From the IMG/VR virus record IMGVR_UViG_3300045999_006187, positions 1 through 28,696 of that record: a stretch of DNA of 28,696 bases; one strand, written 5' to 3'. Source of the stretch: a virus. Below, one piece after another: positions 1-28,696 of this stretch (its first letter is position 1; each line of letters starts with the position of its first letter). The translations under genes and the position numbers were made by a program. The notes beneath the pieces are model-generated. The model saw nothing but the letters and a program-made list of their open reading frames with translations. It was not told where the DNA came from and searched no databases.

Positions 1-186
1 AACCTTGGTCGCCTTCCGCTTCGCCGCCGTGCTTGCCGCATAGACTGCCGGAGGCATGGCCTTGATAGCCGCCTTGGGCAAAAAGCGTTCGCCCGTAGCC
101 TCCGGCCCCTGTGTGCTGGGCTTGCCACTGCGAGTTTGCCATTCCTCGCCCAGCCATTTGGTCAGTGACTTCTGGGGCTTCTTCAC
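1..186 (-). CDS. DUF5872-like small basic protein, 3' end beyond the window
   Basis: The 62 visible codons begin with GTG at 186 and run off the left edge, so the C-terminus is missing. The protein is basic. It starts VKKPQKSLTKW and contains W..RSGKPSTQGPEATGERFLPKAAIKAM followed by an Ala/Lys-rich stretch. From memory this is the pattern of DUF5872, a family common in aquatic phages and giant-virus-like contigs whose function is unknown. The GTG start overlaps the TGA of the upstream gene (GTGA), so it is probably translationally coupled in the left-end operon. The family call rests on recalled similarity and could not be searched. Confidence 0.7.
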   Translation of the reverse strand, partial: MKKPQKSLTKWLGEEWQTRSGKPSTQGPEATGERFLPKAAIKAMPPAVYAASTAAKRKATKV

Positions 187-365
187 GAAGTGAACCCGCC
201 GCCCTTGGCCTTGTACTCTTTGGCAAGCATAGACGCCTTGATGGCGCTCCACTGCCCCGGCCGACCACCCTTGCCGCCTGCCTTGATCTTTTCAAAGAGG
301 CGCTTCCGCATGGTCGGCTTCGTATAGTTGCACGCTTCGTTAACGCGGGAAGGCGTCTTAGCCAC
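183..365 (-). CDS. Small basic phage protein, function unknown
   Basis: 60 aa from a GTG start that overlaps the last codons of the gene before it, and it ends in a GTGA overlap with the next gene. The core reads CNYTKPTMRKRLFEKIKAGG, then KGGRPGQW.A.KA..LA.EYK..GGG. I recall this as a recurrent small protein of uncultivated phages, but I cannot name a function. The protein is strongly basic and has no membrane segment. Coupled overlaps on both sides support it as a real gene of the lysis/left-end operon. Confidence 0.65.
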   Translation of the reverse strand: MAKTPSRVNEACNYTKPTMRKRLFEKIKAGGKGGRPGQWSAIKASMLAKEYKAKGGGFTS

Positions 366-507
366 GGCCCTTCAGGCACATGCCTGCCTTCCGACACGCC
401 GCCGGATTCGGGCACGACTTGCAGGGCACCATGCCGCCCTTCTGCATCTTAACCGGCTTGGCAGTTACCTTGCCGCCAACCTTCATATTCTTCGTTCCGC
501 ACTTCAT
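358..507 (-). CDS. 49-aa cysteine-containing basic protein
   Basis: A 49-aa ORF starts at ATG 507 and stops at TAA 358-360. It is Lys/Gly-rich at the N-terminus and contains QKGGMVP, a form of the Lys-Gly-Gly motif that recurs in neighbouring ORFs. The C-terminal half has five closely spaced residues of interest: CKSC, then PNPAACRKAGMC. Together with Cys3 they could bind zinc, which is inference. It sits tightly between the 110-aa gene (which ends at 509) and the next gene (which starts at 365), so it fills an otherwise empty gap. Function unknown. Confidence 0.6.
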   Translation of the reverse strand: MKCGTKNMKVGGKVTAKPVKMQKGGMVPCKSCPNPAACRKAGMCLKGRG

Positions 508-508
508 A

Positions 509-841
509 TCACTTCTTCCCTTTGGGTTTGCCGACCATGCCGCCGGCCTTCTTCTTTACAACACCGCCCTTCTTGAGTCGAGTGGGTTCAGTGCGGCGCC
601 TCTCGCGCAATTCAAACATGCCCTCAAAGTTCGAGGGATCTCTCATTCCTTCGCGCCCAAAGTCGAAGCGCGGATCACCCTCCCGCATCATGGGCTCACG
701 AATATTTGGGTGCTTGAACGAGCGGTCATTCAGCACTTCTTCTTCCGTCATACCCGGCGAGCGTGGCGGTGGCGTAGCCCTTGGGCGCGGACTAGGTTGA
801 GGGCGGCGCTTAGGAACCGGGCCGCCCTCCCGATACTTCAT
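509..841 (-). CDS. Basic low-complexity protein with Lys-Gly-Gly motifs
   Basis: About 110 aa from ATG 841. An in-frame GTG at 853 would add four residues. The protein begins MKYREGGPV, has a Pro/Arg-rich stretch (about residues 10-30), a central charged region, and ends with LKKGGVVKKKAGGMVGKPKGKK-like Lys/Gly repeats. The N-terminal K(F/Y).EGG.V and C-terminal KKGG.V motifs also occur in the next ORF upstream (855-1850), so the two share modules. There is no membrane segment or enzyme motif. Low complexity and position next to the lysis genes suggest a structural or virion-associated role, but this is weak inference. Confidence 0.55.
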   Translation of the reverse strand: MKYREGGPVPKRRPQPSPRPRATPPPRSPGMTEEEVLNDRSFKHPNIREPMMREGDPRFDFGREGMRDPSNFEGMFELRERRRTEPTRLKKGGVVKKKAGGMVGKPKGKK

Positions 842-854
842 ACTGCCAGGCACC

Positions 855-1850
855 TTACTTCTTGCCCTTCACAGCGCCGCCCTTCTTGAACGGCATCGCT
901 TTAGTCTTGGGCTTGGCAACAGCGCCACCCTTCTTCATCTTCTTCGGGGCCGGCACCATGCCACCCTTCTTCATATTGTACTGGCCGGGCGGTCCCACTT
1001 GCTCACCACGCTCACGCGCAGACGCCGCGCCAATATTCCCGGAGCCGCCCATGTCTTCCTCTCGCGGGGCTCGGCGGCGCATCTCGTCGTCTTCCATCTG
1101 GCGCTCGGCCCGGATGCGACGCAGTTCCATCTCATTCAGTTCGTCAGCCGACATCTCCCGAATGCGCGGACGGACTGGCGCAGGTCGCGCAACAGGTCGC
1201 GGGGCAGAAGGGGCACTCGGCGTGGAGCCTGCGGCGGGAGCGGCAACAGGCGCGGCCTGCTGCTGGGCCCGGAACGCTTGAAGGTTCGCTTCGCGCCGGG
1301 CATCAGCCTCGGCACCCCTGCGCTCCGCAAATCCCCGTCCGTAATTCACCAGCGGCTCCATGAGCGAGGCACCAGTCGTGGCTGCAAGCGCAGCAAGGTT
1401 GCCGCCTACCGGAGCGCGCGGGCTGCCAAGCGGCATCTGACGAGGCGTCGCAACTTCAGCCAGTGCTCGACTGGCAGACGGGCGGGCCGGAGCGGCTTCG
1501 CGAGACGGCACTATCTCACGCCCGGTAGCAGCGCCCCGCCGTGTCGTGCCCTGCGGATCGGTCGTGAAGTCCGGGCGGCCAGCTTGCGGCCCAATGTTGC
1601 GGCGCCTATCAGACTCGTATGCGGCAGGCTGCCTGCTCAACTCGGCATCCGCACGCTGAGACGCACGCCGTTCGGCAGCAGCAGCACGTTCCCCAGCACG
1701 CTCCGCCACCTGACGTTCGCGGGCACGCTCTGCGGCGCGGAGACGACCCCCTTCACGGCTCATCTTGTTCATGGTTTCCCGCAACTTTCGCCTGCGGGAC
1801 GACGGTTCTTCGACGGCGCCGCCTTCTTGGAACTTGACCTTACGCTTCAT
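855..1850 (-). CDS. Long charged, probably coiled-coil protein with C-terminal Lys-Gly-Gly repeats
   Basis: 331 aa from ATG 1850, which overlaps the end of the M15 peptidase gene by 11 nt. An upstream in-frame ATG at 1907 lies inside that gene and is less likely. The sequence begins MKRKVKFQEGGAVEE. It continues with a long Arg/Glu/Ala-rich segment (about residues 20-100) typical of a long charged helix, then an Ala/Pro-rich middle and another Arg/Glu/Met helix around residues 240-290. The tail holds three copies of KKGG(A/M)V in a Lys-rich background. I do not recognise a family. Composition and place suggest a virion or scaffold-like protein; function unknown. Confidence 0.6.
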   Translation of the reverse strand: MKRKVKFQEGGAVEEPSSRRRKLRETMNKMSREGGRLRAAERARERQVAERAGERAAAAERRASQRADAELSRQPAAYESDRRRNIGPQAGRPDFTTDPQGTTRRGAATGREIVPSREAAPARPSASRALAEVATPRQMPLGSPRAPVGGNLAALAATTGASLMEPLVNYGRGFAERRGAEADARREANLQAFRAQQQAAPVAAPAAGSTPSAPSAPRPVARPAPVRPRIREMSADELNEMELRRIRAERQMEDDEMRRRAPREEDMGGSGNIGAASARERGEQVGPPGQYNMKKGGMVPAPKKMKKGGAVAKPKTKAMPFKKGGAVKGKK

Positions 1851-2289
1851 TGTCGGTATCCTTGGGGTTGAAGGGCGTACCCCACTTGCGGGCCGGTCCC
1901 ATATCAATGTGCATAAACGGCGGGCTAGACTTCGGATAGTATCCGAATCCTCGGAAGCCTGCCCGCCTAGCAGCTTCCTCGAATGTCTTGGGATCGTGGC
2001 CTGTCATCATCACATCGAAAGCATCGCCAAACATATGCCGGCTGGTAGGGGAACCCTTCACCGCCGCATTATGCTCTGGACTCCGATAGGCCGACGCAAT
2101 CACCATCGGCTTGCCCACCGCCTCCCTCAACGCCTGCAACGCATCAAGGGCTTTGCGCTGCAACCTGATGCGGCCCGTCCCCTTGCACGCGAGTTCGCGC
2201 GGCTTGAAGTTCTTCCAAGTCCACACGCTCGGGGGCACCATGTCCCACGCCAAATATTCCAGCGCCGCAGGCAGTTCCGTTTCCGGCAT
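1840..2289 (-). CDS. M15-family zinc peptidase, probable endolysin
   Basis: 149 aa from ATG 2289. A GTG at 2328 forming a GTGA overlap with the holin stop is an alternative start. The protein shows the peptidase M15A pattern: FKPREL (28-33), a helix with LDALQALREAVGKP, then ASAYRSPEHNAAV (65-77), the zinc motif S.H..GDAFD with His85 and Asp92, and the MHID motif with His127 and Asp129. This family cleaves peptide cross-links in peptidoglycan, so the gene most likely encodes the phage endolysin. The holin gene directly upstream supports that role. No signal peptide is visible, consistent with release through the holin. Confidence 0.88.
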   Translation of the reverse strand: MPETELPAALEYLAWDMVPPSVWTWKNFKPRELACKGTGRIRLQRKALDALQALREAVGKPMVIASAYRSPEHNAAVKGSPTSRHMFGDAFDVMMTGHDPKTFEEAARRAGFRGFGYYPKSSPPFMHIDMGPARKWGTPFNPKDTDNEA

Positions 2290-2324
2290 TGACTTCTTGC
2301 CACCCCTCAGATAACTATAGTAAC

Positions 2325-2741
2325 TCACCGGGAAGCCACACCCTTCATCTTCTCGAAGGAGCGCAGTGCGCCTAGGCCCAGCATCGCCACCACCAACTCC
2401 AACAGATACTCCATCTGTAGAGCAGGCAACACCGCTACCACACCAGTCGCCGGCAGCAACCAGGCCAGCATCGGTGCCAGCAGGAAGGCCCATGCCAATC
2501 CAGCGCCGCACACCCAGCCAATGAAGGGGCGCCATCCCGACACGAAGATGGACGCATGCTCGGCTTCAACCTGATTGATCGCCGCCTGCTGACCAGCCTG
2601 CGCGGTCGCGGCCTCCAGCAGCTTGGCTTCCATTTCCAGCTTGGCTTTGGCAGCCGCCGCCTGATCGGGCACTACCCGATCCAGCACCTCGGTAATGGCG
2701 GGCAACAGGCTCGGCAGCAGAGCGAGCAGCGGACCCGGCAC
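2325..2741 (-). CDS. Holin of the GTA three-transmembrane family
   Basis: 138 aa from GTG 2741, two bases after the previous stop. The N-terminus is hydrophobic. It is followed by an Ala/Glu-rich amphipathic helix with QQAAINQVEAEHASIFVSGW, then the diagnostic WRPFIGWVCGAGL segment, a second hydrophobic helix, and a third ending MLGLGALRSFEKMKG. This matches the family described as holin of three TMs from gene transfer agents and alphaproteobacterial phages. It should form the inner-membrane lesion that lets the endolysin out. The M15 gene follows immediately with a possible GTGA overlap, giving a compact lysis cassette. Confidence 0.85.
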   Translation of the reverse strand: MPGPLLALLPSLLPAITEVLDRVVPDQAAAAKAKLEMEAKLLEAATAQAGQQAAINQVEAEHASIFVSGWRPFIGWVCGAGLAWAFLLAPMLAWLLPATGVVAVLPALQMEYLLELVVAMLGLGALRSFEKMKGVASR

Positions 2742-2742
2742 C

Positions 2743-2919
2743 CTACTTAGCCTTCTGCCTACCGGCCTTCTGAAGGGCAATCGCTACGGCCTGCTTCGTA
2801 GCCGCCGCCTTATTCGCTGGCCTCGACGTACCAATCCGTCCGGACTTCTCGAAGTCCCCCACCAGCGTCCGAATGTTCTTGCTTACAGCCTTGTCAGACT
2901 TACCCTTGACTAGCGGCAT
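2743..2919 (-). CDS. DUF6496-like small basic protein
   Basis: 58 aa, ATG 2919 to TAG 2743, one base after the stop of the upstream gene. The sequence begins MPLVKGKSDKAVSKNIRTLV, followed by a GKIGTSRP-type motif (SGRIGTSRP) and ends with KQAVAIAL.KAG in a Lys-rich tail. This is the pattern I recall for DUF6496, a small protein widespread in phages and bacteria and of unknown function. The protein is highly basic and without membrane segments. The gene is placed between another small basic gene and the holin. Confidence 0.72.
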   Translation of the reverse strand: MPLVKGKSDKAVSKNIRTLVGDFEKSGRIGTSRPANKAAATKQAVAIALQKAGRQKAK

Positions 2920-2920
2920 C

Positions 2921-3190
2921 TCAACAGTTCCATGCCCGTAGGCTCTTGTTGATCCGGGAGTTCGGATCGTTGGCGGTCTTGGCCGAAGTCAGCTTCTTCT
3001 TGGCACCTTGCATACGGGCACAGAATGACTTGCGCCGGCCCGCATCCTCCTTGGTCCGGGGGTTCGGAGCGGGAGGCTTGAGGCCGGGCTTGCCGGGATT
3101 CGCTCGGTTGTAGGCAGCGCGCCCTTTAGCATTCAACCCACCTTTCGGGTCTTTGCCTTCGGCGCGCTGCCAAGCAGGGGACTTCGCCAT
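2921..3190 (-). CDS. Small basic phage protein, first gene of the left-end operon
   Basis: 89 aa from ATG 3190. It begins MAKSPAWQRAEGKDPKGGLN, continues with KGRAAYN..NPGK and ends RRKSFCARMQGAKKKL...SRINKSLRAWNC. I recall this conserved pattern (AWQR.EGK, KGGLN.KGR, RRKSFCARM, LRAW.C) from a domain of unknown function in aquatic phages, possibly DUF6321, but I am not sure of the number. A near-consensus promoter ends six bases before the ATG, so the transcript may start at the start codon itself. No catalytic motif is visible. Confidence 0.72.
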   Translation of the reverse strand: MAKSPAWQRAEGKDPKGGLNAKGRAAYNRANPGKPGLKPPAPNPRTKEDAGRRKSFCARMQGAKKKLTSAKTANDPNSRINKSLRAWNC

Positions 3191-3196
3191 GCCCCC

Positions 3197-3225
3197 ATTA
3201 TATCACGAATTGTACAGTCTTTCAA
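3197..3225 (-). promoter_or_regulatory. Strong sigma70-like promoter, possibly giving a leaderless mRNA
   Basis: Reading the minus strand, TTGAAA (3225-3220), a 17-bp spacer and TATAAT (3202-3197) form a near-consensus promoter. The spacer ends in TGA, giving an extended -10 TGn. Six bases follow before A3190 of the next ATG, so the expected start of transcription is the start codon. The -35 and spacer lie in the last codons and stop of the metallophosphoesterase gene. Confidence 0.8.
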
Positions 3226-3973
3226 TGGAGACAGACTCGACGTCGAAGGCACCCGGCCCAGTAAAGTGCAGTAGATGGACCCCATTCCACCACATCTTCT
3301 TGGACGCCTTGGCGTACCCGAAGTCCCCCTCGGGATCGACAAAGCAGCCACCTACCAGCGCATTGATCTTACTGCCATCGGCCTTAGTCCTAGTCGCCGT
3401 AGACAGCAGATGCGAATGTCCACATACACAGGAAGTATGCTGTGACTTCAACAAGTTATTGGCATGGTGCTCACCACCCTGCGGCCGACCCATCAGCCCA
3501 CTGACAAAGTAGTGCTGGAACACAGCCCCGTGCAAGATCAGCGGCTTCAGGAACGGCTGATACTTGACCGGGAATGTGGGCCTCCGCTGCTTCACCAGAG
3601 ACGCCACCGTCTTCGGGAAGCCCGAAGTCAGCAGCCTGTTGTCCGACTTCATCCACTTGTTGTAGCGGTCTTCGTGGTTGCCCTCTACAAAGTAGAAGTT
3701 CTTGGCGCCGGTCGCCTCGAAGATGGACTGCATCAAATCTAGGCCATCCAGCCCTGCCTGAATGTCATCTTCCAGCGACCGATGATACCACTCTGGATCA
3801 TCCATATCGTGCGTACACAGGGACCCGAAATCCCACAGGTCCCCGAGATGCACCACATCAGTCAGTTCGATCTTGCGCCAAACCAGCCAAGCCATCAACT
3901 GCTTGAGCCGATCCAGATCGTCGCCCGGCATCGCATGCGTATCCGGGACGACCAGCACAGTCTTGACGCTCAT
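3203..3973 (-). CDS. Calcineurin-like metallophosphoesterase
   Basis: 256 aa. All the metal-binding motifs of the family are present in order: PDTH with Asp11 and His13, HLGDLWD with Asp45, GNHED with Asn99 and His100, a HG pair in ILHGAVF near residue 148, and CGHSHL near residue 186. The family hydrolyses phosphomono- or diesters using two metal ions. Phage members include nucleases and nucleotide or RNA phosphatases, and the substrate cannot be read from sequence. The start overlaps the diphosphohydrolase-like gene by ATGA, so it belongs to the nucleotide-metabolism operon. A strong promoter for the left-end operon overlaps its 3' end. Confidence 0.88.
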   Translation of the reverse strand: MSVKTVLVVPDTHAMPGDDLDRLKQLMAWLVWRKIELTDVVHLGDLWDFGSLCTHDMDDPEWYHRSLEDDIQAGLDGLDLMQSIFEATGAKNFYFVEGNHEDRYNKWMKSDNRLLTSGFPKTVASLVKQRRPTFPVKYQPFLKPLILHGAVFQHYFVSGLMGRPQGGEHHANNLLKSQHTSCVCGHSHLLSTATRTKADGSKINALVGGCFVDPEGDFGYAKASKKMWWNGVHLLHFTGPGAFDVESVSIERLYNS

Positions 3974-4356
3974 GGCTCCGACCTCCGCTTCGCCGCCTGC
4001 TCAATCAGCGTAGCGGTCATGCCACAGCGAGGCCGGTCATCAATCAGGTCGTCACTGGTCTTCGCGTCCAGCAGGATCAGCAGGCACGCCACCGCATGCG
4101 CCAGATGGGGCTGCCCACTTTCCTGATCCAGAGTGTGACCATCCCACCACGACATAACATGCCGCATCGCAGCATTGTAGTAGACGGATGCAGACACCGG
4201 CTCATGCCGCCAGTTGGTCAGGCCATACTTCCGGATGCCTAGCCGCATGACCTCGCCCACCTGAAAGAGGGGCGCCGTAGGCACGCCCTCAATGCCAGGC
4301 TTCGACATGCCATGCACGGTCTTGGGATTGCCATCAGGCAACTCCACCGCATTCAT
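3970..4356 (-). CDS. dATP/dGTP diphosphohydrolase-like protein (all-alpha NTP pyrophosphatase type)
   Basis: 128 aa from ATG 4356, one base after the previous stop. An upstream in-frame ATG would give an unlikely Arg/Ser-rich extension read across the TM-protein gene. The sequence contains PLFQVGEVMRLGIRKYGLTNW, then YYNAAMRHVMSWWDG and ESGQPHLAHAVACLLILLDA. This fits phage proteins annotated as dATP/dGTP diphosphohydrolase: a helical fold with Glu, His and Asp metal ligands. The role would be trimming the purine dNTP pool. The dUTPase gene two positions away supports a nucleotide-pool function. The exact substrate is not established. Confidence 0.65.
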   Translation of the reverse strand: MNAVELPDGNPKTVHGMSKPGIEGVPTAPLFQVGEVMRLGIRKYGLTNWRHEPVSASVYYNAAMRHVMSWWDGHTLDQESGQPHLAHAVACLLILLDAKTSDDLIDDRPRCGMTATLIEQAAKRRSEP

Positions 4357-4357
4357 G

Positions 4358-4552
4358 TCAGATACCCCACACGAAGAACAGGAACGCCGACAGCGCGGAC
4401 GCCGCACCGGCCATCGCGCACCCAACAATCGTCTTGTCCACCCAATCGAACCGCTTGAAGGTGTCGGCCCACTCATCATCACAAGCCGTCAGCACCATCG
4501 CCACCGTCACGAACAGCAGCGCCGCCGTAATGGCAACCTTCGTCAGTATCAT
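4358..4552 (-). CDS. Small membrane protein with two TM helices
   Basis: 64 aa from ATG 4552, preceded by AGGAG eight bases upstream, which selects this start over the earlier ATG at 4585. The first helix (about residues 5-24) is ILTKVAITAALLFVTVAMVL. A short polar loop with several Asp, Lys and Trp residues follows, then a second helix ending LSAFLFFVWGI. It lies between dut and the diphosphohydrolase-like gene with one-base spacings on both sides. Function unknown; a membrane role in superinfection exclusion or lysis timing is possible but unsupported. Confidence 0.65.
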   Translation of the reverse strand: MILTKVAITAALLFVTVAMVLTACDDEWADTFKRFDWVDKTIVGCAMAGAASALSAFLFFVWGI

Positions 4553-4553
4553 A

Positions 4554-5012
4554 TCAAACTCCTGTCGATCCAAGACCGCCTTCACCGCGATCTGTTGTTG
4601 AAAGATATGTCACTTCTTCAACCGCAAGTTGCGGCACGGGCATCACCATAAGCTGGGCGATCCGCATACCCGGCTCCACCATAGTATAGTTTTCACTGGG
4701 CCACTGCGGCGTATAGGCCAGCCGGCCCAAGATCACCTTCAGTTCCCCTCGGTAATCCTCGTCGATGACGCCGGGCGCGTTCAGCACGAAGATGCCATTC
4801 TTGGCAGCCAGCCCTGACCGCGAACACACTAGGCCCACATAGCCGGGCGGCAACTCAATAGCTACTCCGGTGCCAATCACCTTGAAGGTCCGCATGTCGT
4901 CGATGCATACCGTGTCATTGGCATACAGATCATAACAGGCCGCGCCCGCCGTAGCCTTGGTAGGCATGCGCGCTTGGGGCGACAGCAGCTTGAACTTCAC
5001 AGTAGGCAGCAT
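4554..5012 (-). CDS. dut: dUTP diphosphatase (trimeric dUTPase)
   Basis: 152 aa, the usual length for a trimeric dUTPase. All five motifs are present: AGAACYDLYA, CSRSGLAAKNGI, GVIDEDYRGELKV with the catalytic Asp, RIAQLMV, and the C-terminal P-loop-like RGEGGLGSTG. The enzyme converts dUTP to dUMP and pyrophosphate. This keeps uracil out of phage DNA and supplies the substrate for thymidylate synthase; a thyX gene is present on the other strand. The start has AGGAG five to six bases upstream. It overlaps no neighbour but is one base from the next gene. Confidence 0.95.
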   Translation of the reverse strand: MLPTVKFKLLSPQARMPTKATAGAACYDLYANDTVCIDDMRTFKVIGTGVAIELPPGYVGLVCSRSGLAAKNGIFVLNAPGVIDEDYRGELKVILGRLAYTPQWPSENYTMVEPGMRIAQLMVMPVPQLAVEEVTYLSTTDRGEGGLGSTGV

Positions 5013-5022
5013 GGCGTCTCCT

Positions 5023-5502
5023 TCATATGCCTAGCCACTGGCATTCCTTGTACTTGCCCATCCGCATTTCGTCAAGCGCATAAATGCTCAGGGCCTTCTT
5101 ATGCGAAGCTGTCCTCGCGTTCTTGTAGATTTGCAGGTACGACAGTTCAGCATCCGGATAGATCGCCTTCACGACAGGTCCATAAAACTGCATGAGCTTC
5201 TGCCTGACGGGGCGCATCCAAGTCAGCTTGATCTCAACAATACAGATGTGATTGTCCGCTAACCAGAGCAGACCGTCGGGCTGACAGATGCCACTCTTCT
5301 TAGGCGTCTTATAGTAGAGCCAAGGCGACTGTTCGACCTTGCCGTAGATCGCCTTCAGCTTCTTGAGGACAGCCTTCTCAAAAGAAATGCCCGATTGCTG
5401 GGCGGCAGTCCGAACTTTCGCCTCAAACTCAGGCACAAAGTCGGCATACCTACCAACAACCGGGCCACCCAACCTAACAGGTCGGGGATACCTATTCGCC
5501 AA
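5023..5502 (-). CDS. PD-(D/E)XK family nuclease-like protein
   Basis: 159 aa from a TTG start at 5502 that overlaps the previous gene by 11 nt. The centre shows the PD-(D/E)XK layout: an early helix with FEKAVLKKL and Glu42, then QPDGLLWL with Asp76, a strand HICIVEIKLT giving Glu90-x-Lys92, and a following helix with QKLMQFYGPVV. These are the metal and catalytic positions of a restriction-endonuclease-like fold. The likely role is DNA cleavage during replication, recombination or host DNA breakdown. The family is diverse, so the exact substrate is open. The TTG start is supported mainly by frame and overlap. Confidence 0.75.
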   Translation of the reverse strand: MANRYPRPVRLGGPVVGRYADFVPEFEAKVRTAAQQSGISFEKAVLKKLKAIYGKVEQSPWLYYKTPKKSGICQPDGLLWLADNHICIVEIKLTWMRPVRQKLMQFYGPVVKAIYPDAELSYLQIYKNARTASHKKALSIYALDEMRMGKYKECQWLGI

Positions 5503-5713
5503 AACTCACAATCTCCGCGCGCCGCGCCCTCTCCAGTTCCCTCATCACCTCGTCGTAAGGGGTCATGAGTCGGTAGTTCTCTTTAGTGTTGCCGACCCTT
5601 ACTATGATGATAGAGCTATCATCATTCTGTTCTACAGCTATAATCGCACTATAGTGAACGGCGAATGTGCGCCCCATTCCATTGGTCAGCGTTGCGAACG
5701 GACTCCGGTTCAT
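5492..5713 (-). CDS. Small protein, function unknown
   Basis: 73 aa. The ATG overlaps the TGA of the previous gene (ATGA), which fixes the start. Predicted beta-rich N-terminal half (TFAVHYSAIIAVEQ, SSIIIVRVG) and a C-terminal helix (YDEVMRELERARRAE). The layout recalls small FlbD-like or phage proteins with the pattern strand-strand-P-DEV-helix, but I would not assign it. It is somewhat richer in A/T than its neighbours. Confidence 0.55.
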   Translation of the reverse strand: MNRSPFATLTNGMGRTFAVHYSAIIAVEQNDDSSIIIVRVGNTKENYRLMTPYDEVMRELERARRAEIVSFGE

Positions 5714-6036
5714 TCTTCGATCACCTGTTCGAGGTTACGGCGGAAGCCATCTTCGAAGAGGCGGAGCGCCAACGCATAGTCGCGCGCATCAATAGGTGAT
5801 GTGATTAGGTGGAACTCCGTGTCGATCTCGTCGTCCTCCACCGTGTCGGTAGCGCAGGCCACGCCGCAGATGAAGTTCTGAATCTTTTCCTTGTTGTCGA
5901 GTAGGAACATTGCCATATCGACAACAGCGGCTTCCGTCTCAGTCAGGGGTGCAACCTCTGCCTCGGGGGCCGGCGTGTCGAGTGGCTTGGGCGCAGAAGA
6001 AATCTTGAAGGAGACGATCTTATCGGTCGGTGACAT
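5710..6036 (-). CDS. Acidic hypothetical protein
   Basis: 108 aa from ATG 6036, which has AAGGA seven bases upstream. Two earlier in-frame ATGs lack such a site. The first 40 residues are Pro/Ala/Glu-rich and probably disordered. The rest is helical (AAVVDMAMFLLDNKEKIQNF, ALALRLFEDGFRRNLEQVIEE) with one Cys pair region (CGVACATD). It overlaps the upstream small gene by 17 nt and the downstream one by 4 nt. No family recognised. Confidence 0.6.
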   Translation of the reverse strand: MSPTDKIVSFKISSAPKPLDTPAPEAEVAPLTETEAAVVDMAMFLLDNKEKIQNFICGVACATDTVEDDEIDTEFHLITSPIDARDYALALRLFEDGFRRNLEQVIEE

Positions 6037-6229
6037 AAAGGTTCCTTGCATTGTCAACTGATTGCACGATGTTGGTGCGGATCACATGAATGTTGGTGCC
6101 GTTGGAGGGGTCGATGCCCCGCTCCATCCAAACCTTCACCGAGTGTCCCCGCTTGCGCCACCAGTTCTTGATGTCGTTCATCAGCTTGTAGTTGGCAGCA
6201 CGGTCACTCAGGTAGTCATGCTTTGCCAT
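6020..6229 (-). CDS. Small basic protein, function unknown
   Basis: 69 aa from ATG 6229, with GGAGG four to five bases upstream. The start overlaps the end of the DNA polymerase gene by 14 nt. Sequence features include a basic helix (KLMNDIKNWWRKRGHSVKVW) and a strand-rich second half (NIHVIRTNIVQSVDN). Position right after the polymerase suggests co-translation with it. No family recognised. Confidence 0.6.
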   Translation of the reverse strand: MAKHDYLSDRAANYKLMNDIKNWWRKRGHSVKVWMERGIDPSNGTNIHVIRTNIVQSVDNARNLYVTDR

Positions 6230-7661
6230 TGGGCCTCCACTTCTTCAGGCCGCCGGGATTATCCGACCCGCCTTTGCCCCAGTTATAACCCACCTCCACA
6301 TCAAATGGAATAACTATTTCGCGAGTAATTCCCTTGATGTCCGTAACAGGGAAGGGGAAGTGCAGGCACTCCAACACTTGAGGCAACATCTCGGCGGCCT
6401 TCTCAATACGAACCTGGCCCAGCACCGCATCATGCAAGTTCAGCAGGATCTGCACATCAGCACCGGGCTTACCCTCGAACCGCTCCCATATCCGGTAGAT
6501 GCCCAAGTTCATCAGCACGCCGACGCAGTGCTGCGGAATGAAGGCAATGGCTTCCCGCAGCGTGGCATCATCCCACCTCCGGTTCCAGAAGTTGCGCCTG
6601 ATGCCGAAGGGCGTGGTCAGGTAGCCCATCGTCTGCAACTGCTTGGCCGTCCACACATGCCAGTCCGAGATGCCCGGAAAGCGGCGGAAGTATTGGTTCT
6701 GGAAAGCCTCGGCCACCGCAGTCTCGACCTTCATCTGCTGCGCTAGGGTGAAAGGCTTGCCGTAATAGTTGCTACCGTGAGCGCCTTTCTTTGTGATATC
6801 ACGATATGAATAGCCCCGGTAGTATTCGCGCTCGGCCAGTTCGCGGTCGGGCGGAAACCCAAATACCATTGACGCCACCATCGTATGGGAATCGCCACCT
6901 TCCACGGCCGCGATGTAGTTCTCGTCTCCTGAAAGATACGCGACAATACGCGCTTCGGCGCCTTGCTGATCTGAATAGAAAAGTAGATAGCCCGGATCTG
7001 CGACGAAGCAAGTGCGGGCTTCCTTCGGAATGTTCTGAAGGTTACTCCCGATACGGAGTGGATGCTCACTGGATGATAGTCGGAACGTCTCAGTCCCAGC
7101 AATGTTGAACGAAGCATGGAAGCGGTTGGATGCCGACAGCTTCTTTGATAGGAACTCGATCTGCTTCTCAATGTCGCGGATACGGAGGATGTGATTCGCG
7201 AAGAAGGCTCCGCGCGGATAGTCCCTCGCAATCCGTTCAAGGATTTCTCGGTCTGTGCCAACCTTGGTTTCTCCCTTCTTGGATTTGGTCTGCTCCGGAA
7301 TCGCCAACAACGTATAGAACATATAGATAAGCTGCGGCGTCGAGTTGTGATTAATGGTCGTGCCCCACAACGCTTCGCACACTTGGTCGAAGTTGGCCTG
7401 CACCTTGGCAGCCCGTGCCTCCAGCGCCTTGACCAGCATGTCGCGCCGCTTGGTGTCGATCTGCACACCGCGCCGCATCATGGTCATGATCGGACCCAGC
7501 ATCAGTTCGCTGTATTGGTGGGTAGCCTTCGCCCAATCCGGCAGCAGCCCGCCGTCGTAGACTTCCTTGAGGCCCATCGTCTGCATGGTGTCGAGGGCAT
7601 TATATATGATCTCCTGATTGTCAGGAGTCGGTGTCATGTCCGTGATTGTTCGCACCGGCAT
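6216..7661 (-). CDS. polA: Family A DNA polymerase, polymerase part of a split enzyme
   Basis: 481 aa (ATG 7661; ATG 7637 is an alternative). It has the full 5'-3' polymerase domain. Motif A is SDQQGAEARIVAYLSGD with Asp231, motif B is YRDITKKGAHGSNYYG, and motif C is NLHDAVLGQ with Asp411. Relative to E. coli Pol I, Arg287, Lys291, His295 and Tyr299 fall at the spacing of Arg754, Lys758, Phe762 and Tyr766, so the '762' residue is His. The Glu after the motif C Asp is replaced by Ala412. The N-terminus begins with YNALDTM (Tyr20, Asp24), which matches the Exo III motif of the proofreading domain. The rest of that domain is on the ORF at 7944-8885, and a separate gene sits between the two. Confidence 0.93.
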   Translation of the reverse strand: MPVRTITDMTPTPDNQEIIYNALDTMQTMGLKEVYDGGLLPDWAKATHQYSELMLGPIMTMMRRGVQIDTKRRDMLVKALEARAAKVQANFDQVCEALWGTTINHNSTPQLIYMFYTLLAIPEQTKSKKGETKVGTDREILERIARDYPRGAFFANHILRIRDIEKQIEFLSKKLSASNRFHASFNIAGTETFRLSSSEHPLRIGSNLQNIPKEARTCFVADPGYLLFYSDQQGAEARIVAYLSGDENYIAAVEGGDSHTMVASMVFGFPPDRELAEREYYRGYSYRDITKKGAHGSNYYGKPFTLAQQMKVETAVAEAFQNQYFRRFPGISDWHVWTAKQLQTMGYLTTPFGIRRNFWNRRWDDATLREAIAFIPQHCVGVLMNLGIYRIWERFEGKPGADVQILLNLHDAVLGQVRIEKAAEMLPQVLECLHFPFPVTDIKGITREIVIPFDVEVGYNWGKGGSDNPGGLKKWRPNGKA

Positions 7662-7947
7662 TCCCCTTCAGGAAGGTGTCCCGCATACGAGACAGGATAT
7701 GAAGCGTCAAGGGCGGCCCCTCGTAACTCTTCACGAAGTTCCGTACCCTTGACGGTTCAATGTCAGCAGCCAAACAAACCTCATCGAAGTTCTGCGCCGT
7801 AGTCCCATACTCAACCGTGAGCCACGCCCTAGCCCGCCTCTTATGCAGCGCGGCTATGGGTGTCTTCGGTTCGACGGTTGCATCGACCAGCGCCTGGATA
7901 ATCACGCTGGCCCACAACCTTTTCAGCGCAGCTTCGTCTTCACTCAT
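7621..7947 (-). CDS. Small helical protein lying between the two DNA polymerase parts
   Basis: 108 aa from ATG 7947, which overlaps the exonuclease ORF stop as ATGA. Its 3' end overlaps the polymerase ORF. Sequence features: a first helix (LKRLWASVIIQALVDA), a basic segment with HKRRARAWL, and FDEVCLAADIEPSRVRNFVK. The RRARAWL...F..VC..A...P..VR pattern is one I recall in small prophage-associated proteins of proteobacteria, which suggests a helix-turn-helix-like fold. Function unknown. It has none of the motifs of an intein, HNH or LAGLIDADG endonuclease, so it does not look like the element that split the polymerase. Confidence 0.7.
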   Translation of the reverse strand: MSEDEAALKRLWASVIIQALVDATVEPKTPIAALHKRRARAWLTVEYGTTAQNFDEVCLAADIEPSRVRNFVKSYEGPPLTLHILSRMRDTFLKGNAGANNHGHDTDS

Positions 7948-8885
7948 AGTGCCCCAGCTTTGTTGAAGTCCTTCTTGGCCTGAGTTCGCAGGTGCTTCCA
8001 TGCGCGGGTCGGCAGATGGAGGGCCGCCAAGAAACCCAGCGACTTCTCCCACTCCGGTTGCCACGCATGGTGGCGAAGCATCGTATCGAACACATGACCA
8101 CGGGGACGAATGCCATACTTATCCAAGTATGTCAAGTCGTAGGTCGCATTATGGAAACCCCACGCCAAGTCGCGGCGCTGTGCCAAGAAGCGGAGCCACA
8201 GCCAGATGTCCAGTTCGTCTTGCTCCGACCACACCGAAGCGAAGTTCCTGTCCTCCAATTGCACATACAGGCAGCAGGACGACGAGGTTGCCAGCGAGAA
8301 CTCCGTGATCCGACACGCCTTGTTAGTCTCTACGTCGAAGACAATCTCGTCCCCAATATGCTGGGTCGAGAACGCATACAGATCGGCCACATTGTCGGGC
8401 AGGTAGATGGTGCGGGGCTTATCGACGAACCGCGTCTGGGCCTTCCGCATAGCGGACACCACGACGGGCCGCTCGTTCCACGCCAGCCTAGCATACAGCG
8501 TGGGCGCATAGGTCGGCACCACCTGCAACCCCTCGACATACGGGCTGTCAATGTGGGTGCCCCGATAGGTGTCGATCTTCGTTTCGCCGGTCAGGCAGAA
8601 CATGGCGTGCGGACCCAGCGTCAGCGCGATGTCGTAGCCCTTCAGTTCTTCGACCAGCTTGTCCCGCCCCGCCTTAGCTGCCGGCACCAGTTCGCCGCCA
8701 GGCTTGCCACCCACGAACAGGTCAGTCCACTTGGCAGCATACCGGCTGTGGGCAGGACGAATGATGTCAGGCTTGAAGCCGGCGAGGCGCATCAACTCTA
8801 GTGTGACCTGCCACTCCCACTCCGACATGACACCATTGGGGCCGGCGTCGATGGACGGCCAATCAATAACTAGTGCGGTCTTCAT
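7944..8885 (-). CDS. 3'-5' exonuclease part of a split DNA polymerase, with N-terminal uracil-DNA-glycosylase-like domain
   Basis: 313 aa. Residues about 175-290 are a DnaQ-like proofreading domain: Exo I is IVFDVETN (Asp184, Glu186) and Exo II is HNATYDLTYL (Asn246, Asp250), followed by the RGHVFDTML segment typical of PolA. The ORF stops before the Exo III motif, which is found at the start of the polymerase ORF. Residues about 25-135 resemble the uracil-DNA glycosylase-like module often fused to phage PolA (LGPHAMFCLTG, RGT, VVPTYAPT). The His normally found in the HP motif is Ala, so glycosylase activity is doubtful. Together with the polymerase ORF it should form a proofreading polymerase. 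Confidence 0.85.
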   Translation of the reverse strand: MKTALVIDWPSIDAGPNGVMSEWEWQVTLELMRLAGFKPDIIRPAHSRYAAKWTDLFVGGKPGGELVPAAKAGRDKLVEELKGYDIALTLGPHAMFCLTGETKIDTYRGTHIDSPYVEGLQVVPTYAPTLYARLAWNERPVVVSAMRKAQTRFVDKPRTIYLPDNVADLYAFSTQHIGDEIVFDVETNKACRITEFSLATSSSCCLYVQLEDRNFASVWSEQDELDIWLWLRFLAQRRDLAWGFHNATYDLTYLDKYGIRPRGHVFDTMLRHHAWQPEWEKSLGFLAALHLPTRAWKHLRTQAKKDFNKAGAL

Positions 8886-9027
8886 TGAGGGGAAGCTCCA
8901 TCTGCGTGGGCGCGATCACGGTGAAAGCAGAGCGGGGCTGGGGCTTGGGCATCTCTGTACCATGCTCCTGCTTCCACCGCTCCCTCTCAATCTCCAGCCT
9001 AGCCATCGGGCTATACGCTCGGCACAC
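8863..9027 (-). CDS. Small hypothetical protein
   Basis: 54 aa from GTG 9027, preceded by GGGAGAGG at good spacing. ATG 9006 is an alternative that gives 47 aa. The N-terminal half is a charged helix (MARLEIERERWKQEHG). The C-terminal half is Pro-rich and ends MELPLNEDRTSY. The 3' end overlaps the exonuclease gene by 23 nt. No family recognised. It fills the space between the SleB-type hydrolase and the polymerase genes. Confidence 0.5.
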   Translation of the reverse strand: MCRAYSPMARLEIERERWKQEHGTEMPKPQPRSAFTVIAPTQMELPLNEDRTSY

Positions 9028-9028
9028 C

Positions 9029-9487
9029 TTACCTCTCCCTGTAGAAAACGAGATCACCGATTCTAGCAATCTTCTCCAGATGACGCCACCTTCTGATGCT
9101 GGTGTCATGAAAGAAGATGGCGCCATCTACTAGGTCGATGTAGTCGGTCTGCGCCACCTCCGCTACAACAAGGGCGCGGCGCCAAGCGTTCTGGTCGCGG
9201 GGCCTGTTCAGCCCGGCACACACCCACACGAACTGGCATCCGCGCTCGTTCCGCTGGAACACCACGCCACAGATGTCAGGGCGGAAGCGACCGTCCTTCA
9301 CCCGGTTCAGCACCACTTGAGCGACGGCGATCTGGCTGTTGAAGGGCTGACCCCTCGCCTCCCAGTAGACCGCCTTCGCCAGACAAGTGCGCTGCCTATC
9401 CGGCGTCGCTGCCAGCGCCGACCCTATGATCGCTCCCAGCAGCATCCACATCAGGGCCGCCAGTGCAATCCAAATCCATGTCTTCAT
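9029..9487 (-). CDS. SleB-type cell wall hydrolase with N-terminal membrane anchor or signal
   Basis: 152 aa from ATG 9487. Residues 4-26 form a hydrophobic segment ending in ALA, consistent with a signal peptide or signal-anchor. The rest matches the SleB/hydrolase_2 domain: CLAKAVYWEARG with the likely catalytic Glu43, QIAVAQVVLNRV, a long middle, and a C-terminal IGDLVFYR. These enzymes cleave the glycan backbone of peptidoglycan. The secretion signal means it could reach the periplasm without the holin, as with signal-arrest-release endolysins. It lies about 6.7 kb from the holin/M15 cassette and inside the replication block, which is unusual. A role in entry or early wall remodelling is also possible. 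Confidence 0.82.
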   Translation of the reverse strand: MKTWIWIALAALMWMLLGAIIGSALAATPDRQRTCLAKAVYWEARGQPFNSQIAVAQVVLNRVKDGRFRPDICGVVFQRNERGCQFVWVCAGLNRPRDQNAWRRALVVAEVAQTDYIDLVDGAIFFHDTSIRRWRHLEKIARIGDLVFYRER

Positions 9488-9779
9488 CCTCAATCTCCTC
9501 GTCAGCCCGGCTTGTACGCAGTGAGAAGAAACCTTCGTACTCCGGATAAATAGTATGAAACTTTCTCGCATAACAAGGCGACCAATTATTATTCAACTTG
9601 TAATGTTGATCGCTAGTTGTAAGCGCAGTCTCCCAGCGAATACGATGAAATACCCCACGGGCACTGTAACGCTGCCGACCTTTTGCTATAAGCTCGAAAG
9701 TAAATCTAACAAATAGCTCCCAAACTTTTGGGTTATCCTTATCAAACTGATAGAACTTCTTGTTGAAACTAGCTTCCAT
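9396..9779 (-). CDS. Conserved-looking hypothetical protein
   Basis: 127 aa from ATG 9779, overlapping the SleB gene by 92 nt. The first 95 residues are A/T-rich in codon use and well structured: KVWELFVRFTFELIAKGR, FHRIRWETALTT, KLNNNWSPCYARKF, YPEYEGFFSLR. I recall bacterial and phage proteins with the pattern RIRWET..TT.D..KLNNN..P.YAR.F....P.Y.GFF..R, annotated only as hypothetical. The last 30 residues, which overlap the SleB start, are acidic and low complexity. Function unknown. Confidence 0.65.
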   Translation of the reverse strand: MEASFNKKFYQFDKDNPKVWELFVRFTFELIAKGRQRYSARGVFHRIRWETALTTSDQHYKLNNNWSPCYARKFHTIYPEYEGFFSLRTSRADEEIEDEDMDLDCTGGPDVDAAGSDHRVGAGSDAG

Positions 9780-9963
9780 TGGACTTCTCCTCTAGGGCAC
9801 GGCGGAGGCGCTGGATCTCAGCTTCGAGGGCGGCGACACGCTTGGTTAGGGCGTCGTATGTAACTTCCTTCATGGGATCTCCTGCATCTGCGAAGACTTG
9901 GAGGATGCGGCGCTTCAGATCATGGGCCGGCACGCTCTCCGTGGAATTGAACTCGAAGATCAC
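9769..9963 (-). CDS. Small protein ending in a coiled coil
   Basis: 64 aa if started at GTG 9963, which has GGAG six bases upstream. The frame is open to GTG 9975. A further internal ATG at 9873 has AGGAG five bases upstream and would yield only the C-terminal 34 residues (MKEVTYDALTKRVAALEAEI...), a clear heptad coiled coil. Which start is used cannot be decided; both may be. The gene begins just after a strong terminator hairpin, so its expression probably depends on read-through or antitermination. It overlaps the next gene by 11 nt. Confidence 0.5.
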   Translation of the reverse strand: MIFEFNSTESVPAHDLKRRILQVFADAGDPMKEVTYDALTKRVAALEAEIQRLRRALEEKSNGS

Positions 9964-9978
9964 GGCACACTCCACATG

Positions 9979-10009
9979 AAAAAGGGGAGAAGGCTACTGC
10001 CCCCTCCCC
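9979..10009 (-). terminator. Rho-independent terminator, minus strand
   Basis: On the minus strand an 11-bp stem (10009-9999 with 9994-9984, two G-U pairs) closes on the four-base loop AGTA and is followed by five T (9983-9979). It lies directly after the ssDNA-binding candidate gene and before the next minus-strand gene, so it should end or attenuate the transcript there. Confidence 0.85.
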
Positions 10010-10030
10010 CGTTCGTGTCAGGCCGGTTCC

Positions 10031-10486
10031 TTACGCCGCCTTCTTGTTGTTGGTGTACCAGTCCACCGAGTAGTAACGCTCGACCTTGAGGCGCGGCGTA
10101 TTCAGAGGCGTGCCGTCCCGGTTCGCAGTCTCATGCGACAGGGCGACCACCACCTCGTTGCCGGGCAGCATGTCGAGCGCATCGCGCAGCGTCTCACCCA
10201 CCACCTCAGTCGTGATGCGGGACAGGCGCTCCTGCACATACGGCAGCGTCTTCTCAGACACCCACTGAACGTCCTTGAGCCGACACTTCGCAAGCTCCAC
10301 CCCAGTCATATCCTCATTGTGCATTGCGTCATTGAGGGTGAAAGTCAGTTCAATACCCTGCGTACCCGAGTTGGCAGTCACAATCTTCGCAGCCTGCACC
10401 ATCACCAGATAATCGCCCGGAGGCGCCTGGCGAAAGGCGGGACGCTCAACAGCGGACTCGGAAATGACGGCATCAAAAAGGCTCAT
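10031..10486 (-). CDS. Candidate ssDNA-binding or replication accessory protein
   Basis: 151 aa from ATG 10486, preceded by GGAG at nine bases; ATG 10501 has no such site. The N-terminal region has APPGDYLVMVQAAKIV followed by GIELTFTLNDAM, a beta-rich layout like the P.G.Y.....A strand pairs of phage DUF669-type and SSB-like proteins. The C-terminus is basic and aromatic (VERYYSVDWYTNNKKAA). The nearby RecA/Sak4-like ATPase and RecB-like nuclease genes fit an SSB role, since Sak4-type proteins act with SSB. A strong terminator directly after it suggests high, separately controlled expression. The assignment rests mainly on fold pattern and context. Confidence 0.5.
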   Translation of the reverse strand: MSLFDAVISESAVERPAFRQAPPGDYLVMVQAAKIVTANSGTQGIELTFTLNDAMHNEDMTGVELAKCRLKDVQWVSEKTLPYVQERLSRITTEVVGETLRDALDMLPGNEVVVALSHETANRDGTPLNTPRLKVERYYSVDWYTNNKKAA

Positions 10487-10557
10487 AGCCTTGTTCTCCA
10501 TTCGAGGTTTTGTCCACCACGGGACAGGAATCTATCTAAGGGTTTCCGGCGGCAGCG

Positions 10558-11049
10558 TCAAGTGTTTTCGTCAGAGATTTCCTTCCATGTTATATTTTGT
10601 AGGATCATCCAAACCGCCTTGCGATCTACGCCGTAGCGCCGGGCCAGTTCGGTAGTGGTCAACTCTTTTGCAAGGCGACGAATCTCTCTCACCTTTTGCG
10701 GATCAAGTTTGGCACGGGGATTTTTCACCCCCTTCAAACCATTCGCCCGTCCCCTCGCAATCTTGTCCTGCATGTTTTGTCGGTGTGTCCCCCAATATAA
10801 GTGGGCCGGGTTGCAACACTTACCGTTGTCGCAAGTGTGACACACAGACAACTCAGGACAATCCTGCTCGGAGTGCAACCATAGAGCTACACGATGGGCA
10901 CGATAGACAGTACCCTTCTTTGTAAATACTCCATAGCCCCTCTCGGTAATATAATTTTTCCAAGGCCAGCAGGAATCTGGAGTAGAAACTTCTACTTTTT
11001 TCCAGAACCAATCTGCATCAACGGGCGGCAAGGACTTTAGACGATTCAT
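10558..11049 (-). CDS. Free-standing HNH endonuclease with C-terminal helix-turn-helix
   Basis: 163 aa. The HNH_3-type core is clear: RAHRVALWLHSEQ, then VCHTCDNGKCCNPAHLYWGT (Cys70-His71, Cys73, Asn75, Cys78, His83) and HRQNMQDKIARGR. Residues about 113-155 form a DNA-binding region with KLDPQKVREIRRLA and a helix-turn-helix TTTELARRYGVDRKAVWMIL. This architecture is typical of homing endonucleases. The gene is A/T-rich against its neighbours and has its own sigma70-like promoter, which points to a mobile, self-contained insertion between the ATPase and the ssDNA-binding candidate. It could drive its own spread between related phages. Confidence 0.88.
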   Translation of the reverse strand: MNRLKSLPPVDADWFWKKVEVSTPDSCWPWKNYITERGYGVFTKKGTVYRAHRVALWLHSEQDCPELSVCHTCDNGKCCNPAHLYWGTHRQNMQDKIARGRANGLKGVKNPRAKLDPQKVREIRRLAKELTTTELARRYGVDRKAVWMILQNITWKEISDENT

Positions 11050-11078
11050 ACACTAAACCCTTCTGTGTCTCACCGCCC

Positions 11079-11107
11079 GTTATAGCATACTACCCGGCAG
11101 AAATCAA
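11079..11107 (-). promoter_or_regulatory. Sigma70-like promoter for the HNH gene
   Basis: On the minus strand TTGATT (11107-11102), a 17-bp spacer ending TATGC, and TATAAC (11084-11079) form a good promoter with extended -10 (TGC). It lies about 30 bp upstream of the HNH start. The nine bases TATGCTATA recur in the plus-strand tail promoter near 26225. Confidence 0.72.
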
Positions 11108-11124
11108 CACCCACCCGTATCCCG

Positions 11125-11919
11125 TCAAGTTACCAGCCTGTCAAGCATGGAGGCGAGGTCGAAGTCTTCGACAGGCTTGATGGCGTTGGGCGCGGAGGTT
11201 CGCAGCGAAGCCTTGTCGGTAGCTGCCGTCTTGAAGGATCGCTTGCCGTCGCGCCCCACCTCAAGGTGCCAGATGTCAGAGAAGTAGGTCTGCATCTTCT
11301 TCGAGAACTTCTCCCCAATACCGACAGGAACGTCGCGAGCCTTGCCCACGATCTTACCCTGATCGTCCTTCTCGCCGGTCTGCATGATGTGCGTCAGCAC
11401 AATCACGGAAGCGCCGACCTTGGGTCCGGTCAGGTGATCGAGGATCGCACCGTAGTAGCGACCGGCTACGTTGTAGAGGGAGCGCAAGTCCCGCTTCGTC
11501 TCGGGGTCTTCGTGCGCGGCCAGCAACAGCATCTCACCAAGGAAGGTGCCGCTGTCCACCACGATCACATCCTTCGCTGTCAGCGAACCCACCGGACCAA
11601 GATCCTCGGTCGGCGTCTTCCACTGTTCCAGCATCTTGCAGAACACGCGCATCGAATCGACCGCCTGCTTGGTCGCCGTGCCCGTTCCTGCGAACAGGTT
11701 GGTGTTGGTGATCTTCGCCACCGCATAGGTGTTGATGTAAACGTCAGCCGCATTGGCCTTCAGGTAGGAACCGATGACGCGGCTGTTGCTGTCGAAGTCA
11801 TGGATCATCAGCCGGTACCCGGCGTTGGCGAGTTGGGCCAGTGCCCCCGTCTTACCTGCTGCGGGCTCGCCGCAGATCAGGATACGGGGTGGCAGCTTGG
11901 CCGCTTCAAACTTGGGCAT
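11125..11919 (-). CDS. RecA/Sak4-like AAA ATPase for recombination
   Basis: 264 aa. Walker A is GEPAAGKT (17-24), followed by a helix, and Walker B is KDVIVVDSGT with its acidic residue near position 122. The start LPPRILICGEP and the SVIVLTHIMQTGE segment, plus the C-terminal SDIWHLEV...G, match phage RecA-core ATPases of the AAA_24/Sak4 type. These promote single-strand annealing or strand exchange in phage replication. The neighbouring RecB-like nuclease and SSB candidate make a coherent recombination module. Its start overlaps the nuclease gene by 14 nt, indicating coupling. Confidence 0.85.
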   Translation of the reverse strand: MPKFEAAKLPPRILICGEPAAGKTGALAQLANAGYRLMIHDFDSNSRVIGSYLKANAADVYINTYAVAKITNTNLFAGTGTATKQAVDSMRVFCKMLEQWKTPTEDLGPVGSLTAKDVIVVDSGTFLGEMLLLAAHEDPETKRDLRSLYNVAGRYYGAILDHLTGPKVGASVIVLTHIMQTGEKDDQGKIVGKARDVPVGIGEKFSKKMQTYFSDIWHLEVGRDGKRSFKTAATDKASLRTSAPNAIKPVEDFDLASMLDRLVT

Positions 11920-12799
11920 TGAACAAGCTCTCCTCTACAGATTGCACCCGTTGGTTACGGGGATCACCCGCCCACTGCGGACACAGATGGGAAACCTGGC
12001 ACCAGTCTTGGCACCGGACGGCTTCGCCCGGCCTATGCTCTACATAGAAAGCTGACGATTGTCCAGCGTGAAGTTCCGCATCGAACGCATTGTTGTAAAC
12101 GCGGATCGCCTTGACGTTGCCTCGCTTCATCACCGCGTACTTGTCGGGCTTGGCCCACACATCTTCCTCACTACAGGCCGCCGGCTCATCCATCTGGTGC
12201 AGGCGCACCCTCTCTTCGATGAACGCATCAGCTTGATCGTCAGTCCACACCGGCACCTCCAGCCTGACGACCGGAGCCTGCGGGTAGTCCTGCGATTGCT
12301 TGCTTTCCCGCTTCGTCCAGTCCCGCAGGAACGCGAACACCGCAATCGCCCCAATCTGAATACCCTTCTCGCGGTGCAGCATACGCCGGTAGATGTTGGT
12401 CTGTTGTTCCCACTCGCGAGGCAGCACACCGCCCCTCACCTTGCGCGCTGTCGTCTCCTTAAAGTCGAACAACTCACCGGACGACAACAGCACATGGTCG
12501 ATCTGGCCCTTGATCTTCCACCCGCCATACTCCGAATACACAGTCTTCTCGATCATCATATCCGGGTTGCCAAGCGCCGCCCGTTCTAGGATCACATGGA
12601 AAGCCTGGCCCCTCAGCGACGGCACCCGATCCGCCACATCCTCCTCAAGCTCATCGTAGTGTGCGACCTTCAACTTCCTCAACTGCGGCGGACTCAGCAA
12701 CTCCGTCACCGAAATATCGGCGTCGCCCTTCGTATAGGAATCGTTGGCAACTGCCATTGCCACAACCTCGGGCAGTCTTAACTTGTTGGTCAGCTTCAT
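11906..12799 (-). CDS. RecB/Cas4-like PD-(D/E)XK exonuclease
   Basis: 297 aa. The nuclease motifs are in order: LRGQAFHVILE with His68, IKGQIDHVL with Asp101, LFDFKET with Asp112 and Lys114, and EQQTNIYRRM with the conserved Gln. The C-terminus holds CQDWCQVSHLC, a cysteine spacing like that of Fe-S containing Cas4/AddB nucleases, although no Cys is seen before the His motif. It should degrade DNA ends to produce single strands for the adjacent ATPase. GGAGG lies seven bases before the ATG. The start overlaps the stop of the upstream gene as ATGA. Confidence 0.83.
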   Translation of the reverse strand: MKLTNKLRLPEVVAMAVANDSYTKGDADISVTELLSPPQLRKLKVAHYDELEEDVADRVPSLRGQAFHVILERAALGNPDMMIEKTVYSEYGGWKIKGQIDHVLLSSGELFDFKETTARKVRGGVLPREWEQQTNIYRRMLHREKGIQIGAIAVFAFLRDWTKRESKQSQDYPQAPVVRLEVPVWTDDQADAFIEERVRLHQMDEPAACSEEDVWAKPDKYAVMKRGNVKAIRVYNNAFDAELHAGQSSAFYVEHRPGEAVRCQDWCQVSHLCPQWAGDPRNQRVQSVEESLFNAQV

Positions 12800-13002
12800 C
12801 GTTGAACCTCCGTTCTAGCTGGGGACCGGCCCGGCAGCACAACGTAGGACCGACATTCGACATACGCCACTTCACGCCCCGTTGCCACAGCGTGCATCAC
12901 CTCGACAGCAGCCTGCTGATGACAAGCCTCCTGCGACATGTGCCAAGTAATCGGCTGCGGCATAGGCGAACCTGCCAGAATAATAAGCAAACCCCACATC
13001 AT
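12796..13002 (-). CDS. Small exported or membrane-associated protein
   Basis: 68 aa from ATG 13002 with an ATGA overlap at both ends. The first 11 residues (MWGLLIILAGS) are hydrophobic, a short signal-like or anchor segment. The rest has two cysteines (Cys27 and Cys50) that could form a disulphide in the periplasm, and a VAYVECRSYVVL strand. I recall similar small secreted proteins in phages of alphaproteobacteria, without a function. The segment is too short to be sure of export. Confidence 0.55.
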   Translation of the reverse strand: MMWGLLIILAGSPMPQPITWHMSQEACHQQAAVEVMHAVATGREVAYVECRSYVVLPGRSPARTEVQR

Positions 13003-13499
13003 TTGTCCTCCAGCAACGCGCGGATGGCGGCAACACAGCCGTCGTTGTTTAGTTGGTAGTTTGCTGCTGCAAGGGCCGCCGCCTCAATCCCCTCGCGCCG
13101 CGCCACATCACGCTCGGCCTCCAGCAGCGCGCGGATATCCGCGACCAGTTGCCCAGCCTCGTCGGCTCGGATTTGCATGTGCTTCTTGGAACGGTCGGAG
13201 TGGCAGTGCTCCACTGTGCTATGGCGTGAGGCTGCACGCTTGGACGCAACAGCTGCCGCCGCTTCAACTCCCCCGCTCCGTGCTGCGATAACTGTCTTCC
13301 GCAGCTTCTCCACCTCAGCCTCCAGCGCCACGATGCGAGCGCCCATCTGCTCGCAGGCGATCTGCTTCTTTAGGTTCTCCTGCCGCCACATATCGCGCTC
13401 GACCCGCAGCCGCTCGATTTCGTCGGCGGCTTCCACACACATCGGTTCACACCATTCAAGGACTGCGACATTTCGCAACCGCTCCACGATGTCAGTCAC
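12999..13499 (-). CDS. Coiled-coil protein, paralogue of the next upstream gene
   Basis: 166 aa from GTG 13499, which has GGAGG six bases upstream. The N-terminus reads VTDIVERLRN, followed by AADEIERLRVERD and a long coiled coil. The C-terminus ends GCVAAIRALLEDK. The upstream gene (13514-13864) has the same N-terminal DIVERLR and AADEIERLR blocks and the same IRALLEDK end, so the two arose by duplication. Similar Ead-like prophage proteins have unknown roles. The middle contains GVEAAAAVASKRAASRH and REGIEAAALAAAN, internal repeats of the REGIE.AA type. Confidence 0.65.
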   Translation of the reverse strand: MTDIVERLRNVAVLEWCEPMCVEAADEIERLRVERDMWRQENLKKQIACEQMGARIVALEAEVEKLRKTVIAARSGGVEAAAAVASKRAASRHSTVEHCHSDRSKKHMQIRADEAGQLVADIRALLEAERDVARREGIEAAALAAANYQLNNDGCVAAIRALLEDK

Positions 13500-13513
13500 G
13501 GCTCGCCTCCACA

Positions 13514-13864
13514 TCACTTGTCCTCCAGCAGCGCGCGGATTTCGGCTTCAATCGCTGCTGCGGCCTGCGCTGCCGGAAGCTGGTGCGGTTGGCGCTGCGA
13601 CTGCATGAGCCATTGCCGTTTTGCGTCGGCCGACACTTTCGCCGCCCCCTCGATCCCCTCGCGCCGCGCCGCAGCAGCTTTCTGCATCCAGCCCAGCGCG
13701 TCCTTGTGCGCTCGGCTCACTTCGCCTGCGAGGCGCTGACACTCCGCCCGCAGCCGCTCAATCTCGTCGGCGGCGGCTTGCATGTGCGAGTGGATCACCG
13801 CGTCGGTCTTCGTTTCGTCGGTGCCAAAGACGCCTTCGCGCAGGCGTTCTACGATGTCATTCAT
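13514..13864 (-). CDS. Coiled-coil protein, paralogue of the next downstream gene
   Basis: 116 aa, ATG 13864, overlapping the upstream stop as ATGA. It begins MNDIVERLREGVFG and has AAADEIERLRAECQRLAGEV, REGIEGAAKVSADAK and a C-terminal EIRALLEDK. It aligns end to end with the 12999-13499 protein apart from a deletion in the coiled-coil middle. The pair resembles small Ead/Ea22-like phage proteins made of exchangeable coiled-coil parts. Function unknown. Confidence 0.65.
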   Translation of the reverse strand: MNDIVERLREGVFGTDETKTDAVIHSHMQAAADEIERLRAECQRLAGEVSRAHKDALGWMQKAAAARREGIEGAAKVSADAKRQWLMQSQRQPHQLPAAQAAAAIEAEIRALLEDK

Positions 13865-14151
13865 AGCTTGGCGTCCAGAATGTCGGCGGGGAGGGGAGCC
13901 TTCTTCTTCTTGGCAGCAGCGTTGGTCTTCTTCAGCTTGGCAGCACCGGCAGCCACAGCTTCGTCGTCACGGCGGGCTTTGCGGTTACGCTCGTTGATCT
14001 TGCGAAGCTCGGCCACGATGAAGTCGATGTCTTCCTGCGTGGTTTCCTCGGGATCACGGGCGAAGACCTGTGCCCTAGTCAGGCGGGTCAGAACAGAAGG
14101 ATTATCCACAGGCCCAGCAGCAGGTATATCAATCGCATTGGTATCGGTCAT
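13861..14151 (-). CDS. Small Lys/Ala-rich helical protein
   Basis: 96 aa from ATG 14151. The upstream in-frame ATG at 14202 lies inside a terminator-like hairpin and is unlikely. The protein has an early Pro/Ala-rich stretch, a helix EDIDFIVAELRKINERNRKAR, and a Lys/Ala-rich tail (KKTNAAAKKKKAPLP). The tail is DNA-binding-like in composition only. It follows a hairpin after the rIIB-like gene and leads into the coiled-coil pair. No family recognised. Confidence 0.55.
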   Translation of the reverse strand: MTDTNAIDIPAAGPVDNPSVLTRLTRAQVFARDPEETTQEDIDFIVAELRKINERNRKARRDDEAVAAGAAKLKKTNAAAKKKKAPLPADILDAKL

Positions 14152-14165
14152 CTTCCTGTCTCCGG

Positions 14166-14199
14166 AAAGGTAGGGAGGGGAGCCGAAGCCCACCCTCCC
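14166..14199 (-). terminator. Terminator-like hairpin after the rIIB-like gene, minus strand
   Basis: On the minus strand an 11-bp, GC-rich stem with one bulged base (14199-14188 with 14183-14173) closes on a TTCG tetraloop. Only a short T stretch follows, so termination may be partial and the hairpin may instead protect the rIIB-like mRNA 3' end. Confidence 0.55.
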
Positions 14200-14207
14200 C
14201 ATTCACA

Positions 14208-15032
14208 TTAGGCGACGCCGTTGTCGTCCATGCTGTCGCCAAGCCAGAACAGGTAGTCAGCTTCCTCCTGCGACAGTTCCATGTCGTCGGTGTCGTCGGT
14301 GTAGGTGGCCTTGCCCTTGAAGATATCGGCAGCGCCAGGCACCTCGAACATCACCTCGTAGCGGCAAGTGCGGAGCTTCTGATTGCCGTAGTCAGAGGGC
14401 ACCGACACCACATCGGCAGGGTTGATCTTGACCGCAACCATCCGGTCGCCCGCACCACCCATGAAGTTCTTGGCATACTCGTAGGCCGCAGCGTGGAAGC
14501 CGTAGCTGCACGTTGCATTGCGGTCATCGTCAACATCATGGCGCGGCATCGACAAGATCTGGCCAGGCGAGTTGTCGAAGCGACCGGAGTGCTTGTCCCG
14601 ATAGTCGGAACGCACCGTCTTGTATGCCATGAAGCAACCGTCCTCCGTGACGGGAAGGTCTGCGGCTTCGAGGAACAGGAACAGTTCCTTGCGGCTAGTC
14701 ATCGACGGGTTCGACATAAGGTTGTCGAGGAACTTGCAATAGTGTTCGACCGGCAGACCCTCACGGAAGAACAGCATCAACTTGTCGGCAAGGTAGCCGG
14801 TGATCTCGCCGCCCTTGTAAGTGACGCCATCGTCGGACACCGTGACGTTGCCGCCCGTCGCCTTCTCGACGAAGCCCTTGACAGACGCCTGTTCGAGCGC
14901 CCCCTCATAGTCGCCAGCCTTGAGGGCTTCGACCACGGAGGCGAAGTTGATATGCGAGGTGTCGATCACCACCGGATCGCGGCCCGGCGGGAACATCGAC
15001 AGGGAGTTGGACTTGAGAATGAACGGGATCAT
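14208..15032 (-). CDS. rIIB: rIIB-like protein
   Basis: 274 aa. The middle carries the block I recognise from T4 rIIB: GCFMAYKTVRSDYRDKHSG, FDNSPGQ, MPRHDVDDDRNATCSYGFH, and MVAVKINPADVVSVPSDYG followed by KLRTCRYEV. The N-terminus (MIPFILKSNSLSMF) and an acidic C-terminus surround it. T4 rIIA and rIIB act together at the membrane in lysis inhibition and in exclusion by lambda rex; their biochemical role is still unclear. The gene directly upstream is rIIA-like, preserving the T4 order. AAGGAG lies nine bases before the ATG. A hairpin follows the stop. Confidence 0.85.
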   Translation of the reverse strand: MIPFILKSNSLSMFPPGRDPVVIDTSHINFASVVEALKAGDYEGALEQASVKGFVEKATGGNVTVSDDGVTYKGGEITGYLADKLMLFFREGLPVEHYCKFLDNLMSNPSMTSRKELFLFLEAADLPVTEDGCFMAYKTVRSDYRDKHSGRFDNSPGQILSMPRHDVDDDRNATCSYGFHAAAYEYAKNFMGGAGDRMVAVKINPADVVSVPSDYGNQKLRTCRYEVMFEVPGAADIFKGKATYTDDTDDMELSQEEADYLFWLGDSMDDNGVA

Positions 15033-15050
15033 AGCTTGCTTCTCCTTGGA

Positions 15051-17225
15051 TTAGCGGTTGAGGTAGTCGGTCAGAGCAACACCGTCAATCGGCGCCCTGG
15101 TCCAGATATACTTGAGCAGCGGGTGCTGCGCCACAAAACCTTGCCACACTTTCTCGAACTCGTCAACAGGCGCGCACCCCTTGGCAATCTCGGCGGCCTG
15201 CTGCGCCGTCACAATCTCCATCGCAGCCTTTTGTGTATAGGTGTAATAGTTCGAAACCACGGGGCTGAGTGTAGTCAGGTTATTGAGGAGGGGCTTCATC
15301 AGGGCGTAGAGGGGAGCAAAGCCGGGCCACGGGCTACCCTTATCTGTCCTGCGAATACCGTCGATCAGAATAGACTGGCGTGCGCCACCAATCTCCAGTC
15401 GGAAGCTCGCCCATGTCACCTGCCCGGCAACCTTCTGGATTTCGGGCACCAGAATGTTGTCCTGCACTACCGTCTTGCCCATCACATACCAGCCGTGAGC
15501 AGCCAGCGCCTTCACCAGTTTGCTGTTGTCCTTCAGCTTGGTCTTCGAGATGCCAATGACCCGCAGCTTGGTCATCCACCCGTTAGTCAGCAGCCCGGCG
15601 CAATGGCTTGCCACCTCCCGGTAGTCGGAATGGATCTTGCCTTCCCACATGGGAATGTAGATGCCACCCCCTGCTAGGTCGAGCGTGCCCGTCTGCAACT
15701 CCCGGTCGAAGCGCGTCCCGCTGGGGGTCATCGTGTAGTATTGCGTCGAGTGGACGCGCCCGGTCTTGCATGCCGCCGCATTGGACGGGGCTTCCTCCAG
15801 ATCGGTGTCCGCATTGATCGGCTTGGGGATACCAAGCTGCTCACAGCGCACCACCAGTTCGGCGTAGGGCATACCGTGGAACAGGTGAATGTAGATGTCA
15901 GTAGATTGCCCGCCGGGATGAGCATGCTTGATCCTGTTATAGTTGTGCTCGAGGGTGCGGTAAGTCTTGCTCGTCACCTTCGCAACCCATGCAACTACAA
16001 GTGTGGAGGCTTGGAAGTAACTGTGCGTTACAGTATTGTCGAAGACTGCCCCGGTCCTGAAGTTAGTCCAGTAAGAACGCTTCTCGTAGTTGGTCATCTT
16101 GCCAAACGTCGAGAAGGTGGTCAGGTCCAGCGTCACCTGTCGGTGAACAGGTTGTCCCCTCCACCGGATCGTCGCATTGTTGATGGTCAGCTTGGCATAG
16201 ATGGACGACAGGCCCTTGTTGCCTGCCCCGTAAAGAAGCTCGCGCGCAGCGGCCAGCGTCGGCTGCTTGGCAACGAGTGCCTCTGTCTCCGCGACTAGAT
16301 GCTTGGCGAAGGCAGCGATGGCTGCGATCAGCGCCTTGCAAGTGGGCGGATCGTAGGACAGCGCCTCTCGCGAAGGCGAGATGTTCACCGCCCCAATGGG
16401 CAGCGCCAGATGGAAGCCAAGCGTGTCGACCACCCGCGTCAGCGTCTCGGGGAAGGCGGAGATGGCAGTCAGGTCCAGCCGATAGGGCACGCCGCCCATC
16501 ACCACCGTCTTGTCGAGGGTGTGATAAACGGACCACGCAGGCAACCCATCGACCAGCGTATCGGACGACAGCAGAATGTTGGCCGGGTCGCGTGTCCGCG
16601 AGGTGCCTTCCGGCAAAGCCACATTGAACCTCGGCGCGACGGGCCACCATTGGAACAGGCGGTGCGCCTCGGCCTGCCACACAGTAGGATAGCCCGACGC
16701 AGAGGTCACAGCGACGCGGACTTCGAGGCCGGTGTCGGAACCGCAGGGCGTACTGCCAGTCTCGCGCACCTGCGGGGTGCCGTTCTCCTTGTAGCAGACG
16801 AAGGTGGTCTTCGTGCCGCCGTGCCATGAGGTCACGGTGAACTGGTCGGCCACGGCGAAGGGGGACTTGGAGCCAAGCCCAAAGCCGCCGATCTGGGAGT
16901 TGTCCTTGTCCTTCGTCGAGCGGAAGTAGGTGGTGTAGAGCGACAGCACATCGTCGGTGGACAGGCCCGCCCCGTAGTCCCGGACAGCGAACCACATTTC
17001 CGAGTAGGTCGGAAGGTGGACCGCGATCTTACTGATCGGCAGACCCGCCGCACGATGGGCGTCAGCCGCATTGCAGGCGATCTCGCGGATCACCGCCAGC
17101 GTCTTGTTCTGGTAGAGGTTGGAAGACAGAACCTCGAAAGCCTTGGCGCTGGCGGCAATGGTGAACGCGCCACCGGCACCAAGCCCATTGGCCTGCACCA
17201 TCTCATGTTCTCGCGTCATACGCAT
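15051..17225 (-). CDS. rIIA: rIIA-like protein with GHKL ATPase domain
   Basis: 724 aa, close to T4 rIIA in length. Residues about 1-200 form a Hsp90/MutL-type ATP-binding domain: the N-box LAVIREIACNAADAH (Glu48, Asn52), the VRDYGAGLS motif (Asp83, Gly85, Gly87), and the glycine-rich lid GGFGLGSKSPFA (113-124). The rest is long and less conserved. Together with the rIIB-like gene it forms the rII pair known from T4-like phages and from some smaller phages. The role would be membrane-associated, in lysis timing or defence against exclusion. GAGG lies eight bases before ATG 17225. Confidence 0.88.
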   Translation of the reverse strand: MRMTREHEMVQANGLGAGGAFTIAASAKAFEVLSSNLYQNKTLAVIREIACNAADAHRAAGLPISKIAVHLPTYSEMWFAVRDYGAGLSTDDVLSLYTTYFRSTKDKDNSQIGGFGLGSKSPFAVADQFTVTSWHGGTKTTFVCYKENGTPQVRETGSTPCGSDTGLEVRVAVTSASGYPTVWQAEAHRLFQWWPVAPRFNVALPEGTSRTRDPANILLSSDTLVDGLPAWSVYHTLDKTVVMGGVPYRLDLTAISAFPETLTRVVDTLGFHLALPIGAVNISPSREALSYDPPTCKALIAAIAAFAKHLVAETEALVAKQPTLAAARELLYGAGNKGLSSIYAKLTINNATIRWRGQPVHRQVTLDLTTFSTFGKMTNYEKRSYWTNFRTGAVFDNTVTHSYFQASTLVVAWVAKVTSKTYRTLEHNYNRIKHAHPGGQSTDIYIHLFHGMPYAELVVRCEQLGIPKPINADTDLEEAPSNAAACKTGRVHSTQYYTMTPSGTRFDRELQTGTLDLAGGGIYIPMWEGKIHSDYREVASHCAGLLTNGWMTKLRVIGISKTKLKDNSKLVKALAAHGWYVMGKTVVQDNILVPEIQKVAGQVTWASFRLEIGGARQSILIDGIRRTDKGSPWPGFAPLYALMKPLLNNLTTLSPVVSNYYTYTQKAAMEIVTAQQAAEIAKGCAPVDEFEKVWQGFVAQHPLLKYIWTRAPIDGVALTDYLNR

Positions 17226-17229
17226 CTGC

Positions 17230-17427
17230 TTATCCTCTTTTGATACGGGTGTTGTGGACGTAGTTGTGTGCTTGCCTCATGCTAGGTGCGTCTAGGATTA
17301 GCTCCCACTTGGGAGCGCCCCCGCCCCTGACAGGTGCCCATACTTTCACGATCCCGTCAAGCTGCCTGACCAAGCGGCACCCCAAATAAGTTTTGCTGGG
17401 CACCTTCTCCTGCTGCTCAAACCGCAT
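17230..17427 (-). CDS. Small hypothetical protein
   Basis: 65 aa, ATG 17427, overlapping the upstream gene by 11 nt and ending four bases before rIIA. It has a central beta-like stretch (YLGCRLVRQLDGIVKVW, KWELILDAP) and a basic C-terminal helix (MRQAHNYVHNTRIKRG). No family recognised. Coupling to rIIA by position only. Confidence 0.55.
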   Translation of the reverse strand: MRFEQQEKVPSKTYLGCRLVRQLDGIVKVWAPVRGGGAPKWELILDAPSMRQAHNYVHNTRIKRG

Positions 17428-17623
17428 CGTATTCCCCTGTCACCGCCAGGCGCAGCCTCCCCCTGATCTGCGTCAGGTCCCAATGGATTTCCTCCAACAA
17501 TTCCGGGTGCCTGACGCTTGCCATATCGGCAGGCAGCACACGGGATAAATCCCCCAACAACAAGTCGATCTGAATGCCAAGGTCGATGGCAGCGTCGGCT
17601 TGTTCCTTGGTCCTGACAGGCAT
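17417..17623 (-). CDS. Small helical protein
   Basis: 68 aa from ATG 17623 with GGAG eight bases upstream. The earlier ATG at 17629 is too close to the site, and 17677 lies in the previous gene. The protein is helical, with KEQADAAIDLGIQIDLLLGD, ELLEEIHWDLTQIRGRLRLA. No cysteines, no membrane helix, no family recognised. Confidence 0.55.
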   Translation of the reverse strand: MPVRTKEQADAAIDLGIQIDLLLGDLSRVLPADMASVRHPELLEEIHWDLTQIRGRLRLAVTGEYDAV

Positions 17624-17637
17624 GGTCATGTCTCCTT

Positions 17638-17760
17638 TCAAATCAGCCACAGCTTGCGGCCCCACCGCACATACCACCAGCCCAGCGCACCCCGATAGAT
17701 GCGCGGGAAGATGTAGAAGGGGCGCGGCCTCATGTCATAGAGCTTGCGATCCTCTAGCAC
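17638..17760 (-). CDS. 40-aa Trp/Tyr-rich basic protein
   Basis: A GTG at 17760 overlaps the stop of the upstream gene and would give 40 aa; ATG 17733 would give 31 aa. The sequence holds RPRPFYIFPRIYRGALGWW and then YVRWGRK, an unusually aromatic and basic composition that suggests membrane-surface binding. The gene occupies a gap between two better supported genes. Evidence is composition and position only. Confidence 0.4.
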   Translation of the reverse strand: MLEDRKLYDMRPRPFYIFPRIYRGALGWWYVRWGRKLWLI

Positions 17761-17969
17761 AGCGGCGGCCCTTCCTTTGTGTGCAGCGAGGGCAGCACGT
17801 TCCATTCCTTGTCCTCGGCCTGCACCGTGGCAACGTAGACGGCGAAGTCTAAGCGGGCGGCCCGCCCCTCCGCTGCGATGTAGCCAAGGCAAACCAGCAA
17901 CTTGTCTTCTGGCGTCCAGCCGCAGGCATCTGCTGCGGCATCCAACACCTCACCCGGATCGGGGTCCAT
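17754..17969 (-). CDS. Small hypothetical protein, first gene after iteron region A
   Basis: 71 aa from ATG 17969, preceded by AGGAGG six bases upstream, an excellent ribosome binding site. The protein is helical: PGEVLDAAADACGW, EDKLLVCLGYIAAEG, ARLDFAVYVATVQAED. No family recognised. It is the first gene of the leftward run that contains rIIA and rIIB and lies downstream of the repeat region at 18.1 kb and a candidate promoter. Confidence 0.6.
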   Translation of the reverse strand: MDPDPGEVLDAAADACGWTPEDKLLVCLGYIAAEGRAARLDFAVYVATVQAEDKEWNVLPSLHTKEGPPLC

Positions 17970-17988
17970 GTCCTTCCTCCTATGTGCA

Positions 17989-18000
17989 GGGCGTAAGCCC
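17989..18000. repeat. 12-bp hairpin repeat, copy 1
   Basis: GGGCGTAAGCCC forms a 4-bp stem with a GTAA loop. The identical 12-mer occurs at 21700-21711 inside iteron region B. This copy lies 20 bp upstream of the 17969 start codon. Confidence 0.6.
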
Positions 18001-18041
18001 ATCGACAGTTGATCCCAACTTGATTTCCTAGTCAACCTAGA

Positions 18042-18070
18042 ATATTATGTAGTCTCCTGATAGTTTGCCA
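18042..18070 (-). promoter_or_regulatory. Possible promoter for the rIIA/rIIB transcript
   Basis: On the minus strand TGGCAA (18070-18065), a 17-bp spacer and TAATAT (18047-18042) make a moderate sigma70-like match. It sits between iteron region A and the gene at 17969, where a promoter is expected. Confidence 0.35.
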
Positions 18071-18106
18071 CCCGTCTGTGCTTCTACCTGCCGGCAACGG
18101 GGGCCT

Positions 18107-18346
18107 ACCTTTCTCACCGGATTCTCACCGCATTCTCACCGGCAAAAACCCAGCAATATCAAGGGCTTCACCCCCTTGGTGAGCGTGGAGAGCATGGTGA
18201 GCGACCCCTTTCCTATAAAGAAAGAGAAAGAAATATAGAACTTTCCCGACATCGACGCTCACTCCCTCACCATTCCACCCGCGCAACGCTAACCCCTTGA
18301 TATCATTAGACTTTATGCGGATCGGCGGTGAGAATCCCCCGGTGAG
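18107..18346. repeat. Iteron-like control region A (candidate origin or multi-operator)
   Basis: Eight exact CTCACC or GGTGAG hexamers lie in 234 bp. Three CTCACC copies at 18113, 18124 and 18135 are spaced exactly 11 bp. Next are an imperfect hairpin (CAAGGG...CCCTTG), GGTGAG at 18178 and 18196 with a degenerate copy midway, an A/G-rich, A/T-rich core near 18211-18240, CTCACC at 18266, and GGTGAG at 18327 and 18341. The order and spacing are repeated in region B at 21.65-21.92 kb. The stretch 17970-18312 has no gene; the last two copies lie in the 3' end of the gene at 18313-18588. Confidence 0.75.
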
Positions 18347-18588
18347 GAAGCCTCGTCCATCTCCATCGCCTCCCTCACCAGCCGATCCGCCTTCGCCTCC
18401 CACGCATTAGCCCTCGCCTCCAGCGCCCTTGCGGACCCTCCAGTCCTGCCCCCGCTGAGTTGCACCCCGCTTCGCAGGATGGCGACCTCATGCTTCGCAC
18501 GCATAGCTGCTATGCGTATCCGCTGTGCCCGCTCCAGTAGCACAGCCTTCGTGTGCGGCAGCTTCACCACCGGCCCCCGTCCATGCAT
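18313..18588 (-). CDS. Small basic helical protein
   Basis: 91 aa from ATG 18588, with GGAGG eight bases upstream. The sequence is Arg/Ala-rich and helical: TKAVLLERAQRIRIAAMRAKHEVAIL, ARALEARANAWEAKADRLVREAMEM. The Arg-rich helices would suit nucleic acid binding, but no motif is recognised. The 3' end runs into iteron region A and contains two GGTGAG-type copies as codons, so coding and control sequence overlap. Confidence 0.55.
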   Translation of the reverse strand: MHGRGPVVKLPHTKAVLLERAQRIRIAAMRAKHEVAILRSGVQLSGGRTGGSARALEARANAWEAKADRLVREAMEMDEASSPGDSHRRSA

Positions 18589-18639
18589 CGTCTCATCCTC
18601 CCCTTAGAGTTTGCCCCCTTGCGAGGCCATTGCGTCCGA

Positions 18640-18873
18640 TCAGGTCCGGGGCCGGGGCACAAGCCCCCCGCCGGACAGTCTCATGCGCGGCTCACCGATC
18701 TCCCGTTTGATCTGGGCGGCAAGCCTTTCCAGCGTATAGCGCCACTCCTCTATCATGTCAGCATCATCGCCCGCGTCGCCCCAATGGCGATCCATCAGCA
18801 TCGCGACCTGTTCCGCCGCCTCGAACGCCTCGCGCATGGCAAGGGTGGCGTCTTCTCGCTTGTGTTCAGACAT
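18640..18873 (-). CDS. Small acidic helical protein
   Basis: 77 aa from ATG 18873, preceded by AAGGA eight bases upstream. Helical sequence with TLAMREAFEAAEQVAMLMDRHW and DMIEEWRYTLERLAAQIKREIG. The last codons lie in a GC-rich hairpin (around 18636-18668) that may end or stabilise the mRNA. Function unknown. Confidence 0.55.
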   Translation of the reverse strand: MSEHKREDATLAMREAFEAAEQVAMLMDRHWGDAGDDADMIEEWRYTLERLAAQIKREIGEPRMRLSGGGLVPRPRT

Positions 18874-18911
18874 GATAGGGTTCCTTACGGTTGCGTTTCG
18901 TTCCGGATGCG

Positions 18912-19142
18912 TCAGCCTAGTTGGGCGCGCAGGCTTTCATAGCGTGCCGCATGGTATTGCTGCATTCGGAAGGCGCGCTGGTATTCGGACAGGTGGCGGG
19001 CCTCGGCTGCCTTGTCCCCGCGACGGCGGGCCGCCATGATATCCTGATCCGCATAGCGGCAGGCACGGCCCCACGCTTGCGCTCGCTTGAGCGCATTGGC
19101 GCAATCGCGTGTGGCTTGGATGGTAAGGGCATGGGAAAGCAT
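18912..19142 (-). CDS. Small basic helical protein
   Basis: 76 aa from ATG 19142, with GGGAG nine bases upstream. The sequence is helical with many Ala, Arg and Tyr: DCANALKRAQAWGRACRYAD, AEARHLSEYQRAFRMQQYHAARYESL. No family recognised. It belongs to the run of small genes between the two iteron regions. Confidence 0.5.
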   Translation of the reverse strand: MLSHALTIQATRDCANALKRAQAWGRACRYADQDIMAARRRGDKAAEARHLSEYQRAFRMQQYHAARYESLRAQLG

Positions 19143-19171
19143 GGACAACGGCTCCCGTTGCAAGGGTTGTG

Positions 19172-19480
19172 TCAGGCTACTGCGGCGCGGACTAGCTTGC
19201 CAAGCGTAGCGTCATCGACGCTGCTAGGTGCGCGCTTGATGAGTGTTACTACATCGCCATGGCGATAGGCAAGGTGCCATCGCGCGCGGGCGAAGCGTTG
19301 CGTGCGGGCCGTGAAGGTTTCCCCCGGCGTAACGTCGCAGAAGTGGGGCACGACCTTGCCAGAGGGAATCATTCTGGTGCCGACATATTGCGCCAGTGTT
19401 CCGTCTGGCCGCTTGAACCATTGGCCGATTTGGTAGGTGGCGGGCGATGCAGGAAGCGCGATGGCAGGGCGATACTTCAT
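19172..19480 (-). CDS. Small hypothetical protein, probably beta-rich
   Basis: 102 aa from ATG 19480, with AAAGGA nine bases upstream. The longer frame to 19939 has an implausible Arg/His-rich extension over a real gene. Sequence features: TYQIGQWFKRPDGTLAQYVGTRM, GKVVPHFCDVTPGETFTARTQRF, AYRHGDVVTLIKRAP. The small strands and turns (QWFKRPDGT, YRHGDVVTL) suggest a compact beta fold. Function unknown. Confidence 0.55.
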   Translation of the reverse strand: MKYRPAIALPASPATYQIGQWFKRPDGTLAQYVGTRMIPSGKVVPHFCDVTPGETFTARTQRFARARWHLAYRHGDVVTLIKRAPSSVDDATLGKLVRAAVA

Positions 19481-19509
19481 GGGATCGGTTCCTTTCCGGA
19501 TCGTTTCGG

Positions 19510-19719
19510 TTACTTGGCGATGGCGCGCAGGCTCTCGCGCACAAGCTTGGCCGTGGGGCCGCGCCACCGGGACATGTTGTTCAAGATGTAGATGGCTTGC
19601 ACGCGGGCGTCGTCGCCCGTCATGTGCATGCCAGCGTAGGCGTAGTGAACCGCATAGTTGAGCGCCTTTTCGTGGCGGTTGGCGACGATGGCGGCGCATG
19701 CTTCGTGCATGTTCATCAT
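19510..19719 (-). CDS. Small helical protein
   Basis: 69 aa from ATG 19719; ATG 19716 is also possible. AAAGGA lies about ten bases upstream, as for the next gene. Sequence: MHEACAAIVANRHEKALNYAVHYAYAG, then DDARVQAIYILNNMSRWRG and a basic C-terminal helix. No family recognised. The next gene follows after a 29-bp gap with a similar leader (GGAA..GAT). Confidence 0.5.
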   Translation of the reverse strand: MMNMHEACAAIVANRHEKALNYAVHYAYAGMHMTGDDARVQAIYILNNMSRWRGPTAKLVRESLRAIAK

Positions 19720-19783
19720 GACAGCGGATTCCTTTCCGTTGCGGGCATCTGCTGCCACCCCGTGTGAAGGTGGCATGAGAGGC

Positions 19784-19801
19784 CCGGCCCCGAGGGGCCG
19801 G
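19784..19801 (-). promoter_or_regulatory. Perfect GC hairpin between two leftward genes
   Basis: CCGGCCCC and GGGGCCGG form an 8-bp perfect stem with a two-base loop, nine bases after the stop of the upstream gene. No T run follows. It may act as an attenuator or 3'-end protector. Confidence 0.5.
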
Positions 19802-19809
19802 ATTAGGGG

Positions 19810-20586
19810 TTAGGATATGGTGGCGGAGCGCCGGACCACGACGCGGGCTTTCTTTGCGCCGGTTCCGTGGGCGGGGAAGATGACGGAAGCCTTGCGAACG
19901 GACGCCGCCTTGGAAGCGCAGAGGCCACAGGATTGGCACGTTACGACGCTACCCTTCAGGGTGGCGGGGCAAGTGATAGCCTTGTCTCCGTTGGAGAGGG
20001 TAAGGGTATGGCGCTCACCTTCGGCGAGATCGGCGACCATGGCAACGGGGAATTCAGGGTAGGCGGCGCGGATACGGCCCGCATGTTCGGGGCTATTGGC
20101 GGAGATGTTAACGGTCACGCCGTAGAACGCCATGCCACGAAGGGTGATCCGGTTATGGCGTGCAATGGCTTCGGATTCCTCGCCAGAGGCGGCGCGGACG
20201 TCTTCGGCGAGGATAGGGTAATGGCAGAAGATGATAGGGTCCGTGTGGCAAGCGGCGCGGGCGATGGCCCAGCACGCTTCGGAATTGAGGCGATCGCGCT
20301 CGCCGGGCAAGTCGCCGCCCGTGTTATGGCGCCAACGTTGCGAGGCGGGGAGGCGCGCGGCCCATACGAGGAAAGCGTCCCATGTGAGGACGTTTTTTTG
20401 GTTGCCGCGTCCGTCAGCACGGCCCCACGCAAGGCGGGTATGGTAGCCCGCGTCGGCATAGCAGCCGGAAGCCTGCAAAGGGCAAGCCGGGGGGCATGTG
20501 TGGGAGGACGAATAGGTGGCAGGGATCGGCCCCAGCTTGTCATTGGAGGAAACGGCAATGGCGAGGACGGATGGCAAGGCGGACAT
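19810..20586 (-). CDS. Cys-rich protein of the DUF7227 type
   Basis: 258 aa from ATG 20586 with AAGG eight bases upstream. Four cysteine pairs are visible: CPPACPLQASGCYAD near the N-terminus and CPATLKG...TCQSCGLCAS near the C-terminus. Between them are WRHNTGGDLPGERDRLN, CHYPILAED, GVTVNISANSPEHA and PVAMVADL. The end has FPAHGTGAKKA. I recall this pattern (GP.P.TY....TCP..CPL...GCYA, WRHN..GDLPG, CPA....TC..C.LC, AHG.GA.KA) in actinophage and other phage proteins called DUF7227. Cysteines suggest metal or Fe-S binding; function is unknown. A 7-bp hairpin encloses its start codon. Confidence 0.7.
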   Translation of the reverse strand: MSALPSVLAIAVSSNDKLGPIPATYSSSHTCPPACPLQASGCYADAGYHTRLAWGRADGRGNQKNVLTWDAFLVWAARLPASQRWRHNTGGDLPGERDRLNSEACWAIARAACHTDPIIFCHYPILAEDVRAASGEESEAIARHNRITLRGMAFYGVTVNISANSPEHAGRIRAAYPEFPVAMVADLAEGERHTLTLSNGDKAITCPATLKGSVVTCQSCGLCASKAASVRKASVIFPAHGTGAKKARVVVRRSATIS

Positions 20587-20601
20587 AAGGAAAGCCTTAT
20601 G
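20584..20601 (-). promoter_or_regulatory. Hairpin enclosing ribosome site and start codon of the Cys-rich gene
   Basis: On the minus strand CATAAGG, loop CTTT, then CCTTATG form a 7-bp perfect stem. The AAGG of the ribosome site is in one arm and the ATG start at 20586 is in the other, so both would be hidden when the hairpin forms. Confidence 0.5.
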
Positions 20602-20641
20602 CTAGGGGTTGCGGGCGAACACTAGGCTAGCGTTCGGGGAA

Positions 20642-20661
20642 CCGGGGAGCAAGCCCCCCGG
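20642..20661 (-). terminator. GC-rich hairpin after the first leftward gene
   Basis: CCGGGG (20642-20647) pairs with CCCCGG (20656-20661) over an 8-base loop. On the minus strand it reads GGGGGGCTTGCTCCCC, close to the hairpin at the 3' end of the 18640-18873 gene. A T tract is lacking, so termination is uncertain. Confidence 0.35.
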
Positions 20662-20672
20662 AAGCCGGAATG

Positions 20673-20849
20673 TTAGGCGCTAATGACGCAAGCAGACCAG
20701 TATTCTTCCGCTGCAGCCTTGGCGCGCCGCCAGTTATGGGAATAGGCGCTATTCTTGAAGATGACATGCGTTTGCTGCGCAATGTCCAGAACTGAATAGC
20801 CGGTTTGGCGACCCTTGGGGCCGTAGATGGTCATAATGACGTGGGACAT
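20673..20849 (-). CDS. Small protein, first gene of the leftward block
   Basis: 58 aa from ATG 20849, with AGAAGG about ten bases upstream. The sequence is MSHVIMTIYGPKGRQTGYSV, then DIAQQTHVIFKNSAYSHNWRRAKAAAEEYWSACVISA. The pattern looks like a small alpha/beta fold with a C-terminal basic helix. No family recognised. It is the first leftward gene beside the non-coding junction, where early phage genes against host functions often lie. Confidence 0.5.
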   Translation of the reverse strand: MSHVIMTIYGPKGRQTGYSVLDIAQQTHVIFKNSAYSHNWRRAKAAAEEYWSACVISA

Positions 20850-21262
20850 AGGGGCGGGGCCTTCTATGCTGGGGGCGGGGCGGGATGCCCTGCCGGTAAA
20901 AAGGCTTAAACCCCGGATTGCGGAATGTGTGCACCAGGTTGTTTGCATGGCTGGCATGCGGGGAGTGCATGGCGGGAGGGGCGTGCGTGCGCGCGAGCTA
21001 TAGTTGTGCGCGCGGGGGCGCGGGGGCGCGCGTAGGTGAGGGTGGCGGGGCTGTCAATGGGGGAAGGCTAGGTAACTGGGTGGTTACTTTGGGCGGGAAT
21101 GGGACAGTAGTGCTTACCTATCTACATCTTGTGCCTATGCGCCCCTTGAACCACTACATATAGACATAAGCCGCCCAGAAAAACATAACAGCTATGCATT
21201 GCCGGGGCTTGACAGGAACATATGCCTATCGGCGTCGGGGCGACCAGGCATTCCGTCCTACA

Positions 21263-21302
21263 GCTAGGAAGCTTTGCCTGGCGCTAGGAATGTTTGCCTA
21301 GC
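21263..21302. repeat. Two tandem 20-bp hairpin units
   Basis: Two directly adjacent 20-bp units share 17 of 20 bases. Each begins GCTAGGAA and has the complementary arm CCT(G/A)GC at its end, so each can fold as a 6-bp hairpin. TCCTA and TAGGA upstream form an additional inverted repeat. The function could be protein binding or RNA structure. Confidence 0.65.
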
Positions 21303-21645
21303 CAGCAGACGGGTCGCATACGGAACGATCTGTTTGCGGAAGGGGTAGGCCACAGGGGGGCTGGAAAATGTGCGCCGGTGGCTGTTGTAGTCAGAATGCC
21401 CCTACCAAATTCGCGCGTATTTTTGGAGTTGGCCCCATTTCTGCCACAATTCCCCTTGACAGGCCCCTCCTAACCATCTAACACCATAACTATACCCGGC
21501 GCCCAGCCCTTATAATCATTTCGGTTTCGCAACGACGGTATCCCTACAACAGATTTGCGTCTCGCCGGTTAGCGACAACCGAGTTTGTGGCTCATGAAAC
21601 GCCTTTCCGTTAACAACAACCGGGCGGCCCGGAAGGGCGCCGGGA

Positions 21646-21919
21646 GATTCTCACCAGATTCTCACCAGATCCTCACCTCAAAAAAGCTAATTAAATCAAG
21701 GGCGTAAGCCCGCCGGTGAGCGTGGTGAGAAAGGTGAGGGTCTACTTTTCTAATAAAGAAAGAAAGACAATATATAAAAGAAGTTGGAAAAGACGCTCAC
21801 TTTCCTCACCGCTCACCATTTCCTTTAATATCAATGACTTAGGGGTCGCCGGTAGGGTGAGGAAGCGGTGAGGATCTATTTGGAGCCCAACCCCTTTGCC
21901 CACTTCCTCACCACTCACC
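21646..21919. repeat. Iteron-like control region B (candidate origin or multi-operator)
   Basis: Twelve exact CTCACC/GGTGAG hexamers in 270 bp. CTCACC at 21650, 21661 and 21672 are 11 bp apart. GGTGAG at 21715, 21724 and 21733 are 9 bp apart. After an A/T-rich core (21750-21790) come CTCACC at 21805 and 21812, GGTGAG at 21856 and 21867, and CTCACC at 21907 and 21914. A GGGC-GTAA-GCCC hairpin lies at 21700-21711. The layout and much of the sequence (GGTGAGCGTGG, AATAAAGAAAGA, GACGCTCACT, GGTGAGGAAG) match region A in the same orientation. Confidence 0.8.
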
Positions 21920-22109
21920 AAGCTAATTAGGAAAATGGGCGCACCTCTGGCAAGGTAGACTTATATATAATATAGTCAAGAGGGAATTTCAAGTGTGGCA
22001 ATTTTGCAACACCCTCGATTCCCCTCCGGGTCCCCCGCGTAGCGGCCCCCTAATGAGTGCTTCCGAATACGTTAACGCGCTTATTGTATCCCCTAGCACC
22101 CATTAACCC

Positions 22110-22138
22110 TTGCCTTCCACCCCTCCTCACGCTATATA
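22110..22138 (+). promoter_or_regulatory. Sigma70-like promoter for thyX and nrdJ
   Basis: TTGCCT (22110-22115), a 17-bp spacer and TATATA (22133-22138) form a promoter whose start would lie about 24 bp before the thyX start codon. A CTCAC lies in the spacer, so an iteron-binding protein could also act here. Confidence 0.65.
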
Positions 22139-22168
22139 GGTTCTCCCACGCAGCACAGGAGGTTGGCA

Positions 22169-22807
22169 GTGGAAGTCACCTATCTCGATCACATGGGTTC
22201 CGATCTCTCGGTGGTCAACGCCGCTAGAGTTTCAATGGGCAAGCAAGTGCAGGAGTTCCGTCCCGACAAGGACGCCCGCCTGCTGGCCTTCTTGGCCCGC
22301 CACAAGCACGAACTGCCCTTCGCCCACCCTCATATCAGCTTCCACTTCAAGGCCCCTATCTTTGTGGCTCGTCAATTGGGGAAGCACCAGGTGGGCTTTG
22401 TGTGGTCGGAAATCAGCCGCCGCTACGTCAAGGGTACGCCGGAACTGTACTGGCCCCACCAGTGGCGCAAGGGCTCTGACGACATCAAGCAGGGCAGCAC
22501 GGACGAAGCCTTCGAGGACAAGTACGGCATCACCGAACGCATCGACGTAGCTGCCCGCTCCTTGGTATGGGATTACAAGCGGCTGGTGGCGGAAGGCTGC
22601 TGTGCGGAACAGGCCCGCATGATCCTGCCCCAAAATATGTATACTGAGTGGCATTGGACGGGCAGCCTGCTGGGTTGGGCGCGCGTGTGGGGTCTGCGGG
22701 TCAAGCCGGATGCCCAGCGCGAAACCCGCGAGATCGTCGAGAAGATCGGGCCCAAGTTGGCTGAACTGTATCCCTACTCTTGGAAGGCGCTCACCGACCA
22801 TGCTTGA
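22169..22807 (+). CDS. thyX: Flavin-dependent thymidylate synthase
   Basis: 212 aa from GTG 22169, which has AGGAGG six bases upstream; an in-frame TTG at 22163 is too close to that site. The ThyX features are clear: VVNAARVSMGK near the N-terminus, FKAPIFVARQLGKHQVGFVWSEISRRY (a variant of the RHR...S ThyX motif, ending SEISRRY), and AEQARMILPQNMYTEWHWTGS near residue 150 with the conserved Arg and Asn positions. The enzyme makes dTMP from dUMP using FAD, NADPH and methylene-tetrahydrofolate. With dut it forms a complete route from dUTP to dTMP. Confidence 0.95.
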   Translation: MEVTYLDHMGSDLSVVNAARVSMGKQVQEFRPDKDARLLAFLARHKHELPFAHPHISFHFKAPIFVARQLGKHQVGFVWSEISRRYVKGTPELYWPHQWRKGSDDIKQGSTDEAFEDKYGITERIDVAARSLVWDYKRLVAEGCCAEQARMILPQNMYTEWHWTGSLLGWARVWGLRVKPDAQRETREIVEKIGPKLAELYPYSWKALTDHA

Positions 22808-22955
22808 CATCGAAGAGATCGTGGCTAAGTTGTTCAAGCGGGGCTACACACCGGAAGGCATTGGCTTTATCCTCCGGTTGTTAGCTGCCGAGAACCCCGA
22901 AGGCTCTGTCCGTCGGGTTCGTCTTGAGGCCGAAGCTGACGAGTTGATCCACTAG
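22800..22955 (+). CDS. 51-aa helical protein
   Basis: 51 aa from ATG 22800, overlapping the end of thyX by 8 nt. The sequence is MLDIEEIVAKLFKRGYTPEG, then IGFILRLLAAENPEGSVRRV and an acidic end. It looks like a compact helical, perhaps helix-turn-helix, domain. The overlap with thyX and clean stop support it. It is followed by an extended -10 promoter. Function unknown. Confidence 0.5.
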   Translation: MLDIEEIVAKLFKRGYTPEGIGFILRLLAAENPEGSVRRVRLEAEADELIH

Positions 22956-22972
22956 AAATTCCGCTTTGCCTT

Positions 22973-22981
22973 TGGTATAGT
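22973..22981 (+). promoter_or_regulatory. Possible extended -10 promoter upstream of the HNH gene
   Basis: TGGTATAGT gives TGn plus TATAGT (22976-22981). No good -35 lies 17 bp upstream, so it would rely on the extended -10. It precedes the HNH gene by about 30 bp. Confidence 0.4.
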
Positions 22982-23013
22982 GGTAGTTCACCCCATCAGG
23001 AGCTTGCGTTCTC

Positions 23014-23439
23014 TTGTCCGCTGACAACGAGCCTAGTACAGTTGACCCCGTAGTTCTTAAATTACGGAAACAGCGAGCGGAAGCTCAAGCGCGATTTAGA
23101 GAACGCCATCCTGATAGAATTAAAGAAAGTAAACGAAAAGCAGAAGCGTTGCCCGCCTCTAAAGAAAAACGTCGCACGCGCCAACGCCGACACCATTTAC
23201 AAAATAGGTTACGGGCTATAGCGGAATTAGGTGGTAAATGTTTTGCTTGTCAGCAAAGCTTTCACCATTCAGCTATGGACTTTCATCACGTAAATCCTGA
23301 GTCAAAGGGAATAAAAGGCAAGGGCATTCCCGCAAATAATTCTTGGGAAAACGTCCAAAAAGAACTTGCCAAGACTATCCTGCTTTGTGCTAACTGTCAT
23401 CGCATTCACCATTATAAGGAACGCAATCCCGATGAATAA
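23014..23439 (+). CDS. HNH endonuclease, second copy type
   Basis: 141 aa from TTG 23014; AGGAGC lies about ten bases upstream and no ATG is available. The N-terminal half is very basic with many Arg and Lys (KLRKQRAEAQARFRERHPDR). The C-terminal half is a zinc-HNH: CFACQQSF (Cys76, Cys79), AMDFHHVNP (His91, His92), NSWENVQKELAKTILLCANCH (Asn109, Cys125, Cys128, His129). It is A/T-rich against its neighbours, like the HNH at 10.6 kb. The stop overlaps the ATG of nrdJ. Ribonucleotide reductase genes are frequent homing targets, which fits. Confidence 0.85.
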   Translation: MSADNEPSTVDPVVLKLRKQRAEAQARFRERHPDRIKESKRKAEALPASKEKRRTRQRRHHLQNRLRAIAELGGKCFACQQSFHHSAMDFHHVNPESKGIKGKGIPANNSWENVQKELAKTILLCANCHRIHHYKERNPDE

Positions 23440-25459
23440 CTATCCTGTTACAAAAGCCCCCTCTGCGCGGGCCGCTACTATAACTAGGCGTACCTATTCG
23501 AGGCCTCTGCCGGGTGGCGGCTTTGAGTCTTGGGACGACATCGTTGGCCGCGTGGTCAGTCATCAGCGTTGGCTGTGGCAGCGGGCTCTGGGCGACCAGC
23601 CCCTCAACATCAAGCAGGAAGAAGAACTGGAAGAACTGCGGGGCATCCTGCTGTCGCGCGCCGGGTCTGTGTCCGGTCGGACGCTGTGGCTAGGCGGCAC
23701 GGACGTCGCCAAGAAGCGCGAAGCCTCCATGTTCAACTGCGCCTTCACCAAGGTCGAGACTGTCCACGACGTCGTGGATGCGTTCTGGCTGCTGTTGCAG
23801 GGTTGTGGCGTCGGCTTCGAGCCGGTCGTCGGCACTCTCAACGGCTTTACGGTGCCCATGGAAGTCGAGCTTGTCCGTAGCCAGCGGGCGAAGCTTGAGC
23901 AGAAGAAGGGCCGCGAAACCAATGTCGAGACATACACGCAGGAAAACGGGAAGACTGTCTGGACAATTAGTATTGGCGACAGCGCCGAAGCGTGGGCGAA
24001 ATCCGTGGGTAAAGTGCTCGCGGGTAAGCGGAAGGCTGATGTGCTTCGACTTGACTTCGGGCAGATTCGTCCGGCCGGCGAGCGTCTTTCGGGGTACGGC
24101 TGGATTTCGAGTGGCGACGAGACTTTCGCGCCCGCCCTCGAACGCATTGCACAAGTACTTAATGCGCGTGCAGGCCGACTTCTTACCCGCATCGACATTC
24201 TCGATGTACTCAACCATCTCGGAACGACCCTCTCCTCACGCCGTTCGGCGGAGATTGCACTGGTTCCGTTTGGCGATCCTGAGTGGGTTGAATTTGCAAA
24301 GGCGAAGAAGGACTTCTGGGTTCACAACAACTTCCACCGCCAGCAATCCAACAATTCGGTGATGTTCAAGTCGCGTCCCACGCACGCTGACATCGCTGGC
24401 CTCTTCGACCTCATGCAGGAAGCGGGCGGCTCTGAGCCTGGCTTCATCAACATGGTGGAAGGCAAGCGTCGCGCCCCGTGGATATCGGGCGTGAATCCCT
24501 GCGCCGAAATCCTCCTGCCCAACAAGGGTTTCTGTAACCTTGTTGAAATCAATCTGAGCCGCTTCAATGGCGCCGACACTGCCAACCTGTGGCGGGCGGC
24601 TACGGTACTGGCCCGCGCCAACTACCGCCAGACCTGCGTCAATCTGGTGGACGGTGTGCTTCAGCGGGCATGGCATGAAAACAATGAGTTCCTGCGTCTG
24701 TGCGGCGTGGGCATTACGGGCGTCGCTGAGTGGGAGCATGGCGACGATGCAGACGCTTGGAAGATTCTGAAGACCTGCGTCAAGGCTGGTGCGGAGGGTA
24801 TGGCCGACGAACTGAAGTTGCCGCGTCCCAAGGCGGTCACTACTGTCAAGCCGTCGGGCACCCTGTCCAAGATTATGGACACCACCGAAGGCGTCCACAA
24901 GCCGCTGGGCAAGTACATCTTCAACAATGTGCGGTTCAGTAAGCATGATCCGTACGTCGAGCAACTGATTGCCGCCAACTACCGCGTCTTTCAGGACCCT
25001 TCCAGCCCCGATGCGGTGCTGGTGACGTTCCCTGTCGCCTACGAAAACGTCAAGTTCGACGTCGTTGATGGCAAGGAAGTCAATCTGGAGCCGGCTGTCA
25101 GCCAGCTTGACCGCTATAAGCTGCTGATGGACAACTACGTGGACCACAATTGCTCCGTCACCATCAGCTACAGCCCGGAAGAAGCTCCGGCTATCGTGGA
25201 TTGGCTGCACGAAAACTGGGATTACTACGTTGGCGTGAGCTTCCTGTACCGTACGGACCCCACCAAGACCGCCAAGGACCTCGGCTACCTGTACTTGCCC
25301 CTTGAAGTTGTGGACGAGGAGGTCTTTAAGGCTTACGCGGATACGATTTTTCCGCTTGAAACGGGGTGTGTGCCTTGTCAGCAGGCTGAAATTGACGAGC
25401 AGGAGTACGAAATTGACACCGGAAGCGAGTGTGCGACCGGCGCTTGCCCGATCCGCTGA
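23432..25459 (+). CDS. nrdJ: Class II (adenosylcobalamin-dependent) ribonucleotide reductase, monomeric type
   Basis: 675 aa from ATG 23432, which overlaps the HNH stop. Hallmarks: ASMFNCAF with Cys103, a LLLQGCGVGFEP glycine-rich stretch, and NPCAEILLPNKGFCNLVE with Asn355, Cys357 and Glu359. Cys357 and Cys368 are 11 apart, as are Cys408 (thiyl radical) and Cys419 (redox) in the L. leichmannii enzyme. The C-terminus ends CATGACPIR, a redox pair for re-reduction. Size and the lack of a partner subunit suggest the monomeric NTP-reducing type (RTPR-like). It supplies dNTPs and needs host or salvaged B12. Confidence 0.92.
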   Translation: MNNYPVTKAPSARAATITRRTYSRPLPGGGFESWDDIVGRVVSHQRWLWQRALGDQPLNIKQEEELEELRGILLSRAGSVSGRTLWLGGTDVAKKREASMFNCAFTKVETVHDVVDAFWLLLQGCGVGFEPVVGTLNGFTVPMEVELVRSQRAKLEQKKGRETNVETYTQENGKTVWTISIGDSAEAWAKSVGKVLAGKRKADVLRLDFGQIRPAGERLSGYGWISSGDETFAPALERIAQVLNARAGRLLTRIDILDVLNHLGTTLSSRRSAEIALVPFGDPEWVEFAKAKKDFWVHNNFHRQQSNNSVMFKSRPTHADIAGLFDLMQEAGGSEPGFINMVEGKRRAPWISGVNPCAEILLPNKGFCNLVEINLSRFNGADTANLWRAATVLARANYRQTCVNLVDGVLQRAWHENNEFLRLCGVGITGVAEWEHGDDADAWKILKTCVKAGAEGMADELKLPRPKAVTTVKPSGTLSKIMDTTEGVHKPLGKYIFNNVRFSKHDPYVEQLIAANYRVFQDPSSPDAVLVTFPVAYENVKFDVVDGKEVNLEPAVSQLDRYKLLMDNYVDHNCSVTISYSPEEAPAIVDWLHENWDYYVGVSFLYRTDPTKTAKDLGYLYLPLEVVDEEVFKAYADTIFPLETGCVPCQQAEIDEQEYEIDTGSECATGACPIR

Positions 25460-25628
25460 CGCAAGGAGCCCTTGTCGTGGAGAATGTTATCTGGTTGGTC
25501 CCCCTGACAGTCGCTATTGTGCTGGTTGCAGGCGTACTGTTGAAGAAATTGCTGGATGGAGAGGGTTTACTGAAGAGGAAAGGCGGCAGGTTCTTAGGGC
25601 AGTAGCCCTCCGCACAAACAGAGCTTGA
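25431..25628 (+). CDS. DUF1289 (YdhL-like) protein, overlapping nrdJ end
   Basis: 65 aa from GTG 25431, overlapping the last 29 nt of nrdJ in another frame. The sequence SPCRGECYLVGPPDSRYCAG, then CRRTVEEIAGWRGFTEEERR, follows the DUF1289 pattern SPC...C......C.GC.RT..EI..W......ER. Cys15, Cys19, Cys30 and Cys33 probably bind metal or an Fe-S cluster. DUF1289 is common in bacteria and of unknown function; phage copies are less familiar to me. A 42-aa ORF in a neighbouring frame has a better ribosome site (see rejected list), so the start of this gene is less sure than its identity. Confidence 0.72.
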   Translation: MRPALARSADARSPCRGECYLVGPPDSRYCAGCRRTVEEIAGWRGFTEEERRQVLRAVALRTNRA

Positions 25629-25633
25629 TTTAT

Positions 25634-25675
25634 GGGGGTCCGTGGGTTAATATTCCTGCGGACCCCTTCTTTTTT
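25634..25675 (+). terminator. Rho-independent terminator after the nrdJ operon
   Basis: GGGGTCCG (25635-25642) pairs with CGGACCCC (25659-25666) in a perfect 8-bp stem. The 16-base loop can be extended by GGG/TCC pairs. It is followed by TTCTTTTTT. It should end the thyX-nrdJ transcript. Confidence 0.9.
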
Positions 25676-25686
25676 AGGACTCTGCT

Positions 25687-25911
25687 ATGCAATTTACGGT
25701 GGAATACGAAGACGGAGCCTGGCTTTTCACCGTTACTGACGGTGGAGACGACCTCGAATACATGGAAGAGTTCGAGATCACCAACTATGCGGACGCTAAG
25801 GCTGCTGCCGCCGACCTTATCAAGGAAATCGCGGAGGCGGCCGAGGCTGACGACGATGATGACGACGAAGACGACGCTTTCGAGGACTTCCTTGACGAAC
25901 TTGACGAGTAG
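25687..25911 (+). CDS. Small acidic protein
   Basis: 74 aa from ATG 25687, with AGGA seven bases upstream. The first 45 residues form a beta layout (MQFTVEYEDGAWLFTVTDGG, EYMEEFEITNYADAKAAAAD). The C-terminus is extremely acidic, with a run of six Asp followed by Glu and Asp. Such acidic tails occur in DNA-mimic and chaperone-like phage proteins, which is only suggestive. It follows the terminator directly, so it needs read-through or a promoter not seen. Confidence 0.6.
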   Translation: MQFTVEYEDGAWLFTVTDGGDDLEYMEEFEITNYADAKAAAADLIKEIAEAAEADDDDDDEDDAFEDFLDELDE

Positions 25912-25919
25912 CCCGCGCC

Positions 25920-26168
25920 ATGTCCGCTTCGCGGGAAGCTCTTATGCAGGAGTTTACGGATTCTGCCGAACTGGACCGGCGTGTCCTAGAAACCGTAGCT
26001 AAGATTCTAGCTAAGTCTCCCCGCGCCGTCCTAATTGCGTGGGAAGATGACGTCTCTTTCGGGGTTACAGCAGTACCCTTCTCCCGATCTCTAGTCAAAG
26101 GCCTCGTCGATACTGCGTTCGATGCTGTCTTTGGAGACGAGGTTGCAGCAAATGAAGACGACGACTAA
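25920..26168 (+). CDS. Small hypothetical protein
   Basis: 82 aa from ATG 25920, nine bases after the previous stop without a clear ribosome site. Sequence: MSASREALMQEFTDSAELDR, RVLETVAKILAKSPRAVLIAW and an acidic end NEDDD. The helix VLETVAKILAKSP and strand AVLIAWEDD suggest a folded domain. No family recognised. Probably co-translated with the preceding acidic gene. Confidence 0.55.
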   Translation: MSASREALMQEFTDSAELDRRVLETVAKILAKSPRAVLIAWEDDVSFGVTAVPFSRSLVKGLVDTAFDAVFGDEVAANEDDD

Positions 26169-26205
26169 TCCCCTCCTCTCCGCCCTTCACAGGGGCTTCT
26201 ATACC

Positions 26206-26234
26206 TTGACTGTATTGTCAATGTATGCTATACT
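26206..26234 (+). promoter_or_regulatory. Strong sigma70-like promoter for the tail genes
   Basis: TTGACT (26206-26211), a 17-bp spacer ending TATGC and TATACT (26229-26234) form a near-consensus promoter with extended -10. The next start codon is at 26262. TATGCTATA also occurs in the HNH promoter at 11.08 kb on the minus strand. Confidence 0.82.
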
Positions 26235-26261
26235 TGTGCGCTAAAGCGTGGAGCTTTGTAA

Positions 26262-26729
26262 ATGCCCACTTTCAAGATTTCGCAGCTAACTGCTGCTGTC
26301 AGTGTTACTACGACCGATCAGTTTGAGATTAATCAGGGAGGCAGTTCTCGGCGGGCAACCCTGTCTCAAATTTCGGGTCCGATCCTTACTGATCCGGCTA
26401 TCACGGGTACGATCCTTGAGGACGTACACACCATTACTGATGGGGCTGCTTTCGAGGTTGATCCGGGCAATGGCAGCATTCAGCTTGTTACGTTGGGCGC
26501 CAGTCGCACGCCGAAGGCTACAAATTTCGCTGCCGGCGAAAGCGTAACCCTCATGGTCAATGACGGCGCGGGATTCACCCTAACGTGGACTGACGCTACA
26601 TGGGGATCGGGTGGCGTTGTGTGGGTAGGCGGTACGGCCCCTATCCTTTCCACATCGGGATTTACGGTCATTGAGTTCTGGAAGGTAAGCACGCAGGTCT
26701 ACGGCGCTGCCGTAGGGGCGGTTGCTTAA
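26262..26729 (+). CDS. Tail or virion protein with KISQLT N-terminal module
   Basis: 155 aa. It begins MPTFKISQLTAAVSVTTTDQ followed by FEINQGGSSRRATLSQIS, a module of tail-fibre and virion proteins. The same KIS-LT...I-Q-G layout starts the fibre gene at 27899. The rest is beta-rich (TITDGAAFEVDPGNGSIQLV, SVTLMVNDGAGFTLTWTDAT, WVGGTAPIL). The ending VIEFWKVSTQVYG is typical of beta-helix or fibre adaptor domains. It is the first gene of the promoter-led tail operon and probably attaches to the virion via the N-terminal module. Confidence is good for a structural role, weaker for the exact part. Confidence 0.75.
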   Translation: MPTFKISQLTAAVSVTTTDQFEINQGGSSRRATLSQISGPILTDPAITGTILEDVHTITDGAAFEVDPGNGSIQLVTLGASRTPKATNFAAGESVTLMVNDGAGFTLTWTDATWGSGGVVWVGGTAPILSTSGFTVIEFWKVSTQVYGAAVGAVA

Positions 26730-27409
26730 TGCTTTCACGCAAACTTCGGACTGCTGCCGCAGCGCGCACGATTGGTAATGAAATCGTATTTGTCACGGCT
26801 CTAAGCCAGTCCCAAACAACGGGATCTCCCAAAGTATTTACATTTTCTAATGTTAATTTGGGGTCAACTTTTTATGGGCGCCGCATTTTTATTGTGGTGG
26901 GCTTTCGCTTAAACAATGCTGCTTCCCCTCAAGCTCCTTCTGCTACGTTGGCCGGGCAAGCTATGCAAACGCAGGGGGCATTTATTACTAATGTACCCCC
27001 GATATACAGGGGCCTATCTTATTTTTCAATAGCGGATGCAACAACCGCTCTAGGTGATATTAGTATTACTTTTTCTGGGGCAGGCACTTCAGATCATTGT
27101 GTTGTGCATGTTTATTCTGTAGCTACCTCCCGATCATTCAGTCCTTCTCTTACGGGACTGGGCAGCTTTACACCTCCTTTTCAGATTACACGCACGCTTA
27201 CGACTGGTCAGTTAACTCTCGCTGCCGGCTATTGCTCAGATACCGCTTCTGTAAGCTGGACAAATACTACCGAAAGAGCAACCACGGGTATTGCCGGACA
27301 ATTCAAATTGTCTACGGCAACTTACTATCCGGCCGTTGCGGGGGCAAGAACATTTACGTTTACTCCCAGTGTTACAACCAACGTAGACATGAACTTGGTT
27401 GTTATCTAG
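26729..27409 (+). CDS. Probable tail-fibre or virion structural protein
   Basis: 226 aa. The ATG overlaps the stop of the previous gene (TAATG). It begins MLSRKLRTAAAARTIGNEIV, then is Ser/Thr/Gly-rich and beta-dominated (FTFSNVNLGSTFYGRRIFIV, SITFSGAGTSDHCVVHVYSV, TRTLTTGQLTLAAGYC). The repeated VVVGF/HVYSVAT/AGYC... pattern fits a phage surface protein annotated as a jelly-roll-like fibre domain. It is A/T-rich compared with the rest of the window and may be recently acquired, as host-range proteins often are. No named family. Confidence 0.65.
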   Translation: MLSRKLRTAAAARTIGNEIVFVTALSQSQTTGSPKVFTFSNVNLGSTFYGRRIFIVVGFRLNNAASPQAPSATLAGQAMQTQGAFITNVPPIYRGLSYFSIADATTALGDISITFSGAGTSDHCVVHVYSVATSRSFSPSLTGLGSFTPPFQITRTLTTGQLTLAAGYCSDTASVSWTNTTERATTGIAGQFKLSTATYYPAVAGARTFTFTPSVTTNVDMNLVVI

Positions 27410-27427
27410 TGAATGCGTGAGGAAACC

Positions 27428-27883
27428 ATGTACGTCAAAACACATCAAGGCGTTATCCAAAAGTACCCGTACAGTATCGGGGATTTGCAAGCGGATAATC
27501 CTCAAGTTTCCTTTCCGGAATCTTTTTTAGATGCGCTGCTTGCGTCTTACGAAGTTTTCCCTGTTGCGCCCACCACCAAGCCTCTCGCTGACCACACTAA
27601 GAATGTAGTGGAAGGTTCCCCTACTAACCAAGCAGGGAAGTGGACGCAAACGTGGGCGGTTACGCAGGCAACAGCTTCCGAAATTTCGGCTCGTACCGCA
27701 CAGTGTGCCATCGCCGTCCGCGTCGAACGTGACGCGCGCCTTGCCGCTTGCGATTGGACGCAGACTGTAGACTCCGCTTTCGCAAATGATCCCGCGTGGA
27801 AAGCATACAGGCAGGGCCTTCGTGATATTCCGGGCCAGCCGGGTTTTCCTTGGGCTATTAGGTGGCCCGCAAAGCCTTTTTAA
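27428..27883 (+). CDS. Phage tail assembly chaperone-like protein
   Basis: 151 aa from ATG 27428, with GAGG five bases upstream; ATG 27413 is also in frame. The C-terminal half has VRVERDARLAACDWTQTVDS, then AWKAYRQGLRDIPGQPGFPW and a WPAKPF end. This is the pattern of the tail assembly chaperone family (R..RL..CDWTQ..D.....W..YRQ.LRDIP.Q.GFPW...WP..P) found with tail-fibre genes. The N-terminal half is less conserved. It lies between two tail genes, as expected, and should help fibre folding or assembly. Confidence 0.78.
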   Translation: MYVKTHQGVIQKYPYSIGDLQADNPQVSFPESFLDALLASYEVFPVAPTTKPLADHTKNVVEGSPTNQAGKWTQTWAVTQATASEISARTAQCAIAVRVERDARLAACDWTQTVDSAFANDPAWKAYRQGLRDIPGQPGFPWAIRWPAKPF

Positions 27884-27898
27884 TGGAGAGAATGTAAG

Positions 27899-28696
27899 AT
27901 GGCAACGGCCCAGAAAATTTCGGAACTGACGACGGCTGGCCCGCTGACCGGCGCGGAACTCGTTCCCATCGTGCAAAACGGCGGCACCCTTCAGACCACC
28001 GTTTCGGTCATTGCCGCCTTCGCTGTTGTCTCTTTGGCGCCGGCTGTATCGGCCCTCGCCACTCAAGTCACTAACATTGCAAATCAGGTTGGCGCCGAAA
28101 CCTCCCTAATCAATGTTCTTACCAATGACCTAAACGCGCTTGAAATTCAAGTTGCTGCCGTTTCCGCTCTAACTTCCGTCAACATTGCTGCCATCACTTC
28201 CATCAACAACACCGTCTCCGCACTTGAAATTCGTGTGAGCGCGGCGTCCGCTACAGGTTCTACTAACTCGGCAGCCATCACTTCTATTAATGCAGTTACA
28301 TCTTCCCTTACTGTTCGTGTCTCCGCACTAGAAGCTGTGATCTCCATTATCGGTGACGTCTCCGCTATTGCGGCCCTGACCTCCACCGTCGCCATTCTTG
28401 ACGCTGATGTCTCGGCTCTCGAAATCCGGATGGCTGCCGTCTCCGCTGCCACTTCCGTCAACAGCGCAGCCATCACCTCCATCAATGCGGTCGTCTCGAC
28501 CAAGGCTAACCGCAACGGCGACTTCCTCACCAACGTCCAGTACATCGACTTCAACACCACGACTAGCTATGTGCCCGCGCCGGGCCGCCTAACGTGGGAT
28601 ATCGAATCTGGCACCCTTGACCTCGGCCTCACCGGCACCGTCAACCTGCTTGTCGGTCAGCGCACCGTCGCCCAGGTCTTCAACAACAGCGGCTCT
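27899..28696 (+). CDS. Tail fibre protein, 3' end beyond the window
   Basis: 266 codons are visible and the frame is open at the right edge. It begins MATAQKISELTTAGPLTGAE with the same module as the gene at 26262. Then comes a long heptad coiled coil with repeated (A)LEI(Q/R)V.AVSA.TSVN.AAITSIN units, starting near 28136, 28220, 28325 and 28415. The first two spacings are 28 and 35 codons, multiples of seven. After the coil the sequence GRLTWDIESGTLDLGLTGTV and QRTVAQVFNNSG matches the GTLD.GL domain found after coiled coils in phage tail-fibre and tail-tip proteins. It should form a trimeric receptor-binding fibre. Confidence 0.82.
   Translation, partial: MATAQKISELTTAGPLTGAELVPIVQNGGTLQTTVSVIAAFAVVSLAPAVSALATQVTNIANQVGAETSLINVLTNDLNALEIQVAAVSALTSVNIAAITSINNTVSALEIRVSAASATGSTNSAAITSINAVTSSLTVRVSALEAVISIIGDVSAIAALTSTVAILDADVSALEIRMAAVSAATSVNSAAITSINAVVSTKANRNGDFLTNVQYIDFNTTTSYVPAPGRLTWDIESGTLDLGLTGTVNLLVGQRTVAQVFNNSGS

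Follow-up and report, generated by a model that had tools for sequence, protein, structure and literature searches.

A probable duplicated, IHF-assisted iteron-type replication origin in an uncultured ~60-kb phage lineage

We analyzed a 28,696-nucleotide stretch of viral DNA (IMG/VR record IMGVR_UViG_3300045999_006187, hereafter the window), which is a fragment of an uncultured bacterial virus from a lytic-type lineage with genomes of ~60 kb and not a satellite; a host search among genome contigs gave no match. Two non-coding arrays of short repeats in the window, A (18107-18379) and B (21644-21919), are probably two copies of an IHF-assisted, iteron-type replication origin with an organisation like that of phage P4 and PICIs. 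A duplicated origin had been raised in a preliminary description of this DNA, and it is the best-supported reading because relatives keep the pair, IHF-like sites and a core prone to melting are part of each array, and unrelated phages have the same words 3' of their primase-helicase genes. Operator function, proposed in the same description, stands as an alternative that we consider below.

Anatomy of the two arrays

Array A is flanked by leftward genes and contains nine exact copies of the hexamer CTCACC/GGTGAG and one CTCACT, and array B, located where leftward and rightward genes diverge, contains 12 exact copies and one CTCACT. The whole window contains 37 hexamers where 16.6 would be expected, and the maximum per 270-bp stretch in 500 dinucleotide shuffles was four, compared with eight in A (within 240 bp) and 12 in B. 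We thus recovered the hexamer clustering of the preliminary description, together with the coordinates, shared layout and common orientation of its two non-coding regions. The variant words CTCACT/AGTGAG that stand beside the exact hexamers, and the IHF-like words, had been overlooked. The two arrays are diverged direct copies: their best ungapped match (18111-18240 and 21648-21777, 130 nt) is 71% identical, and the longest identical run is 11 bp. Rfam and tRNA searches returned no match.

Both arrays follow a general order of an outer CTCACC set, an IHF-like site, an inner GGTGAG set, an A/T-rich core, an inner CTCACT/CTCACC set, a second IHF-like site and outer hexamers. In A, the outer left set consists of three plus-strand CTCACC (18113-18140; starts at 18113, 18124 and 18135), of which relatives keep one to three copies. 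It is followed by the plus-strand IHF-like site TATCAAGGGCTTC (18157-18169; one mismatch to the consensus WATCAANNNNTTR, at a conserved offset of -38/-39 from the last inner GGTGAG) and by two minus-strand GGTGAG (18178 and 18196; 18178-18201), where most relatives have three copies at 8-9 bp steps. The A/T-rich core AAAGAAAGAGAAAGAAATATA (18202-18257), a candidate DNA-unwinding element by its sequence and A+T content, is bordered on the right by plus-strand CTCACT (18258) and CTCACC (18266; set 18258-18271). An exact match to the IHF consensus, TATCAAGGGGTTA, lies on the minus strand at 18290-18302, and the outer right hexamers (18327-18379) comprise GGTGAG at 18327 and 18341 (GGTGAGGAAG) and CTCACC at 18374, the ninth exact copy. 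A small leftward ORF (18313-18588, minus strand), itself of unproven reality, may reach into this right edge with its 3' end.

Word searches placed the corresponding elements of B at three plus-strand CTCACC (21650, 21661 and 21672; 21650-21677), three minus-strand GGTGAG at 9-bp steps (21715, 21724 and 21733; 21715-21738), plus-strand CTCACT at 21796 with CTCACC at 21805 and 21812 (21796-21817), and outer right GGTGAG at 21856 and 21867 with CTCACC at 21907 and 21914 (21856-21919). Between them lie the left IHF-like site AATCAAGGGCGTA (21694-21706, plus strand, one mismatch), the A/T-rich core AATAAAGAAAGAAAGACAATATATAAAAG (21739-21795), and the right IHF-like site TATCAATGACTTA (21829-21841, plus strand), an exact match and the commonest form among relatives. 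The leftmost triplets reproduce the three CTCACC at 11-bp steps reported earlier, yet the accompanying proposal that such spacing places a protein on one face of the DNA applies to these triplets only and is not general, because hexamers in the inner and right sets follow one another at 7-9 bp. A hairpin had also been described between the first two sets (18160-18176 in A, 21699-21711 in B); it can be seen, but it is weak (z -1.2 and -0.5) and coincides with the better-conserved IHF-like word, and we rejected it as an element.

The comparison of elements among relatives took in 25 arrays, 6.0 kb in total. Across these arrays the core was 73-81% A+T, compared with 42% in the contigs, and 60-74 bp separated the inner GGTGAG set on one side of it from the inner CTCACY set on the other. 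The word WATCAANNNNTTR, which we take to be the IHF binding consensus, had 25 exact matches in the 6.0 kb of arrays versus four in the 239 kb outside them, counts that are not phylogenetically independent. These sites occupy fixed offsets outside the inner iteron sets, with an orientation that is sometimes flipped. The predicted IHF sites (TATCAANNNNTTA) match the consensus at conserved array positions.

Conservation of the pair and alternative functions

Absence of hexamer clustering in related phages had been named beforehand as a refuting result; this check did not refute the proposal, as both arrays were present in every one of the 11 related contigs spanning the interval, in the same orientation and 1.4-5.0 kb apart. 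Triple CTCACC at 11-bp steps was present in 41 contigs, most of which lacked the full layout. The GC-rich contigs L170 and L151 were dismissed because their arrangement is different, and L171, an exact tandem 9-bp repeat run beside an RNA-binding-protein gene (phrog_850), was set aside.

The array pair flanks a segment whose gene content varies among relatives, as might be seen if the arrays were ends of a mobile cassette carrying the small-gene cluster, or sites for its deletion by recombination as suggested earlier. We regard this as extremely improbable: the copies are direct and diverged, with no long identical run to recombine, no empty-site genome was found among the 11 spanning contigs, and no integrase or transposase was noticed in the interval. 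Deletion of the cluster through the repeats is likewise not borne out. Repeated protein-binding boxes accompanied by IHF sites make up lambda cosB and P1 parS, and the arrays resemble them in this respect. A packaging (cos/pac) or partition (parS-like) site is nevertheless very unlikely, given that terS/terL lie 10-13 kb from the arrays in the complete relative G001, that a packaging site would not normally be present in two full copies per genome, and that no ParA/ParB-like gene was present among the proteins scanned.

A more serious alternative is that the arrays are operator or enhancer regions at which a phage regulator, with bending by IHF, switches the leftward rII/replication and rightward thyX/RNR blocks. 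IHF-assisted enhancers are common, and there is one array per divergent block. Directly left of A is a leftward promoter-like element, GTGGCA-N16-CATAAT (18044-18071, minus strand), inside the block GGTGGCA..GAGACTACATA that relatives also keep, and right of B is a rightward one, CTGGCA-N18-TATAGT (21947-21976, plus strand), in the conserved block GGCA..GGTAGACT. In relatives a block GGCA..G(T/A)GACTACATA is common to both sides, followed right of B by CTTGACA-N17-CTATAT. These outward elements would also be predicted by operator function and count against an origin. A sigma-70 promoter scan gave three matches versus 2.3 expected and a terminator scan two versus 5.3; we draw no argument from these counts. 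Against operator function, the arrays keep one orientation while the transcription units diverge, an A/T-rich core between inverted iteron sets would be superfluous, and unrelated phages carry the same words 3' of a primase-helicase gene. The narrower idea that the arrays are rII operators was ruled out by G011 (60.3 kb), which has both arrays and no detectable rIIB-like sequence. On this evidence, we consider transcriptional control improbable, and continue with the duplicated origin. GC skew, proposed earlier as a check, was uninformative: in the window it reaches its minimum at 18.8 kb, relatives disagree, and the arrays are not consistently marked.

A candidate initiator and its proposed working

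In unrelated phages, too, GGTGAG/CTCACC arrays terminate at a primase-helicase gene or shortly beyond it (L119, L205 and L206, with Prim-Pol and VapE-like proteins; L199; L115; and L099, L117, L136 and L138). An A/T-rich core is usual in these arrays, but in L115 and the L099 type the A/T enrichment is mild or absent, a point against the origin reading. Among VapE relatives the iteron word varies (GGTGAG, GGTAAG, GTGAAGG) while the layout and core persist, as expected for initiator specificity. Other words flank an A/T-rich stretch in Marinobacter PS3 and Pseudomonas U5, named phages whose primases are of the VapE type.

Known primase-helicase families were absent, by search, from the window group, and this led us to a gene for a 489-499-aa P-loop helicase. 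In the complete genomes of relatives it lies a short way upstream of terS and ~10 kb from the arrays. The window ends before this gene, which would lie beyond its right end. The protein has the Walker A sequence GEQGSGKST, shares 83-86% identity with the G001 copy throughout the group, and matches by profile the Zeta1847 gp37 "DNA helicase" (E 4e-18). Its full-length AF2 model was poor (pLDDT 49) and was used only for the C-terminal domain, which when refolded alone was predicted to adopt a winged-helix-like fold (core pLDDT about 80-92); Foldseek matches were weak, none at E <= 0.001. Similarity to the L199 protein was weak, no homology to VapE helicases was detectable, and hhalign aligned the protein to P4 alpha only in the Walker A region (E 0.005, probability 7%), with no homology detected beyond it.

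The preliminary description had sought the binding protein among the small proteins of the cluster. The iteron binder need not be one of these, because the cluster content changes between relatives and the arrays stay. We propose that the remote helicase is the most likely iteron binder and a candidate initiator, although its distance from the arrays, which do not adjoin it as in P4 and PICIs, and its absence from this fragment are points against the origin reading. Small conserved proteins of 113, 156 and 68 aa, which belong to no families, were set aside as initiators; the 156-aa protein looks SSB-like.

Under the duplicated-origin reading, this helicase would bind the GGTGAG/CTCACC iterons, and host IHF would bend the DNA at both flanking sites, so that oppositely oriented outer and inner iterons meet. 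The strain of bending and iteron contact would open the A/T-rich core, where the helicase would load, followed by phage DNA polymerase, SSB and a host or phage primase.

Relation to known origins

The origins of most lytic phages are unmapped. A compact grammar of short iterons, A/T core and inverted iterons, usually 3' of a primase-helicase gene, may make the origins and likely initiators of unrelated phages predictable from sequence. The natural covariation of iteron words among VapE relatives offers a handle on how VapE helicases read DNA. The window group would be a version of this grammar that is duplicated, equipped with IHF-like sites and detached from its candidate initiator gene, extending to other phages an organisation described as confined to PICIs.

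The ori/crr system of satellite phage P4, served by the alpha protein, is similar in that short repeats with a GGTGA core, recurring every ~9-11 bp, surround A/T-rich DNA in both orientations. In the P4 sequence, which we checked, TGTTCACC/GGTGAACA repeats (type 1 repeats, GGTGAACA) flank A/T-rich DNA in two separate regions, annotated crr and origin, about 4.7 kb apart. This precedent makes it possible, if on balance unlikely, that only one array serves as the origin, the other being either a second cis element with a separate function, like P4 crr, or a copy-control array by which the initiator is titrated. There are consistent differences between the A and B types: many A arrays have the right IHF-like site in the inverse orientation, and iterons are more numerous in B. 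In nearly all relatives, however, both retain the full element set, A/T core included. We also put forward, quite tentatively, a joint proposal in which A and B are needed together as a split origin, each folded by host IHF to let its inverted iteron sets meet, and bridged by the initiator across the variable segment. GGTGAG-type iterons would recur as origin words for several unrelated primase-helicase families, and a P4 ori/crr-like arrangement would have arisen in a lytic ~60-kb phage lineage. The window group nonetheless differs from P4 in its word GGTGAG, in having two complete arrays where P4 has ori and two 120-bp crr repeats, in the IHF-consensus sites of each array (the same scan found none in P4 ori/crr), and in a remote candidate initiator gene without detectable alpha homology beyond the Walker A region.

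Iteron plasmids such as pSC101, R6K and RK2 likewise combine iterons with an A/T-rich region and, in several cases, IHF as a bending factor. Their iterons are longer (17-22 bp), lie in one orientation and are bound by a Rep initiator protein, whereas the arrays described here have hexamers in inverted sets. The predicted origins of VapE/Prim-Pol phages (L119, L206, Marinobacter phage PS3) are closer, with GGTGAG/CTCACC or another word flanking an A/T core, and some cores share the word TATCA(A/G)TGACTTA with that of the window group; unlike the window group, these phages have a single array adjoining the primase-helicase gene and a different initiator family. In PICI/SaPI origins, two sets of short iterons flank an A/T-rich presumed melting site (PMC6092414), as they do in the window group. 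The PICI origin lies immediately 3' of rep, whereas the window group combines a remote candidate helicase with what is probably a duplicated origin.

Paired hexamer arrays and the segment between them

The hexamer CTCACC/GGTGAG occurs 8 times in 240 bp of non-coding array A (18107-18379) and 12 times in 270 bp of array B (21644-21919), a clustering far above chance: 500 dinucleotide shuffles of the window gave a maximum of 4 copies per 270 bp. The coordinates assigned to both arrays in the preliminary description were exact. On alignment, A and B form a direct repeat of 130 nt with 71% identity. The earlier argument that repeat spacing places a protein on a single DNA face holds for the leftmost triplet only, as the remaining sets have steps of 7-9 bp.

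The window record is a 28.7-kb IMG/VR fragment of a phage whose relatives are uncultured. Left of the arrays it encodes rIIA and rIIB homologues (15051-17225 and 14208-15032, - strand), a PDDEXK exonuclease, an AAA/Sak4-like ATPase, an SSB-like protein, a dUTPase and a DNA polymerase divided into N-terminal and polymerase parts in two adjacent ORFs (6216-7661 and 7944-8885, - strand), a split identical in the complete relatives examined; to the right lie thyX, a class II RNR and a tail-fibre-assembly-like gene. The group has its own terminase/portal lineage, and the closest terminase match, Pelagibacter phage HTVC023P, reaches only 37%. The best complete relative, G001 (L070/L072), is 63.1 kb with a 123-bp terminal repeat, and G010 (62.7 kb) and G011 (60.3 kb) share its genes, with their order permuted; this repeat and the permuted common gene set indicate that all three are effectively complete and that the group genome is ~60-63 kb. 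G001 also encodes an 1809-aa protein of unknown function and a tail-region protein bearing a methyltransferase.

In the 10 group contigs examined in full, the hexamer clusters at the array locus only, with two clusters in 9 and one in the tenth, which is truncated. Both arrays were present in all 11 contigs spanning the interval (8 by a strict detector, the other 3 by a looser one), and 27 arrays align end to end in a single orientation. A and B lie 1.4-5.0 kb apart with varying genes in between: the arrays are kept and the intervening genes are not, so that this segment forms a slot for variable cargo flanked by fixed arrays. A DUF7227 protein lies there in the window (19810-20586, - strand), with other unknown families in its place in relatives. 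We found no rIIB-like sequence in near-complete G011, where both arrays are present. Deletion of the small-gene cluster by recombination between the arrays, proposed earlier, is disfavoured, as are arrays acting as mobile-cassette ends or as a packaging site, the terminase being 10-13 kb away.

Array anatomy and the transcriptional alternative

Aligned arrays share one order: one to three outer CTCACC, an IHF-like word, two or three inner (A/G)GTGAG at 8-9 bp, an A/T core (73-81% A+T against a contig average of 42%), two or three inner CTCAC(C/T), a second IHF-like word and outer hexamers. The strongest new element is the IHF-like word TATCAANNNNTTA. The 6.0 kb of array sequence contain its consensus WATCAANNNNTTR 25 times and the remaining 239 kb only 4 times, counts that are non-independent because the arrays are related. 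Measured from the last inner GGTGAG, most of these words are found at offsets of -38/-39 and +83 to +103. Many A arrays have the right-hand site at the same place but in opposite orientation, and this retention of position despite the flip suggests that the bend, rather than inherited sequence, is what matters.

The preliminary description left duplicated origins and operator arrays side by side. Transcription control is the serious rival, as promoter-like blocks adjoin the arrays, leftward at A (18044-18071, - strand) and rightward at B (21947-21976, + strand). The same outward block, GGCA..G(T/A)GACTACATA, is conserved in relatives L044-L067, to the left of A and to the right of B, and may be a type of phage promoter or a site for a regulator; on the right, several relatives have a CTTGACA-N17-CTATAT promoter beyond it. 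The common orientation of the arrays, their A/T core and a primase-helicase context favour an origin, and a dual role is possible. That one array is the ori and the other a second element is itself a form of the origin reading, so confidences in these alternatives overlap. GC skew was uninformative on origin position. We infer that A and B are probably replication origins.

Similar arrays beside primase-helicase genes

We searched IMG/VR with the inner triplet alone. Among the matches listed, besides the window group, were unrelated contigs in which a primase-helicase gene has the same words at its 3' end. These include L119, L205 and L206, with Prim-Pol and/or VapE-like helicase genes whose stop codon falls inside the array or directly next to it; L199 and L115, with the words at the 3' end of genes for primase-like proteins; and L099, L117, L136 and L138, where a ~730-aa primase/helicase gene ends 117 bp before the array. 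L150 combines an A/T core with an exact IHF-like word. Inverted sets flank A/T-rich DNA in L116, L140 and L184, with no rep gene identified nearby. In VapE relatives (L281-L286) the 3' iteron word GGTGAG becomes GGTAAG or GTGAAGG while layout and A/T core stay constant; such VapE-type primase-helicase phages would be natural specificity variants. Cultured relatives have yet other words: by eye, GGGGTGACC in Marinobacter phage PS3 (L370, ~2880-3170) and a set of repeats, GTGGGACAG among them, in Pseudomonas phage vB_Pae_U5 (L371, ~3030-3330). In both phages they flank A/T-rich DNA a short distance past the primase gene, making these regions predicted origins in named phages.

A candidate initiator and known origins

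Primase-helicase queries gave no match in the window group. Upstream of terS, a 489-499-aa protein with the Walker A motif GEQGSGKST is encoded in every relative genome checked that extends that far, in copies 83-86% identical to that of G001; its gene lies ~10 kb from B, beyond the window's end. Both tblastn (E 5e-16) and a profile comparison (E 4e-18 over 348 columns) match the protein to gp37 of Microbacterium phage Zeta1847, which is annotated as a DNA helicase or primase. Its last ~80 residues in the relatives of the window phage are modelled as helix-strand-helix-helix-strand-strand (core pLDDT ~80-92), a predicted winged-helix topology. Foldseek gave weak matches for this domain, winged-helix proteins among them, and for the full-length model, including the NrS-1 primase C-terminal region, AsfvPrimPol and pox D5. 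The protein is a reasonable putative origin-binding helicase, and we give even chances that it binds the arrays. Our inference weakens step by step, first from the conserved arrays to an origin and then from an origin to a helicase as its initiator.

We found no description of this hexamer word or array pair in the open-access papers searched. In satellite phage P4, the winged-helix domain of alpha binds its repeats (PMC4234260). A and B are a real, conserved pair, most likely duplicated origins with IHF-like sites and the organisation of P4 and phage-inducible islands (PICI), of which the paired arrays would be a new variant.
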